Assembly (NCBI RefSeq): GCF_000253155.1
Contig: NC_015291.1
Location: 1,769,001 to 1,833,000 of the forward strand
Direction of reading: 5' to 3'
Source: Streptococcus oralis Uo5
GTDB taxonomy: Bacteria; Bacillota; Bacilli; Lactobacillales; Streptococcaceae
Length of the DNA: 64,000 nt
A model generated the notes under the pieces. It ran no database searches and had not been told where the DNA came from. It saw nothing but the letters and a program-made list of their open reading frames with translations. The position numbers and the translations under genes were made by a program. Below are positions 1-64,000 of the stretch, piece by piece. Numbering within the stretch: the first letter of the stretch is position 1; the number at the start of each line of letters is the position of its first letter.

Positions 1-173
1 TGAGAATTGGCAAAGAAATGGAAAAGCAAGTTCTACCCCGAACAGGAGCTCATATTACATTGATGAGAGGGCGACCTTATCATGGCTATATAGACCTAGA
101 TATCGAAGGTCAAAAAGAACTTCCTTACTGGATTGATTTAGCCCTCTCCTATAATCAAGAGTTGACCAAGTAA
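1..173 (+). CDS. C-terminal end of an unrecognised protein (5' truncated by window)
   Basis: An open frame from the window edge ends with TAA at 171-173 and encodes the last 56 residues of a protein; the start lies outside. The visible tail is soluble and mixed charged, contains GAHITLMRGRPYHGYIDLD and ends QELTK. I do not recognise the family. A hairpin terminator follows closely, which supports this being the true 3' end of a gene or operon. Confidence 0.6.
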   Translation, partial: RIGKEMEKQVLPRTGAHITLMRGRPYHGYIDLDIEGQKELPYWIDLALSYNQELTK

Positions 174-201
174 CTCACACCTATCGAGATTCGAAAAACG
201 G

Positions 202-230
202 AAAGCAACTGCACAGGCGGTTGCTTTTTT
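202..230 (+). terminator. Rho-independent terminator
   Basis: Arms AAAGCAAC and GTTGCTTT flank a ten-base loop and are followed by a T run. It sits about 30 bases after the stop of the first, partial gene. Confidence 0.8.
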
Positions 231-308
231 CTTGCTTTCTTGAGTTCCAATAGCACTTCTGAGTCTAATTCCTATAGTTTTCTCTCATCTTTTGTGATAG
301 AATAGGCT

Positions 309-460
309 CATACTCAATGAAAATCAAAGAGCAAACTAGGAAGCTAGCCGCAGGTTGCTCAAAGCACTGCTTTGAGGTTGTAGATAGAACTGACGAAGTC
401 AGTAACATAGACACGGCAAGGCAAAGCTGACGTGGTTTGAATTTGATTTTCGAAGAGTAT
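309..460. repeat. BOX element (boxA-boxB-boxC)
   Basis: Starts with ATACTCAATGAAAATCAAAG and ends with TTTCGAAGAGTAT, the complementary ends of pneumococcal BOX elements. The interior holds the boxB-like part (TTGAGGTTGTAGATAGAACT, then ACGAAGTCAG) and the boxC-like part GCTGACGTGGTTTGAA. It lies directly upstream of the S66 peptidase gene, so it will be in that gene's 5' region. Confidence 0.9.
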
Positions 461-485
461 CAATCTATTTCTAGGAGGATGAGAT

Positions 486-1520
486 ATGGTTTCTACTATT
501 GGTATTGTTAGTTTGTCTAGTGGTGTTATCGGAGAGGATTTTGTCAAACACGAAGTCGACTTAGGTGTCCAACGTCTCAAGAATTTGGGACTCAATCCTA
601 TCTTTTTGCCTCATTCGCAAAAAGGATTAGACTTTATCAAGGACCATCCTGAGGCGCGTGCAGAGGATTTGATGCAGGCCTTTTCGGACGATAGCATCGA
701 CATGATCCTCTGCGCCATCGGTGGGGATGATACCTATCGCTTGCTACCTTATCTTTTTGAAAATGACCAACTCCAAAAGGTTATCAAACCAAAGATGTTT
801 CTTGGCTTCTCGGATACCACTATGAACCACCTTATGTTGCACAAACTAGGGGTCAAGACTTTTTATGGGCAATCCTTTCTAGCAGACATTTGTGAATTAG
901 ACAAGGAGATGTTGACCTATAGCTTTCACTACTTTAAAGAATTGATCAAGACAGGAAGAATCTCAGAAATCCGCCCTAGCGACCTTTGGTATGAGGAACG
1001 AACTGATTTTAGTCCCAAGGCCCTGGGAACAGCTCGTATCAGTCATGTAAATACAGGCTTTGATTTGTTACAAGGAAATCCCCAGTTTGAGGGAGAAATT
1101 CTCGGAGGTTGCCTTGAATCTCTCTATGATATCTTTGACAATTCTCGATACGCAGACAGCACAGTTCTCTGCCAAAAATACAAACTTTTTCCTGACTTAT
1201 CCGACTGGGAAGGAAAGATTCTTTTGTTAGAAACAAGCGAAGAGAAGCCTGAGCCGGAAAACTTCAAAAAGATGGTGCTGGCTTTGAAAGAAACTGGGGT
1301 ATTTGAGGTCATCAGTGGACTCTTGGTCGGAAAACCTATGGATGAAACCTTCTATGACGACTATAAAGAGGCACTATTGGATATCATTGATAACAATATC
1401 CCGATTGTCTATAATCTAAACGTTGGGCACGCCACACCAAGAGCCATTGTGCCCTTTGGCGTTCACGCTTATGTGGATGCAAAGAAGCAAGTCATTCGCT
1501 TTGACTATAACAAAAAATAA
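486..1520 (+). CDS. S66 family serine peptidase (LD-carboxypeptidase/MccF-like)
   Basis: A 344-residue cytoplasmic protein of the S66 family, which includes murein LD-carboxypeptidases and the microcin C7 self-immunity protein MccF. The family uses a Ser-Glu-His triad. Here the nucleophile is Ser109 in GFSDTT, the Glu is in LLLETSEE near residue 255, and the His is in VGHATPRA near residue 317. An AIGGDD motif near residue 80 matches the oxyanion region. The start follows a good AGGAGG site at 474. There is no signal peptide, so a role in peptide or nucleotide-peptide cleavage (MccF-like) is as plausible as cell wall recycling. The substrate cannot be told from sequence. The BOX element lies just upstream. 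Confidence 0.85.
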   Translation: MVSTIGIVSLSSGVIGEDFVKHEVDLGVQRLKNLGLNPIFLPHSQKGLDFIKDHPEARAEDLMQAFSDDSIDMILCAIGGDDTYRLLPYLFENDQLQKVIKPKMFLGFSDTTMNHLMLHKLGVKTFYGQSFLADICELDKEMLTYSFHYFKELIKTGRISEIRPSDLWYEERTDFSPKALGTARISHVNTGFDLLQGNPQFEGEILGGCLESLYDIFDNSRYADSTVLCQKYKLFPDLSDWEGKILLLETSEEKPEPENFKKMVLALKETGVFEVISGLLVGKPMDETFYDDYKEALLDIIDNNIPIVYNLNVGHATPRAIVPFGVHAYVDAKKQVIRFDYNKK

Positions 1521-1625
1521 ACAATTTCTCCATTTTTGTGCTTTGGTATTGATTTTCGTTACAATTTGTGTCTGAATTTATTGCATTTTGCTTATTTCTA
1601 TGATATCTTTTTAAAGGAGGTGTAT

Positions 1626-1889
1626 ATGACTAAACAAAAAATAAATCAAATTGTCGGTTCAATCGGGGCCTTTATCGGGATTATTGTATTTATCGCCTAC
1701 ATCCCACAAATTTTTGCCAATTTACAAGGCAACAAAGCTCAACCATTCCAGCCTTTATCCGCAGCAGTATCTTGTTTAATTTGGGTTATTTACGGGTGGA
1801 CAAAAGAACCTAAGAAGGATTGGATACTAATTATTCCAAACTCAGCTGGCGTTGTCTTAGGTGGACTGACATTTCTTACTGCACTATAA
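1626..1889 (+). CDS. SemiSWEET-type small sugar transporter
   Basis: 87 residues with three predicted transmembrane helices, the size and topology of bacterial SemiSWEETs (PQ-loop/MtN3 family), which work as homodimers. The PQ pair is visible in IAYIPQIFANL around residues 27-37, and CLIWVIYG with the following PNSAG fits the family's third helix. The start at 1626 is chosen over upstream in-frame codons because AAAGGAGG sits seven bases before it. A terminator follows. The substrate is inferred only from family (glucose or sucrose in characterised members). Confidence 0.8.
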   Translation: MTKQKINQIVGSIGAFIGIIVFIAYIPQIFANLQGNKAQPFQPLSAAVSCLIWVIYGWTKEPKKDWILIIPNSAGVVLGGLTFLTAL

Positions 1890-1911
1890 AAGTTACTAGC
1901 ATATAATCAAA

Positions 1912-1940
1912 AAGCTGAGAAACTCTTCTCAGCTTTTTTC
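1912..1940. terminator. Terminator after the SemiSWEET gene
   Basis: Arms AAGCTGAGA and TCTCAGCTT are followed by T residues on the plus strand. The convergent tag gene ends shortly after, and its side has an A-rich 5' flank, so it may act in both directions. Confidence 0.8.
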
Positions 1941-1969
1941 TATATTCTCAGATAATTAGACGCCTGCAC

Positions 1970-2536
1970 TCACTTATTTCCGCTTTTCCACTCACAATCA
2001 TTCTCGTGGTCGTCAATCAAACCTGCTGCTTGTAGAAAAGCCAAAACCGCAACTGGACCTGTGAATTTGAAACCACGTTTTTTGAGATCCTTGGATATTT
2101 TCTCAGATAAAGACGTTTTAGCTGGGGCTAGGCGATAGTCGGGGACATCATTGATGATGGTTTGTCCATTGACAAAAGACCAGAGATAGGCATCAAAGGA
2201 GCCATATGCTTCCTGAACTTGTAAAAATGCTTGGACATTGGAGCGTGTCGCAAAGAGCTTGGCACGATTTCGGATGATGGCTGGATTCTCTAACAAGGCT
2301 TCCAACTCCCCATCTGTCATTTCCGCGACCGCTTGAATTTGATAGCCATGAAATGCTTCTCGGAAAGCCTGGCGTTTGTTGAGTACCGTTTCCCAAGACA
2401 GACCAGCCTGATAAGTCTCCATACAGAGCAGTTCAAAAAGAGCGCGGTCATCATGAAGGGGTTGCCCCCACTCCTCATCATGATAGGCTACATATAAGGG
2501 ATTATTCATTTTTACCCAACCACAGCGTTTTGGCAT
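1970..2536 (-). CDS. tag: DNA-3-methyladenine glycosylase I
   Basis: 188 residues, full length for Tag. This helix-hairpin-helix glycosylase removes 3-methyladenine from alkylated DNA. Diagnostic features are the N-terminal CGWVKMNNPLYVAYHDEEWG, with a zinc-binding Cys and the YHDEEWG signature, the GLSWETVLNKR motif, and the C-terminal DDHENDC with the remaining zinc ligands. It is the last gene of the mutL-MFS-ruvA-tag run on the minus strand, nine bases after ruvA. This order is shared with other streptococci and groups several DNA repair functions. Confidence 0.95.
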   Translation of the reverse strand: MPKRCGWVKMNNPLYVAYHDEEWGQPLHDDRALFELLCMETYQAGLSWETVLNKRQAFREAFHGYQIQAVAEMTDGELEALLENPAIIRNRAKLFATRSNVQAFLQVQEAYGSFDAYLWSFVNGQTIINDVPDYRLAPAKTSLSEKISKDLKKRGFKFTGPVAVLAFLQAAGLIDDHENDCEWKSGNK

Positions 2537-2545
2537 ATTATACTC

Positions 2546-3139
2546 CTATTTGACCAACATCTTAAGGGCCGACTTGATATAGTTCTCTGCTGTATCCGTC
2601 GTTCCTTCAAAGAATTTCTTGATTTTCTTAAGTTCAGTCGCCTTGTAGCCCAGTGCCAGCATGGCTTCCATAGCTTCTTCCAGTTCTTGGTTTTCAGCGC
2701 TGGTTTGCACTGCGACCTTGGAAGGAAGGTCATCACTAGCCACGACTACCTTGCCTTCCAAGTCCAGCACCATCTGCTGGGCTGTTTTCTTGCCAATTTT
2801 AGGGAACTTGGTCAAGTAGGTGATGTTCTTAGTCTCGATCGCTTGAACCAAGCCAGCATTGTCATCAGCTGCGATGATAGCAAGAGCTGACACAGGACCA
2901 ATCCCTGAGACCGAGATCAGACTGAGAAAGAGCTTTTTCTCATCTTCTGAGCGAAAACCGTAGAGCAGATGGGCATCCTCACGAACAACTTGGTGCACAT
3001 AAATCTGAGTTTCTTGATTGACCTGACCTGAGTAGGCATAGGGATTGGCTACATGCAAGATATAACCGATACCATTTGCCTCAAGGATGATATATTTAGC
3101 AGTGATTTTGGTAATGATTCCTTTTAGATATTCGTACAT
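2546..3139 (-). CDS. ruvA: Holliday junction branch migration protein RuvA
   Basis: 197 residues from the MYEYLKG start. Domain I (OB fold) spans about residues 1-62. Domain II holds helix-hairpin-helix motifs: [13 protein letters not shown] near 70-83 and [16 protein letters not shown] near 106-121. Domain III is the C-terminal three-helix bundle that contacts RuvB. RuvA tetramers bind four-way junctions and drive branch migration with RuvB. I prefer the ATG at 3139 over an upstream in-frame GTG at 3148 because MYEYLKG is the usual N-terminus and AGAAAGTG lies just before it. Confidence 0.95.
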
Positions 3140-3151
3140 AATTTTCACTTT

Positions 3152-4384
3152 CTATAATTGATTTGCAATTCCTTGTAAATGCGCTGCTCTGATGATAAGA
3201 AGCAACCCAAGTACTGCACACACAATAAAAACGAGCCAAACACCTACAGCACCTGTTGCAGCGCTGATAGAAATCATCGCCCCCGCTAAAATAGACGCTA
3301 AAGGCTGCGCCATATTAAGGAAACCTGAGTAGGTTCCGAGCTTATTCTCATTCATCATTTCCGCCCGCAAAACTTGGCTTGGCGGCATGCAGATGAGTTC
3401 CCCCATAGTATAGAGAATGGCTAGCAAAAACAGAGCCCAGAAACTCCTGAAGACAATGGTGAAAAGCATACCCAAGTCAAAGATAATACTTCCCAATAAA
3501 AACTGCGGTATGAGCTTCATTTCCTTGGTCAAACGATTGGCAGTCGTTATGAAGCAAACAATAATCAGGGTATTGATAAAGACCATGATACTGAGCATCT
3601 TAGCTCCTGAAATATGAATACCGAAAATACTACTCGCGATGAATGACTCTTTCAAATGAACGGGTATATAATTGTCAATTTGCAACCAGATAACACCATT
3701 AAATACAGTCCCTAACGTATAAAGTAGGAAAATTTTGTCCTGAAAAACAGAAACATAATTTTTCACAGTTGCCAAAGGACTGCTACCATGCTCAAAGACC
3801 AGATTAGCTGGCTTGCTTTCTGAAAAATATTTCCAAGCGAGGAAAAAATTCAAGAAGCTAATCACCGTCAAAACCAGAAGCAACTCAAAAAAATGGTGGT
3901 CGTAAAAGAAACCTGCAAGCCCTGCTCCTAACATAACGGATACATTGACAAACCAATAACTAATCGTATAAACGAAACGGCGATTTTGCTCGTCGGTCAA
4001 ATCAATAATCATCGCATCAATAGCCGGCCAAGAGAAAGTTCCTGCGGTCTCTGCCAGCAACATTCCGACAAAAGTCAAAAAGGGAAAAATATGATTAGGC
4101 ATATTTGCCAGCAGCACAAGAAAGTAGCCACTCGCAAGACCAAAGTTTCCCCAGTCAATGACTTTCTTACGTCCCCAAAGATCCGCCAAATGTCCACCAT
4201 ACAGCCCAGCTAAAAAACCAATGAGTTTGGTTGTGATCATCAATAACCCCGCCCAAAAGGCTCCAAAATATTGAACATAGTACATGGCCATAAAAGGAGT
4301 AATGGCACTCTCTAAAATCCGTGCTACAAAGCTCATCCATTCCCGCATTTGAATTTGCTTGGGGAGGGCAAAAAATTCTTTCAT
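3152..4384 (-). CDS. MFS transporter (LmrP-like multidrug efflux)
   Basis: 410 residues with about 12 hydrophobic segments and the MFS loop motif GGHLADLWGRKK after the second helix. In related streptococci a gene named lmrP lies in the same place between mutL and ruvA, and the length and N-terminus agree. LmrP of Lactococcus exports cationic drugs using the proton gradient, but the substrate here is unknown. The stop lies 12 bases before the ruvA start, so the two are probably cotranscribed. The ATG at 4384 is preceded by an AAAAGGAATG site. Confidence 0.8.
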   Translation of the reverse strand: MKEFFALPKQIQMREWMSFVARILESAITPFMAMYYVQYFGAFWAGLLMITTKLIGFLAGLYGGHLADLWGRKKVIDWGNFGLASGYFLVLLANMPNHIFPFLTFVGMLLAETAGTFSWPAIDAMIIDLTDEQNRRFVYTISYWFVNVSVMLGAGLAGFFYDHHFFELLLVLTVISFLNFFLAWKYFSESKPANLVFEHGSSPLATVKNYVSVFQDKIFLLYTLGTVFNGVIWLQIDNYIPVHLKESFIASSIFGIHISGAKMLSIMVFINTLIIVCFITTANRLTKEMKLIPQFLLGSIIFDLGMLFTIVFRSFWALFLLAILYTMGELICMPPSQVLRAEMMNENKLGTYSGFLNMAQPLASILAGAMISISAATGAVGVWLVFIVCAVLGLLLIIRAAHLQGIANQL

Positions 4385-4475
4385 CTTTCATTCCTTTTTC
4401 ATAATTTCTTCGCTTTTTCTTACCTAGTATATCATATTTTTTTGCTGAAACTGCAAACACAAGTGCAACCTCTGG

Positions 4476-4504
4476 TTGACAAATAGTACAGGAGATTGTA
4501 TTCT
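4476..4504 (+). promoter_or_regulatory. Promoter of the XRE regulator gene
   Basis: TTGACA, a 17-base spacer, then TATTCT. It lies about 50 bases before the regulator's ATG and diverges from the MFS transporter gene. Confidence 0.6.
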
Positions 4505-4555
4505 CATAATAAGTAAAAATTGTTAGGATAGAGGTAGAAAAAGGAGGATAGAATC

Positions 4556-5053
4556 ATGAAACTCGCAGAAAAACTATTTGAGCTCCGAAAGGAAAAAGGT
4601 TGGTCCCAGGAAAAGCTAGCAGAACAAATCAATGTCTCTCGGCAAAGTATCTCCAAGTGGGAGTCTGGTCAAGTTCTTCCAGAAATCGAAAAAATCATTG
4701 AATTAAGCAAGATTTTTCAAGTGACAACTGACTATCTACTACTAGATGAAAACTCTGAAAAAACTTCTACAGAAGTGATTTTGGAGGAAGATAAGGACAA
4801 ATACTATAAAGAAGTTAAATCTTTTGGCCTCTGGCAAGTGATTTATATTTTCGTCTTAGCTCTGGCTATCTATCTCTTTTTAGCTGGTTCTAGTTTTCCA
4901 GCCGAGTTCACCGCCTGGATTTGGCTGACCTTCGTTCTTTTGATTGCTTCAGCGATTGCTATCAGCAAGACTCTCAAAACCAAACAACGTTATCTTGATA
5001 AAATGATTGGTCTTGAGAATCCCTCAAACCAAGACGACTCTATGAAACCTTGA
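4556..5053 (+). CDS. XRE-family regulator with C-terminal membrane segments
   Basis: 165 residues. Residues 1-65 form a Cro/CI-type helix-turn-helix ([20 protein letters not shown] and [16 protein letters not shown]). After a charged linker, two hydrophobic segments (about 98-116 and 123-141) suggest the regulator is held at the membrane, a form common in Firmicutes next to transporters. A strong AAAGGAGG precedes the ATG, with a good promoter upstream. It lies divergent from the LmrP-like transporter, so control of that transporter is a reasonable guess, but no operator is obvious. Confidence 0.85.
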
Positions 5054-5153
5054 GTCAATTGAATCATATTTCTCATTACTTTTTCTTGTCAAGCAAGTGT
5101 AAACCTCATGGCAAGTTGCCATGCCCATTCAAAATTCCCACCATAGAAAAGCT

Positions 5154-5187
5154 AAAAAGCCTTGTTTGGAAAAAACAAAGGCTTTTT
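5154..5187. terminator. Bidirectional terminator between XRE gene and mutL
   Basis: AAAAAGCCTTG pairs with CAAAGGCTTTTT. The U-tract potential on both strands suits two convergent genes. Confidence 0.85.
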
Positions 5188-5193
5188 GTGTTC

Positions 5194-7143
5194 TTAATAT
5201 TTCCCCAACTCACGGAGGCTAGTATGATTTTCCTGAATGCGTCGGAACATTTTTTCCATATCCGACTTGGTGAAATGCACCAAAACGGGACGTCCGTGGG
5301 GACAGTTATAGGGATTGTCGCATTGAGAGAGCTGATAGAGGAGTTGTCTGGCTGAGTGGTCATCGATGCGATGGTTTGCCTTGATAGACCGCTTGCAGGA
5401 CATCATGATAGCCAGCTCTGCTCGGTATTTCTTGATAGAAACTTCCTTGGTCAAAAGGAGCATGTCGCACATCTCATAGATGCCTGATTCAATCTCTTCT
5501 TCTGCCATCCAAATAGGATGTTCACGTAGGATAAATTGATTTTCTCCGTACTCTGCTAAAAAGACACCCACTTCCTCTAAGAGAGGCATTCTTTCCTTGA
5601 GACGAAGCGCATCATCCGCAGGAAATTCAAAGATGTAGGGCACTAGGAGTTGCTGCTGGCTCTGGTCAACATTGCCGATGCTTTCACGGTATTCCTCGTA
5701 CTTAACTCGTTCCTGGGCCGCGTGCTGGTCTATGATGTAGAGGCCATCTCGCCCTTGGGCAAAAAGATAGGTCCCGTGCATTTGTCCGAAAAACTCCAAC
5801 TCTGGGAAGCTGGATGATTCTTCTCGCTCCAGCTTGTCATAAGCCTTATCGAGGCTAGCAAGATCTAACTCTGGATGGTCCAATTGGTCATAGTTAGCAG
5901 GCTTTCTCTCTGCAAAATGCAGTTTTGCTGGCTTAGTCAATTGGTCCAAAGTTTCTTTAGCAAACAGGGTTAGGTCCCTACCCTCCTCAGTTAATTCAAC
6001 CTGGTGGTCAGCCACCTCAGCTTGACTAGGTTTTGAGAGTTCTGTTTTTTCATAGTAAAGCGTATTTTCTTTGAGTGGGAGAATGGTCTGCTCTACCTTT
6101 TGACGATTGCGCACGGTCGACTTGGCAAGATTTTCTAAAGCATCAGGAATCAAGGCTTGCTCCTTGAGACTATTTGAAATAGCCTCTGAAAGCAGCGCCA
6201 TCAGTTCTCTTTCCTTAGAAATCCGCACTTCTTGCTTGGTCGGATGCACATTGACATCTGCCAAATAAGGATCAATATGGATGTGAATGACAGCCAGTGG
6301 AAAACGCCCTACCATGAGCTTGCTTCCATAACCGTCAAGAATAGCACGGTTGAGTAGAAAGTTCTTGATATAACGGCCATTGATGAAGAGGCTGATATAG
6401 TTGCGATTTGCTCGGGTTAACTCAGGCAGAGACACAAAACCTGTAATTTCGAAATCTAAGTCAGAGTTCTCAATTTCAATCATCTTCTTAGCACTCACCA
6501 AACCGTAAATCCCTGCGATGGCTTGACGCAGTTGACCAGTCCCTGCTGTCCGCGTCATTTCCTTGCCATCACTGATTAAACTAAAAGAAATCTCGGGATG
6601 AGCCAAGCCCAGACGGTTGACAATATCAATGATATGAGACAGCTCCGCTTGCTGGCTCTTCATATACTTGAGACGGGCAGGTGTGTTGAAAAAGAGGTCT
6701 TCCACACAAACTTTGGTTCCTACAGGGCTAGTCGCTGGGATGACTTCCTCAACTTGACCTCCACGCGCGACTAACTTAGTCCCATGACTCGCACCATCCA
6801 CCGCCGTCAACAGAGTCAGCACACTGACAGAAGCGATAGAAGGCAGGGCTTCACCACGAAAACCAAGCGTCCGAATCCGAAAGAGGTCTGCCTGATTTTT
6901 TATCTTACTGGTCGCATGGCGACGCAAGGCCAACTCCACCTCATCGTGGGCAATTCCATGACCATTATCGGTGATTTGAATTTTCTTGAGACCAGCTTCC
7001 TCAATCTCAATGATAATCTGGCTAGAACCCGCGTCAATGGCATTTTCTACCAACTCTTTGACCACACTGGCAGGACGTTCGATAACCTCCCCTGCCGCGA
7101 TCTGGTTTGCTAACACTTCTGGCAATTCAATAATATGAGACAT
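5194..7143 (-). CDS. mutL: DNA mismatch repair protein MutL (HexB)
   Basis: 649 residues, normal length. The N-terminal GHKL ATPase shows Glu33 in [17 protein letters not shown] near 58 and GFRGEALPS near 94. The C-terminal half carries [14 protein letters not shown], the metal-binding endonuclease motif found in MutL proteins of bacteria that lack MutH. In streptococci the protein is called HexB. It links MutS mismatch recognition to strand removal and limits recombination between divergent DNA during transformation. It appears to head the mutL-MFS-ruvA-tag run, although 809 bases containing the XRE gene separate it from the MFS gene. mutS lies only 1.2 kb away beyond the LytTR pair. Confidence 0.97.
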
Positions 7144-7292
7144 CTTTCAGCCCCTTTCTGTATCTATTTTCCTAGAAATTGATTAGTGCTATTATACCAT
7201 ATTTCAAATGCTATCAGAAAAAGCAAATACCACATAGACTCCAAATCTCTCCACATAGACAAAAGCTCTTGCCATGGGTCGTAAAATAGTGG

Positions 7293-7398
7293 TATACTCA
7301 ATAAAAATCAAAGAGCAAACTAGAAAGCTAGGCGCAGACAGTACTTTTGTACGGCAAGACGACGCTGACGTGGTTTGAATTTGATTTTTGAAGAGTAT
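7293..7398. repeat. Short BOX element (boxA-boxC, no boxB)
   Basis: The complementary ends TATACTCAATAAAAATCAAA and TTTGATTTTTGAAGAGTAT bound a shortened interior that keeps GCTGACGTGGTTTGAA. The boxB segment seen in the other two copies is missing. It lies directly upstream of the LytTR regulator gene. Confidence 0.85.
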
Positions 7399-7456
7399 TA
7401 ATAAAGGTGTACAAGAAGTGAAATTAACCTTGTATAACTGAAAAGGAGAGAAATTT

Positions 7457-7897
7457 ATGAAAGTAGAACTACAGATTAAGGAGACTTACGAGGAGGAAAA
7501 GCTGATTGTCCAAACTCCTCAGCCGACCGAAAAAGTCCAGAAAGTCATCGAGTTCGCAGAAAATCTTGACCAAAAAGAAACAATCAAAGGTAAGATTGAT
7601 AATCAGGTCTATCTAGTTAAGATTGGCAAGATACAACGCTTCTATATCGAGAATCGAAAGATTCTAGCAGAAACTGCTTCTCAGACCTACACCATTGATT
7701 TGCGACTCTATCAAGTGCTTGACATTCTGCCGACCACTTTTATCCAAATTTCCCAATCAGAAATCGTTAATATTGACGCTATCTCTCATCTCAAACTAAC
7801 CCCCAACGGCCTGGTCGAGATCTTTCTCAAAAACGAAAGCTTTACCTACTCATCTCGCCGTTACCTAAAAACCATCAAGGAGAAATTAGAACTATGA
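7457..7897 (+). CDS. LytTR-family DNA-binding regulator
   Basis: 146 residues. The C-terminal part (about 55-146) is a LytTR domain, with the QISQSEIVNIDAISHLKLTPNG region and the terminal SSRRYLKTIKEKLEL typical of the family. There is no receiver domain, so this is the stand-alone type that is often autoregulated and paired with a DUF3021 membrane protein. The next gene is exactly that and overlaps by four bases (ATGA). AAAGGAGAG precedes the start. Such pairs are thought to form inhibitor-regulator systems, with the membrane partner restraining the regulator; the targets here are not visible. Confidence 0.9.
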   Translation: MKVELQIKETYEEEKLIVQTPQPTEKVQKVIEFAENLDQKETIKGKIDNQVYLVKIGKIQRFYIENRKILAETASQTYTIDLRLYQVLDILPTTFIQISQSEIVNIDAISHLKLTPNGLVEIFLKNESFTYSSRRYLKTIKEKLEL

Positions 7898-8352
7898 AAA
7901 AACAAATCTTTCACGATGCTGCTGCTGGTGTTCTCATCGGGCTCATCCTATCTATCCTCTTTTCACTCATTTATGCACCAAATACCTACGCTCCACTGAG
8001 TCCTGATTCTCTAGTCGGACAAGTGATGGTGCAACATCAGGTTCACGGTGCTCTGGTCTTGCTCTACTGTATGATCATCTGGTCAGCTATCGGCGTTCTC
8101 TTTAGCTTTGGTAGCCGCTTATTCAGCCGTGACTGGAGCTTGCTCCGTGCAACACTTTCCCATTTCTTCCTCATGTTGGCTGGCTTTGTTCCACTAGCAA
8201 CTCTGGCTGGTTGGTTCCCCTTCCACTGGACCTTCTATCTCCAGCTCATTCCAGAGTTTGCGATCGTCTACCTCATCATCTGGGTTATTCTCTATAAAAG
8301 AGAAGCAAAAAAAGTGGACCACATCAATCAACTTTTGGCCCATAAAAAGTAA
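7894..8352 (+). CDS. DUF3021 family membrane protein, partner of the LytTR regulator
   Basis: 152 residues with four predicted transmembrane helices and a basic C-terminal tail. It belongs to the DUF3021 family found next to LytTR regulators. Its start overlaps the regulator's stop, indicating translational coupling and a functional pair. By analogy with LytTR regulatory systems in streptococci, it probably modulates the regulator's activity at the membrane. Its biochemical action is unknown. Confidence 0.85.
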   Translation: MKKQIFHDAAAGVLIGLILSILFSLIYAPNTYAPLSPDSLVGQVMVQHQVHGALVLLYCMIIWSAIGVLFSFGSRLFSRDWSLLRATLSHFFLMLAGFVPLATLAGWFPFHWTFYLQLIPEFAIVYLIIWVILYKREAKKVDHINQLLAHKK

Positions 8353-8359
8353 TAGAGAA

Positions 8360-8395
8360 AATCCCACTCACAAATGCATGAGTGGGATTCTTTTT
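8360..8395. terminator. Terminator between DUF3021 gene and mutS
   Basis: AATCCCACTCA and TGAGTGGGATT form an 11-bp stem followed by TCTTTTT. It lies between convergent genes and just reaches the mutS stop codon. Confidence 0.85.
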
Positions 8396-10928
8396 ATAAC
8401 TTTTGTTTGAGCTCGACCAAGACATTCATAGCCTGCATAGGTGTCATATTGTACACATCCAGTTTAGCTAATTCTGCTAGGATAGGATGTTCTTCAGGCG
8501 CATCAAAGAGTGACATCTGTTCTGTGACAGCACTTGTTTGGCTCATCGGAGCAGGACTTTCTCCCCCTTGACTCTCCAGTTGCGTTAAAATCTTATCCGC
8601 TCTTGCTAAAAGTTCTGCTGGTAAGCCAGCAATCTTGGCCACATGGATACCGTAGGATTTATCAGCTGGACCTGGTTCAATCTTGTGAAGGAAGGTAACC
8701 TGTCCATCCTGTTCTAAGGTTGCCACGTGGACATTGACCAAGTGTTCCAAGCTAGACTCCAGACTGGTCAACTCATGGTAGTGGGTCGCAAAGAGGGTTT
8801 TGGCTCCGATATGTTCATGGATGTATTCGATGATGGATTGGGCCAGAGCCATTCCGTCATAAGTTGCAGTTCCGCGTCCCAATTCATCAAAGAGAATCAA
8901 GGAATCCTTGGTCGCATGCGAAATGGCATTGTTGGCCTCCATCATCTCCACCATAAAGGTTGATTGACCTGAAACCAAGTCATCTGCTGCTCCGATACGG
9001 GTAAAGATAGCATCGAAGATAGGCAAATGGGCGCTTTCTGCCGGCACATAAGAACCCAGCTGGGCCATCACCGCCGTCATGGCTAACTGGCGCATGTAGG
9101 TTGACTTCCCGCTCATGTTAGGCCCTGTGATTAGCTGAATACTGGTATCTTCTGCCATCTGGATACTGTTTGGAATGTAGGTCTGAGCTCCCATGACCTT
9201 TTCGACGACAGCATGGCGCCCTTTTTGGATATCTATTTGTGAATCCTCTCCAAACTCAGGTCTGATCAAATGCTGGGTTTCAGCTACAACTGCTAGACTT
9301 TGCAAGACATCAACTGTCGCAATTCCTTGGGCTAGCGCTTGCAAACGCTGGATGTACTTGCTGACTTCCTCACGGATGCGCATAAAGATTTCATATTCTA
9401 GGTTGGCTGACTTCTCACGCGCCTCCAGCATATCTCCCTCGATACGGGCCAATTCTTCGGTACCAAAGCGTTCTGAGTTTTTCAGTGTTGCCTTGCGGAA
9501 AAAGTGGGATGGCACATTTCCCAGTTGCGAATTGGTCACATGGAAATAGTAACCGTCCTTTTTATTGTAGTCAATCTTAAGCGTACTGATGCCAGAGTTT
9601 TCTCTCTCCTTAGCCTCAATCTCTGCAATCCAGCTGGTACCTTCTCTGAGCACACGACGGTACTTGTCTAAGGTCTCATCAAATCCCGTACGGATAATGC
9701 CACCTTCCGTAATCACGTGAGGAGCTTCAGGAGCAATGGCAGCACTAATCAAGCTCTCCAACTCAGGGATGGCATCTAACTGTTCGATAAGATAGGCCAG
9801 GGCAGGTTGCTCCATGCCTTCTAAAATCGCACGAATCCGTGGTACACTGGATAAGGTGGTCGCCAACTGCAAGAGATCCTTGGGATTGGTCTTGCCAAAA
9901 GAAACCCGACTAGCCAAACGTTCGATGTCATAAACCCCCTTGAGACTGTCTGTCAAATCACTACGCTCAAAGAAGTGGTCAAGAAAGACCTGCACCACGT
10001 CTTGACGTTGGACAATTCGCTTCTTATCAATCAAAGGACGATGAATCCAAGAACGTAAGAGCCGCATACCCATAGCCGTTTTGGTTTCATCTAAAAGCCA
10101 GAAAAGACTGCCTTGCTTCTTACCTGACCGGGCATTCTCAACCAAATCCAAACTAGTCTTGGTCGCATAATCCATCTGCAAGAAATCTTTGATTTCATAG
10201 CGGATAACAGGTTTGAGGTGGTTCAACTCCCTCATCTGGGTCCGGTGAACATACTGGAGGAGCTTACTAGCTGCTGCTTGCTCCACATCTGCCAGTCGTG
10301 AATCCAGTAAATGAAGGTCCTCAAAGCCTTCTTTTTCATAAGAAAGTACCAGATTCATCTGACGGCTGAGGATTTGTTCTTCTTCCTCAGACAAGTCATA
10401 ACCCAGCACCACTTCTCGAGCCTTGAGGTTGCGAATTTCCCCACAAACCAACGTAAAATCTAATAGACCTGTCACATAGAAGTCACCCGTCACTAGGTCC
10501 ATATAAGCCAGACCAAACTGATTGCCATCGCGATCTAAGGCAACCAAAAAATTATTCTGACTATCCGGCTTACTGCTATCGACGACCGTTCCAGGTGTGA
10601 TGACCTGGACCACCTCACGCTTGACAACCCCAACTGCTTGTTTAGGATCTTCCATCTGTTCGGCAATGGCCACCTTATAGCCCTGCTCAATCAGAACATC
10701 GATATACTGTTGGGCAGAATGATAGGGGACACCCGCCATGGGTATCGGATTTTCTGCATTTTTATTCCGACTCGTTAAGGAAATTTCTAAAATCTGTGCT
10801 GCATTAATTGCATCTTCATAGAACAACTCGTAAAAATCACCCATCCGAAAAAGCAAAAAAGCATCTGGGTATTGTTTCTTAATATCCACATACTGTTGCA
10901 TGCCGGGTGATAGCTTTTCTGTTGCCAT
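8394..10928 (-). CDS. mutS: DNA mismatch repair protein MutS (HexA)
   Basis: 844 residues from [10 protein letters not shown]. The mismatch-reading Phe-X-Glu is at residues 32-34 (GDFYELF). The C-terminal ATPase has Walker [10 protein letters not shown] near residue 605, followed by the Walker [11 protein letters not shown] and THYHEL. MutS recognises mismatches and small loops and recruits MutL. The start at 10928 is chosen because GGAGAG sits at normal distance, whereas the longer open frame lacks a site. It follows argR on the same strand, with a hairpin between them that may lower read-through. Confidence 0.97.
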
Positions 10929-10948
10929 TTTCCGTCTCTCCTTGCTAA

Positions 10949-10984
10949 AAATAAGTCTTGAGAGCAACTCCCAAGACCTTATTT
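10949..10984 (-). terminator. Hairpin spanning the argR stop codon (attenuator or terminator before mutS)
   Basis: AAATAAGTCTTG pairs with CAAGACCTTATTT, with one unpaired base. Read on the minus strand the right arm of argR contains its stop codon and the stem is followed by TTAGC, so the U tract is short. It probably terminates partially between argR and mutS, and may protect the 3' end of argR mRNA. Confidence 0.6.
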
Positions 10985-11425
10985 ATCTTTCATCAAATCT
11001 AGCAAACGATCTTCCATCAACTTGGCAACGTGCTGGTCTCGACAAATAACCAATAAGGTATTAGCACCAGCAACCGTTCCTAAAATCCATTCATCCTTGT
11101 TTGCATCTACAATGTTTGCTAAGACTGCAGCTTCCCCAAGTTTGGTATGAAGTACCAAGGTGAACTCAGCTCTTGCAACTCCTTCTAAATGATGAGACAA
11201 AAACTCAACTAAATCAATCTTATCTGTCTCATTTGCTAGTACATAATACACCATATCATTTTTCTTAACCTTGGTCAAGCCGATTTCACGCAAATCACGC
11301 GACAAAGTCGTTTGTGTCACATAAACATTACGAGCTTCTAAACGATCTTGAATCTCTTTTTGTGTCCCAAGTTTTTCTTCGGTGATCATCTTTTTAATCA
11401 ATTGATGCCGTTCTCTTTTTCTCAT
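10979..11425 (-). CDS. argR: Arginine repressor ArgR/AhrC family
   Basis: 148 residues, standard length. The N-terminal winged helix covers about 1-70 ([20 protein letters not shown], then [14 protein letters not shown]). The C-terminal oligomerisation and arginine-binding domain contains [15 protein letters not shown]. It binds ARG boxes as an arginine-sensing hexamer. Divergent from argS and upstream of mutS. Streptococci usually have several ArgR paralogues; this copy beside argS is the one conserved in the argR-mutS arrangement. A likely target in this window is the binding protein-argG-argH operon, whose promoter carries an ARG-box-like site. Confidence 0.93.
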
Positions 11426-11479
11426 ATTATCCTCTTAAGTGAATATTTATAACAACTTTTACATTTATTTTATAACTAT

Positions 11480-11507
11480 ATTATACCAAAAAAACTAGAT
11501 AATTCAA
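11480..11507 (-). promoter_or_regulatory. argR promoter
   Basis: On the minus strand, TTGAAT, a 16-base spacer and a perfect TATAAT. It lies in the argR-argS intergenic region about 55 bases upstream of the argR start. Confidence 0.6.
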
Positions 11508-11579
11508 AAAAATTCTTTTCTTTCTCAAAAAATGTAGTAAATTGTGTTAAAATAGTAAAAAAGCCCAAAAGGAGCCCTT

Positions 11580-13271
11580 ATGAATACAAAAGAATTGATT
11601 GCTAGCGAGTTGGCTAGCGTCATTGATAGCCTGGATCAAGAGGCTATTTTAAATTTACTGGAAACACCTAAAAACTCAGAAATGGGAGACATCGCCTTCC
11701 CTGCCTTTTCTCTAGCAAAGGTCGAGCGTAAAGCTCCTCAAATGATTGCAGCAGATATTGCTGAAAAAATCAATAGTCAAGCCTTTGAAAAGGTTGTCGC
11801 TATCGGACCTTACGTCAACTTTTTCCTTGATAAAAGTGCTATTTCGGCTCAGGTATTGCAGGATGTTATCACTGAAAAAGATCACTATGCTGACCAAACC
11901 ATTGGCAAGCAAGAAAATGTCGTTATTGATATGTCTAGTCCCAACATCGCAAAACCATTCTCTATTGGGCACTTGCGTTCAACAGTTATCGGAGATAGCT
12001 TGTCACATATTTTCCAAAAAATCGGTTATCAAACAGTCAAGGTCAATCATTTGGGAGACTGGGGCAAACAGTTTGGGATGCTGATTGTCGCCTACAAGAA
12101 ATGGGGAAATGAAGAAGCCGTTAAAGCTCATCCAATCGATGAACTTCTTAAACTCTACGTTCGCATCAATGCTGAAGCTGAAAAAGACCCTAGCTTGGAT
12201 GAAGAAGCACGCGAATGGTTCCGTAAACTGGAGAATGGAGATGAGGAAGCCCTCGCTCTCTGGCAATGGTTCCGTGATGAAAGTTTAGTGGAATTCAACC
12301 GCCTTTACAATGAATTGCAAGTCGAATTTGACAGCTACAACGGGGAAGCCTTTTACAATGATAAGATGGATGCTATTGTAGACATTCTCGCTGAAAAAGG
12401 ACTTCTTGTTGAGTCAGAAGGAGCTCAAGTTGTCAATCTTGAGAAATATGGAATTGAACATCCAGCCCTTATCAAAAAATCTGATGGTGCAACTCTCTAT
12501 ATCACACGTGACTTGGCTGCAGCCCTTTACCGTAAAAATGAATACCAATTTGCCAAATCCATCTATGTTGTTGGTCAAGAGCAATCTGCCCACTTCAAAC
12601 AACTAAAGGCAGTACTACAAGAGATGGGCTATGATTGGAGTCAAGACATTGTCCATGTTCCGTTTGGATTGGTAACAAAAGAAGGGAAAAAACTCTCTAC
12701 TCGTAAAGGAAATGTCATCTTGCTAGAACCGACTATCGCTGAGGCTGTTAGTCGTGCCAAGGCCCAAATCGAGGCGAAAAATCCTGAGTTAGAAAATAAA
12801 GACCAGGTTGCCCACGCTGTTGGAGTTGGGGCTATCAAGTTCTATGATCTTAAGACCGACCGTACAAATGGATATGACTTCGACCTTGAAGCTATGGTAT
12901 CCTTTGAAGGAGAAACTGGACCCTACGTTCAATACGCCTACGCTCGTATCCAATCTATCTTGCGCAAAGCCGATTTCAAACCAAATACGGCTGGCAACTA
13001 CAGCCTGAATGATGCTGAAAGCTGGGAAATCATTAAACTACTCCAGGACTTCCCACGTATTATCAATCGTGCGGCAGATAATTTTGAACCTTCTATCATT
13101 GCGAAATTTGCGATTAGTTTGGCTCAAGCTTTCAACAAGTACTATGCACATACACGTATCCTAGATGAAAGTCCTGAGCGCGACAGTCGTCTAGCCCTCA
13201 GCTACGCAACTGCAGTCGTCCTCAAAGAAGCTCTTCGTTTGCTCGGAGTAGAGGCGCCGGAGAAGATGTAA
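11580..13271 (+). CDS. argS: Arginyl-tRNA synthetase
   Basis: 563 residues, full length. This is a class I synthetase charging tRNA-Arg. The HIGH-type motif is in [16 protein letters not shown] near residue 122. The KMSKS equivalent is in [10 protein letters not shown] near residue 373. The N-terminal tRNA D-loop binding domain and the C-terminal anticodon-binding domain (DALR type, around 450-563) are present. AAAGGAG precedes the ATG. It diverges from argR. The gene ends directly at a repetitive hairpin region. Confidence 0.97.
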
Positions 13272-13760
13272 ATCGCCAAAGTTACTTGATTGCGGAGCAA
13301 TCTAAGTAACTAACGCCAAATCCTATTCGGACTTTGGCTAGGCGCTTCACTAGTTTTAGGACATAAATATGATCGATTTATGTCCTAAAACGTCGTAATC
13401 TTAAAGTTATTGGAACTAAAGCTCCTAATTGCTAGACGCTAGCCGCTTATATGCGGACTAGCTAACTGCTTCACTAATTCACCTAACCAAATAATATCGA
13501 TTTGGTTAGGCTCATGTCGTAATCTTTTAATCACTTGATTGTAAAGCAGTCTAAGTAACTATGGTGATTTGGCTTGGTGCTTAACTAGTTCTGGGACATA
13601 AATATTGTAGATTTATGTTTCTTTACGTCGTAACCAGAGACACTTGCCTAAACGTCTCACTAAATTGGTCAATCAAATCATATTAATTAGCTTAGAGGTT
13701 GGCCGTAGTTTTCAAGTCACTTGATTGCAAAGCAATCTGAAAGATTGAGGCAAATAGCAT
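13272..13760. repeat. Gene-free array of imperfect tandem hairpin units
   Basis: No plausible coding frame. At least three units of about 110-125 bp share the order CTTCACTAGT-like lead (13345, 13469, 13580), a palindrome with a seven-base loop, then a (A)CGTCGTAAY tail. Palindromes: 13354-13390 (15-bp arms starting TTTTAGGACAT), 13482-13510 (11-bp arms CCTAACCAAAT) and 13594-13620 (arms with 8 pairs plus two G-U). The arms next to the loop always end AAAT/ATTT while the outer arm sequence differs between units but stays self-complementary. A decayed fourth unit starts near 13655. A second motif, ACTTGATTGC-rrA-GCAATCT, recurs near 13284, 13533 and 13718. I know no named streptococcal repeat family that matches. 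Confidence 0.7.
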
Positions 13761-13839
13761 TTATATTTTGTTCTGCATTGTAGCATTTCAATGAAACAAT
13801 TTATTCACTTTTACTATTTATCACACTGGGAGATTCCTT

Positions 13840-14085
13840 ATGAGCCAATATGCTTATATTCTCGTTGTACTTAGCTTGGTTTTCCTTTTTCTGCTCAATA
13901 AGTACGAGAAGGAAAGACTTCAAAGTCTCTACCAAGAGCAACTCTTGAAGGATGAAACATTTAAGTCTGACATCAAAGAAAAAATTCAAACGACTGAAAA
14001 TATCAATGATGTCATTGCGCATATCAATAAAACTTACCATCTGGGAATGTTGCTCTCAAAAGACGTCACAGATCAATTGAAATAA
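13840..14085 (+). CDS. Small membrane-anchored protein of unknown function
   Basis: 81 residues. One hydrophobic helix (about 4-20, AYILVVLSLVFLFLLNKY) is followed by a charged, probably helical cytoplasmic tail. I do not recognise a characterised family. The ATG follows a GGGAG site and a terminator lies just after the stop, so it looks like a real single-gene unit. A similarly sized open frame on the opposite strand is a shadow. Confidence 0.65.
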   Translation: MSQYAYILVVLSLVFLFLLNKYEKERLQSLYQEQLLKDETFKSDIKEKIQTTENINDVIAHINKTYHLGMLLSKDVTDQLK

Positions 14086-14089
14086 TCAA

Positions 14090-14120
14090 AATCCGAGAAG
14101 CTTTCTTCTCGGATTTTTTT
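14090..14120 (+). terminator. Terminator after the 81-residue protein gene
   Basis: AATCCGAGAAG and TTCTCGGATT form the stem, followed by seven or more T. Confidence 0.85.
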
Positions 14121-14283
14121 AGGCTTAACCATATTCTCCTTGGAGAAATTTCATTAATGCATGTAAATTTTTCTGTAATTTTCTGTATTTTTCAAAATGT
14201 CCTTGCATTTCCTTTAAGTTTTTTGTAGAATAGTAGCTATATATTCAGATTATTCTGAAAATTCAAAAATAGGAGTGTTTATT

Positions 14284-15546
14284 ATGTCACAAGTTACGTT
14301 ATCAAACCAGTCAACCTGGGCAAGCAAACTAAAGGCAATGGGACCAGGAATCCTCATGGCTTCTGCCGCCGTTGGAGGCTCTCACATTGTATCCTCTACT
14401 CAAGCTGGTGGTTCTTATGGTTGGTCTCTACTCCTCTTGATTATCTTGGCCAATGTTTTTAAATATCCATTTTTCCGTTTTGGTGCCGAATACACGGCTG
14501 ATACGGGAAAGACTTTGGTCGAAGGTTATGCCGAAAAAGGAAAAATCTATCTCTGGATTTTCTTTATCCTCAATGTCTTTTCAGCTATGGTCAATACAGC
14601 TGGAGTCGCTATCCTCTGCTCAGCCATCATCGCTAGCGCCTTCCCAATGATTGGACTTAGCATCACTCAATGGTCCCTCATCCTTGTTGCAGTCATTTGG
14701 GCCATGCTACTCTTTGGTGGCTATAAACTATTGGATGGTATGGCAAAATGGATCATGTCTGCTTTGACCATTGCAACAGTTCTTGCAGTTATCATTGCAG
14801 CAATTAAGCATCCAGAATACAGCTCTGATTTTGTCGAAAAGACACCTTGGCAAATGGCGGCCCTCCCTTTTATCGTTTCCCTCCTAGGATGGATGCCCGC
14901 CCCTATTGAGATTTCAGCCATCAATTCACTCTGGTCTGCTGAAAAGAAAAAGACCGTCAACTTTAATACAGTGGACGCTCTTTTCGACTTTAACGTTGGT
15001 TACATTGGAACTGCTATCCTAGCTGTATTCTTCGTGGCACTAGGAGCACTAATTCAGTATCCTACCGGGCAGGCAGTTGAAGCTGCTTCAGCCAAGTACA
15101 TCTCTCAATTTGTGGGTATGTATGCCTCTGTTCTTGGAGAATGGTCCCGTTATTTGATTACCTTTATCGCCTTTCTTTGTATCTTTGGAACGGTCATCAC
15201 CGTTATCGATGGCTACTCTCGTGTCAATCAGGAATCGCTACGACTATTGATTCGTCAAAAAGAGGATTCTCGCAAATCTTTGAACATCTGGATGACCATT
15301 ACCGCTATCATTGGTATCGTCATCATCAAATTCTTTGCTGGTCAAGTTTCCACCATGCTTCGCTTTGCCATGATCGGTTCTTTCCTGACAACACCATTCT
15401 TTGCTCTTTTGAACTATGTATTGGTGACACGTGAGAATAAAAATCTTCCTTCCTGGCTAAAACTCCTTGCTATCGCAGGATTGATTTTCCTCTTTGGCTT
15501 TGCTATTTTCTTTATCTATGCACTTGCCATCGGAAAAGCAGGATAG
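14284..15546 (+). CDS. Nramp-related transporter with atypical metal site
   Basis: 420 residues with about 11 transmembrane helices, following the Nramp fold pattern. The N-terminal GPGILMASAAVGGSHIVSST aligns with Nramp helix 1, but the metal-binding DPGN is replaced by VGGSH-type residues. The helix 6 region reads GWMPAPIEIS rather than the canonical MPHN. So it is a relative of Mn/Fe transporters that probably moves something else or uses a different site. The ATG at 14284 is chosen over GTG at 14275, as AGGAG sits nine bases before it. It has its own terminator at 15558. It may correspond to genes often annotated only as divalent metal transporters. Confidence 0.75.
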   Translation: MSQVTLSNQSTWASKLKAMGPGILMASAAVGGSHIVSSTQAGGSYGWSLLLLIILANVFKYPFFRFGAEYTADTGKTLVEGYAEKGKIYLWIFFILNVFSAMVNTAGVAILCSAIIASAFPMIGLSITQWSLILVAVIWAMLLFGGYKLLDGMAKWIMSALTIATVLAVIIAAIKHPEYSSDFVEKTPWQMAALPFIVSLLGWMPAPIEISAINSLWSAEKKKTVNFNTVDALFDFNVGYIGTAILAVFFVALGALIQYPTGQAVEAASAKYISQFVGMYASVLGEWSRYLITFIAFLCIFGTVITVIDGYSRVNQESLRLLIRQKEDSRKSLNIWMTITAIIGIVIIKFFAGQVSTMLRFAMIGSFLTTPFFALLNYVLVTRENKNLPSWLKLLAIAGLIFLFGFAIFFIYALAIGKAG

Positions 15547-15557
15547 TTTACAAAATG

Positions 15558-15580
15558 GCACCCTTACAGGGTGCTTTTTA
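15558..15580 (+). terminator. Terminator after the Nramp-related gene
   Basis: GCACCC and GGGTGC flank a five-base loop, followed by TTTTTA. Confidence 0.8.
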
Positions 15581-15626
15581 CATACACAAAAGCAGTTGAA
15601 AATCTCAACTGCCCCTCAGTACTACT

Positions 15627-16097
15627 TTATTTTTCTGTTTCTAACTCATACAAATCCGCAATAATTGCTGCGACCTTTTTAATATCTCCCAGCATGCCAC
15701 GCATTTCAAAGTCTGCTAGGACCGGGAAGTCAAAACGCTGGCTATACTGCTTGGCTGTTAGGCAGTATTGATTGTTAAAATTGCGATTACCAGATCCCAC
15801 TACCCCAAAACACTTACTAGCATTGTCTCCATAAGCGATAAAGTCGCCCACTGGAGTCGTTAGAATCTCAACATCGCCGTTATCGACACCATTTCCACCT
15901 TCCAGATAGGTCGGCAAGAAAGCGACATAGTGATGTTCCATTTCAAAGAATTCTTGGCCTTCCTTAACCAAATCCTTGATATGGATTTTTTGGACCTCAA
16001 TTCCCTCATACTGAGACAAGAGATAGTCCTTGAGTCGGGTTACAAAACTCTCTGTATTCCCACTCAGACTGATATACACTAGGGATATTTTTTTCAT
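15627..16097 (-). CDS. nrdI: NrdI-type flavodoxin
   Basis: 156 residues with a flavodoxin fold. The N-terminal VYISLSGNTESF is the FMN phosphate loop, and VVGSGNRNFNNQYCLTAKQ is the typical NrdI segment. NrdI supplies the oxidant that assembles the dimanganese tyrosyl radical cofactor of class Ib ribonucleotide reductase. The nrdEF genes are not adjacent here, as in pneumococcus-like genomes where nrdI stands alone. The gene is transcribed on the minus strand with ATG at 16097. Confidence 0.88.
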   Translation of the reverse strand: MKKISLVYISLSGNTESFVTRLKDYLLSQYEGIEVQKIHIKDLVKEGQEFFEMEHHYVAFLPTYLEGGNGVDNGDVEILTTPVGDFIAYGDNASKCFGVVGSGNRNFNNQYCLTAKQYSQRFDFPVLADFEMRGMLGDIKKVAAIIADLYELETEK

Positions 16098-16173
16098 ATT
16101 GACCTCGATTTTTATTTTTGGATATTAAAAGAACTACCAAGATTGTAACTTGATAGTTCTCTTTTGTCAATAC

Positions 16174-16707
16174 TTAGGCAACTTCCTCTGCTTCGGCTTC
16201 CTCGGCCAAATCTTTTTGCTGGCGCCACATCTTGTAGAAGACCAAGGCTAAAAAGAGGACGTTGATGATGATAAACAAAATATTCGTTCCTTGTGCTAAT
16301 GCTCCCATTCCTAAGCCGAGGGTAGTATCTTTGATTAATTGAACCGCATCTTGAACGTTCATATAGCTATAAACCAAACCAACAATAGCTAGTAGAACAT
16401 AGCCAATATAAGCATAGTTTGCAAATTGGACGTTTTTACGAACTAAGAACACAAAGGCTACCACAACTAAAATAGCAGATAAAACAATCAAAACTACATT
16501 AAAAATTGAGTGCGATGACGCTGTTACTTGGTAAGTATAGTTGACTGTGTCTTCTAATTGCTGAGCAGTAAGCGTCCCGCTATTCGCCAGGCTAGCACGA
16601 AGCACATCTTTACTTGGCAATGGACTCAAGATTCCAAATAATGACATAGATGAAATAAGGGCTGATAGGACTAACAAGACCCAAAGATAAATAGGATTCT
16701 TTTTCAT
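16174..16707 (-). CDS. Four-helix membrane protein of unknown function
   Basis: 177 residues with about four transmembrane helices (roughly 5-25, 65-90, 97-115, 137-160) and a short acidic C-terminal tail (EEAEAEEVA). An extracellular loop of about 40 residues follows the first helix. The start is placed at 16707 because the preceding in-frame ATG overlaps the GGAGGAAAAC ribosome site. No known family is recognised. It lies between nrdI and the two-component genes, in the same orientation. Confidence 0.7.
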   Translation of the reverse strand: MKKNPIYLWVLLVLSALISSMSLFGILSPLPSKDVLRASLANSGTLTAQQLEDTVNYTYQVTASSHSIFNVVLIVLSAILVVVAFVFLVRKNVQFANYAYIGYVLLAIVGLVYSYMNVQDAVQLIKDTTLGLGMGALAQGTNILFIIINVLFLALVFYKMWRQQKDLAEEAEAEEVA

Positions 16708-16765
16708 GTTTTCCTCCATAAGATATTTTGAACATTATAGCATTTTTTGTACAGGAATACAACTT

Positions 16766-18052
16766 TTACAAGCTGGTTTCAACTTGTTTGCGATAGGCTT
16801 TCGGTGATTTTCCGCACAATTTACGGAAAACCTTGTAGAAATATCCAACATTACTGTAGCCAACTGCATAGCAAATATCTTCGATACTATCACTGGTCGA
16901 AAGCAAGAGTTGTTGCGCCGCCTTAATTCGCTGTTTATTGAGCAGTTCCGCAAAGGTTGAGTTGGTTTCCCTCTTGATCAGCTGACCGAGATAGACAGGA
17001 TTGATAAAGAGATCCTTGCTAATATCCTTAAGTGAGAGCTCTTTCTGATAATCACGCCCAATCACCTCCAGCACGCTCACCACATTTTCATTCATGCGGT
17101 ACTGGCCAAAGAACTTGGTCAAGGTTTCTTTGATATAGGCAACCAATTCTTCAAAGGTGTTAATGGCATGGATAGCTTTGACTATCTCGGTCATATCATC
17201 TGCTTTTAGGTGTTCAAACAAATGAAAGACATCCATGACAAACTGGGTAAAGAGTTGCTTCGTGATAGCCACGCGCGGGGTATTCTCCAAGACGATCTTC
17301 TCTAGCAGGGTTAATTCCTCGATGATTTGATTGATATTCCCTTGGATAATCACCCGATAAATCGGCTCATAATAAGCAAACAAACTCTCAGATTTTTCTA
17401 GATTGACTGAACCGTAGAAAAGGGCTTTTTCAGCGTTGATCTTCCAATTCTCAAAGGACTGCTGGTAGGGTGCTTCAAATGGTGTCACGACGATGCCATC
17501 TAGTGGCTGATCAGAGATAAAAATCTGCCAGTCTTGTCCCAAAACATAGTAAGGAATGGTAAAAGAGCCCTGCTTTTCCTTGGAAAGACCAATCCACCAG
17601 CTGTCTTTACCTGACAGGTAGTTCGTAAATCCTGTCTCATCCAATTCTTGACTGAGGGTCTGACTTTGTTCCACCTTTTCCTGAAGCTGCTGCGCAATCT
17701 TTTCTAATAAATGACCCAACTCCACCTTGTCTACTGGCTTGACCAGATAATCCACGACACTAAGGTTCATGGCTTTTTTGACGTAGTCAAACTCCTGATA
17801 ACCAGACAGCAAGATATAATAGGTATCTGGAAGTAACTCTTTCATTTCCCTAATCATCTCAAGCCCGGTCTTATCTGGCATGTTGACATCGGAAATGACC
17901 ACATCTACTGGATTTTTCTTAACATAGTCCAAAGCATCATCTGCGTGATTAGCTGTCGCGACGACTTGCATATCCCATTTTTCAAAGGGGATTAATCGCT
18001 TGAGCCCCTCTGTCACCATGTACTCATCGTCTACTAATAAAACTTTATACAT
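16766..18052 (-). CDS. Response regulator, YesN/AraC type (TCS09 RR-like)
   Basis: 428 residues. The receiver domain (1-125) has Asp8/Asp9, the phosphoacceptor Asp55 (VVISDVNMPD) and Lys in DYLVKPVDK. A long linker follows, then two AraC helix-turn-helix motifs at the C-terminus (about 330-428), ending with the GYSNVGYFYKVFRKLCGKSPKAYR signature shown here in parts. It is the partner of the next gene upstream (YesM-like kinase). The trio with the YesL-like protein matches pneumococcal TCS09 (rr09/hk09), which affects surface proteins and carbon use. A zmpB-type gene is not adjacent here. Confidence 0.9.
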   Translation of the reverse strand: MYKVLLVDDEYMVTEGLKRLIPFEKWDMQVVATANHADDALDYVKKNPVDVVISDVNMPDKTGLEMIREMKELLPDTYYILLSGYQEFDYVKKAMNLSVVDYLVKPVDKVELGHLLEKIAQQLQEKVEQSQTLSQELDETGFTNYLSGKDSWWIGLSKEKQGSFTIPYYVLGQDWQIFISDQPLDGIVVTPFEAPYQQSFENWKINAEKALFYGSVNLEKSESLFAYYEPIYRVIIQGNINQIIEELTLLEKIVLENTPRVAITKQLFTQFVMDVFHLFEHLKADDMTEIVKAIHAINTFEELVAYIKETLTKFFGQYRMNENVVSVLEVIGRDYQKELSLKDISKDLFINPVYLGQLIKRETNSTFAELLNKQRIKAAQQLLLSTSDSIEDICYAVGYSNVGYFYKVFRKLCGKSPKAYRKQVETSL

Positions 18053-18063
18053 TTCTACCCTTT

Positions 18064-19710
18064 CTATTCATCCTGGATAGTGATATGGTAACGAACACCC
18101 TCTTGCTCAGCTGACTCTACACTGATTTGGTAGCGATCCCCAAAGTAGAGAACAAAGCGTTCGTGTACATTTACTATTCCAATTGATTGCCGCTCCCCAC
18201 TATAGCTTGCCTCGTGTTCAAAACTTCGTTGAGCTAATTTTTCTTGCAAGCTAGCTAGTTTCTCAGCGGGCATTCCTCGACCATTGTCTTCCACTAGGAT
18301 CTCAACGAAGCCTTGGCCCTTCAAGACTTTGATACTGATGACATTATCCGTTCTGCGATGGTCCACACCATGGGCAAAGTAGTTTTCTACTAATGGTTGG
18401 AGTGTAAATTTTGGAATCCTCATTTCTTCCAATTCTGGTGCAATCTTGAAACCATAGGCAATGGATTTAGGATAACGCACCATACAGAGATAGCTATATT
18501 TTCGGCAAAATTCCAACTCCTGCTTCAAGGTCGTTTCCCGCTCGTCGGAGATATTGTTGCGTAACAAGCTACTAAATTCATAGATAATATCTGCCAGTTC
18601 ATCCTGGCTTTCCATAACGGCATACATCCGTAAAAACTCCAGAGTATTGTACATAAAGTGAGGATTGATTTGAGCCTGCAGGGCTCGCATATTGGCATCC
18701 TTTTGACTGAGCTCTAGCTGATAGATATCGTGGATATTTTTTTCCAGGCGATCCAACATATCATTGGTTGTTTCTGCAATGAGAAGCAACTCTTGGTCTT
18801 TTTCAGAGGTATCGATTCGAAGGCCTTCTTTCCCTTGAGCAATCACCTCGATCGAATCTACTAGATCTACGACCTGCTTTTGGTAATTTGAAAAAGTCTG
18901 TCTAAGGGTCACGTACAAAATGATGATAAAGAGAATACTTAGCCCAATAATGACAGCTGAACTCGTCAAAGTTCCTGTAAGAACAAAATTTTTAGGAACA
19001 GCAACTCGAACCTGATAACCGTGAGAGGTAACACCTACAAACCAGTTTTCTCGCTCGGCTGATACCTTCTCCCCAATATGGAACATCTCGGTCTCAAAAG
19101 GCGAAGTTACTGTTACAGCCATTGGGATATGACCCCGAGTATTGTCAATAGCGCCATGTAAAACATCTGGGGATAGGGAGATATAAATCACTCCTAAATC
19201 CTTGTCAGACACAGGATCGGAAACGGGAATGGCAAAACTATTGGCTGTCGGCTTAAAACCCTCCGCAGGAATTTTCTCTCCACTACGTTTCTCTCTAGTC
19301 GAAACATAGACTTCCTTATAGTCCTGAAGAACAATGGCCACTCCAGTCACAAAATCATTCCGAACATATAGGTCATCAATATTTTCATACAGGGAAACCG
19401 AGATATAAGGCGAAGTTTTACGCTCTAATTGCCAATAGAAATAGTCTGGTGTGCTGAGACTGAAATACTTGTAAATCCCTTCGATGCGGGCCTGATTTTC
19501 AACCAAAGACTGAGCAAGTTGGGTTGACTCTCTGTGATAATATTCCACTTCACTCACTGTCCGAGTGGTCACACGTTCTGCAACCCTTTGGGCTTCTTTC
19601 TCACGCGAGTCCCAGTCAGCATACGAGAGCATAATCGCAAAACTGGCAATGACCACGATCATAACCAAACTATAAATCCGTAAAAGAGAGTGAAGCCAGA
19701 ACTGCTTCAT
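18064..19710 (-). CDS. Sensor histidine kinase, YesM type (TCS09 HK-like)
   Basis: 548 residues from the ATG at 19710, immediately after the yesL-like stop. An alternative in-frame ATG at 19734 would overlap that gene. Helix 1 (about 10-30) and helix 2 (about 240-260) enclose a large extracellular sensor region. A HAMP-like linker is followed by a His_kinase domain with ALQAQINPHFMYNTLEF carrying the phosphorylated His, and by the ATPase NGRGMP. YesM kinases pair with YesN regulators and usually sense carbohydrate or envelope signals. The gene is 11 bases upstream of the regulator gene. Confidence 0.9.
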   Translation of the reverse strand: MKQFWLHSLLRIYSLVMIVVIASFAIMLSYADWDSREKEAQRVAERVTTRTVSEVEYYHRESTQLAQSLVENQARIEGIYKYFSLSTPDYFYWQLERKTSPYISVSLYENIDDLYVRNDFVTGVAIVLQDYKEVYVSTREKRSGEKIPAEGFKPTANSFAIPVSDPVSDKDLGVIYISLSPDVLHGAIDNTRGHIPMAVTVTSPFETEMFHIGEKVSAERENWFVGVTSHGYQVRVAVPKNFVLTGTLTSSAVIIGLSILFIIILYVTLRQTFSNYQKQVVDLVDSIEVIAQGKEGLRIDTSEKDQELLLIAETTNDMLDRLEKNIHDIYQLELSQKDANMRALQAQINPHFMYNTLEFLRMYAVMESQDELADIIYEFSSLLRNNISDERETTLKQELEFCRKYSYLCMVRYPKSIAYGFKIAPELEEMRIPKFTLQPLVENYFAHGVDHRRTDNVISIKVLKGQGFVEILVEDNGRGMPAEKLASLQEKLAQRSFEHEASYSGERQSIGIVNVHERFVLYFGDRYQISVESAEQEGVRYHITIQDE

Positions 19711-19711
19711 T

Positions 19712-20326
19712 CTATTTTGTCGCCAATTTTTCATGGATACTTTCATAAATAGGTTCCAACATATCACTGATAAAGAAATGCCACATTCCAATTCCTACAA
19801 AAAAGAGCAAGGCAGGCATATAATAACCAACTCCTACAAGGAGAGCGGACCCGAGTAAAACCTTGGCAATCGCAGGTAAGCTCATAAAAATCCCGATAAG
19901 GGACAGTTTCAAGGTGTTTTGGTAGGATAAATCAAAGTACACCTGAAGTTTCAAGGAAACAGTATAGGCTAGAAAGACAAGAGCAACTACAAGGACATTG
20001 AGAAAGGTCGCTAAGAGGTGGAAAATCGTTTGGTGGGGCAATTGAACTAGAAGATACAAACCATAAACTAAGACAAGATCCACAAACACAAAACTATAGA
20101 AAGCCAGATTGCTCTTGACAAAATTGCTCTTATACAATTCCCAAGCTTCCTTCAAATGGTATGCTCGATAGGTATACCCATGCTCCGCATACAAACTCAT
20201 CAGAGTGGCACTAGCTGGTGCCAAACCAAAGACTACTCCTCCTGCTAGTGTTAATAGCCAGAAATAAGCCGTCGCCATCATTCCCAAAAAGATACGATTA
20301 AAGACGAATTCTAGAAATTTTCCCAT
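19712..20326 (-). CDS. YesL-like (DUF624) membrane protein
   Basis: 204 residues with about five or six transmembrane helices, GVVFGLAPASATLMSLY in the N-terminal third, and the length of DUF624/YesL proteins. It is the first gene of the yesL-kinase-regulator operon, and its stop abuts the kinase start. YesL-like proteins accompany YesM/YesN pairs near sugar transporters, and an accessory role in sensing is inferred. ATG at 20326 is preceded by AAGGAGAG. Confidence 0.85.
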   Translation of the reverse strand: MGKFLEFVFNRIFLGMMATAYFWLLTLAGGVVFGLAPASATLMSLYAEHGYTYRAYHLKEAWELYKSNFVKSNLAFYSFVFVDLVLVYGLYLLVQLPHQTIFHLLATFLNVLVVALVFLAYTVSLKLQVYFDLSYQNTLKLSLIGIFMSLPAIAKVLLGSALLVGVGYYMPALLFFVGIGMWHFFISDMLEPIYESIHEKLATK

Positions 20327-20459
20327 GCTACTCTCCTTAAACTAACGATGTAACTATTATATCATATTTCAAGCGTTTTCAAAAATATAGAACTCCCATT
20401 TACAATCCTCAAAAAGCATGATACAATTGGTTTTGTTAATTTGCATCAAGGAGATTCTC

Positions 20460-20768
20460 ATGAAGAAAAATATCTTAACCACCCTCTTGGCTGCCGTCCT
20501 CTACTTTCTCTGTGTAGGGATTGGAGTCTTCCTAGGACACCTGGTCGACCAAACAGGCAATATGTTCTACGCACCTGCCTTTTCTGCCCTTGTCGGTGGC
20601 AGTGTCTACATGCTTCTTTTGACGAAGGTCCCTCGTTTTGGCGCTATCACCACTCTAGGACTTTTTATGGCACTTTTCTTCCTAGCTAGCAAGCATGGCG
20701 CTGGTGCCTTTCTCCCAGGACTCGCCTGTGGTCTTGCAGCAGATGCCATCGCTCGACTCTTACCATAG
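20460..20768 (+). pseudogene. Truncated MptD-type ECF transporter S component
   Basis: 102 residues matching the N-terminal half of MptD-family integral membrane proteins, which run to about 185-190 residues. The family segments YAPAFSALVGGSVYMLLLTK and FLPGLACGLAADAIARL are present, but the frame stops at 20768, where full-length members continue with more helices. CAAGGAG precedes the ATG at 20460. The missing half coincides with a convergent open frame that runs antisense into this gene, so a deletion joined two genes near 20765. It is probably non-functional. Confidence 0.6.
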
Positions 20769-20902
20769 ATAGCTCCTGCAAATAAGAGAGAGAGGGCCAA
20801 AATATAGTAGTCCTTACGTTTTTCAAAAAAGTTTACCACAAAACCAATCAGTAAAACTACAGATAAGAGAAGGAAAAACTCATTCCCCTCGAAATAATTC
20901 AT
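20606..20902 (-). pseudogene. Small membrane protein gene with 3' end fused into antisense mptD
   Basis: The frame starts at ATG 20902 (AAGGAG ten bases before it) and encodes NYFEGNEFFLLLSVVLLIG then FFEKRKDYYILALSLLFAG, two convincing hydrophobic helices. After about residue 48 (position ~20760) the frame runs on into the antisense strand of mptD and becomes Arg/Ala/Pro-rich, unlike a natural C-terminus. I read it as the 5' part of a real small membrane protein whose end was replaced at a deletion junction. It could still make a 98-residue protein. Function unknown. Confidence 0.4.
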
Positions 20903-21035
20903 ACCAGCCAAACTCCTTTACATTATCATCCCTTCTATAGCAAACTTTCTGACTTGCTAATTGGGGACCTTTATTTATTATAGCATATTTCTAAAAAGAA
21001 GCTTTATCCTTCTTGCATTTCGGTGAGAAAACAAA

Positions 21036-21057
21036 AAGGAGTCTCTTTGAACTCCTT
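21036..21057 (-). terminator. Terminator of the methionine uptake operon
   Basis: AAGGAGT and ACTCCTT form the stem. On the minus strand it is followed by TTTTTG directly after the metI stop. Confidence 0.75.
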
Positions 21058-21061
21058 CCAT

Positions 21062-21754
21062 TTATTTATGACTTAATTTCTTGGTCAAGAAATCTCCCAA
21101 GAACTGGATCGTAAAGATAATCAAAATGATAATGATAGTCGCCAAGATGGTCACATCGTGATTGTAACGGTTAAATCCATAGGCAATGGCCACATTACCG
21201 ATACCACCAGCACCAACTGCTCCTGCCATAGCTGTTTCACCAACAAGGGAAATCAAGGTCACAGTCGTCACACGAATCAAATCTGGAAGACCTTCGGATA
21301 GGTAAACACCCACGATATCCCAGAAGGTCGCTCCGCTTGCTTGAGCCGCCTCAATGACACCACCATCCAGTTCAGCCAAGACCACCTGCACCTGACGGGC
21401 AAAGAAGGCAAAGACCGCAAAAGAAAGTGGGACAAGGGCTGCATTTGGCCCGATGCTCGTCTTGACGATTAAGTGAGACAGTGGCGACATGATTGCCAAG
21501 AGGATGATGAAAGGAACCGCGCGGAAAATGGAGGTAATCTTGTCTAAAATCCAAAAGATAACCTTATTTTCCAAAACACCACCTGGCGCTGTCAAGACGA
21601 GGAAAAGACCTGCCACCAGCCCCAAGAATCCTCCGATGATGAAGGAAAGAACTGTCATATAAAGAGTTAGGTAGATAGCCGTTCCCCAGCCTGCCTGACC
21701 AGCCCAGCCCATCTTGTAGACATTTGGTAAGTAAGTTTGAATCAACTCTGTCAT
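21062..21754 (-). CDS. metI: Methionine ABC transporter permease MetI
   Basis: 230 residues with about five or six transmembrane helices and a binding-protein-dependent permease signature (EAAQASGATFWDIV then PDLIRVTTVTLISL) that contacts the ATPase. Together with MetN and MetQ it imports L-methionine (MetNIQ family). The start is two bases downstream of the metN stop, so the genes are cotranscribed. The locus order metQ-M20 peptidase-metN-metI is that of pneumococcus-like genomes, which have one such system. Confidence 0.93.
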   Translation of the reverse strand: MTELIQTYLPNVYKMGWAGQAGWGTAIYLTLYMTVLSFIIGGFLGLVAGLFLVLTAPGGVLENKVIFWILDKITSIFRAVPFIILLAIMSPLSHLIVKTSIGPNAALVPLSFAVFAFFARQVQVVLAELDGGVIEAAQASGATFWDIVGVYLSEGLPDLIRVTTVTLISLVGETAMAGAVGAGGIGNVAIAYGFNRYNHDVTILATIIIILIIFTIQFLGDFLTKKLSHK

Positions 21755-21755
21755 T

Positions 21756-22817
21756 TTACTGTCCTCCCTTCAATACTTTTAACTGGACACCAGCCTGACG
21801 GATGGCTTCTTGAGCACCTGCCAGCGCTGCCTTTTCACCTGACAAGACCACAACCAATTCTCCAACAGGAGTGCCATCGAGAATTTCGATATTTCCATAG
21901 AGGATATTGGCCGTTACTTGGTAATGTTTGTACAATTCATTCAAAAGTGGTTCGTCTGTCGAAGCCCCTGCATACTTGAGCTGCACTAAGATACTGTTCT
22001 CAGATAAATGTTCTACGATTTCTTGCTTCTCAATCTTGACCATGGCTTCATCAATACCTGTAGCTGTTGAGATAAAGTCCTGTGTCAAAGGTTGTTTAGG
22101 ATCTGAGAAGATTTCAAGGACACTGCCCTCTTCAATCAAACGGCCATCCTGCATGACCGCCACACGATTAGCAATGTCTTTGACAATCTGCATTTCATGC
22201 GTAATCAAAACAACCGTCAAGCCTAATTTTTGGTTCAAATCTTGCAACAAGGACAAAATCTGCTTGGTTGTCTTAGGATCAAGGGCAGAAGTTGACTCAT
22301 CTGAAATCAAGATTTTTGGGTCATTTGCCAAGGCACGCGCAATGGCCACACGCTGTTTTTGACCTCCAGATAGTTGTGAAGGGTAGTTTTCAGCACGATC
22401 CGCCAAGCCAACCAAGTCCAACAACTTAGCTACTTTGGCTTTCTTTTCTTCCTTGCTGAGTCCAGAATGTTTAAGGGCAAAGGCCACATTCTCCTCGGCC
22501 GTTTTCTGGCTCATAAGATTAAAGTGTTGGAAAATCATCCCGATATCTTGACGTTTCCGACGTAACTGTTCCGCCGTCAAAGTGACCTTACCATCAAAAA
22601 TCACATCGTCATCAATGGTAATTTTCCCTGCAGATGGTTTTTGCAAGAGGTTAATCACCCGTACAAGGGTTGATTTCCCTGCTCCAGAATATCCAACGAT
22701 TCCGTAGATATCCCCTTCTTGGATGTGAATAGTCACATCCTTGACCGCTGTGATGGTTCTTTTCTTTTGGTGAAAGGTCACATCAATCTGATCTAACTTG
22801 ATAATATCTCTACTCAT
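21756..22817 (-). CDS. metN: Methionine ABC transporter ATPase MetN
   Basis: 353 residues. Walker [10 protein letters not shown] near 42, the Q-loop, the signature LSGGQKQR near 146 and Walker [12 protein letters not shown] are intact. The C-terminal NIL/ACT-like regulatory domain (about 270-350) is what lets methionine inhibit transport in MetN proteins. The start overlaps the end of the M20 peptidase gene by eight bases, so translation is probably coupled. Confidence 0.94.
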
Positions 22818-24183
22818 AGCTTCTAATCAGCTCCTCTACTAATTCAATATGGGTGTAGTAATCGGCGATTCGCACATTTTCATCTCCACCGTGGTCTCGA
22901 CTATTGGCATTTCCTAGACCGAAGGCCACCATTGGTACCTCTAGGGCATCAAAGACCGTATGCATAGGTCCTGTCCCCGCTGTGGTCGGCAAGACTGAGA
23001 CGCCCTGTGGATAGAATTTCTTGGCCAACTCGATCACATTGAGAATGGCCGGCGCGCTCATATCGCTTCGATAACTCATCTCTCCCAAGGTATAGTATAA
23101 TTCTACCTTATCAAAGCCATTTTTGTCTAGCTGTTTCCGAATTTTTTCCAGAACATCATGCGGTTCTAGACCAGGAACCAAACGAACCTCTAGCTTAGCA
23201 CTGGCTTCTGCTGGCAAAATAGTTTTAACCCCTTGCCCTTGATAACCTGACTGAATCCCTTCGATATTAAGGGCTGGCTCAAAAAAGAAACGTTTTAGAA
23301 AGGCTGCACGATCCTCTTGTAAGAGAGGTAATTCCAAACCATAAATGCGACTAATTTCCTCTGGATTGCGTTGGGCATAGGTATCTACCAAGGCTAGTTC
23401 TCGTTCATTTGGCCCTTGAACATCCTCGTACAAGCCTTCTACCAAGATACGTCCATCTGCGGCACGTAGGCTACTTAAGGCCTGGATAAGATACCACGGT
23501 GCTGACTCCACGACACCACCATAACTCGAGTGGATATCCACATCCGCACTCTTCACCTTAGCATCAAAGGTCACAATCCCCTTGTTTCCACCAGAAATTT
23601 CTAACTGTTCCAAGGCATTTTTGGTTCCTTGTTCCCAGACCAACAAATCCGCCCCACGGAGTTTGTCCGCGTGTTTCTCTAAATACTTATCTAGATCCAT
23701 GGAAGCAGATTCCTCTGCCCCTTCCATGATAAAGCTGATATTGACAGGCAGGTCATCATGGTGCTGCATATACTTTCTCAAAGCACTCAAACGAGCTGTG
23801 ATGTGGCCTTTGTCGTCGTCAACCCCACGCCCATACATAAAGCCATTTCGCACAGAAAGGGTAAAAGGATTCTCTGTCCACACCTGGTCGCCATCCGCTG
23901 GCACGGTGTCATAGTGATTATAGAAGATCAAGGTCTTGGCATCCGGACGCGAACTCTTGAAATGCGCCATGACAAAGGGAGCCGTGTAGCTCTCATCAAT
24001 CTCCACTTCAGCCCCCACACGCTTGAAAATCTCACCCAGATAGTTTGCGACTTCCTTGAGTCCAACCTGCTGGGCAAAGACGGATTTCTTGGAAATTAAG
24101 GTGCGTAAGACTTCGAAATAATGTTGGGCCACATGATCCTTCTCAAATTTTTCAATCTGCTCTTGTTCGCTAGGAAAAACCAT
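22810..24183 (-). CDS. M20 family metallopeptidase (dipeptidase-like)
   Basis: 457 residues from MVFPSEQEQ. Metal ligands are visible: His in [10 protein letters not shown] near 84, Asp in [10 protein letters not shown] near 115, the catalytic Glu-Glu in MEGAEES near 149, and a C-terminal His in [11 protein letters not shown]. It hydrolyses small peptides, probably in the cytoplasm, as there is no signal sequence. Its place between metQ and metN suggests it frees methionine from imported dipeptides or acts on an N-acyl methionine derivative; this is inference from context. The start at 24183 has an AGAAAGAGAGAAA site; the longer frame lacks one. Confidence 0.85.
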
Positions 24184-24266
24184 TTTCTCTCTCTTTCTAC
24201 TACGTACTTGTGTCTTCAGAACGACCACAAGTGCCTCTTTAAAATCAACTCTCTATACAAAAGTAA

Positions 24267-24290
24267 GAGGTGGAAACTCTCTCCCACCTC
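24267..24290 (-). terminator. Weak hairpin between metQ and the peptidase gene
   Basis: GAGGTGG pairs with CCACCTC. The minus-strand downstream sequence is only moderately T-rich, so partial termination is likely, giving more MetQ than MetN/MetI. Confidence 0.5.
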
Positions 24291-24301
24291 CCTGTGTCTT
24301 A

Positions 24302-25156
24302 TTACCAAACTGGTTGGTCCAAACCGTCTGATGTTTCTTCGATAACTTTTTTCACTTCATCAGTGTGGTAAGCTGCGATAATTTTCTTGATAGCATCAGC
24401 CTTAGGTGATGATTCCCAATCTTTTTTCGCAACAATGATGTTGTACCATTGTTTTGAGTTTTCATCAGCTTGTTCTTTGAAGAGTGCTTTCTTGTAGTCC
24501 AATTTTGCTTCTGTAACGAAGGTATTGTTTACAACGGCAGCATCAACTGATGACAATGAACGAGCTGTTTGGCTAGCGTCCAATTCAGTAATCTTCAAGT
24601 TCTTTGGATTTTCTGTGATATTAGCAACTGTTGCAAGGGCAGTTCCAGAAACATCCAATTTGATCAAACCAGCTGATTGAAGCAAGTAAAGTGCACGACT
24701 TTCGTTTGTTGCATCGTTTGGTACGGCGATTTCACCGTTATCTGGGATTTCTTCCACTTTGGTGTACTTGTTTTCTTCCCCATTTTTACCTGAGTAAAGG
24801 CGGATTGGTGAGATGTAGGTATCTGCAATCGCTACAAGATCTTTCCCGTTTTCTTTGTTCCAGTTGTTCAAGAAGTTGTAGTGTTGGAAAGCATTCAAGT
24901 CTACTTCGCCATCAGCAGTTGCCTTGTTTGGTTGTGAATAATCTGTGAACTCTGTGAATTCCAATTTAATTCCATCTTTTTCAACCAATTCTTGGATTTT
25001 ATCCCAACGCGCTTCTTCAGAACCGCTACGGTTAACTGTTGCAATTTTGACAACTGTTTCGTTGTCTGCTTTCTTTTCTGAATTTCCGCAAGCTGCAAGA
25101 GCCAAACCTGCAACTGTAGCAAGAGCTGCTACACCGAGCCATTTTTTAATTTTCAT
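24302..25156 (-). CDS. metQ: Methionine-binding lipoprotein MetQ
   Basis: 284 residues. The signal peptide ends in a lipobox LALAAC (Cys about residue 22), so it is anchored on the outer membrane face. The NlpA/MetQ domain follows, with the family start VVKIATVNRSGSEEARWDKI. It delivers methionine to MetNI. The start at 25156 follows AAAGGAGAAAG. A palindromic MET box lies 84-100 bases upstream, so methionine-responsive control by an MtaR-type LysR regulator is expected. Confidence 0.93.
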   Translation of the reverse strand: MKIKKWLGVAALATVAGLALAACGNSEKKADNETVVKIATVNRSGSEEARWDKIQELVEKDGIKLEFTEFTDYSQPNKATADGEVDLNAFQHYNFLNNWNKENGKDLVAIADTYISPIRLYSGKNGEENKYTKVEEIPDNGEIAVPNDATNESRALYLLQSAGLIKLDVSGTALATVANITENPKNLKITELDASQTARSLSSVDAAVVNNTFVTEAKLDYKKALFKEQADENSKQWYNIIVAKKDWESSPKADAIKKIIAAYHTDEVKKVIEETSDGLDQPVW

Positions 25157-25239
25157 GATTCTTTCTCCTTTAAAAATAATACCGTAATAGTATCTCATAC
25201 TTTATTTGAATTAGCAAATTGTTATTAGATAGGCAGACA

Positions 25240-25256
25240 TATAGTTTGAAACTATA
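25240..25256. promoter_or_regulatory. MET box (MtaR-type operator) upstream of metQ
   Basis: TATAGTTTGAAACTATA is a perfect 8+8 palindrome around one base and matches the streptococcal MET-box motif of LysR-type MtaR/MetR regulators as I know it. It lies upstream of metQ on its promoter side. Confidence 0.75.
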
Positions 25257-25270
25257 TACCTGAAAATTGA

Positions 25271-25304
25271 GAAATCATCCGTCTTTCTCAGACTGGATGA
25301 TTTC
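25271..25304 (-). terminator. Terminator after the amino-acid binding lipoprotein gene
   Basis: GAAATCATCC-GTCT pairs with AGAC-t-GGATGATTTC, a long stem with one bulge right after the stop at 25311. It separates this gene from the MET-box-controlled metQ unit. Confidence 0.75.
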
Positions 25305-25310
25305 ATACGA

Positions 25311-26186
<876 letters not shown>

Positions 26187-26256
26187 TTAACAGAAAATAT
26201 TTTTTTTCGCCATTATATGATATCTATCTCGGTGATAGGTTTTTTTTATGGCTGTT

Positions 26257-26580
26257 TTAAAAAACCAGACGCAAGACTGCAATCAAGACTACCCCAAAAA
26301 GAACCGTACCTACTAGATTGCGGTAGCGAAAGGCTACCCAAGCCGTTGGAAAGACTGCTAAAAAGTCCAGCCATTTGATTTGAGGAAGACTGCCAACTTT
26401 GCCAGTCACTACGCTTGAAAGAATCAAGGCAAAGATAATGGAAACAGGCAAAAACTTCAAAAACCGCTCGACGATAGCTGGCAAGCCCTTGTACTTAACC
26501 AAGATGAAGGGAATCATACGGGGAATCCAAGTCACTAGGCCTGAAAAGATAACGGCTAACAAAAGATATTTACTGACCAT
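26257..26580 (-). CDS. azlD: AzlD-family branched-chain amino acid export subunit
   Basis: 107 residues with four hydrophobic helices, the size of AzlD. GLVTWIPRMIPFIL near the N-terminus is typical. With AzlC it forms a two-component exporter for branched-chain amino acids and analogues in characterised systems such as B. subtilis azlCD and Corynebacterium brnFE. The start overlaps the azlC end by 11 bases, which indicates coupling. Confidence 0.85.
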   Translation of the reverse strand: MVSKYLLLAVIFSGLVTWIPRMIPFILVKYKGLPAIVERFLKFLPVSIIFALILSSVVTGKVGSLPQIKWLDFLAVFPTAWVAFRYRNLVGTVLFGVVLIAVLRLVF

Positions 26581-27265
26581 CTAAGACCACCCCCATGGTA
26601 CAACCTAGCAAGGTCGCAAACAGAACAGCTAGCGACTGAGACACTACTGTCAAGAGCAAAAAGAAAGACACCGCAACAACGGCTAGGATCCGCAGCAGAT
26701 TCCGTACAGGAACCCGTCTTTGCATAATCTGAAATTGTGAAGTAAAAATTCCGATAAACATCCCAACAAGGGCAAAGTCTAATCCAAAGACTTCAGGATT
26801 TGGCAGAAGCCCACCTAAAGCTGTCCCCGCCACTGTCCCAATAAACCAGGCTACATAACTATTGAGATTGTTCCCGTGCATCCACATGGGATGAACCTTG
26901 TCTGTATGGGCTAATTCTCCCATCAAAACCCCATAGGTCTCATCTGTCAGGAGACTGGACATGCCGATATTTTGCCAGAGACTAGTATGACGGAAATAAG
27001 TCGATGCATGCAAGCTCAGCAAAAAGAGTCGCAAGTTGATCAAAAAGACCGTCATAGCAATAGCTGCCACAGGCGCTTGGACCGCAATCAGTGCCAACAT
27101 GGCAAACTGGGCGCTCCCAGCATAAACAAAGAGGCTCATCAAGCCCATCTCAACAGGTGTCACATAGGGCGCACCGATAATCCCACAAGCCAGACCAATA
27201 CTGACATAGCCAAGGGCAGTCGGCATGGCTGCCTGTACACCTTCCCAAAATCCTTTTTCTTTCAT
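26570..27265 (-). CDS. azlC: AzlC-family branched-chain amino acid export protein
   Basis: 231 residues with about six helices. The N-terminal AAMPTALGYVSIGLACGIIG and the internal YAGSAQFAMLAL, then LTDETYGVLM, are AzlC signatures. The start at 27265 is chosen because the earlier in-frame ATG contributes its AGGAGAAGG to the ribosome site. It forms a pair with azlD. No Lrp/AzlB-type regulator is next to it. Confidence 0.88.
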   Translation of the reverse strand: MKEKGFWEGVQAAMPTALGYVSIGLACGIIGAPYVTPVEMGLMSLFVYAGSAQFAMLALIAVQAPVAAIAMTVFLINLRLFLLSLHASTYFRHTSLWQNIGMSSLLTDETYGVLMGELAHTDKVHPMWMHGNNLNSYVAWFIGTVAGTALGGLLPNPEVFGLDFALVGMFIGIFTSQFQIMQRRVPVRNLLRILAVVAVSFFLLLTVVSQSLAVLFATLLGCTMGVVLDGQ

Positions 27266-27402
27266 CCTTCTCCTCATATTCTCTCCAATTGAGGCTGTTC
27301 ATCATCACAGCCACAGCACGGACTATTATAACATATTCAGGAATGAGAAAAAAGTTTCGGAATCGAAACTAAGTGCTAGCAAAAAGTGCTGAAGAGGAAG
27401 CA

Positions 27403-28011
27403 TCATGGATACATGAGAAATTGATCCACTCGGATAGTATACTTATCGATTTCTGTGTCTGTAGCATATTTATTTTCTGTTGGATAGACATCGATCCAGA
27501 GTTCCCACTGTTGTCCTTTTAACTTGACCTTGTAGCGATAACCGTCATCATAGAGGCCTACTGTATCAGTTGTCATGGACTGGTAATCTGGAAGAGCTTC
27601 AATTTCTTTTTTTATAGTCTGGGATAGATTGTTGAGCACTACTTGTTGCTCCCCTTTTGAAGCTACAGGAATATGAGCTGTCGCTTCCTCCAAGCGATGC
27701 GATTTTGAAAATGTGAATCTTACTCGACCTGCAAGGCCCTTCAAAGAAATATTTTCATAATCATAGAAAAGGCGGCCTGTTTTATAGAAATAAGGGTCTT
27801 CTGCACGCCAAGTATCGCGATAAGCCATTTCCTCTTCTTCCACCACTTGGCTAGCCTCTCCAAATACTTCTTCAAAGGATTTAACAGGCATACCGAAAGA
27901 AAGGGATTCAAACCAGACCAGTTGCGTCTTTTTGATATGATGGCAAGCTGATAAAAGCATGAGTAAAGCTCCAAGAGCAAGTAAACTACTAATTATTTTT
28001 GTAATTTTCAT
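27403..28011 (-). CDS. Lipoprotein of unknown function
   Basis: 202 residues from MKITKIISS. The signal peptide ends in LLSAC, a lipobox, with Cys about residue 23. The mature part contains FESLSFGMPVKSFEEVFGEA, which resembles the paired-helix start of SmpA/BLIP-like lipoproteins, followed by a beta-rich region. I cannot name the family. An upstream in-frame start at 28026 is possible; neither has a strong ribosome site, which lowers certainty of the start. No operon partner is apparent. Confidence 0.65.
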   Translation of the reverse strand: MKITKIISSLLALGALLMLLSACHHIKKTQLVWFESLSFGMPVKSFEEVFGEASQVVEEEEMAYRDTWRAEDPYFYKTGRLFYDYENISLKGLAGRVRFTFSKSHRLEEATAHIPVASKGEQQVVLNNLSQTIKKEIEALPDYQSMTTDTVGLYDDGYRYKVKLKGQQWELWIDVYPTENKYATDTEIDKYTIRVDQFLMYP

Positions 28012-28143
28012 ATATCTACTATACAAGAAAAGTCTCAGACTGACAAACTTTGGATTTTCCGATTACATTTTGAGATTTGTTCTCTGAATTATGAGGAAAC
28101 AAAGGACTAATCAAAAATTAGTAACAGACAGTCAAAATAAAAA

Positions 28144-28163
28144 AAGACTGAAAAAACAGTCTT
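28144..28163 (-). terminator. Terminator of the CPBP protease gene
   Basis: AAGACTG and CAGTCTT flank a six-base loop. On the minus strand it is followed by TTTTTTATTTTG. Confidence 0.85.
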
Positions 28164-28215
28164 ATTTATAATACTTAGCTAGTCAGTTCTTTTGTTTTTA
28201 TGATTGGCAGAAACT

Positions 28216-28884
28216 CTAAAATAACAAGGGCAGAATTTGACCAATACCATTGTAGACTATATGCAGTCCAATAGGCCAATAAATGGACTTGGTTACTCTA
28301 AATAAGACTGCAAATATGAGACCACCACCCATATATGAGAAAAAGTCTGTCAAAACCCAACCATGATTACTAATGTGCAAGATTCCAAACAAAGCAGCAG
28401 ATCCAAGCACATCCAGTCCCCATTTCTTCCCTTTTTCCAGAGCGGTCATCACCAATCCACGATAAATTATCTCTTCAAAAATGGGACCTGCAATTACAGG
28501 ATAGAAAAAATACATCAAAAATGCTGTAGCTCCTGTAAAAGTAGGAACATCCAGTTGATAAGCAATTTCATTTTTGGTAGGGGGGAAAATAAAAAAGGTT
28601 ACAAAATTCCAAATAACAAAAGCTAGGAGGGCTAGGAAGGAATAAAAAAGATAGGATCCCTTAAATTTTCTACTATTGATTTTCTGCCATTTCCCTGACC
28701 AAACCATAACAATAATAGCAAGCAGAACCACAAGAAAATTCAACAACATATCTGACAAATAATAGGCAAAATCAGATAGGCCCGCAGCAAGGTCGCTGTG
28801 TAAGAGCAGACGAATGAAGAACTGGTCAGCAATGACAAGTAGAATCGTTACAAACAAGTAATAGCGTGAGATTATCTTTTTCAT
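28216..28884 (-). CDS. CPBP family intramembrane metalloprotease
   Basis: 222 residues with about six or seven transmembrane helices. The three CPBP/Abi motifs are visible: GPIFEEIIYRG (EExxxR), LFGILHISNH (FxxxH) and GLHIVYNG (HxxxN). Family members process prenylated or other membrane proteins, and in streptococci many confer bacteriocin self-immunity. Here it sits directly downstream of a broken Rgg regulator gene, which suggests the remains of a regulated peptide or bacteriocin locus. The start at 28884 follows ATAGGAGAAA. Confidence 0.85.
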   Translation of the reverse strand: MKKIISRYYLFVTILLVIADQFFIRLLLHSDLAAGLSDFAYYLSDMLLNFLVVLLAIIVMVWSGKWQKINSRKFKGSYLFYSFLALLAFVIWNFVTFFIFPPTKNEIAYQLDVPTFTGATAFLMYFFYPVIAGPIFEEIIYRGLVMTALEKGKKWGLDVLGSAALFGILHISNHGWVLTDFFSYMGGGLIFAVLFRVTKSIYWPIGLHIVYNGIGQILPLLF

Positions 28885-28900
28885 TTTATTTTCTCCTATA

Positions 28901-29056
28901 CTATGAAATAAAGGCAGCATAACACGAAATCTGTTCCAGTTCGAAGTTGGATAGCTGGGATGCTGTCAGTCCATCACAAGCCACATCTGACTGCTTGAGT
29001 TTTCTCGCCAGGCGCAATTCCTTGTAAAATTCTCCCAATTCCATTCTCCCAATCAT
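28901..29056 (-). pseudogene. N-terminal remnant of an Rgg/MutR-type regulator
   Basis: A 51-codon frame with a strong TAGGAGGTGG site. It encodes MELGEFYKELRLARKLKQSD and then VACDGLTASQLSNFELEQ, the start of the helix-turn-helix of Rgg regulators, which are normally about 280-300 residues. After that the sequence departs from the family and stops at 28901, 17 bases before the CPBP gene start. A deletion has removed the rest of the gene and whatever lay between it and the CPBP gene. Confidence 0.75.
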
Positions 29057-29160
29057 CTGACCACCTCCTAATTTTTACATATTATATCACCATTTCTACA
29101 GTTTTGTCAAAATATTCTGACATTTAAGGAGGGCAAAAAAGCCAGCTTCAAGCTGACTCT

Positions 29161-30171
29161 TTATTCCATGGTATCAAAGGCAAGACTTGGTTTGGCATTG
29201 AGGTCCAAGTCTGCAAAGTTTTCTTTGTTCCACTCGCTGACGCTGGCATAGGCAATCATGCCTGCATTGTCTCCGCAGAGACGCAGGGGTGGAATGATGA
29301 CCTTGACATCTGTGATTTCGGCTGCCAAGCGTTCTCTAAGACCTTTATTAGCTGCTACACCACCTGCGACAACTAGGGTTTTTACAGGGTATTTTTCTAA
29401 AGCTTTCTTGGTTTTTACCATGAGAATATCCATGACAGCTGCTTGGAAGGAAGCACACAAATCCTCTGTAGACAAGCTTTCTCCCTTTTGCTCAGCATTG
29501 TGGTGAAGATTGATAAAGGCAGATTTCAAACCTGAGAATGAGAACTCCAGATTGTCTTCCTTGATCATGGCACGAGGGAAGTCATAAACATCCTGACCTT
29601 GATGGGCCAACTCGTCAATCTCACGACCTGCTGGATAAGTCAAGCCCATGACACGACCGACCTTGTCATAAGCCTCCCCAACTGCATCGTCTCGTGTCTC
29701 CCCAACAATCTTGTAATCGCCAGCCTCTGACACATAGACCAACTCCGTGTGTCCTCCGCTGACCAAGAGTGCTAGGAGAGGAAACTCCAAAGTCTCCACA
29801 CTCTGAGCTGCCATGAGGTGCCCAGCCATGTGGTTGACGGGGATAAGTGGCAAGCCATGCGCCCAAGCAAAGGCCTTGGCAGCTGACAAACCAACTAGCA
29901 GAGCTCCAACCAAGCCCGGTCCATAGGTAACCGCCACAGCTGTTATGTCCTCTTCGGTAATCCCTGCTTCTGCTAGCGCCTCCTCAATACAGGCTGTAAT
30001 AACCTCGACATGGTGACGACTGGCCACTTCTGGCACTACACCCCCAAAACGTTTGTGACTCTCAATTTGACTCGCAATGACATTACTCAAAAGCTCAGTC
30101 TCATTCTTCAGAACCGCCACACTGGTCTCATCGCAAGATGTCTCAAAAGCTAAAATATATCTATCTTTCAT
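29161..30171 (-). CDS. tsaD: tRNA N6-threonylcarbamoyladenosine synthase subunit TsaD
   Basis: 336 residues. ASKHA-fold protein with [12 protein letters not shown] at the N-terminus and metal ligands in [12 protein letters not shown] (HxxxH near 110) and in [10 protein letters not shown] at the C-terminus. TsaD transfers the threonylcarbamoyl group to A37 of tRNAs reading ANN codons, with TsaB and TsaE. Its start overlaps rimI by 11 bases, and tsaB lies just upstream, so the three are one operon. Confidence 0.96.
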
Positions 30172-30613
30172 GGATCTCTCTTTTCATGACAATCGCATCT
30201 TCTATCGGCGCATGGTAGTAGGCCTTCCGCCGCGCGATTTCTTCAAATTTTTCTTTTTTGTAAAATAGCAGAGCTGGCCTGTTCGACTCCCTCACTTCGA
30301 GGAAAATTTCTTTGTCGGCAGGCAAAAAGTCAAACAAGGCTGTCGCGATTTTCTGCCCCTGATAGCTAGGCAATATGGCAATCTGCAGGACTTCCGCTTC
30401 AAAGTCTGTTTCCTGCCATACTAAGAAGCCGACAAGTCGACTTTCATCTTCTGCTAGTGCACAACTGTTCACATCCGAACGCAGAACCTCTGCCACTTGG
30501 TCCGCTGTCCAAGGGCTGACCTCATAGACCGCAAGTAAGAGCTGTTCCAGCTCTTCTGCTAGAACTGCCACGTCCACATCCGAGCTGTCGCTCCATTTTC
30601 TCAACTTAATCAT
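30161..30613 (-). CDS. rimI: Ribosomal-protein alanine N-acetyltransferase RimI-like
   Basis: 150 residues, a GNAT fold. The acetyl-CoA binding segment is [22 protein letters not shown], visible in parts, followed by the C-terminal [19 protein letters not shown]. RimI acetylates the N-terminal alanine of ribosomal protein S18, and this gene is often placed with tsaB and tsaD. It overlaps tsaB by four bases. Confidence 0.88.
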
Positions 30614-31296
30614 AGGCGCTGAATGTAAGAATCACTGGATTCCTTGTGATTCTTGAGCCAATTTTCCTCGGCTTCTACCCGCTTGAGATAGTTAGGAACA
30701 AAGTCATGAATGGACTGGGCAGGCAGGTCTAGACCGAGACGACCAATAGCTGCCGCATCTGGCAAGCTTGGCTGAATGGCAGCCTGAGGAAGAGCAGCTC
30801 CAATCTGCTCCGCAAAAACCGCTGTCTCTCCGACAAAGGTGACTGGTTGGTTAGTAGCGCCAGCTATTTCCAAAACCTCTGCCAAAGGCAGATGAGCCTC
30901 TGGCCGTACAACATGACCAGACTGGTAAAAGCCAGCATAAACATTATTGCGGCGGGCATCCATGATAGGAATGACCAAGCCTTCCGCCTGCTCTGGGACT
31001 AAAGCCAGCAAACTAGACACACCAACCAACTCGATGTTCAGAGTGTGAGCCAAGGTCTTAGCAGTTGCTACCGCAATTCGCAAACCTGTGTAGCTACCTG
31101 GTCCCTGAGCAACTACGATACGATCCAAATCCGTCGGCTTCATGTCCAGACTATTCGTCAGAAAATCAATAGCCGGCATCAGGGTAATGCTGTGGTTTTT
31201 CTTTATATTTAAAGTCATCTGCGCCAGCAAGGTCTCGTCCTCTAAAATCGCGAGCGTCAGCGCCTTACTTGACGTATCAAAAGCTGCAATCTTCAT
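30610..31296 (-). CDS. tsaB: tRNA threonylcarbamoyladenosine biosynthesis protein TsaB
   Basis: 228 residues. The N-terminal KIAAFDTSSKALTLAIL and the internal VAQGPGSYTGLRIAVATAK are TsaB signatures. It is an inactive TsaD-like scaffold needed for t6A synthesis. It follows the MarR-type gene by nine bases and overlaps rimI. Confidence 0.93.
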   Translation of the reverse strand: MKIAAFDTSSKALTLAILEDETLLAQMTLNIKKNHSITLMPAIDFLTNSLDMKPTDLDRIVVAQGPGSYTGLRIAVATAKTLAHTLNIELVGVSSLLALVPEQAEGLVIPIMDARRNNVYAGFYQSGHVVRPEAHLPLAEVLEIAGATNQPVTFVGETAVFAEQIGAALPQAAIQPSLPDAAAIGRLGLDLPAQSIHDFVPNYLKRVEAEENWLKNHKESSDSYIQRL

Positions 31297-31305
31297 GCTT
31301 ATCCT

Positions 31306-31770
31306 CTATTTTTCCTCTTGCCGCCAAAGTGAGCGGCGTTTTAATTTGTCTTCGTAGAAACTATCTACCAAAAATTCCTCTAAAATCTGGCTAAAAGCCT
31401 CCAAATTAGGCACTTGCTGCGCCAAGTGTTTTCCAAAAATCGCTTCTTGCTCAGCAATCTTGGGCAGCAAATCCGCTCCAGCAGCAGTCAAGCTCAAGCG
31501 AGAACTGCGCTTGTCCTTGCTAGAAATTTCTTTCTTGACCAAGCCTTTTTTAATCAAAGCCTGCACCAAGCGACTAGGGCTTTTTTCCTCACAAATCAGG
31601 GATTCCCCCAAGCCCTTGAGAGACAGCGGAGCATGTTCGCCCAAAACGAGCAAGACCTCGCTTTGATTGGGCGTAATTCCCAAAGGCTCTAGCAACTTCC
31701 CATATTCTCTCGTCGCTAAGCTCTCTGCACTTCTAAACAAATAACCAAATCGAATTCCTTCTGCTACCAC
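31306..31770 (-). CDS. MarR-family transcriptional regulator
   Basis: 154 residues. A winged helix-turn-helix in about 30-100 (LEPLGITPNQSEVLLVLGEH, then SRLVQALIKKGLVKKEISSKDKRSSRLSL in parts) has the MarR wing D-R-S pattern. It is divergent from a putative NAD-dependent epimerase, with a palindrome between them, so the usual MarR arrangement of self and neighbour repression is likely. Unusually, the tsaB-rimI-tsaD genes follow on the same strand after nine bases, so this regulator may feed read-through into essential tRNA modification genes. Confidence 0.85.
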   Translation of the reverse strand: MVAEGIRFGYLFRSAESLATREYGKLLEPLGITPNQSEVLLVLGEHAPLSLKGLGESLICEEKSPSRLVQALIKKGLVKKEISSKDKRSSRLSLTAAGADLLPKIAEQEAIFGKHLAQQVPNLEAFSQILEEFLVDSFYEDKLKRRSLWRQEEK

Positions 31771-31827
31771 GCTGCTCTCCTTTCAAAAATCACTTCTATA
31801 CTATTTTACACTAGATTAGGTAAATTG

Positions 31828-31883
31828 TTGACAATTTTAGTTAAAAAATATAAAATCCTAAATAGATGATATGTCATCTATTT
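31828..31883 (+). promoter_or_regulatory. Epimerase promoter with overlapping MarR-type palindrome
   Basis: TTGACA at 31828, a 17-base spacer and TAAAAT at 31851. From 31860 to 31883 lie perfect inverted arms AAATAGATGA and TCATCTATTT separated by four bases. The palindrome covers the expected transcription start, a good place for a repressor. Confidence 0.7.
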
Positions 31884-31902
31884 GCAAAAGGAGGAAAAAC
31901 GG

Positions 31903-32952
31903 ATGACCCCAAACCCTACAAATCAAAAACCAGCTAGAACAATGACCCACGCTTTTGTGACTGGTGCGACCGGTCTTTTAGGAAATAATCTCGTGCGTGC
32001 TCTGCTAAAAGAAAACATTCAAGTGACCGCTCTCGTTCGCTCCGAGGAAAAAGCGCGCAAACAATTTGCCGACCTGCCTATCCAGATTGTCAAGGGGGAT
32101 ATTTTAGAGCCCGAAAGCTATCGTGACTATTTAGCAGGCTGCGACAGCCTCTTTCATACCGCTGCTTTTTTCCGCGATAATTATAAAGGCGGCAAGCACT
32201 GGCAGGAGCTCTACTACACTAATATTATAGGCGCAAATAACCTCCTAGAAGCTGCTTACGAGGCTGGTATCCGCCAATTTGTCCATACTTCCTCCTGTGT
32301 CGTACTGGAAGGTGAGGCCAATCAGCTAATTGATGAAAGCATGTCTCGCTCAAAAGATACTCCTTTTGATTACTATCGCAGCAAGATTTTGAGTGAAGAG
32401 GCCGTTCGTGATTTCTTGGACAAGCATTCAGATGTTTTCGGTTGCTTTATCTTGCCGAGTGTAATGTTGGGGCCTAGAGACCTTGGTCCGACCTCCAGTG
32501 GGCAGCTGATTATCAATTTTGTAGAGCAAAAACTTCCAGGTATCTTAAAGGCTAGCTATAATATGGTGGATGCTAGAGATGTAGCAGATATTCATCTCCG
32601 CGCTATGAAATACGGACGCTCAAAGGAGCGCTATCTGGCAGTTGGACGGCAAGTGACCATGACAGAATTGTACCAAATACTGGAAAAAATCACTGGCGTT
32701 CCCGCCCCCAAGCGCAAGATCTCCCCTCTTTTCGTCAAAATCTATGCCCAAGCAAGTGAGCTCTACCACCGGCTCACCAAAAAACCAATTTTGGTTACCA
32801 ATGAGCTCGCTCATCTCATGGCCGAAGAATATCTCAAAAGTAATTTTAGCTTTGCCAAAACCGAGAGCGAGCTAGGCGGACAGCATCGCCCTCTCGAAGA
32901 AAGCTTAGCTGACGTGGTAGATTGGTACCGCAAGCACGGCTATCTCTCATAA
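31903..32952 (+). CDS. NAD(P)-dependent epimerase/dehydratase (dihydroflavonol reductase-like SDR)
   Basis: 349 residues from MTPNPTNQKP. An extended SDR fold: the Rossmann motif VTGATGLLGNNLVRAL is near residues 22-37, and the catalytic YxxxK is DYYRSKILSEEA near 158. The C-terminal substrate region is like plant dihydroflavonol reductases and bacterial aldehyde or 3-beta-steroid reductase-like SDRs. The real substrate is unknown. AAAGGAGG precedes the ATG at 31903; a TTG seven codons earlier has none. Divergent MarR control suggests response to a small, perhaps toxic, molecule. Confidence 0.85.
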   Translation: MTPNPTNQKPARTMTHAFVTGATGLLGNNLVRALLKENIQVTALVRSEEKARKQFADLPIQIVKGDILEPESYRDYLAGCDSLFHTAAFFRDNYKGGKHWQELYYTNIIGANNLLEAAYEAGIRQFVHTSSCVVLEGEANQLIDESMSRSKDTPFDYYRSKILSEEAVRDFLDKHSDVFGCFILPSVMLGPRDLGPTSSGQLIINFVEQKLPGILKASYNMVDARDVADIHLRAMKYGRSKERYLAVGRQVTMTELYQILEKITGVPAPKRKISPLFVKIYAQASELYHRLTKKPILVTNELAHLMAEEYLKSNFSFAKTESELGGQHRPLEESLADVVDWYRKHGYLS

Positions 32953-33041
32953 GATTAAAAATATCCAGAACAGGCATTTCAGGAATATGGAATCCGAATA
33001 CTTTTAGACTAAATCACTCTTACATTTTCTTATCTCCACCT

Positions 33042-33141
33042 TTTACTATTCCCTTATTTTATGGTATAATTATTATAATTGTAACGAATCAGGATTAATC
33101 CACTACTCAGAATTAAATAAAAGAAAACAGCTAATCAGCTG
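33042..33141 (+). promoter_or_regulatory. rpoY-rnjA promoter and 5' leader hairpin
   Basis: TTTACT, 17 bases, then TATAAT at 33065-33070. About 55 bases into the transcript, AACAGCT-aatc-AGCTGTT style arms (33126-33141) are followed by GTTTT. This could be a weak attenuator or an RNase processing site in the leader of the RNase J1 operon. Confidence 0.45.
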
Positions 33142-33184
33142 TTGTTTTCTGCAGGTTAATCATGAAAATATGAAAGGAAATGTA

Positions 33185-33418
33185 ATGATTTACAAAGTTT
33201 TTTATCAGGAAACAAAAGAGCGCAGTCCGCGCCGTGAAACAACACGCTCACTCTACCTAGACATCGATGCTAGCTCAGAACTTGAGGGCCGTATCGCTGC
33301 TCGCCAACTTGTCGAAGAAAACCGCCCAGAGTACAACATCGAGTATATCGAACTCTTGTCTGACAAATTGCTAGATTACGAAAAAGAAACTGGCGCTTTC
33401 GAGATTACGGAGTTCTAA
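33185..33418 (+). CDS. rpoY: RNA polymerase epsilon subunit
   Basis: 77 residues from MIYKVFYQ, matching the small Firmicute RNA polymerase epsilon subunit (formerly DUF1447/YkzG). The family's N-terminal [22 protein letters not shown] sequence is intact. The protein binds near the active centre of RNA polymerase and is conserved directly before rnjA. The start at 33185 is used because AAAGGAAA lies just before it; the upstream ATG at 33170 would hide this site inside the gene. rnjA begins two bases after the stop. Confidence 0.93.
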
Positions 33419-33419
33419 T

Positions 33420-35099
33420 ATGGCCTACACTCTTAAACCTGAAGAAGTCGGCGTTTTTGCCATCGGTGGTCTGGGAGAAATCGGGAAAAACACATACGGA
33501 ATTGAATACCAAGACGAGATTATCATCGTTGATGCTGGGATTAAATTTCCAGAAGATGACTTGCTAGGTATCGACTATGTCATTCCTGATTACTCTTACA
33601 TCGTGGACAATATCGACCGCGTCAAGGCTGTCTTGATCACACACGGACACGAGGACCACATTGGTGGGATTCCTTTCCTGCTCAAGCAAGCAAATGTCCC
33701 TATCTACGCTGGACCACTTGCCTTAGCTTTGATCCGTGGAAAACTCGAAGAACACGGTCTCTTGCGCAACGCCAAACTTTACGAAATCAACCACAACACT
33801 GAGTTGACCTTTAAAAATCTCAAGGCAACTTTCTTTAGAACCACTCACTCTATTCCAGAGCCTTTAGGAATTGTCATTCATACCCCTCAAGGAAAAATCG
33901 TCTGTACGGGTGACTTTAAGTTTGACTTTACTCCAGTTGGGGAACCAGCGGACTTGCACCGTATGGCAGCCCTTGGTGAAGAAGGCGTACTCTGCCTCCT
34001 CTCTGACTCGACAAATGCAGAAGTCCCAACCTTTACCAACTCTGAAAAAGTCGTTGGTCAGTCCATCATGAAGATTATCCAAGGCATCGAAGGACGTATC
34101 ATCTTTGCATCCTTTGCCTCAAATATCTTCCGTCTCCAGCAAGCAACAGATGCCGCTGTTAAGACTGGACGCAAGATTGCGGTCTTTGGTCGTTCTATGG
34201 AAAAGGCCATTGTCAACGGGATCGAGCTTGGCTACATCAAAGCTCCTAAGGGAACCTTTATCGAGCCAAATGAAATCAAAGACTACCCTGCAGGCGAGGT
34301 TCTTATCCTCTGTACAGGTAGTCAAGGTGAGCCGATGGCAGCCCTCTCTCGTATCGCTAACGGAACTCACCGTCAGGTGCAACTCCAACCCGGCGATACC
34401 GTTATCTTCTCTTCTAGCCCAATCCCTGGAAATACTACTAGCGTCAACAAGTTGATTAACATTATCTCAGAAGCTGGTGTCGAAGTCATCCACGGAAAGA
34501 TTAACAATATCCACACCTCTGGACACGGTGGTCAGCAAGAGCAAAAACTCATGCTCCGCTTGATCAAGCCAAAATACTTCATGCCTGTCCATGGTGAATA
34601 CCGCATGCAAAAAGTCCACGCTGGACTAGCGGTGGATACGGGTGTCGAGAAGGACAATATCTTTATCATGAGCAATGGTGATGTGCTTGCCCTTACTGCT
34701 AACTCAGCCCGTATCGCAGGGCACTTCAATGCCCAAGACATCTATGTCGATGGAAATCGTATCGGTGAAATCGGCGCTGCTGTCCTCAAAGACCGTCGTG
34801 ATCTATCTGAAGATGGTGTCGTTCTAGCAGTCGCAACTGTTGACTTCAAGTCTAAAATGATCTTGTCTGGTCCTGACATCCTCAGCCGAGGCTTTGTCTA
34901 CATGAGAGAATCTGGTGACTTGATTCGCCAAAGCCAGCGCATCCTCTTCAATGCAATTCGTATCGCGCTGAAGAATAAAGATGCTAGCGTGCAATCTGTC
35001 AATGGCGCCATTGTCAACGCCATTCGTCCTTTCCTCTATGAAAACACAGAACGTGAACCGATCATTATCCCGATGATCCTCACACCAGATGAAGAATAA
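33420..35099 (+). CDS. rnjA: Ribonuclease J1
   Basis: 559 residues, a metallo-beta-lactamase/beta-CASP nuclease. The zinc motif HGHEDHIGG is at residues 75-83. Further ligands are in TTHSIPEPL and TGDFKFD, and the beta-CASP part is in [17 protein letters not shown] and [20 protein letters not shown] in the C-terminal part is also typical. RNase J1 is a dual 5' exonuclease and endonuclease central to mRNA decay and rRNA maturation. It forms an operon with rpoY. A BOX element begins at its stop codon. Confidence 0.96.
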
Positions 35100-35249
35100 T
35101 ACTCTTTGAAAATCAAATTCAAACCACGTCAGCTTCGCCTTGCCGTATATATGTTACTGACTTCGTCAGTTCTATCTACAACCTCAAAGCAGTGCTTTGA
35201 GCAACCTACGGCTAACTTTCTAGTTTGCTCTTTGATTTTCATTGAGTAC
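35099..35249. repeat. BOX element (boxA-boxB-boxC, reversed) at the rnjA stop
   Basis: Begins ATACTCTTTGAAAATCAAA and ends GATTTTCATTGAGTA, an inverted copy relative to the element at 309. It keeps the boxB-like TTGAGGTTGTAGATAGAACT on the minus strand. Its first base is the last base of the rnjA stop codon, so rnjA mRNA ends in BOX structure. Confidence 0.9.
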
Positions 35250-35288
35250 AAGTCAACAAAACAGCTCCGTCTTCGGAGCTGTTTTTCT

Positions 35289-37202
35289 CTATGCTTTCTT
35301 TTCTTGATTTTTAGAAATACTACGATTTTTACCTTCAAGATACACCATCAAAATAGAAATATCTGCTGGGTTTACTCCCGAAATACGACTGGCTTGGCCG
35401 ATAGTTTCTGGATTGATAAGTTTGAACTTCTGACGAGCTTCTGTCGCGATAGAGTCAATATCATCCCAGTCGATATTGGCTGGAATGCGTTTTTCTTCCA
35501 TTCGTTTCATCTTGGCAACCTGGTCCATGGCTTTGGAAATATAACCTTCGTACTTGATTTCTGTTTCAATTAATTCGATAATCTTGTCATCCAAATCCTC
35601 AGTAGCTGGTCCGATAAAGGCCACTACATCTTGGTAAGAAACTTCTGGACGGCGAAGGAATTCCTTGGCTGTCACTGCATCTGTCAACGGCTTGAATCCC
35701 ATCGCTTCAACCTTAGCGTTCGTTTCCTTGACTGGCTTGAGTTTGATGCTGTCTAGGCGTTTCATCTCATTGTCAAATTGATTTTTCTTAATCTCAAAAC
35801 GGGCCCAGCGTTCATCATCAACGAGACCAATCTCACGACCCATCTCAGTCAAACGCATATCAGCATTGTCATGACGGAGGATGAGACGGTATTCAGCACG
35901 ACTGGTTAAGAGACGGTAAGGTTCAATAGTTCCCTTGGTCACCAAGTCGTCAATCATGACCCCGATATAGCCGTCACTGCGCTTCAAAATCAATTCAGGC
36001 TTGCCTTGAATTTTCAAAGCCGCATTGATACCAGCGATAATCCCTTGGCCAGCAGCTTCTTCGTAACCAGATGTCCCATTTGTCTGACCAGCTGTGAAAA
36101 GTCCTGAGATTTTCTTGGTTTCCAGAGTCGCACGCAACTGATGAGGCAAGACCATGTCATACTCGATAGCATAACCAGTTCGCATCATTTCTGCATTTTC
36201 CAAACCTTTGATGGAATGAACCAGCTCGCGTTGTACATCCTCAGGCAGACTGGTTGACAAGCCTTGGACATAGACTTCCTCTGTATTGCGTCCTTCTGGC
36301 TCAAGGAAGAGCTGGTGGCGTTCCTTGTCCGCAAAGCGCACAATCTTATCCTCTATCGACGGGCAATAACGAGGGCCCACTCCCTTAACCACACCTGTAA
36401 ACATAGGCGCACGGTGGAGGTTATTTTGGATAATCTCATGACTGGTACCATTGGTGTAGGTCAACCAGCATGGAACTTGGTCTTTGACATAATCCTCATC
36501 ACGCGAAGTATAAGAGAAGTGATTGGGTGCTTCATCTCCTGGCTGGATTTCTGTCACATCGTAGTTGATAGAAGAAGCCTTGACACGCGGAGGTGTACCT
36601 GTCTTGAAACGACCGATTTCGAGTCCCAGTTCCTTGAGATTGTCAGCAAGGTTAATCGAAGCCAAGCTGTGGTTTGGTCCTGATGAGTACTTGAGGTCTC
36701 CGATGATAATTTCCCCACGGAGGGCTGTTCCTGTCGTCACGATAACGGCCTTTGCAGCATACTCTTGATGGGTCGCTGTACGAACACCGACAACCTTGCC
36801 ATCTTCCACCAAAATCTCATCAATCATGGTCTGACGAAGGGTCAGATTTTCTTGATTTTCAACCGTCTTGCGCATTTCCTTAGAGTAAAGTTCCTTGTCA
36901 GCCTGCGCCCGAAGGGCGCGAACAGCTGGACCTTTCCCAGTGTTGAGCATCTTCATCTGGATGTAAGTCTTGTCAATGGTCTTGGCCATCTCGCCACCGA
37001 GAGCATCTACCTCACGCACGACAATTCCCTTGGCAGAACCTCCGATAGAAGGATTACAAGGCATGAACGCCAGCATTTCAATATTGATAGTCGCAAGCAG
37101 AACCTTACAGCCCATACGGCTAGCGGCCAAGGAAGCCTCAACCCCAGCGTGTCCCGCACCAATTACAATAATATCGTATTCTTCCGTAAAATTATAAGTC
37201 AT
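35289..37202 (-). CDS. mnmG: tRNA uridine-5-carboxymethylaminomethyl modification enzyme MnmG (GidA)
   Basis: 637 residues, full length. The FAD-binding GXGXXG is in [12 protein letters not shown] near 14, followed by the GidA signatures [15 protein letters not shown] [22 protein letters not shown] (shown in parts) and GTPPRV. With MnmE it modifies U34 of several tRNAs. It is downstream of a NUDIX gene and mnmA, which also acts on U34, so this run is a wobble-base modification cluster. Confidence 0.96.
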
Positions 37203-37210
37203 TTTCTCTC

Positions 37211-37666
37211 CTATTCCTCAAGATGAATGTGTCTTAGTTGGCCGTCCCAATCCGGCAGGGCTGTTTTTAAAAAGGCTGGAACTAGCTGGATATTCTGGAG
37301 TTCATCCAAGTCAATCCACTCACAAGGCTGCATTTTTTCGTCTTCCTGCATGGTCAATGGAGCATCTTCCAGCAAGTCTACCAAATAATGAAACTCGATG
37401 TTGTGATAGGAAACACCGTCTTGTTCAAAACGATTTTCAACCACGAAAGCTAGCTGTCCAGCTTGAGCTTTGACACCCAGTTCTTCCTTCACTTCACGGA
37501 CTACCGCGTCTTTCGTGCTTTCATTGACTTGAATCGCACCGCCAATAGTGTAATACTTACCCTTATCTTTGGTAACTAGGAGCTTGCCATTTTGAAGAAT
37601 TAAGGCTGTCGCTCGAACGCCAAAAACTGTATTTTCCACTTTTGTCCGAAAGTCTTGTTGAGTCAT
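37211..37666 (-). CDS. NUDIX hydrolase
   Basis: 151 residues. The Nudix box [20 protein letters not shown], then ELG, is near residues 40-62 and matches GX5EX7REUXEEXGU. Substrate (oxidised nucleotides, NAD derivatives or similar) cannot be told. It lies between mnmA and mnmG in the usual streptococcal order, eight bases before mnmG. The ATG at 37666 follows AAAGGAT. Confidence 0.9.
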
Positions 37667-37807
37667 TTTTATCCTTTCCCTTAAACGACACAAAAACAGT
37701 CAAAACTCGTAAGAAGTGCAGGACAAAAAAAGCCTGCAACATCCATGAGCTTTGACCATCATTTCTATTGCTTTTATTATTGTAGCAAATTGAGAAAATT
37801 TGTCAAT

Positions 37808-39205
<1,398 letters not shown>

Positions 39206-39251
39206 CTTGAGCAGTATTCATTATAACACGCTTGGTTGGAGAAGACAAGAA

Positions 39252-39278
39252 AGAGGCTGATAAATCATCTCAGCCTCT
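39252..39278 (-). terminator. Terminator after argH
   Basis: AGAGGCTGA and TCAGCCTCT form the stem shortly after the argH stop on the minus strand. The T tract is interrupted (TTCTTGTCTT). Confidence 0.65.
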
Positions 39279-39299
39279 CTTTCTTACTTTGCAAACGAA

Positions 39300-40691
39300 T
39301 CAATTTCCCCTTTTAAGTTCTTTCTTCGCTTGTTCTATCTGGTATTTCACTTGCTCAAAGCCGGTTCCTCCTAAGGAATTTCTCCTCTGAACAGCGGTTT
39401 CTGGACGCAAGTAGATATAAATATCCTCTTCAATCAAGGGATGGTAGACTTGCAACTCCTTCAAATCCCAATCTTGGATATTTTTACTATGCTTGATAGA
39501 GTCTAGAACCAATTTCCCTACAATTTCATGCGCTTCTCTAAAGGGAAGACCTTTTTCAGCCAAATAATCTGCCAGTTCGGTCGCATTTGAAAAATCATTC
39601 TCTGTGGATTGCTGCATTTTGGCCTCATTAACCTGCATGCTCGATAGCATACCTGCCAGCACATCCAGAGAATTTAAAATCGTTTCTACTGTATCAAACA
39701 TGCCTTCCTTGTCCTCTTGCAAATCCTTATTATAAGCCAGAGGCAGAGACTTCATGACGGTCAATAGTCCAAGCAAGTGCCCGTAAACTCGTCCTGTCTT
39801 CCCTCGAATCAATTCGGCCATATCAGGATTTTTCTTCTGGGGCATGATAGACGAACCCGTTGAAAAGCTATCAGACAAGCTAATGTACTGATACTCAAAA
39901 CTGCACCAATTGATGATTTCCTCACAAAAACGACTCATATGCATCATCAAAATGCTGGCATTTGATAGAAATTCTAAGATGAAATCACGGTCACTCACTG
40001 CGTCCAAGGAATTGGTATAGGGGTGTTGGAAACCCAATAAATCACTCGATAATTGACGATCGATTGGAAAAGTTGTCCCCGCCAATGCAGCCGCACCCAG
40101 GGGAGATAGGTCCGTATGTTTCAAGTTAAATGCAAAGCGCTCGCTATCCCTTTGAAACATATTGTAATAAGCCATGAGATGATGGGCAAAACTAATCGGT
40201 TGGGCGTGCTGCAAATGAGTATAGCCTGGCATGATGGTTTCCACATGTTTTTCAGCCAAATCCAGCAAAACACTGTTCAGATTCGCCAACTTATCCAAGA
40301 CATGGCCAAGTTGCTCCTTTAGATATAAGTGCATATCTGTTGCGACTTGGTCATTCCGAGAACGAGCCGTGTGCAGTTTCCCAGCCAGAGGACCGATTTT
40401 CTCTGTCAGTAACACTTCCATATTCATATGAATATCTTCATTTGCAATATCAAAATGAAGCTCTCCTGCCTCTAAATCTCGCAACAAAGCTTGCAGACCA
40501 TCTTGGATCTGCTCTGCCTCTTCCAAGCTCAAAATGCCAGTCTGTCCTAGCATTTGAATATGAGCTAGGGAACCCATCAAATCAAATTTTGCCAGCTGGT
40601 GGTCAAAGGAAATACTCGCACCGAACTGTTCTACCCACTCTTCCACAGTGCCTTCAAATCGACCACCCCATAATTTTGTATTTTTCGGCAT
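39300..40691 (-). CDS. argH: Argininosuccinate lyase
   Basis: 463 residues. The fumarase/aspartase superfamily signature [12 protein letters not shown] is near residue 281, and the N-terminal KLWGGRFEG is the usual ArgH start. It splits argininosuccinate into arginine and fumarate. It is the third gene of the binding protein-argG-argH operon, 27 bases after argG. No argCJBD genes are in the window; many streptococci keep only argG and argH for citrulline-dependent arginine synthesis. Confidence 0.95.
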
Positions 40692-40718
40692 ATCCTGTCG
40701 TCCCTTTCTATCGCGTCA

Positions 40719-41915
40719 CTACTCAACATTTTTCTGAACTTCTGAATAAACCTTAGTCGGAAGCCCCCAAAGCTTGATAAATCCAACAGCCGCATCTTGG
40801 TCAAAGGTATCCGCACTAGTATAAGTCGCCAGATTTTCATCGTAAAGAGAATTTGGAGATTTCCGCGCCACTACCTGGGCGTTTCCCTTGTAAAGTTTAA
40901 CTTTTGCAGTTCCATTGACAACTTTCTGTGTCTCCTTGATATAGGCAATCAAAGCCTGAGTTGCTGGGCTAAACCACAAGGCATTATAGATGAGATTGGA
41001 CAACTCATTTTCGATAATGGGTTTGAAATGAGCCACTTCTCTCACAAGAGTCAAGTCCTCAATCTCCTTATGAGCTGCCAATAAGGTCACAGCACCTGGG
41101 CACTCATAAATCTCTCTTGACTTAATACCGACTAGGCGATTTTCCACATGGTCAATACGACCAACACCGTGTTTGCCTGCAATTTCATTGAGCTTTTGAA
41201 TCAAAGCCGCCACTTTCATCTTTTCTCCATTGAGGGAAATGGGCACCCCACAGCTAAACTCAATGTCAATAAATTCTGGACTGTCTGGTGCCTCTTCTGG
41301 AGAAGATGTGATCCCAAATGCTTCTTCTGGCGCTTGGTTCCAAGGGTTTTCCAAGACACCACATTCATTTGCACGACCCCAAAGATTTTGATCGACAGAG
41401 TAAGGATTGTCAAGGTCAGCAGGAACTGGAACACCGTTTTCTTTGGCATATTGGATTTCTTCTTCACGAGACCATTTCCACTCACGAACAGGCGCAACTA
41501 CTTTTAAATTGGGATCCAAAGCCGCAATAGAGACTTCAAACCGAACTTGGTCGTTTCCCTTACCTGTACAACCATGGGCAATTGTGGTTGCCCCCGTCTG
41601 ATGAGCTATTTCAACGAGTTTTTTTGAAATAAGAGGGCGACTCAGAGCAGATACCAAGGGATACTTTTGTTCATAGTAGGCATGTGCCTGAAGGGCCACT
41701 AAAACATAGTCATTAGCGAATTCTTCCTTAACATCAATGACATAAGACTCTACAGCCCCAACCTTGAGAGCTTTATCGTGGATGAACTCCAAATCTTTTC
41801 CTTCACCCACATCCATACAAACAGCGATCACATCATAGTCTTTTTTTAACCATGTAATAGCAACTGATGTATCCAATCCACCTGAATAGGCTAAAATGAC
41901 CTTTTCCTTACTCAT
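40719..41915 (-). CDS. argG: Argininosuccinate synthase
   Basis: 398 residues. The N-terminal ATP pyrophosphatase motif [11 protein letters not shown] is near residue 9; [12 protein letters not shown] near 117 is the citrulline/aspartate-binding signature. It condenses citrulline and aspartate. It lies 15 bases after the binding-protein gene, indicating cotranscription under the ARG-box promoter upstream. Confidence 0.95.
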
Positions 41916-41930
41916 TTCTCTTCCTTCTTT

Positions 41931-42737
41931 CTATTTTTCGATAGAGGCTTTAAAAGCATCGTCAATCAATTTGTCCAACTCCCCAGAATCCTTCAACTTC
42001 TGGATGGTTTTGTCAACCGCCTCTTTTAATTCTTTACTGTCTTTTTTCATCGCAACAGCGTAGGAATCTTCTTTATCATTGTCAAAATCAAACTCAGCGA
42101 TGGCTAGGTCTGGATTATTCTCTACAAATCCTTTCGCCACTGGTTCTTCAAAGATAACCGCATCCAGTTGCCCTGATTTCAAATCTATTATCAAATTTCC
42201 ATTTTTAGGAAGTGAAACGAGAGAAGAAGCCTGCAAGGTTTCTTTAGCCAGAGTTTCCTGGATAGAACCTTTCTGCGCTCCAACCTTTTTCTGAGCCAAA
42301 TCCTTGACTGATTGGTAATTCGTTAATTCAGATTTTCTTACGATAACCTTATTTTTCGAAGTGTAGTAGGGAATTGAAAAATCGTAAACTTGACTTCTCT
42401 CTTCCGTTTTAGAAACACCTGATATGGCAAGATCGGCCTTGCCTGAATCAAGACTAGCCAGTACATTGTCAAAACTCATTGGAGAGAACTCCACTTCTAC
42501 ACCTAGTTCTTTTGCGATGGCTTTGGCTAGCTCAACATCTGAACCTACAATCTGATTTTTCCCATCGACCAATTTCTGATATTCAAATGGAGCAAACTCT
42601 GGATTTAGGGCCACCACCAATTTCCCTTTAGCCTTAATAGCTTCAACACCTTGGGATTGAGTGTTACTACAAGCAAATAATAAGGGGAACATAAGCAAAC
42701 CAAACATCGTCATCAACACCTTCTTCACTTTATTCAT
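41931..42737 (-). CDS. Amino-acid (probably arginine-related) binding lipoprotein
   Basis: 268 residues. The signal peptide ends in LLFAC (Cys about 23), a lipobox. The mature protein is a family 3 solute-binding protein (GKLVVALNPEFAPFEYQ and the following SDVELAKAIAKELGVEVEF). Being first in an operon with argG and argH, and with an ARG-box-like site at its promoter, it is likely to bind arginine, citrulline or ornithine. No permease is adjacent. AAAAGGAGG precedes the ATG. Confidence 0.85.
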   Translation of the reverse strand: MNKVKKVLMTMFGLLMFPLLFACSNTQSQGVEAIKAKGKLVVALNPEFAPFEYQKLVDGKNQIVGSDVELAKAIAKELGVEVEFSPMSFDNVLASLDSGKADLAISGVSKTEERSQVYDFSIPYYTSKNKVIVRKSELTNYQSVKDLAQKKVGAQKGSIQETLAKETLQASSLVSLPKNGNLIIDLKSGQLDAVIFEEPVAKGFVENNPDLAIAEFDFDNDKEDSYAVAMKKDSKELKEAVDKTIQKLKDSGELDKLIDDAFKASIEK

Positions 42738-42770
42738 AGAAGAGCCTCCTTTTATTTTTATACTTTATTA

Positions 42771-42807
42771 TTGTATAAATAATACTCCTCTCGTTTTCGT
42801 TTGTCAA
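42771..42807 (-). promoter_or_regulatory. Promoter of the argG-argH operon with ARG-box-like site
   Basis: On the minus strand: TTGACA (42807-42802), a 17-base spacer, and TATTAT (42784-42779). The -10 lies inside GTATTATTTATACA, an A/T-rich near-palindrome of the ARG-box type bound by ArgR/AhrC proteins. Repressor binding would block the -10 directly. Confidence 0.7.
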
Positions 42808-42843
42808 GGAAAAACTGTATTTTATTTCATTTTAATCAAGAAA

Positions 42844-42882
42844 AAGCTTATTATATGATATATTTTTACATATAATAAGCTT
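42844..42882 (-). terminator. Terminator of the bacteriocin operon
   Basis: Perfect 14-bp arms AAGCTTATTATATG and CATATAATAAGCTT. On the minus strand TTTC follows, about 85 bases after the ABC ATPase stop. It also insulates the arg operon promoter. Confidence 0.75.
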
Positions 42883-42965
42883 ATTTATACTATTTGGTTT
42901 TTTAAAAATACAATTGTCCAATTACAGGTAAGATGAAGAGTTCAACGAACTCTCCACATTCTCTT

Positions 42966-43595
42966 TCACAATTCAATGACTCGATGGCACTGTTCGGCCA
43001 CATAGGCATCGTGGGTAACGATAATGACCGTTTTCCCTTCCTTGTTCATATCTAAGAGAAAATTTAAAACCAAATCTCGATTTTCAGGATCTAGAGAACC
43101 GGTTGGTTCATCTGCTAAAAGGAGCTGACTCGGTTTTAAAATGGCTCTAGCAACTGCGATTCGTTGCTGTTCCCCTCCAGATAACTCTGAAACCTTCTGA
43201 TGTAGAGTTGATGACAATCCCACTCTCTCTAAAATTTCTTCTATCTTTTTGACTTTGTCCTTCTTGGATAATTTTACATACTTTAGAGCGAGCATGAGAT
43301 TATACTCTACTGTTTCATTATCAATCAGAGCAAAGTTTTGAAACAGATAGGAGATATGTTCGCGGATAATCGCTTGCGACTTAACAGAATTGACAGGTAC
43401 ATTTTGCTGACCGAAAATTTCATAATGTCCACTGTAATCGCCATCTATCAAACCCAAAAGATTTAACAAGGTTGACTTGCCACTGCCACTTTTTCCAACA
43501 ATGGCAACTAAATCTCCTTGGTTAATTTTTAGAGATAAGTTCTCCAAAATAACTTTTTCCCCAATGGTTTTCGTAACATTTTCCAACTTTATCAT
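42966..43595 (-). CDS. ABC transporter ATPase of the lactococcin-972-type locus
   Basis: 209 residues. Walker A VGKSGSGKST near 34, signature LSGGEQQR near 138 and Walker B LLLADEPTGSLD are intact. It is of the LolD/MacB-like small ATPase type that accompanies the 7-TM immunity protein in lactococcin-972-like clusters. It overlaps the upstream permease gene by four bases. Role: energising immunity or export of the bacteriocin, inferred from context. Confidence 0.85.
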   Translation of the reverse strand: MIKLENVTKTIGEKVILENLSLKINQGDLVAIVGKSGSGKSTLLNLLGLIDGDYSGHYEIFGQQNVPVNSVKSQAIIREHISYLFQNFALIDNETVEYNLMLALKYVKLSKKDKVKKIEEILERVGLSSTLHQKVSELSGGEQQRIAVARAILKPSQLLLADEPTGSLDPENRDLVLNFLLDMNKEGKTVIIVTHDAYVAEQCHRVIEL

Positions 43596-45700
43596 AAGTG
43601 ATCCCCTTTCAATAACTGCACTACATTTCGTTTTTCCATCTTAGAACCCAAGAAAAGCACAAACAGGATATCTAAGCCTGTAAATCCTGCAAAAAGTAGG
43701 AGCGGGAAAAGTGCCTGTGTAAAGAATAGCAGGGCTACAAAAGGAAGGCTATAGACAGCTAATAGAAGACCCAGCAAGGAACGATACCGATCTATCAATT
43801 TCCAGCCCATAAACTTCTTGGTAATAATATCTGTTCGCTTCAATAAGAAAGTTGTTACTAGTAAGAAGTAGGAAATCATCATACTAAGAAGACCAACCAA
43901 AGCAAAGAGTATGTTGAAATTCCGAACAGCATCTCGATAAGAATCTACTTTCTCTTGTTGAATGGCTTGAATAGATGAAAATTTTAAATAATTCCCATCT
44001 GATAATTTCTCAACTAACGCTGTCACCTCTTTTTGATGTTGAGCTGTATTTTCGATTTTAATGGGATTATTTAAACCTGTTGTTGACAGGGAAGCTTTTT
44101 CATCCCACATCATATCAGAATCATTGACCAAGCTAATAATTGGATTGTAGAGATTTTCCTTTCGCTTCTCGTTATAAGGGAAAAATGACCAATCTCCTTC
44201 ATAATAGGCAATCTCGACATCCACCTCCTCTATCCTTCGTTTTTGCTGCTCTTCATACTTCATTGATTGATAGGTAATCAACTTCCCCAAGAGCTGGTTT
44301 TTCTCTTCTTCACCTTTCGTACTTGCTGGCATCAAAATAACTTTTTTAGTGCCGGTATCGGGTAACTTGAATCCCTTGCTCTTTAGAAAATTGCGATTAG
44401 CATAGTACACATCCACCGTATCTGTTAACTGATATTGCTGAATCTGTTCTGATTTGACAAAATTTTTTACAGGAAGACTGCTACTTTGCACATAGCCCGC
44501 CTGCGTTTTTTCTACCAAATCCAGATAAAATCGATAGAAATAATCCACTGCTTGCCCTGAGCCTGCCAACTGCTCTTGCCACAGGTTATCATTGAGTTGG
44601 AAAGTTTCTAAGGTCAGATAATTTCCTTGACTGATCCACTGTTTCTGGTAATCCAACTCTTTGTTTTCTTGCTCCAAACTTTTCCCCACCCCAACTAGCA
44701 AGACTGTCAGTAAAATGGTAGTTCCAATTTTCATCAAATAATTAAAGAGTAAACCAAATTTGAAAGATGAAAAACCTTTCAGCAGAGAGCTGATTGTCAT
44801 TTTTTGGATTAAGAGATAAGTCAACCAACTGATAAAGAGATAAAGCTGCAAAAGCAAAAAATGAGACAACCACAGCATAGGGAACAAATCATTCGGCTTA
44901 TAATCAAGCAAGAAACACACTCCTAGATTGATCACAAGCGCCCCACCTAGGAGGAGGTAGAGGTTGCCTTTCACAACATCAGCTAAAACAGCCCGATCTT
45001 GAAAACCAAGTAATTTTTGTACCCCAACTCTTTTCATCTCCATCATCGGCTGATACACTGTTACTAAGACAAGAAGCAAAATAGCCAAGACAAAAATAAT
45101 AGCAGATAAGAGCAAATCTCGATTTAAGACTTCCACTGCACTTTTATAGTTTGGCTCTAGCAAGGTAGCCTGGTCTATATTGAAAAAATCGCTCCATTTC
45201 TGTACAATCCTATCCTTGTCCATCTTTTGTGTAGAAGTTATCGTATAGCGACCATTTAAACTACGAGATGTATCCTTGATATAGGTTTGAAAAGTCATAA
45301 GCTGAATAGGTTTGGCTTTTAGAAAGGTCGGAATCGTACCAAGTTTATTGGAAATTTCTTTATTACTGTAAACTCCCTCACCATCTGTGGTAAAATCAAG
45401 GGAAGAAAGTCCAAACTCTTGGTAGGGGAAGGTATCTTTATCAAAAACACCAGACTTGATCACCTCATCACCACTGTCTGTTTTGATGATGGAGACTTTG
45501 TACTCCTTTGATACATCCTCAAAAAATCGAAGAACAGATTCTGCAGGTTCATTGACATCTTTCAAGTATACATCCAAAGAACTCGCTGTCTTTCCCATTT
45601 CCTGAATCCGAACCACTTCTCGTGTGTAGTTTACATTAAAAACAAAAAAAGTAGTACAGAGAAGCAGGAGTAACATACAGAAATTACTGATTTTTTTCAT
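43592..45700 (-). CDS. Bacteriocin-associated integral membrane (immunity/permease) protein
   Basis: 702 residues. An N-terminal helix is followed by a long extracellular domain, then about three helices (near 195-300) and another large extracellular segment, with three helices at the C-terminus near 600-690. This matches the large bacteriocin-associated membrane proteins (DUF1430 type) encoded between lactococcin-972-like peptides and their ABC ATPases. It probably works with the ATPase at 42966 for immunity. It follows the bacteriocin gene after a hairpin that may reduce expression. Confidence 0.85.
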   Translation of the reverse strand: MKKISNFCMLLLLLCTTFFVFNVNYTREVVRIQEMGKTASSLDVYLKDVNEPAESVLRFFEDVSKEYKVSIIKTDSGDEVIKSGVFDKDTFPYQEFGLSSLDFTTDGEGVYSNKEISNKLGTIPTFLKAKPIQLMTFQTYIKDTSRSLNGRYTITSTQKMDKDRIVQKWSDFFNIDQATLLEPNYKSAVEVLNRDLLLSAIIFVLAILLLVLVTVYQPMMEMKRVGVQKLLGFQDRAVLADVVKGNLYLLLGGALVINLGVCFLLDYKPNDLFPMLWLSHFLLLQLYLFISWLTYLLIQKMTISSLLKGFSSFKFGLLFNYLMKIGTTILLTVLLVGVGKSLEQENKELDYQKQWISQGNYLTLETFQLNDNLWQEQLAGSGQAVDYFYRFYLDLVEKTQAGYVQSSSLPVKNFVKSEQIQQYQLTDTVDVYYANRNFLKSKGFKLPDTGTKKVILMPASTKGEEEKNQLLGKLITYQSMKYEEQQKRRIEEVDVEIAYYEGDWSFFPYNEKRKENLYNPIISLVNDSDMMWDEKASLSTTGLNNPIKIENTAQHQKEVTALVEKLSDGNYLKFSSIQAIQQEKVDSYRDAVRNFNILFALVGLLSMMISYFLLVTTFLLKRTDIITKKFMGWKLIDRYRSLLGLLLAVYSLPFVALLFFTQALFPLLLFAGFTGLDILFVLFLGSKMEKRNVVQLLKGDHL

Positions 45701-45722
45701 AAAGATACCTCCAATAAAGTTC

Positions 45723-45745
45723 TCCCTCTCCTAACAGGAGAGGGA
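45723..45745 (-). terminator. Intra-operon hairpin between bacteriocin and immunity genes
   Basis: TCCCTCTCCT and AGGAGAGGGA form a 10-bp stem with a three-base loop. There is no good T tract, so it may stabilise the bacteriocin mRNA 3' end or partly terminate, and so set a high bacteriocin to immunity ratio. Confidence 0.5.
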
Positions 45746-45754
45746 AAATTTCAC

Positions 45755-46039
45755 TTAAAATCCATAGAAATATTCTAATCCTGTTGGCGGAATTTTAGTA
45801 AGGGAAGCTTGAGCCCAAACCCCGGGAGTTTCACGATCCCTAGAGATTCTACCACCATGTCGGACTGTTGCTGTATGAGATCGAGTAGAATGTAAATAAT
45901 CAGAATATCCAAAAGTTCCTGTCCAACCTACTCCATAGTTCCATTGACCACCACCTACCCATACTGCCAAAACATTTGTAGTAGCAAGCAAACCACATGC
46001 CATTACGGTTGCTACACCAATTTTTACTAATTTTTTCAT
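45755..46039 (-). CDS. Lactococcin-972-family bacteriocin precursor
   Basis: 94 residues from MKKLVKIGVA. A Sec signal peptide (about 1-25, ending NVLA) precedes a mature Gly/Trp/aromatic-rich peptide with VGGGQWNYGV and the end GLEYFYGF. Lactococcin 972 is a Sec-secreted peptide that blocks septum formation by binding lipid II. GAGGAAAA supports the ATG at 46039. The open frame extends upstream to 46099 without a ribosome site. It is followed by its immunity and ABC genes. Confidence 0.85.
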   Translation of the reverse strand: MKKLVKIGVATVMACGLLATTNVLAVWVGGGQWNYGVGWTGTFGYSDYLHSTRSHTATVRHGGRISRDRETPGVWAQASLTKIPPTGLEYFYGF

Positions 46040-46068
46040 GATATTTTCCTCACATCTTATATCTTGAA

Positions 46069-46085
46069 CTGTTTCACAGAAACAG
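46069..46085 (-). other. Small hairpin in the bacteriocin 5' leader
   Basis: CTGTTTC-aca-GAAACAG, a 7-bp stem with a three-base loop, about 30 bases before the bacteriocin start. Just upstream, a seven-codon frame (46096-46119, MDFNVYK) with an AAGGAAGG site ends overlapping an ATG in the bacteriocin frame. Together they could form a leader-peptide or translation-coupling control. This is speculative. Confidence 0.3.
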
Positions 46086-46156
46086 ATGAATTGGTTCATT
46101 TGTAAACATTGAAGTCCATTGGACTCACCTTCCTTTCGTTTTACTTAATCAAAATT

Positions 46157-46234
46157 TTATAAGAGCCATCCCCAAGGGAAGAAAATAGCCAGCCATAATA
46201 TAAATAACAACAGATGATATACTTTTTTATACAT
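46157..46234 (-). CDS. Short hydrophobic peptide with C-terminal Trp-X-Trp, RtgS-like pheromone candidate
   Basis: A 25-codon frame absent from usual gene calls. AAGGGGG lies six bases before its ATG. The product starts MYKKVYH, has a hydrophobic core LLLFILWLAIF and ends FPWGWLL. The basic N-terminus, hydrophobic middle and Trp-Gly-Trp end fit Rgg-type pheromone precursors, in particular the Trp-X-Trp class known from pneumococcal RtgS. It diverges from an Rgg-type regulator gene and heads the bacteriocin operon. A TATAAT lies at 46265-46270 on the same strand, with a poor -35, as expected for an activator-dependent promoter. Not verified experimentally. Confidence 0.65.
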   Translation of the reverse strand: MYKKVYHLLLFILWLAIFFPWGWLL

Positions 46235-46296
46235 TTGGTACCCCCTTAGTACTTCATCATCTTGATTATAAAATACAATATACCTTGTCGTAAAAT

Positions 46297-46320
46297 TTGT
46301 TAACCTTTTTCACAAATTTA
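46297..46320. promoter_or_regulatory. Repeat copy 1, candidate regulator binding site
   Basis: TTTGTTAACCTTTTTCACAA plus AT. It lies 26 bases beyond the -10 of the peptide/bacteriocin promoter, centred near -50, where an Rgg activator would bind. A near-identical copy lies at 46384. Confidence 0.55.
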
Positions 46321-46383
46321 TTTTAGATTTCTTTTTTACTTTTTATTTTACTATGATACAATATTTTTAATCAATTTCTATTT

Positions 46384-46407
46384 TTTGTTAACTTTTTTCA
46401 CAAATAA
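46384..46407. promoter_or_regulatory. Repeat copy 2, candidate regulator binding site
   Basis: TTTGTTAACTTTTTTCACAA plus AT, one base different from copy 1 and in the same orientation, 87 bases away. It abuts the ribosome site of the Rgg-type gene, suggesting autoregulation. Confidence 0.5.
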
Positions 46408-46417
46408 GGAGGAAATC

Positions 46418-47284
46418 ATGCGCTACGATTTTGGAAATGTTTATAAAGAAATCCGTGAGTCAAAGGGGTTAACCCAAGAGGAGGTCTGTGGGGATGTTCT
46501 CTCAAGAACCAGCCTATCAAAAATCGAAAGCGGGAAAACAACTCCTAAATATGAAAATATGGAGTTTCTTCTTCGGCAAGTCAATATGACCTTTGAAGAG
46601 TTTGACTATATTTGCCATCTCTACCACCCAAGTGAACGATCAACTATCATGCAGACTTTTCTAAAAATGGCTTCTATTAGTGGTACGAGCGACTTAAGTA
46701 AATTACTCAAAAAATGCCAACATTATCTAAAAACACACCATGATTTCCCCATCCAGCAGTTACAAGATATGCTCGAAATCGTTATCTACATTCGTGAAAA
46801 TGGAATAGAAAAATTGTCAAGTAAGGTTGACAACATTGTAAACAGACTATGGGATAAGATTGAGAAACAAGATACTTGGTATGAGAGCGACCTCAAAGTT
46901 CTTAATACCATTCTCTTTGCTTTTCCTATGGAGTATATTCATCAGATTACCGAAAAAATTCTCGAACGACTAGAGGTTTATAAACACTACAGTCCTGTCT
47001 TTCGGCTTCGTATGATGTTGCTTCTGAATCTCTCAACTCTTTATCTTTACAATGGTGATAAGTTGCTTTGCAAACAGCTTTGCTACACTCTCTTAGAGGA
47101 TGCAAAAGCAAGCAAACAGTATGATACACTTGCGTTTTCCTATATTCGTATCGGCATTTGTGCTAATGATACTCAGTTGATACAGAATGGACTCTCCTTA
47201 GCTAAACTAGTAGAAGATGAACACTTACTAACAGAGCTAGAGCGAGAAGTTAACATCTTTGTAAACAAAAAAGAAAGCCATTGA
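46418..47284 (+). CDS. Rgg-type peptide-responsive regulator (RtgR-like)
   Basis: 288 residues from MRYDFGNVYK. The N-terminal helix-turn-helix (about 5-60) contains GLTQEEVCGDVLSRTSLSKI then ESGKTTPKYENMEFLL. The rest is alpha-helical, TPR-like, as in RRNPP/Rgg proteins that bind imported pheromones. The length and the final helices fit Rgg. AAGGAGG supports the start. Divergent from the Trp-X-Trp peptide frame and the bacteriocin operon, which it probably controls. Pneumococcal RtgR lies, as I recall, in the same arginine-gene neighbourhood, so orthology is likely but untested. Confidence 0.8.
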   Translation: MRYDFGNVYKEIRESKGLTQEEVCGDVLSRTSLSKIESGKTTPKYENMEFLLRQVNMTFEEFDYICHLYHPSERSTIMQTFLKMASISGTSDLSKLLKKCQHYLKTHHDFPIQQLQDMLEIVIYIRENGIEKLSSKVDNIVNRLWDKIEKQDTWYESDLKVLNTILFAFPMEYIHQITEKILERLEVYKHYSPVFRLRMMLLLNLSTLYLYNGDKLLCKQLCYTLLEDAKASKQYDTLAFSYIRIGICANDTQLIQNGLSLAKLVEDEHLLTELEREVNIFVNKKESH

Positions 47285-47305
47285 GACTTCCTTTTCTATA
47301 TCATC

Positions 47306-47932
47306 TTAATACCAACCGTTGTTAAGCCAGAAGTTCTTGGCAGCTGTCCATGAACCGTAACGTCCTGCAACGTAGGCATCTGCTACACGTTCTTGGTTTT
47401 CAGCTGAGTAGTCACCGTTCAAGTATGAATCTGTCAATTGGTAACGTCCGATGTAACGTCCGTTTGTAGCAGTGTAGCTACCACCTGATTCTTTTTGAGC
47501 GATCCATTCTTTGGCTTCTGCTTCAGAACCACTTACAGTAGAAGCTGCTGCAGTGTTGCTTTCTGCTGCTGAAGCTGCAGGAGCAGGTGCAGCTGGGGCT
47601 TCATAAGTTGTTGCTGCTGGAGCTTCTTCAACTGTTTCTGTAGCTACTGGAGCTGATTCTTCCGTTGTTGCTGCTGGAGCTACAGTAGAAGCTGTTCCTT
47701 CGATAACCAAAACTTGGTCAACATAGATAAGGTGAATATCTTTGATGTTGTTTTTTGCTGCCAATTTTTCAACAGTTGTGTTGTACTTCTCAGCGATTTC
47801 TGAAAGAGTATCACCTGATTTAACTGTGTAAGTTACAGTTTCTTGGGCAGATGCAAGTGATGGAGCAAAGAAAGCAAGCAAAGCTGCTACTCCTGCGATA
47901 GTTGTTTTAATTTTTTTAGTTGTTAATGACAT
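47306..47932 (-). CDS. Secreted LysM protein with C-terminal transglycosylase-like domain
   Basis: 208 residues from MSLTTKKIKT. A signal peptide (cut after SLASAQ) is followed by a LysM domain (about 30-75, YTVKSGDTLSEIAEKYNTTV), an Ala/Pro/Glu-rich linker, and a C-terminal domain (about 140-208) with AKEWIAQKESGGSYTATNGR, like the resuscitation-factor/lytic transglycosylase-type tails of staphylococcal SceD and streptococcal LysM proteins. The catalytic Glu is probably the E of KESGG. Acts in peptidoglycan turnover. The pneumococcal counterpart is tied to the WalRK regulon, but no full WalR box is evident here. Confidence 0.85.
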   Translation of the reverse strand: MSLTTKKIKTTIAGVAALLAFFAPSLASAQETVTYTVKSGDTLSEIAEKYNTTVEKLAAKNNIKDIHLIYVDQVLVIEGTASTVAPAATTEESAPVATETVEEAPAATTYEAPAAPAPAASAAESNTAAASTVSGSEAEAKEWIAQKESGGSYTATNGRYIGRYQLTDSYLNGDYSAENQERVADAYVAGRYGSWTAAKNFWLNNGWY

Positions 47933-47983
47933 ATCTAAAAATTCTCCTTCCATTGGATATATCTATGATACCTTTTAAATGTT

Positions 47984-48040
47984 ACCGTTGTTTAACGGTT
48001 TTATGTAGAAATATTACAAAAATGTTTTATATTTACCGTT
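47984..48040 (-). promoter_or_regulatory. ACCGTT/AACGGT inverted repeat upstream of the LysM gene
   Basis: ACCGTT-gttt-AACGGT at 47984-47999 is a perfect palindrome, and a third ACCGTT occurs at 48035-48040. They lie 50-110 bases upstream of the LysM start, in the promoter region. Possible binding sites of an unknown regulator. Confidence 0.4.
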
Positions 48041-48173
48041 TTAAGGAGGTTTTTGTCACAAAAGACCTTATTTTATACTAACTTTAATCATTTTAAGCTT
48101 TTGATAAGGGAAATAAGCGTAGCGGTCCATTCTTTGATATAATAGATATAAGAATCTTTGTAAGGGGAAACAG

Positions 48174-48845
48174 ATGCACTCACTTCGTTTTCAATCTGTC
48201 TTTGACATTATCGGACCAGTTATGATTGGCCCATCAAGTAGCCACACAGCTGGAGCTGTTCGCATCGGGAAAATCGTCTCTTCCATCTTTGACGATACGC
48301 CGACAGAAGTCGAATTCCAATTATTTAATTCATTTGCCAAAACCTACCGTGGTCATGGAACCGACCTTGCTCTCGTCGCTGGTATATTAGGTATGGATAC
48401 GGACGATCCCGACATTCCAAATAGCCTAGAGATTGCCCATAAACGTGGTATCAAGATTGTCTGGACCATTCAGAAAGACAGCAACGCTCCTCACCCTAAC
48501 ACCACTAAAATTACTGTGAAGAATGAACACAAGTCCATCAGTGTGACAGGAATTTCCATTGGTGGGGGAAATATCCAAGTTACGGAGCTTAACGGCTTTG
48601 CTGTCTCTCTCAACATGAATACCCCGACTATCATCATCGTGCATCAGGATGTTCCGGGTATGATTGCCCATGTCACAGAAGCCCTCTCTCGTTTCGATAT
48701 CAATATCGCTCAGATGAATGTGACTCGAGAAAAAGCTGGAGAAAAAGCCATTATGATTATCGAAGTCGATAGTCGAAGTTGCGAAGAGGCGATTAAAGAA
48801 ATTCGAAAAATCCCTCATCTCCACAATGTCAATTTCTTTAAGTAG
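48174..48845 (+). CDS. sdaAB: L-serine dehydratase, beta subunit
   Basis: 223 residues. The N-terminal catalytic-associated domain (SVFDIIGPVMIGPSSSHTAG near 8) carries the serine-binding SSSHTAG motif. A C-terminal ACT domain (about 145-222, TIIIVHQDVPGMIAHVTEAL) is regulatory. With SdaAA it makes the iron-sulfur serine dehydratase that converts L-serine to pyruvate and ammonia. An extended -10 (TGATATAAT at 48135-48143) is upstream. sdaAA follows after eight bases. Confidence 0.94.
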   Translation: MHSLRFQSVFDIIGPVMIGPSSSHTAGAVRIGKIVSSIFDDTPTEVEFQLFNSFAKTYRGHGTDLALVAGILGMDTDDPDIPNSLEIAHKRGIKIVWTIQKDSNAPHPNTTKITVKNEHKSISVTGISIGGGNIQVTELNGFAVSLNMNTPTIIIVHQDVPGMIAHVTEALSRFDINIAQMNVTREKAGEKAIMIIEVDSRSCEEAIKEIRKIPHLHNVNFFK

Positions 48846-48853
48846 GAGGAAAC

Positions 48854-49726
48854 ATGTTTTATTCTATCAAAGAATTGGTTGAGCAAGCAGATCTAGACTT
48901 CCAAGGAAATGTCGCCGAACTCATGATTGCGACAGAATATCAACTAACTGGTCGGGAACGGCCAGAAGTTCTCCTCCTGATGGAACGCAATCTAGAAGTC
49001 ATGAAAGCCTCTGTCGAGCTCGGCCTCAGTGAAAACAAATCTCGTAGTGGCTTAACAGGTGGAGACGCGGCCAAACTAGACCGCCATCTCAAAAGTGGCA
49101 AGGCCTTGTCGGACTTTACCATCCTATCAGCAGCCCGTAATGCCATCGCGGTCAATGAACACAATGCGAAGATGGGCTTGGTCTGCGCCACCCCAACCGC
49201 AGGAAGTGCTGGCTGTCTGCCAGCCGTTCTCACTGCTGCTATCCAAAAACTTGACCTTAGCCACGAAGAACAGCTGGATTTCCTATTTGCTGCTGGTGCC
49301 TTTGGATTGGTTATCGCAAACAACGCCTCTATCTCAGGTGCTGAAGGTGGCTGCCAGGCCGAGGTTGGCTCTGCCTCTGCCATGAGTGCCGCAGCCTTGA
49401 CCTTAGCTGCAGGTGGAAGCCCCTATCAGGCTAGTCAAGCCATTGCCTTTGTCATTAAAAATATGCTGGGTCTCATCTGCGACCCCGTTGCTGGTTTGGT
49501 TGAAGTTCCCTGTGTCAAACGAAATGCCATGGGAGCCAGCTTTGCCTTTATCGCAGCAGACATGGCTTTGGCAGGTATCGAGTCTAAGATCCCTGTTGAC
49601 GAAGTCATCGATGCCATGTACCAAGTCGGATCAAGTCTTCCAACTGCCTTTCGTGAAACGGCCGAGGGTGGACTTGCCACTACACCTACTGGTCGCCGCC
49701 TACAAAAAGAAATCTTCGGAGAATAA
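48854..49726 (+). CDS. sdaAA: L-serine dehydratase, iron-sulfur alpha subunit
   Basis: 290 residues. Cysteines for the [4Fe-4S] cluster and its surroundings lie in GLVCATPTAGSAGCLP, EGGCQAEVGSA and LICDPVAGLVEVPCVKRN. TGGDAAKL near 68 is also typical. It forms the active enzyme with SdaAB. AGGAGG precedes the start. A HAD phosphatase gene follows 27 bases later. Confidence 0.95.
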   Translation: MFYSIKELVEQADLDFQGNVAELMIATEYQLTGRERPEVLLLMERNLEVMKASVELGLSENKSRSGLTGGDAAKLDRHLKSGKALSDFTILSAARNAIAVNEHNAKMGLVCATPTAGSAGCLPAVLTAAIQKLDLSHEEQLDFLFAAGAFGLVIANNASISGAEGGCQAEVGSASAMSAAALTLAAGGSPYQASQAIAFVIKNMLGLICDPVAGLVEVPCVKRNAMGASFAFIAADMALAGIESKIPVDEVIDAMYQVGSSLPTAFRETAEGGLATTPTGRRLQKEIFGE

Positions 49727-49753
49727 GCTTATCTATATCTATTAGGAGAAACT

Positions 49754-50383
49754 ATGCCCTCTATCTCAGCAATCTTTTTTGATCTAGACGGAACACTCGT
49801 TGACAGTTCTATCGGGATTCACAATGCCTTTACCCATACCTTTAAAGAGCTAGGAGTTCCAAGCCCTGATGCCAAAACCATTCGTGGTTTTATGGGACCA
49901 CCACTTGAAAGTAGTTTTGCAACATGTCTTCCCAAGGAACAAATCTCAGAAGCTGTTCAAATCTATCGTTCTTACTACAAGGAAAAAGGAATCCACGAAG
50001 CGCAACTCTTCCCCCGAATAACGGAATTGCTTCAAGAGCTTTCGCAAAACTACCCTCTCTACATCACTACAACAAAGAATACTCCTACTGCTCACGATAT
50101 GACTAAAAATCTGGGAATCCATCATTTCTTTGATGGCATTTATGGTTCTAGTCCTGAAACACCACACAAGGCAGATGTCATCCGTTACGCCTTGCAAACG
50201 CATCAACTCCATGCAGACCAAGTCCTCATCATTGGGGATACCAAGTTTGATATGATTGGAGCCCAAGAAACTGGCATTAAAAAGTTCGCTGTTACTTGGG
50301 GATTTGGAGAAGAGGCTGATTTGCTCAGCTATCAACCTGACTGGATTGCCCGTACCATTGATGATATCATTAAGCAACTATAA
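49754..50383 (+). CDS. HAD-superfamily hydrolase, phosphoglycolate phosphatase-like
   Basis: 209 residues. HAD motif I is FFDLDGTLVDSS near 8, motif II is in TTTKNTPTAHDM near 110, and motifs III/IV are KADVIRYAL and IIGDTKFDMIGA. The helical cap domain between I and II is the PGP/beta-phosphoglucomutase type. Hydrolyses a phosphomonoester; substrate unknown. It is probably cotranscribed with sdaAB-sdaAA and closed by a strong terminator. Confidence 0.85.
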   Translation: MPSISAIFFDLDGTLVDSSIGIHNAFTHTFKELGVPSPDAKTIRGFMGPPLESSFATCLPKEQISEAVQIYRSYYKEKGIHEAQLFPRITELLQELSQNYPLYITTTKNTPTAHDMTKNLGIHHFFDGIYGSSPETPHKADVIRYALQTHQLHADQVLIIGDTKFDMIGAQETGIKKFAVTWGFGEEADLLSYQPDWIARTIDDIIKQL

Positions 50384-50400
50384 ATAATACAATATACAAA

Positions 50401-50444
50401 AATACTCCTAATGCTAGTGAACTAGGTTGAGGAGTATTTTTTTA
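50401..50444 (+). terminator. Terminator after the HAD hydrolase gene
   Basis: AATACTCCT and AGGAGTATT bracket an inner CTAG/CTAG stem, followed by TTTTTTT. Confidence 0.85.
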
Positions 50445-50479
50445 TATCTTGTTACTATCAGAAGGAATCAACTCCATGC

Positions 50480-50731
50480 TTAAGCAGTAATTTGATCCTG
50501 TTCTTCAGTATCTGCATCTTCATCCTTCTTACTTGGCCAAGCAAGCATTACAATAAGAGCAATCGGTCCAACGATAGGAACCAAAGCAATGAAGATAAAG
50601 GCCCAGTGGAAACCAGCGTCTCGTAAGCAGCGAAGCGACTCAGCCGTTTTTAAATGGAGTAGAAATATCTTAATATTTTCGTACCATTTCTTCAAACCGA
50701 GAATCTTCCGTATTCTCTTTATCTTTTTCAC
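50480..50731 (-). pseudogene. Remnant of a second DUF805 membrane protein
   Basis: The open frame encodes CLRDAGFHWAFIFIALVPIV and LIVMLAWPSKK, the C-terminal helix of a DUF805 protein, very like the end of the next gene (RLRDVGIHWAYIFIVFVPLG). The part before it has no helices of the family and overlaps the 3' end of the intact gene in another frame. So this is the tail of a tandem duplicate whose first two-thirds has been lost. Only about 50480-50650 looks genuine. Confidence 0.6.
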
Positions 50732-51092
50732 TATTCTCTATCACTTTTTCTCCAAATCGTTGACTTGGCATAGCGAGCATAACGAGCAGTGTTATTGCAC
50801 CCAAAGGAACAAATACAATAAAAATATAGGCCCAATGGATACCCACATCTCGTAAGCGACGTACTATCAGTGCTAGTAGAGGAACAAACTCTACTATAAA
50901 CAAAATAATACACATACTGAAGACCGCAATATTCCTGATGGCTTTATCAGATTCTACTCCAGTAAAAAGTGAGTAGTAGGCGGGCAAGAAAATTACCATA
51001 TTTAGCAGCCAAACCCACCAAAATTCAGGACGTGTGGAACGACCAGAAAAATTTGCATAGCCTTTGAAAAAACTCCTAATAGCACTCAGCAT
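50670..51092 (-). CDS. DUF805 family membrane protein
   Basis: 140 residues with about four helices. FFKGYANFSGRSTRPEFWWV near the N-terminus and RLRDVGIHWAYIF in the last helix are DUF805 signatures. The tail is acidic and charged (about 110-140). Function unknown for the family. AAAAGGAG supports the start. A degraded second copy follows directly. Confidence 0.8.
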   Translation of the reverse strand: MLSAIRSFFKGYANFSGRSTRPEFWWVWLLNMVIFLPAYYSLFTGVESDKAIRNIAVFSMCIILFIVEFVPLLALIVRRLRDVGIHWAYIFIVFVPLGAITLLVMLAMPSQRFGEKVIENSEKDKENTEDSRFEEMVRKY

Positions 51093-51274
51093 ACAAAAAT
51101 CTCCTTTTGACTTTAATACTTATTTCGCAAAGTTATGTTACCGGCTTAAAATAGAGGTAGTTTTTAGATTCTTTGAATCATTCTCCTAATAGATCACACA
51201 CCATCGCCCTTTGAATAGTTGCGCTTATTACACCTTTGAAAGATCCGATGTTCTCTGCTCTCTATTTATAAAAA

Positions 51275-51303
51275 CCAGCTTTCTGATTCTCTCAGAAAAC
51301 TGG
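51275..51303 (-). terminator. Terminator after the CapD-like gene
   Basis: The two arms (CCAGC-TTTCTGA and TCAGAAAACTGG) pair over a five-base loop, and on the minus strand TTTTTATAAA follows. Confidence 0.8.
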
Positions 51304-51339
51304 CGATAGTTGTTTCATTATGAAGGTAGATGGACACTC

Positions 51340-53190
51340 TTACTCAGCATGGGTTGTCTCATTTGCAAAGGAAATAATCGCTTCTTTGAGCTCATCTCCA
51401 CTGAGTGAACGGAATTCTTCAATCTTTTGATCGATGGCTTCTAGCGGCATGACGTTTACCTTACCAACGAAAATCTTGTCCATGACTTGGTTATCAACCA
51501 ATTCGGTCGAAACCAAGAGTTCTTCATAGAGTTTTTCACCCGGGCGGATACCGACCTCAACGATTGGAATTTCACTTTCCGTGTGCCCACTTAGAAGAAC
51601 CATTTTCTTAGCCAAGTCATAGATCTTAACTGGTTTGCCCATATCGAGGATAAAGACTTCTCCGTCCTTGGCATAAGCGCCAGCATGGATTACTAGACGG
51701 CTAGCCTCTGGAATGGTCATGAAGTAACGTGTCATACGGAAGTCTGTCACCGTTACAGGACCGCCTTCAGCAATCTGACGTTCAAAGACAGGAATCACAC
51801 TACCACGACTACCGAGAACATTCCCAAAACGGACTGCACAGTAGGTTGATTTACTACGTTGGTTAAAGCCAGTGACAATCAACTCTGCCACGCGCTTGGT
51901 TGCGCCCATAACATTCGGTGGATTGACCGCCTTGTCAGTCGAAATCATGACCATCTTAGGTACTTTGGCTTCATCAACAGCCTTGGCAACATTGTAGGTA
52001 CCGAGGATATTGTTCTTGAAGGCTTCTTTTGGATTGCGCTCCATCATCGGAACGTGCTTGTGGGCTGCAGCATGGTAAACAATGGCTGGTTTGTACTGCT
52101 CAAACACCTGCAAGAGACGGTCATAGTCCTGAATATCTGCAATAACAGGAACATAATCAATCCCTTGGAATGTACGGATCAATTCATGATAAACGAGATA
52201 GATTGAGTTTTCACCATGTCCAAGCAAGACGATACGCTCGGGATTGAAGCGACTAACCTGACGACAAATCTCCGAACCAATCGAACCACCTGCCCCTGTC
52301 ACCAGGATGGTCTTGCCTGTAATCTCAGTACCCAGACGCGATTCGTCGAGACGAATTTCCTGACGGCCCAAAAGGTCTGTGATATCAATTTTTTGGAAAC
52401 CACTACCTGGTTGATGGAGTCCTTGAACGACTGTCTCAACCTTAGGCATCTTGTAACATTTGACGCCTAGCTTATTACACATCTGCAAGATGCGTTCGTA
52501 CTCTGATGGGTCAAGCGAAGGGATCGCTACGATGACACGCTCGATTTGGTGACGTTTAGCTAATTCAGGTAGATTATCATAAGAGCCCAGAACTGGGATT
52601 CCACCTAGTTTTTGTCCCTTTTTCTTTTCATCATTATCCAATATCCCCACTAGCTCAAGGTCGCTAGTTGGATGTTGGTAGCTGTTCATAAAGAGGGCAC
52701 CACCATCACCAGCACCGATCAAGAAGGTACGACGATGCTCTCCATCTCCACTACCTTGCTTACGCTTAGAATAAATCAGCTGCCAAGTGATACGAGGAAG
52801 CAAGATGAGGAAGGTACTCAACAAAATGAAGAGTACGATGAAACGGATAGAAAACAATGGAAGAAAGGCATAGCAGATTCCATAAGAAAGAACACTGCTG
52901 AGCATCACTCCGAAAAAGATTTTCATGAAATCCGTAATCTTGCTATAACGACTAATACTAGCATTTAGCCCCCAAAACGCAATCATGATTTGATAGAGGA
53001 GGAAGGCTAAAAGAGTGTAGATGACGTAATCCACAGGCGCCGGATTTATAAGGCCATAAAACAAGATATAAGATACGATGATGGAAACCACCATACTCAG
53101 AATATCAAATATCCCCCAAAACACTTGTTTTTGCTGTTTATTTAAAATTTCAACCAGATCAATCACATAATCTGTTAGTTTTTTATTCAT
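51340..53190 (-). CDS. Membrane-bound nucleotide-sugar 4,6-dehydratase/epimerase (CapD/FlaA1 type)
   Basis: 616 residues. Four N-terminal transmembrane helices (about 20-130) are followed by a CoA-binding-like Rossmann region (FLIGAGDGGALFMNSYQ near 151) and then a second Rossmann domain with VTGAGGSIGSEICRQV near 295. Conserved ISTDKAVNPPNVMGATKR near 410 holds the active-site Lys. Family members act on UDP-GlcNAc to make sugars for capsule, teichoic acid or glycan decoration. A family 2 glycosyltransferase gene lies just upstream, so a two-gene glycan unit is likely. This pair stands outside the main capsule locus in related genomes. Confidence 0.88.
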   Translation of the reverse strand: MNKKLTDYVIDLVEILNKQQKQVFWGIFDILSMVVSIIVSYILFYGLINPAPVDYVIYTLLAFLLYQIMIAFWGLNASISRYSKITDFMKIFFGVMLSSVLSYGICYAFLPLFSIRFIVLFILLSTFLILLPRITWQLIYSKRKQGSGDGEHRRTFLIGAGDGGALFMNSYQHPTSDLELVGILDNDEKKKGQKLGGIPVLGSYDNLPELAKRHQIERVIVAIPSLDPSEYERILQMCNKLGVKCYKMPKVETVVQGLHQPGSGFQKIDITDLLGRQEIRLDESRLGTEITGKTILVTGAGGSIGSEICRQVSRFNPERIVLLGHGENSIYLVYHELIRTFQGIDYVPVIADIQDYDRLLQVFEQYKPAIVYHAAAHKHVPMMERNPKEAFKNNILGTYNVAKAVDEAKVPKMVMISTDKAVNPPNVMGATKRVAELIVTGFNQRSKSTYCAVRFGNVLGSRGSVIPVFERQIAEGGPVTVTDFRMTRYFMTIPEASRLVIHAGAYAKDGEVFILDMGKPVKIYDLAKKMVLLSGHTESEIPIVEVGIRPGEKLYEELLVSTELVDNQVMDKIFVGKVNVMPLEAIDQKIEEFRSLSGDELKEAIISFANETTHAE

Positions 53191-53265
53191 AGGAATTTAC
53201 TCCCCCTTAAAAGAGTCAGATGATACTGTTGTTATGATAGCCTAAATCATTCAGTCTATCGGGGC

Positions 53266-54096
53266 TTACTTTCTCTTTCTTAAAAGTTTGACGAAGATAA
53301 ACTGACGTACAAAGCCTGGACAAAGTGCAACAATTGCCTGAATGGCTACACTTTTAGCATATTCCATGTAAGAAATTTGCCCTCGCTCAAGCATCCGTTG
53401 GCGAGCTTGACGATAGAGTTTAAGGTAACGCAAGCCACCTCGACGCTCAAACATCCCTGCACCGACACGAACCTTACACAAGATTTGATCTAGGTTCCCA
53501 GTCTTGGCACCTGCAGCAATCATATTGAGCCAAAGGAGGTCATCCTCCATGTAAAGGCCATCTTCGTAGTTGCCCGCCTTGAGGACCATGTCCTTTTTGA
53601 ACATAACTGTCATATGGTTAAAGGCGCTTCTCATTCTCTGATAAGCCACAATGTCTGCATGCTGAGTTGGAACACGACGATAAGACACAATCTCATCTGG
53701 ATTGTCAATGAACTCTGCGATATGCCCACCTAAGAGATCAAGATCTTCTTTCTCCATTAGCTGAAGCTGTTTCTCAAAACGATCCGGAACGGCTAAATCA
53801 TCCGTATCCATGCGGGCAATAATGTCATACTGGCACTGTAAAACACCGTATCGAAGAGCCAAGCCTAAACCTTGGTTTTGTTCTAAGGGGCACCGTTTCA
53901 CTGGAATGTCTGACTGAGCTTCCACTTCATCTAGCACCTGATAGAGTTCGGGTGTGAGCGGCCCGTCCTCAACAAGAACAAGTTCACTCGGTTTCAAGGT
54001 CTGGTTTTGAACACTTTTGATAGCATCTCTTAAAAACGTCGGATTTTCCTTTACATAGACCGACATCAAGACGCTGATTTTTTGCTTTTCAGGCAC
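53266..54096 (-). CDS. Family 2 glycosyltransferase
   Basis: 276 residues. GT-A fold: N-terminal KISVLMSVYVKENPTFLRDA, the DxD motif in ARMDTDDLA near 95, and the acceptor region MEDDLLWLNMI near 183. It resembles CpsIV-type and wchA-distinct GT2 enzymes that add a sugar to a lipid-linked chain. It is 75 bases upstream of the dehydratase gene and probably uses its product. Start ATG at 54096 with a GGAGAAA site. Confidence 0.85.
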   Translation of the reverse strand: MPEKQKISVLMSVYVKENPTFLRDAIKSVQNQTLKPSELVLVEDGPLTPELYQVLDEVEAQSDIPVKRCPLEQNQGLGLALRYGVLQCQYDIIARMDTDDLAVPDRFEKQLQLMEKEDLDLLGGHIAEFIDNPDEIVSYRRVPTQHADIVAYQRMRSAFNHMTVMFKKDMVLKAGNYEDGLYMEDDLLWLNMIAAGAKTGNLDQILCKVRVGAGMFERRGGLRYLKLYRQARQRMLERGQISYMEYAKSVAIQAIVALCPGFVRQFIFVKLLRKRK

Positions 54097-54317
54097 AGTT
54101 TTTCTCCAATGTATAGATTTCCTTCCACTATTTTATCACAAAATTTCCTAGTTTCCTATTTTTATATCAAATCAAGGAAAATTCTAGTAAAGAAATCCGT
54201 CCCTTTTCACTATATTTTCACTTTCATTGATTGATCTGTCTTGGCTGTCATTACTTGACATTATAAGGAAAAAACCTTAAAATAAGCTGTTATTAAAATC
54301 ATCTTATCGAGGTTTTT

Positions 54318-55484
54318 ATGAAAAAACAATCGCTCTTTTTTGTTCTAGGAATTGTCTTAATCGGGACCGTTTTACGTTCTCCCTTTACTGCTCTACCAAC
54401 TATTTTAGGAGATATCGCTCAAGGACTAGGAGTGGAAGTCAGCTCTCTTGGGATTTTAACCAGTCTACCTCTCTTGATGTTTGCTCTTTTCTCTGCTTTT
54501 GCAAGCCGCTTGGCACAAAAAATCGGGTTGGAACATCTCTTTACTTACTGTCTCCTCCTCTTAACTGTTGGCTCTGTCATTCGGATTTTCAATCTTCCTC
54601 TTCTTTATCTAGGAACTCTGATCATCGGAGCAAGCATTGCGATCTTCAATGTACTGCTCCCAAGTATGATCCAGGCAAATCAGCCTCAAAAGATTAGTTT
54701 CCTAACAACTCTCTATGTCACTGCCATGGGAATTTCGACAGCCATCGCTTCTTATCTTTCGGTCCCTATCACCCAAGCTAGTTCTTGGAAGGGACTCATC
54801 CTCGTTCTCAGCTTTCTCTGTCTGGTCACTCTGCTAGTCTGGTTGCCAAATCATCGCCACAACCACCACCTAGAAAGCCAAAAAGAAAAGCAAGTCAAAG
54901 AGAATATTCTAAAAAGTAAAGATGTCTGGGCTATCATTATCTTTGGCGGGCTTCAGTCCTTGCTCTTTTATACAAGTATGACTTGGTTGCCAACTATGGC
55001 TGTTAGTGCTGGTATTTCTAATAGTGATGCAGCTCTCCTTGCTTCTATCTTCTCACTGATCAGCATTCCTTTTTCGATGACCGTTCCAAGTCTGACTACT
55101 CGTCTGTCAGATGGTCATCGTCGAGTCATGCTGGCAATTATCTCTATCGCTGGTATGATAGGAATTGCTATGCTCTTGTATCCAGCCAATAATTTCCTCT
55201 ACTGGTTAGTCGTCCATCTCTTGATTGGAACGGCCTGCAGTGCCCTCTTCCCCTACCTCATGGTTTGCTTTTCACTTAAGACTAGCTCGCCTGAAAAGAC
55301 TGCGCAACTCTCAGGTCTGGCACAAACAGGGGGTTACATCTTGGCGGCCTTTGGTCCTACCTTGTTTGGTTACAGTTTTGATCTTTTCCAATCTTGGGTT
55401 CCAGCGGTTCTTGCCCTTCTAGCCATCGATATCATCATGACTATCTCACTCTTTATGGTGGATCGGGCTGATAAAATCCTCTAA
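54318..55484 (+). CDS. MFS transporter, CynX/NimT type
   Basis: 388 residues with 12 predicted helices. The first segment IVLIGTVLRSPFTALPTILG is typical of the CynX/NimT family (cyanate, 2-nitroimidazole and related anions). Substrate unknown. Upstream, 221 bases are free of genes. The ATG has a TCGAGG site. The stop is followed at once by a terminator into which a Tn916-type element has inserted. Confidence 0.85.
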   Translation: MKKQSLFFVLGIVLIGTVLRSPFTALPTILGDIAQGLGVEVSSLGILTSLPLLMFALFSAFASRLAQKIGLEHLFTYCLLLLTVGSVIRIFNLPLLYLGTLIIGASIAIFNVLLPSMIQANQPQKISFLTTLYVTAMGISTAIASYLSVPITQASSWKGLILVLSFLCLVTLLVWLPNHRHNHHLESQKEKQVKENILKSKDVWAIIIFGGLQSLLFYTSMTWLPTMAVSAGISNSDAALLASIFSLISIPFSMTVPSLTTRLSDGHRRVMLAIISIAGMIGIAMLLYPANNFLYWLVVHLLIGTACSALFPYLMVCFSLKTSSPEKTAQLSGLAQTGGYILAAFGPTLFGYSFDLFQSWVPAVLALLAIDIIMTISLFMVDRADKIL

Positions 55485-55512
55485 ACTCCTAGTTTTTACT
55501 AGGAGTTTTTTT
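55484..55512 (+). terminator. Terminator of the CynX-type gene, at the ICE junction
   Basis: AACTCCTAGT and ACTAGGAGTT form a 10-bp stem that starts inside the stop codon, followed by seven T and GATGAAAAA. Confidence 0.85.
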
Positions 55513-55589
55513 GATGAAAAATAGCATAAAAATCTAGTTATCCGCATAAAAACTGGACTTATCACACTTTATCAAGGTCAAAACCACTC

Positions 55590-55611
55590 AATTTACTACT
55601 AATTTACTACT
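55590..55611. repeat. Tandem 11-bp repeat in the ICE left end (integrase arm-site type)
   Basis: AATTTACTACT occurs twice back to back, 75-100 bases inside the element. Tn916-type integrases bind DR-2 arm repeats at both ends of the element, and this fits one. I recall closely similar sequence at Tn916 termini. Confidence 0.6.
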
Positions 55612-55695
55612 TATGAATGAGCTTTGATACGACGATTTATCCTTGAAAAGTGAAGATATAAAGATACTTCCAATAAAATTTGAATATTTAATAGG

Positions 55696-55728
55696 TAGAC
55701 ACTTCAAAAAATGAGGTGTCTATTTTTT
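55696..55728 (+). terminator. Hairpin with T tract upstream of the transfer genes
   Basis: TAGACAC and GTGTCTA form a stem followed by TTTTTTT. It lies between the ICE end and orf24. In the excised circle, transcripts coming across the joint would meet it before the transfer genes, so it may act as an attenuator. Confidence 0.65.
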
Positions 55729-55755
55729 TACCCGATTTTGAAAGGAAGTGAACTT

Positions 55756-55830
55756 ATGAAAACAAAAAATCAAGAATCAAAAGGTCGTTCCCCACTCTTT
55801 AAGACCATCAAACATTCATTCAGCCAATAA
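55756..55830 (+). CDS. Small Tn916-type leader ORF (orf24-like)
   Basis: 24 residues, MKTKNQESKGRSPLFKTIKH then SFSQ, basic and without a helix core. AAAGGAAG supports its ATG. It is short but placed at the start of the transfer operon, as in other Tn916 relatives. Function unknown. It may be a leader peptide tied to the hairpin just upstream. Confidence 0.5.
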   Translation: MKTKNQESKGRSPLFKTIKHSFSQ

Positions 55831-55852
55831 AAAAGAAAGGATAGGTAAAAAT

Positions 55853-56167
55853 ATGGAACTTAAATTTGTGATTCCCAACATGGAAAAAACATTCGGCAAT
55901 TTAGAATTTGCTGGCGAGGATAAAGTCGTTCAGCGAAGAATCAACGGACGGCTAACTGTCTTATCAAGAAGCTATAATCTCTATTCTGATGTTCAAAGAG
56001 CAGATGATATTGTGGTGGTGCTTCCTGCTGAAGCTGGCGAAAAACATTTCGGCTTTGAGGAACGTGTGAAGTTAGTCAATCCACGTATTACCGCAGAGGG
56101 CTACAAAATCGGCACTCGTGGTTTTACAAATTACCTTTTACATGCTGACGACATGATAAAAGAATAA
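55853..56167 (+). CDS. Tn916 Orf23-like protein (DUF961)
   Basis: 104 residues of the DUF961 family, soluble and beta-rich (ELKFVIPNMEKTFGNLEFAG). It occurs only in Tn916-like elements and is the first full gene of the transfer module. GAAAGGATAGG precedes the ATG. Its role in conjugation is unresolved. It is a paralogue of the next gene. Confidence 0.9.
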   Translation: MELKFVIPNMEKTFGNLEFAGEDKVVQRRINGRLTVLSRSYNLYSDVQRADDIVVVLPAEAGEKHFGFEERVKLVNPRITAEGYKIGTRGFTNYLLHADDMIKE

Positions 56168-56182
56168 AGAAAGAGAGGAAAA

Positions 56183-56569
56183 ATGATGAGATTAGCAAAT
56201 GGCATTGTATTAGATAAAGACACGACTTTTGGAGAATTGAAATTCTCTGCTCTACGTCGTGAAGTGAGAATCCAAAATGAAGACGGGTCGGTTTCAGATG
56301 AAATCAAGGAACGTACCTATGACTTAAAATCCAAAGGACAAGGACGCATGATTCAAGTAAGTATTCCTGCCAGCGTGCCTTTGAAAGAGTTTGATTATAA
56401 CGCACGGGTGGAACTTATCAATCCCATTGCGGACACCGTTGCTACTGCCACCTATCAAGGAGCAGATGTTGACTGGTATATCAAGGCAGACGATATTGTG
56501 CTGACAAAGGATTCTAGTTCATTCAAAGCTCAACCACAAGCAAAGAAAGAACCGACACAAGACAAATAG
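56183..56569 (+). CDS. Tn916 Orf22-like protein (DUF961)
   Basis: 128 residues, DUF961, related to Orf23 (both share the GELKFSALRREV/FGNLEFAGEDKVV-type start). AGAGAGGAAAA supports the double ATG at 56183/56186; either may be used. It lies 15 bases after orf23 and is cotranscribed with it. Function unknown. Confidence 0.9.
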   Translation: MMRLANGIVLDKDTTFGELKFSALRREVRIQNEDGSVSDEIKERTYDLKSKGQGRMIQVSIPASVPLKEFDYNARVELINPIADTVATATYQGADVDWYIKADDIVLTKDSSSFKAQPQAKKEPTQDK

Positions 56570-56597
56570 TCGCTAGGTAGAAAGGAGACTTTTTCGC

Positions 56598-57970
56598 ATG
56601 AAACAGCGTGGTAAAAGGATTCGCCCATCTGGTAAAGATTTAGTCTTTCATTTTACGATAGCGTCACTCCTGCCTGTTTTCCTGCTGGTTGTCGGACTGT
56701 TTCATGTGAAGACAATCCAGCGGATTTTAACCTATCACAAGCAGATAAGATTGACATTCCCTATTTAATTATCAGTTTCAGTGTCGCAATTCTTATCTGC
56801 TTGCTGGTAGCGTTTGTATTCAAACGGGTTCGCTATGATACGGTTAAACAACTTTACCACCGTCAAAAACTGGCAAAGATGATACTTGAAAACAAGTGGT
56901 ATGAATCTGAACAGGTCAAAACAGAGGGTTTCTTTAAAGATAGTGCTGGTCGTACAAAGGAAAAGATAACCTACTTCCCTAAAATGTATTATCGACTTAA
57001 AAATGGCTTGATACAGATACGGGTGGAAATCACGCTGGGAAAATATCAAGACCAACTCTTACACTTGGAAAAGAAATTAGAGAGTGGCTTGTACTGTGAG
57101 CTGACGGATAAAGAGTTAAAGGATTCCTATGTGGAATATACTTTGCTCTATGACACCATAGCCAGTCGTATTTCTATTGATGAAGTAGAAGCTAAAGATG
57201 GTAAACTTCGCTTAATGAAAAACGTATGGTGGGAATATGATAAGCTCCCTCATATGTTGATTGCTGGTGGTACAGGTGGCGGTAAAACTTACTTTATACT
57301 GACACTGATTGAAGCCTTGCTTCATACAGATTCAAAACTGTATATTCTTGACCCGAAAAATGCTGATCTTGCGGACTTAGGTTCTGTGATGGCAAATGTC
57401 TACTATAGAAAAGAAGACTTGCTTTCTTGCATTGAAACATTCTATGAAGAAATGATGAAACGTAGTGAGGAAATGAAGCAGATGAAGAACTATAAGACTG
57501 GCAAAAATTATGCTTACTTAGGTCTCCCGGCACACTTCTTAATCTTTGATGAATACGTCGCTTTCATGGAAATGCTGGGAACAAAAGAAAACACCGCAGT
57601 TATGAATAAGCTGAAACAGATTGTCATGTTAGGTCGTCAAGCTGGCTTCTTTCTAATACTGGCTTGTCAACGTCCAGACGCAAAATATTTAGGCGACGGA
57701 ATCCGTGATCAGTTTAATTTCAGAGTGGCTTTAGGTCGTATGTCTGAAATGGGCTATGGCATGATGTTTGGCAGTGACGTACAAAAGGATTTCTTCTTAA
57801 AGCGAATCAAAGGTCGTGGCTATGTTGATGTAGGAACAAGTGTCATATCAGAGTTTTATACTCCCCTTGTACCAAAAGGATATGATTTCTTGGAGGAAAT
57901 TAAAAAGTTATCCAACAGCAGACAGTCCACGCAGGCGACGTGCGAAGCGGAAGTCGCAGGTGTGGACTGA
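56598..57970 (+). pseudogene. Tn916 Orf21-like FtsK/SpoIIIE coupling ATPase, frameshifted
   Basis: The ATG at 56598 (AAAGGAG site) opens a frame for 41 residues, MKQRGKRIRPSGKDLVFHF and a first transmembrane helix, up to KTIQ at 56720. Two bases (CG) later the family sequence resumes in another frame from 56723 (DFNLSQADKIDIPYLIISF), with a second helix, Walker A GGTGGGKTY near 57270 and Walker B HFLIFDEYVAF. As it stands the first frame stops at 56768 after 56 residues. Joining both parts gives 456 residues; Tn916 Orf21 is 461 as I know it, which fits a loss of 13 bases. The protein is the coupling ATPase needed for DNA transfer. An internal TTG at 56801 could make a 389-residue form without the membrane part. 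Confidence 0.8.
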
Positions 57971-58147
57971 TCTTGCTGGCTGGTGTGGCAATAGCCACGC
58001 CAGCACTTAACCCCCCGTATCTAACAGGGGGGTACAAATCGACAGGAAACAGTCAAAAAAACATTAGAAAATCCTTTGGTTACAAGGGATTTACAAAATT
58101 TCAGCGTATGTCAAATGGGCTTTAAAAGTTGACATACGCCTTTTTGA
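57971..58147 (+). other. oriT region of the Tn916-type element
   Basis: A 177-bp non-coding gap between orf21 and orf20, where Tn916 oriT lies. Three inverted repeats: GCTGGTGTGGC/GCCACGCCAGC (57979-58004), ACCCCCC/GGGGGGT (58010-58033) and GCGTATGTCAA/TTGACATACGC (58104-58139). Such hairpins are typical of relaxase recognition and nicking regions. The nick itself cannot be placed from sequence alone. Confidence 0.7.
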
Positions 58148-59353
58148 TTGGAGGGATTTTTACTGAATGAACAAACTTGGTTACAGCATTTAAAAGAAAA
58201 ACGCTTGGCTTATGGACTATCTCAAAACCGTTTAGCTGTTGCGACTGGTATTACAAGGCAGTATCTAAGCGATATTGAAACAGGAAAAGTCAAGCCATCA
58301 GAGGATTTACAGCAGTCCCTTTGGGAAGCTCTGGAACGCTTCAATCCCGACGCTCCCCTTGAAATGCTGTTTGATTATGTAAGAATTCGCTTTCCGACAA
58401 CAGACGTACAGCAGGTGGTCGAAAACATCTTACAACTGAAACTGTCCTATTTTCTTCATGAGGACTATGGTTTCTATTCTTATTCAGAGCATTATGCTTT
58501 AGGCGACATATTCGTCCTTTGCTCCCATGAACTGGACAAAGGAGTTCTGGTGGAATTGAAAGGTCGTGGGTGCAGACAATTTGAAAGCTATCTTCTGGCA
58601 CAACAAAGAAGCTGGTATGAGTTCTTTATGGACGTTTTGGTGGCTGGCGGTGTGATGAAACGCCTTGACCTTGCCATTAACGATAAGACAGGGATTTTAA
58701 ATATCCCTGTACTCACTGAAAAGTGCCAACAGGAAGAATGTATCTCCGTCTTCCGCAGTTTTAAAAGCTATCGCAGTGGCGAACTGGTACGCAAAGAGGA
58801 AAAGGAATGTATGGGAAACACCCTCTATATCGGTTCATTACAAAGTGAAGTTTATTTCTGTATCTATGAAAAGGACTACGAGCAGTACAAGAAAAATGAT
58901 ATTCCCATTGAAGACGCAGAAGTAAAAAACCGTTTTGAGATTCGATTGAAAAATGAGCGTGCCTATTATGCAGTCCGTGATTTACTCGTCTATGACAATC
59001 CAGAGCATACCGCCTTTAAAATTATCAATCGGTATATCCGTTTTGTAGATAAAGACGATTCCAAACCTCGTTCTGATTGGAAACTGAATGAAGAATGGGC
59101 TTGGTTTATTGGGAACAATCGTGAACGATTAAAACTAACCACAAAACCAGAGCCTTACTCCTTCCAAAGGACGCTGAACTGGCTATCTCATCAAGTTGCC
59201 CCGACCTTAAAGGTTGCGATTAAACTTGATGAAATCAACCAGACGCAGGTTGTAAAAGACATTCTCGACCATGCGAAACTGACAGACCGACACAAGCAGA
59301 TTTTGAAGCAACAGTCAGTAAAAGAACAGGACGTGATAACAACAAAAAAATAA
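58148..59353 (+). CDS. Tn916 Orf20-like relaxase/replication initiation factor (MobT family)
   Basis: 401 residues. An N-terminal helix-turn-helix (about 15-60, RLAYGLSQNRLAVATGITRQ) precedes a Rep_trans-type relaxase domain. It nicks oriT, which lies just upstream, and starts single-strand transfer. The start is uncertain: the TTG at 58148 overlaps GGAGGG, while the in-frame CTG at 58163 sits seven bases after that site and may be the real one. Otherwise intact. Confidence 0.9.
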   Translation: MEGFLLNEQTWLQHLKEKRLAYGLSQNRLAVATGITRQYLSDIETGKVKPSEDLQQSLWEALERFNPDAPLEMLFDYVRIRFPTTDVQQVVENILQLKLSYFLHEDYGFYSYSEHYALGDIFVLCSHELDKGVLVELKGRGCRQFESYLLAQQRSWYEFFMDVLVAGGVMKRLDLAINDKTGILNIPVLTEKCQQEECISVFRSFKSYRSGELVRKEEKECMGNTLYIGSLQSEVYFCIYEKDYEQYKKNDIPIEDAEVKNRFEIRLKNERAYYAVRDLLVYDNPEHTAFKIINRYIRFVDKDDSKPRSDWKLNEEWAWFIGNNRERLKLTTKPEPYSFQRTLNWLSHQVAPTLKVAIKLDEINQTQVVKDILDHAKLTDRHKQILKQQSVKEQDVITTKK

Positions 59354-59395
59354 CTCAAATACAAATTCATTGAATATAGAGAGGAGAACATTTTT

Positions 59396-59617
59396 ATGAA
59401 TTTTGGACAAAACCTTTATAACTGGTTTCTATCAAACGCTCAATCACTGGTGCTTTTAGCAATCGTTGTGATTGGCTTGTATCTTGGCTTCAAGCGTGAG
59501 TTTAGCAAACTGATTGGCTTTTTAATTATTGCGATTATTGCGGTTGGCTTAGTCTTCAACGCTGCTGGAGTAAAAGACATTTTACTAGAGCTATTCAATC
59601 GCATTATTGGTGCTTAA
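59396..59617 (+). CDS. Tn916 Orf19-like small membrane protein
   Basis: 73 residues with two transmembrane helices (about 17-35 and 41-60). AGAGAGGAGA supports the ATG. It is conserved in this place of Tn916-type transfer modules and probably belongs to the membrane channel. After it, 116 non-coding bases hold an inverted repeat (TGTGGAA-region with TTCCGCA). Confidence 0.85.
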   Translation: MNFGQNLYNWFLSNAQSLVLLAIVVIGLYLGFKREFSKLIGFLIIAIIAVGLVFNAAGVKDILLELFNRIIGA

Positions 59618-59733
59618 ATAAAACCGTTCTTTTGTGGAATATAAGTGGTTTTCTTATGTTCCGCAAAGGAATGGTACACCAAACGAAGTGCGGTAGGGAT
59701 TTTTGAATCTCTACAAAGAAAGGACGTGAATAT

Positions 59734-60231
59734 ATGGACGATATGCAAGTCTATATTGCGAATTTAGGCAAATACAATGAGGGCGAATTGGTCGGTGCGT
59801 GGTTTACCTTTCCCATTGACTTTGAGGAAGTCAAAGAGAAAATCGGCTTGAATGATGAATATGAGGAATACGCCATTCATGACTACGAGTTACCCTTTAC
59901 GGTTGACGAATACACTTCCATTGGCGAACTCAATCGACTATGGGAAATGGTATCGGAATTACCCGAAGAATTACAATCGGAGCTATCTGCTCTGCTCACT
60001 CATTTTTCAAGCATTGAAGAACTAAGCGAACATCAAGAGGATATTATCATTCATTCCGATTGTGATGATATGTATGACGTGGCACGCTACTACATTGAAG
60101 AAACGGGTGCTTTAGGCGAAGTACCAGCTAGTCTTCAAAACTATATTGATTATCAAGCCTATGGTCGGGATTTAGACCTTTCAGGAACGTTTATCTCAAC
60201 CAATCATGGGATTTTTGAAATCGTCTATTAA
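59734..60231 (+). CDS. ardA: Antirestriction protein ArdA (Tn916 Orf18)
   Basis: 165 residues, strongly acidic, of the ArdA DNA-mimic family. It begins MDDMQVYIANLGKYNEGELV and has the LPFTVDEYTSIGELNRLW region. As a dimer it imitates B-form DNA and blocks type I restriction enzymes, helping the element survive entry into a new host. AAAGGACG precedes the ATG at 59734. It overlaps no neighbour. Confidence 0.94.
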   Translation: MDDMQVYIANLGKYNEGELVGAWFTFPIDFEEVKEKIGLNDEYEEYAIHDYELPFTVDEYTSIGELNRLWEMVSELPEELQSELSALLTHFSSIEELSEHQEDIIIHSDCDDMYDVARYYIEETGALGEVPASLQNYIDYQAYGRDLDLSGTFISTNHGIFEIVY

Positions 60232-60319
60232 ATCTGTCGGTACATTACTACTGGCAGATTTTCTATTTTACGGGGTGGCTCAATCAGCTACCCCTATTTT
60301 TTATGAAAGGATTGATTAC

Positions 60320-60712
60320 ATGAAGAAAATACGAAGCTATACCAGTATCTGGTCTGTGGAAAAGGTACTGTATTCTATCAATGATTTTAGACTTCCGTTT
60401 CCCATAACCTTTACGCAAATGACATGGTTTGTCGTGTCACTCTTTGCAGTGATGATACTTGGCAACTTGCCCCCTCTTTCCATGATAGAGGGAGCATTTC
60501 TCAAATACTTTGGGATTCCTGTGGCTTTCACATGGTTTATGTCTACAAAAACTTTTGATGGTAAAAAGCCTTATGGATTTTTGAAGTCTGTCATTGCTTA
60601 TGCACTGCGACCAAAGCTGACCTATGCAGGAAAAAAAGTAACGCTTGGCAGAAACCAGCCACAAGAAGCCATTACAGCAGTTAGGAGTGAATTTTATGGC
60701 ATATCCAATTAA
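60320..60712 (+). CDS. Tn916 Orf17-like conjugation membrane protein (TcpE family)
   Basis: 130 residues from MKKIRSYTSI. Two adjacent helices (about 33-70) and a basic C-terminus fit the TcpE/Orf17 family of small channel components. The ATG at 60320 has AAAGGATTG; a longer frame to 60206 would overlap ardA and lacks a clear site. It overlaps the start of orf16 by 17 bases, so the two are translationally coupled. Confidence 0.85.
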   Translation: MKKIRSYTSIWSVEKVLYSINDFRLPFPITFTQMTWFVVSLFAVMILGNLPPLSMIEGAFLKYFGIPVAFTWFMSTKTFDGKKPYGFLKSVIAYALRPKLTYAGKKVTLGRNQPQEAITAVRSEFYGISN

Positions 60713-63143
60713 ATACATTGAAAACAATCTCGTCTGGAATAAAGACGGGGAATGTTATGCTTACTATGAGCTTGTTCCTTACAATTACTCATTTCTAAGT
60801 CCAGAACAGAAAATACAAGTGCATGATTCTTTCAGACAGCTTATCGCACAAAATCGTGATGGCAAAATTCATGCTTTACAAATCAGTACAGAATCCAGCA
60901 TACGTTCTGCACAAGAGCGTTCCAAAAATGAAGTCACTGGCAAGCTCAAAGCGGTTGCCTATGACAAAATCGACCAACAGACAGACGCTTTAATATCCAT
61001 GATTGGCGAAAATCAAGTGAACTACCGTTTCTTTATCGGCTTTAAGTTGCTTCTCAACGATCAGGAGTTTTCTATGAAAAGTCTTACCGTTGAAGCAAAA
61101 AATGCTTTGTCTGATTTTGTCTATGATGTGAACCATAAGCTGATGGGCGATTTTGTTAGTATGAGTAATGATGAAATCCTGCGTTTTCAGAAGATGGAAA
61201 AGCTCTTAGAAAATAAAATCTCTCGTCGTTTCAAAATCCGCAGGTTAGATAAGGACGACTTCGGCTATCTGATTGAACACCTTTACGGACAGACAGGCAC
61301 TGCCTATGAAGAGTATGAGTACCATCTATCAAAGAAAAAGCTGGATAATGAAACGCTGATTAAATACTATGACTTGATTAAGCCTACTCGCTGTTTGGTG
61401 GAAGAAAAACAGCGATATTTGAAAATCCAGCAGGAAGATGAAACCGTCTATGTAGCTTACTTTACCATTAACAGCATTGTCGGAGAACTGGACTTCCCGT
61501 CCTCTGAAATCTTCTACTACCAGCAACAGCAATTTACATTCCCGATTGATACGTCAATGAATGTGGAAATTGTAGCGAATCGTAAAGCCCTATCTACTGT
61601 CCGCAATAAAAAGAAAGAACTGAAAGACTTGGATAACCACGCTTGGCAAAGTGATAATGAAACCAGCTCCAATGTGGCGGAAGCTCTGGAAAGTGTGAAT
61701 GAGCTGGAAACCAATTTAGACCAAAGCAAGGAATCTATGTACAAGCTGTCTTATGTGGTAAGGGTATCAGCAAATGATCTTGACGAACTCAAACGTCGTT
61801 GTAATGAAGTGAAAGATTTTTATGACGATTTAAGCGTAAAACTGGTACGACCATTTGGGGATATGCTCGGCTTACATGAAGAATTTTTACCTGCCAGCAA
61901 GCGTTATATGAATGATTATATTCAATACGTGACCTCTGATTTCCTCGCTGGTTTAGGTTTTGGTGCTACTCAAATGCTGGGGGAAAATGAGGGGATTTAT
62001 GTTGGCTACAGCTTAGATACTGGACGCAATGTCTATCTGAAACCTGCTCTTGCCAGTCAAGGGGTTAAGGGTTCAGTAACCAATGCGTTAGCGTCGGCTT
62101 TTGTTGGTTCGCTGGGTGGTGGTAAATCCTTTGCGAATAACCTTATCGTCTATTATGCGGTGCTTTATGGGGCACAAGCAGTGATTGTAGACCCAAAAGC
62201 AGAACGTGGCAGATGGAAAGAAACCTTGCCAGAGATTTCCCATGAAATCAATATCGTCACTCTGACTTCTGATGAGAAAAACAAAGGCTTACTTGACCCT
62301 TATGTGATTATGAAAAATCCCAAAGATTCTGAATCACTGGCTATTGATATTCTGACATTCCTTACGGGGATTTCCTCTCGTGATGGGGAACGCTTCCCAA
62401 TCCTTAGAAAAGCCATTCGTGCAGTAACCAATAGTGAAGTACGAGGGTTGATGAAAGTGATTGAGGAATTACGGGTTGAGAATACGCCACTAAGTACCAG
62501 TATAGCCGACCATATCGAAAGTTTTACAGACTATGACTTTGCACATTTATTATTCAGTAATGGTTATGTGGAGCAGTCTATCAGCTTAGAAAAACAACTG
62601 AACATTATACAGGTTGCGGACTTGGTACTTCCCGACAAGGAAACTTCCTTTGAGGAATATACCACTATGGAGCTTTTATCCGTTGCTATGCTGATTGTCA
62701 TTAGTACCTTTGCTTTAGACTTTATCCATACAGACCGAAGCATTTTCAAGATTGTAGATTTAGACGAAGCATGGAGCTTTTTACAGGTAGCACAAGGAAA
62801 AACACTATCTATGAAGCTGGTTCGGGCTGGTCGTGCTATGAACGCTGGGGTATATTTCGTGACCCAAAATACAGACGACCTCTTAGATGAAAAACTGAAA
62901 AATAACCTCGGCTTAAAATTTGCATTTCGTTCCACTGACCTTAACGAGATTAAAAAGACCTTAGCCTTTTTTGGTGTAGACCCAGAGGACGAAAACAATC
63001 AGAAGCGATTGCGTGATTTGGAAAACGGGCAATGCCTTATCAGTGATTTATATGGTCGTGTCGGTGTGATACAGTTCCACCCTGTATTTGAAGAACTGCT
63101 CCATGCCTTTGATACCAGACCACCTGTGCGAAAAGAGGTGTAA
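60696..63143 (+). CDS. Tn916 Orf16-like conjugation ATPase (VirB4/TcpF type)
   Basis: 815 residues from MAYPIKYIEN. VirB4-like ATPase that powers the mating channel: Walker A GSLGGGKSFANN near 465 and Walker B KIVDLDEAWSFLQ near 690. AGGAGTG supports the ATG at 60696. Intact. Sits between the small TcpE-like gene and the large VirB6-like membrane protein. Confidence 0.93.
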   Translation: MAYPIKYIENNLVWNKDGECYAYYELVPYNYSFLSPEQKIQVHDSFRQLIAQNRDGKIHALQISTESSIRSAQERSKNEVTGKLKAVAYDKIDQQTDALISMIGENQVNYRFFIGFKLLLNDQEFSMKSLTVEAKNALSDFVYDVNHKLMGDFVSMSNDEILRFQKMEKLLENKISRRFKIRRLDKDDFGYLIEHLYGQTGTAYEEYEYHLSKKKLDNETLIKYYDLIKPTRCLVEEKQRYLKIQQEDETVYVAYFTINSIVGELDFPSSEIFYYQQQQFTFPIDTSMNVEIVANRKALSTVRNKKKELKDLDNHAWQSDNETSSNVAEALESVNELETNLDQSKESMYKLSYVVRVSANDLDELKRRCNEVKDFYDDLSVKLVRPFGDMLGLHEEFLPASKRYMNDYIQYVTSDFLAGLGFGATQMLGENEGIYVGYSLDTGRNVYLKPALASQGVKGSVTNALASAFVGSLGGGKSFANNLIVYYAVLYGAQAVIVDPKAERGRWKETLPEISHEINIVTLTSDEKNKGLLDPYVIMKNPKDSESLAIDILTFLTGISSRDGERFPILRKAIRAVTNSEVRGLMKVIEELRVENTPLSTSIADHIESFTDYDFAHLLFSNGYVEQSISLEKQLNIIQVADLVLPDKETSFEEYTTMELLSVAMLIVISTFALDFIHTDRSIFKIVDLDEAWSFLQVAQGKTLSMKLVRAGRAMNAGVYFVTQNTDDLLDEKLKNNLGLKFAFRSTDLNEIKKTLAFFGVDPEDENNQKRLRDLENGQCLISDLYGRVGVIQFHPVFEELLHAFDTRPPVRKEV

Positions 63144-63145
63144 AT

Positions 63146-64000
63146 GTGAAACCATCAATAGTAAACAGAATAAAATCAAACTGGACGCTGAAACGTCTAG
63201 GTAAAGTGGCAATGACAGTGGCTTTCACACTTGTGATTGCCATTTTTCTTTTAGCCATGCTGGGAACGGTGGTTCAAGCTGCGGGCTTGGTAGATGATAC
63301 GGTCAATGTGGCAAATGAATACAGCCGATACCCACTTGAAAACTATCAACTGGATTTTTATGTGGATAATAGCTGGGGCTGGCTTCCGTGGAACTGGTCG
63401 GACGGGATTGGAAAACAGGTCATGTATGGACTATATGCCATTACCAATTTTATTTGGACAATCAGTTTGTATGTTTCCAATGCGACAGGTTACTTAGTAC
63501 AGGAAGCCTATTCCTTAGACTTCATTTCCGCTACAGCAGATTCCATTGGTAAGAATATGCAGACCTTAGCTGGTGTGAGTGCAAACGGATTTTCAACAGA
63601 GGGTTTCTATGTTGGATTCCTCTTACTCTTGATTTTGGTTCTTGGGGTTTATGTTGCCTATACGGGACTGATAAAGAGAGAAACCACAAAGGCAATTCAT
63701 GCCATTATGAATTTTGTGCTGGTGTTTATCCTATCGGCTTCCTTTATTGCCTACGCTCCCGACTACATTAAAAAAATCAATGACTTTTCATCAGACATCA
63801 GTAATGCCAGTTTATCACTTGGCACGAAGATTGTCATGCCCCATTCCGATAGTCAAGGCAAGGACAGCGTGGACTTAATCAGAGATAGCCTGTTTTCCAT
63901 ACAGGTTCAGCAACCGTGGCTACTGCTTCAATACAACAGTTCAGACATTGAAAGTATCGGTATTGACCGTGTGGAAAGCCTGCTCTCCACCAGCCCAGAT
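63146..64000 (+). CDS. Tn916 Orf15-like membrane protein (VirB6-like), 3' truncated by window
   Basis: The open frame begins at GTG 63146, three bases after the orf16 stop region with AGAGGTG as its ribosome site, and runs 285 codons to the window edge. It starts KPSIVNRIKSNWTLKRLGK with one helix near 20-42, and further helices near 85-105, 155-180 and 190-210. Orf15 in Tn916 is about 750 residues, so roughly the first 40% is shown. It forms the inner membrane channel of the transfer apparatus. No defect is seen in the visible part. Confidence 0.9.
   Translation, partial: MKPSIVNRIKSNWTLKRLGKVAMTVAFTLVIAIFLLAMLGTVVQAAGLVDDTVNVANEYSRYPLENYQLDFYVDNSWGWLPWNWSDGIGKQVMYGLYAITNFIWTISLYVSNATGYLVQEAYSLDFISATADSIGKNMQTLAGVSANGFSTEGFYVGFLLLLILVLGVYVAYTGLIKRETTKAIHAIMNFVLVFILSASFIAYAPDYIKKINDFSSDISNASLSLGTKIVMPHSDSQGKDSVDLIRDSLFSIQVQQPWLLLQYNSSDIESIGIDRVESLLSTSPD

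Follow-up and report, generated by a model that had tools for sequence, protein, structure and literature searches.

Gene organization of the locus

The locus lies in a 64-kb stretch of DNA that was analysed as a whole and is referred to here as the window. Its features, with positions in the window, are:

46418..47284, plus strand: RtgR-like Rgg/RRNPP regulator of 288 aa (assigned by Pfam, tree and fold model), with an HTH domain (residues about 1-68) and a helical repeat part (residues 69-288) presumed to bind the peptide
46384..46404, no strand assigned: operator-like repeat 2, TTTGTTAACTTTTTTCACAAA, just ahead of the ribosome site of the regulator gene
46296..46316, no strand assigned: operator-like repeat 1, an imperfect inverted repeat reading TTTGTTAACCTTTTTCACAAA, immediately upstream of the promoter of the pheromone operon
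46265..46294, minus strand: sigma-70-like promoter of the pheromone operon, TTTACG - 18 - TATAAT, matching 10 of 12 consensus positions
46157..46234, minus strand: candidate WxW pre-pheromone of 25 codons, reading MYKKVYHLLLFILWLAIFFPWGWLL
46096..46119, minus strand: 7-codon mini-frame MDFNVYK with a strong ribosome site, between pheromone and bacteriocin
45755..46039, minus strand: lactococcin-972-family bacteriocin of 94 aa with a signal-like N terminus (PF09683, TIGR01653)
45720..45748, minus strand: hairpin of 13 pairs with a weak T tail, a possible attenuator, between the bacteriocin and membrane-protein genes
43592..45700, minus strand: bacteriocin-associated integral membrane protein of 702 aa, putative immunity (TIGR01654, 685.6 bits)
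42966..43595, minus strand: lactococcin-972-type ABC transporter ATPase of 209 aa, putative immunity or export (TIGR03608, 294.4 bits, cut-off 254.85)

The ATG of the 25-codon frame is preceded by the ribosome-site-like stretch AAGGGGG. Its product is very hydrophobic, contains neither Asp nor Glu and carries W-G-W near the C terminus; by analogy with RtgS, the active part is predicted to comprise the last 7-10 residues, AIFFPWGWLL. Both strands of the 64-kb window were scanned for frames of 18-40 codons with a ribosome site and a W-x-W motif within the last seven residues, and only this frame was recovered. Such a frame arose by chance in 14 of 20,000 first-order Markov copies of the intergenic stretch. 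An earlier note on this DNA had described a 25-codon frame with ribosome site and W-x-W tail, placed head to head with the regulator gene and ahead of the bacteriocin gene. The layout was found as described, and the frame is regarded as real, being the sole one of its kind in the window and kept by relatives. Its end is separated from the start of the bacteriocin gene (46039) by 117 bases.

The bacteriocin scored 75.2 bits against PF09683 (cut-off 22) and 78.1 bits against TIGR01653 (cut-off 32.1), and it is the single PF09683 match of the genome. The locus thus shows the features of the lactococcin 972 family, a model score above the curated cut-off and, following the bacteriocin gene, genes for a membrane protein and an ABC transporter. 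The bacteriocin is putatively antibacterial. In the region 45700-46450 one terminator-like hairpin was detected, located after the bacteriocin gene, with 0.5 expected in shuffled sequences.

The mini-frame MDFNVYK resembles rio97 (MDYDTC) of S. pneumoniae D39 in its leader and its place. According to the published account, ribosome profiling revealed rio97 between spv_2096 and spv_0106, and it was one of the six frames with the most start-codon reads, which were picked for tagging (PMC9426450). The block GGAAGGTGAGTCCAATGG or a close form of it occurs together with short frames in L043, L045, L048, L055, L056, L060, L117 and L158, and the frames after the block differ among these loci; its version in L056, L060, L117 and L158 consists of the same 21 bases as that of rio97. 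The bacteriocin frame itself remains open for 20 further codons upstream (45755-46099, minus strand), where an ATG at 46099 overlaps the stop codon of the mini-frame. At L036 the usual start codon of the bacteriocin gene is gone, while the longer frame is still open.

Relationship of the regulator to RtgR

Analysis of the regulator with Pfam gave a match to HTH_3 above the cut-off, while Rgg_C stayed below it (24.2 bits versus 27). The label 'Rgg-type' used in the earlier note therefore rests mainly on tree and fold, which both agree with it. The AlphaFold model (pLDDT 75.5, pTM 0.61) is predicted to have the RRNPP fold, and its matches among solved structures found by Foldseek include ComR, Rgg2, Rgg3, Rgg144, PrgX and PlcR. 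Relatives of the regulator at E 1e-20 or better were found in 75 of 147 Streptococcus genomes. The window genome itself contains three other matches with 20-22% identity and no second close relative.

In a quick tree of 79 rows, calculated with SH-aLRT support and no bootstrap and from which regulator fragments were excluded, the window regulator fell into a clade of six rows (SH-aLRT 99). This clade is sister to 36 rows, and the joint clade of 42 rows was again supported with SH-aLRT 99. L034, L035, L037 and L038 had been left out as presumed duplicates, which was borne out for the last three; L034 (G232) is a genome of its own, and it does not differ from L043 over the stretch compared, which covered part of the regulator and part of the upstream region. 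Among the 36 sister rows is L061, with a divergent 28-residue peptide that ends in AIIFPWGWPI and has Ser 14 and Pro 27, and with a Peptidase_C39 ABC transporter behind it. Since the published RtgS-A decapeptide likewise reads AIIFPWGWPI (PMC7018657), we took L061 as RtgR on account of these type-A RtgS features and of the transporter. By this phylogeny, the window regulator is a sister of pneumococcal RtgR. The likeness to RtgR/RtgS noticed earlier therefore extends from the peptide tails (AIFFPWGWLL versus AIIFPWGWPI) to the regulators.

Operator-like repeats and promoter

The 21-base repeat TTTGTTAACnTTTTTCACAAA has two exact sites genome-wide, both within this intergenic stretch. A scan of the genome disclosed one further site with three mismatches, and the reversed-pattern control gave none. 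Both repeats are found at the same distances in 5/5 window-type genomes with bacteriocin, repeat 2 differing by a single base in L043, L034 and L036. A related repeat resides at about -117 in L061 and most other pheromone-bearing sister loci, in a diverged form at L046 and below the search pattern at L050. As strict operator regular expressions missed such variants of the sister loci, the DNA of 30 loci was read directly. The promoter at 46294-46265, which adjoins repeat 1 on its downstream side, was the best of seven promoter-like sites in 45700-46450, compared with 3.2 in shuffled sequences. An Rfam scan of 40700-48200 gave no match at gathering scores.

Conservation and joint absence of peptide and bacteriocin

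Regulators at least 95% identical to that of the window occur in eight of 284 Streptococcus genomes, the next best relative showing 70%. In five of the eight a bacteriocin gene (92-100% identity) is adjacent, always together with the peptide and both repeats; these are the genomes with the window-type tails FPWGWLL or FPWGWFL (G000, G189, G032, G232 and G215). In G189 (L197) the peptide is identical and the bacteriocin 100% identical, while L043/L034 and L036 harbor variants of the peptide. The earlier note had named one outcome of such a comparison as contrary to its proposal, namely close relatives with regulator and bacteriocin but without the frame; this was seen in 0/5. The remaining three genomes (G034, G084 and G085, corresponding to L042, L044 and L045) have no bacteriocin at this site. 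L042 and L044 lack a peptide frame, and L045 contains a frame ending in FPWRWPM that is devoid of a ribosome site.

For the peptide, conservation of W-x-W together with third-position variation had been expected. The first was confirmed: F-P-W-x-W is kept in 9/9 distinct coding sequences compared, while most other residues vary. The second was obtained only in part, as most pairs of sister-group frames showed a third-position excess, whereas the window-type frames revealed 0 synonymous versus 4-7 non-synonymous codon differences, few in number. Taken alone, the result for the window-type frames either speaks against coding constraint or carries little information. Their penultimate residue is Leu or Phe.

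To cover the genus, we searched for F-P-W-x-W followed by two residues and a TAA or TGA stop, a pattern blind to TAG-ended frames. Of the 284 Streptococcus genomes, 28 gave a match, against five matches in four genomes for the reversed control; by coordinates, 23 of the 28 lie next to an intact or broken RtgR-clade regulator gene. The matches in G006, G073, G132, G182 and G255, where no RtgR-clade regulator was found at E 1e-100, may be due to chance. At E 1e-100 or better, RtgR-clade regulators occupy 64 places in 61 of the 284 genomes, and at 14 of the 64 a PF09683 gene lies divergently within 3 kb. The end of a F-P-W-x-W frame was located just upstream of the regulator at 12 of these 14 places; in the two exceptions, G129 and G201, a PlcR-type regulator lies in between. 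Without a PF09683 gene, the pattern was present at 9/50 places, including the broken G085 frame. Fisher's test of 12/14 against 9/50 gave 6e-6, which ignores relatedness and is indicative only. Moreover, the pheromone sits between regulator and bacteriocin, so that one deletion can remove both; for both reasons, the value overstates independence.

A table of 51 fetched loci was compiled from regulator-fetched loci and nine peptide-fetched rows, without fragments and with the broken regulator L075. In it, 20 loci contained a W-x-W frame with ribosome site, and Fisher's test gave 9e-5 (7/8 versus 4/34). The fetched loci omit 17 genomes with 64-70% identical regulators, one of which (G201) was added afterwards; the peptide pattern was absent from all 17. 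Peptide-like matches at the low-identity loci L105, L107, L109, L110 and L112 looked like chance frames and were not counted.

At L042, L044, L047 and L049 the pheromone, the bacteriocin and the -10 region are lost, and the membrane-protein gene adjoins the operator. L039 has lost pheromone and bacteriocin as well, with the -10 region kept and repeat 1 slightly altered. Furthermore, only about 60-91 C-terminal regulator residues were matched, next to the LysM gene, in G050, G077, G103 and G118 (L114-L116 and L118). These pieces are 83-91% identical to the window-type regulator and probably are remnants of a lost system.

Comparison with known systems

RtgR/S of S. pneumoniae has been published with a cargo of PCAT (RtgAB) and double-glycine peptides (PMC7018657). 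The window shares with it an RtgR-clade regulator, a divergent short pre-peptide with F-P-W-G-W tail and without Asp or Glu, and repeats before the pheromone promoter. It differs in the part of the regulator behind the HTH (61% identical), in the penultimate residue of the pheromone (Leu or Phe, where RtgS has Pro), and in the cargo. The genes next to the pheromone match lactococcin_972, TIGR01654 and TIGR03608 and not PCAT or double-glycine peptides, in agreement with the earlier view that the cargo is a different one. By its gene content the locus is not an rtg locus; an RtgR/S-type pair with another cargo is what is new. An Rgg/WxW group consisting of RtgR, SPD_1518 and SSA_2251 has been proposed, its members being left to future work (PMC7018657). 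As judged from the sequence, the window possesses the features of this group, namely an HTH plus helical-repeat regulator grouping with RtgR, a divergent WxW pre-peptide and an inverted repeat at the promoter.

Two of its members can be compared with the window. Rgg1518/rio84 (SHP1518) of S. pneumoniae also has a divergent WxW pheromone followed by a 7-codon frame, rio83, which is reported to act negatively; of the rio84 peptide, the C12 form was active and C6 and C8 were inactive (PMC9426450). It differs by a 43% identical regulator (L098, typed by its peptide) and an ABC-transporter cargo. SSA_2251 of S. sanguinis, as named in PMC7018657, has a WxW pheromone too; its regulator is about 46% identical and the tail is PWWWxW. 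An SHP/Rgg pair was excluded, as the window peptide lacks the conserved Asp or Glu of SHP pheromones, and ComRS was excluded because of the divergent orientation and the W-G-W motif of the window pair. For ComRS, comS is reported not to be divergent from comR, with a WW motif in some XIPs (PMC7018657).

Pheromone control of this type of bacteriocin already has a precedent in ScbR/SIP of the streptococcin B locus of S. pseudopneumoniae, described as ComR-type and Ami-dependent (PMC11796350). Both systems combine an RRNPP regulator and a short Trp-rich peptide with a lactococcin-972-like operon, but ScbR/SIP has a WW motif (end GDWWHG), a peptide gene downstream of the regulator gene and a ComR-type promoter motif. 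Streptococcins A-E of pneumococcus show bacteriocin, immunity and transporter genes in the order of the window, and in the available part of that report no WxW pheromone is named for them (PMC6120550). The control of streptococcins A, C and D has been termed unclear (PMC11796350). For the streptococcin loci of S. mitis and S. oralis, RpoD-type promoters are described, and for the blp and cab loci quorum-sensing sites (PMC11921387). SP_0109, a member of the lactococcin 972 family, is listed as present in S. oralis Uo5 (PMC6722419). A literature link between a WxW pheromone and a lactococcin-972-type operon was not found in the accessible text of the papers cited here and of PMC5729180, PMC13361665 and PMC7595303.

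Proposed regulation and alternative explanations

The genes, the operator-like repeats, the promoter-like site, their conservation, the phylogeny and the joint absence of peptide and bacteriocin are all observed. On this basis we consider it highly probable that the locus is an RtgR/S-type Rgg/WxW quorum-sensing pair with a lactococcin-972-type (streptococcin) operon as its cargo. Expression, export, maturation, binding, activation, quorum control and killing would then be connected as follows. A PptAB-type system would export the 25-residue pre-peptide, of which trimming would leave roughly the last 7-10 residues. The mature peptide would accumulate outside the cell and be re-imported by an Ami-type oligopeptide permease. 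EcsB/PptB-like, oligopeptide-binding and M50 peptidase families are present in the window genome, as family-level matches. Inside the cell, the 46418 regulator would bind the peptide through its helical-repeat part and, sitting on the TTTGTTAACnTTTTTCACAAA repeats, would activate the 46294-46265 promoter. The activation would raise the pheromone (autoinduction), the mini-peptide and the bacteriocin and, past the hairpin, also the membrane and ABC immunity genes. Some points count against this proposal. The codon differences of the window-type frames, though few, are all non-synonymous, and the penultimate residue is Leu or Phe rather than Pro, a residue reported to matter for pneumococcal RtgR (PMC7018657).

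The control of streptococcin-type operons is partly called unclear; if the proposal holds, the locus would provide one of them with a concrete signal and regulator that can be tested at low cost. In addition, the cargo of the Rgg/WxW group, so far of the double-glycine and ABC kinds, would come to include lactococcin-972-type bacteriocins.

The regulator could instead be mainly a pheromone-relieved repressor, the unliganded protein blocking the promoter and the peptide lifting this block. Some Rgg proteins do repress, and operator-like repeats are located close to promoter-like sites on both strands. However, repeat 1 lies upstream of the -35 region and does not cover the region from -10 to the start, the -35 region is weak, and deletion of rtgR abolished rtg activation in pneumococcus (PMC7018657), which makes repression as the main mode of action very unlikely. 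Even less probable is that the locus is a silent or decaying remnant, in which frame and regulator are intact and the circuit no longer fires. Such decay does exist among relatives, as seen in L042, L044, L047 and L049, in the L045 frame without ribosome site, and in the four genomes that retain only a C-terminal piece of the regulator. Nevertheless, the window contains no broken part, all parts are kept in 5/5 window-type genomes with bacteriocin, and a lactococcin-972 cluster of S. oralis Uo5 was reported to be expressed in oral biofilm (PMC6284299). Least probable of all, the frame would encode a small membrane or leader peptide without signalling and the bacteriocin would be controlled by competence, as the streptococcin B operon is in most pneumococci (PMC11796350), or by a PlcR-type regulator as in L158, L160, L067 and L210; the very hydrophobic sequence would fit this, but F-P-W-x-W is kept while most else changes, a peptide of proven activity in pneumococcus has a similar tail, and the window site contains no PlcR-type gene.

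Conserved core and diverged receptor part

Within the preferred reading of an activating pheromone-receptor pair, the distribution of changes along the regulator is of interest. Compared with L061, the window regulator is 70% identical overall, with 62/68 identical residues (91%) in positions 1-68 and 133/218 (61%) in positions 69-286. Nine other sister-clade regulators gave 90-96% for residues 1-68 and 60-63% for the rest, while five comparisons within the window clade gave 91-96% for the first part and 96-99% for the rest. Between six window-clade and ten sister-clade rows 32 fixed differences were counted, none of which affected residues 1-68. At the DNA level (eight loci), the region between about -120 and +200 relative to the regulator start forms a conserved core, with a diverged pheromone on one side and a diverged receptor part on the other. 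Working peptide frames split along with the receptors into GW[LF]L (25 residues) and xWP[IM] (28 residues). Exceptions are FPWKWLI in L206, whose regulator is 68% identical, and the broken FPWRWPM of L045, which accompanies a window-type regulator.

We favour recombination as the explanation, with a joint change of pheromone and receptor part around a DNA-recognition core that stays the same. As a wider and only tentative proposal, to be taken as a whole and a little short of even in our estimate, the RtgR-type WxW systems of mitis-group streptococci might form a recombining plug-in module. Operator and DNA-binding domain would be fixed, whereas pheromone and receptor part would co-change into the dialects FPWGW[LF]L and FPWxWP[IM]. 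The cargo would be exchangeable and often of the lactococcin-972 type, the mini-frame would be a regulatory part, and relatives with receptor, operator-like site and immunity genes only would raise immunity by eavesdropping. The two receptors, with the same DNA-binding part, a different remainder and a different pheromone, would represent a natural pair for studying how receptors tell dialects apart, which also bears on whether pneumococcal RtgR hears the commensal signal.

Other regulators and cargo at related loci

At the site between argG and the LysM gene, L158, L160, L067 and L210 carry a 285-residue regulator upstream of a similar bacteriocin gene. It matches HTH_3, and RNPP_C below the cut-off (21.3 versus 26.5), and is here termed PlcR-type. 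Thus, WxW control is not universal for this bacteriocin. In L158 (4423; 4573-5430) the PlcR-type regulator is followed by a 47-residue secreted-peptide-like frame, possibly an alternative control module.

The 147 genomes contain 54 PF09683 genes, 14 of which have an RtgR-like regulator or its remnant in divergent orientation at a distance of up to 3 kb, compared with an expectation of about 0.3 for 6 kb; the majority of lactococcin-972-type genes in the genus therefore have no such regulator beside them. These 14 include G129, with a PlcR-type gene in between, and one truncated regulator (G039). Five of them adjoin distant regulators (36-39% identical), where a W-x-W pheromone was not recognised. 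Regulators of 35-39% identity, divergent from lactococcin-972-type genes, were noted at L105, L106, L110, L161 and L100, and the peptide of L106 contains GGGWVIIW instead of WxW.

In the wider family, the cargo of WxW pheromones comprises a Peptidase_C39 ABC transporter (L061), an operon with an ABC ATPase (L098) and secreted-looking proteins (L048, L083 and L087). L080, L081 and L088 possess S. sanguinis-type pheromones, FPWWWxW or LPWWWPW. In L080 and L081, whose peptide is nearly that of SSA_2251 or related to it, the pheromone is followed by genes for a small secreted protein of the WNYGV type, a large protein of membrane type and an ABC ATPase. The L080 ATPase scored 235.9 bits against TIGR03608 (cut-off 254.85); its cargo protein had no PF09683 or TIGR01653 match and its membrane protein no NCBIfam match. 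Profile comparison, the only link of the L080 cargo to lactococcin 972, gave a probability of 92.5% over 48 columns. Because of the missing Pfam and NCBIfam matches and the weak profile match, the S. sanguinis-type cargo was not counted as lactococcin 972 family, though the small secreted protein is possibly a distant relative.

In related genomes, argG is flanked by RtgR-clade regulators on one side or on both. At L040, L057 (second copy), L058, L063 and L065-L067, the divergent side of such a regulator is occupied by a conserved protein of 195 residues; there, no WxW peptide was found and repeat 1 could not be made out. On that side, a hydrophobic peptide of 37 residues can be read in L040 and L058. 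The genomes of L053, L057 and L058 each contain two RtgR-clade regulators, which flank argG.
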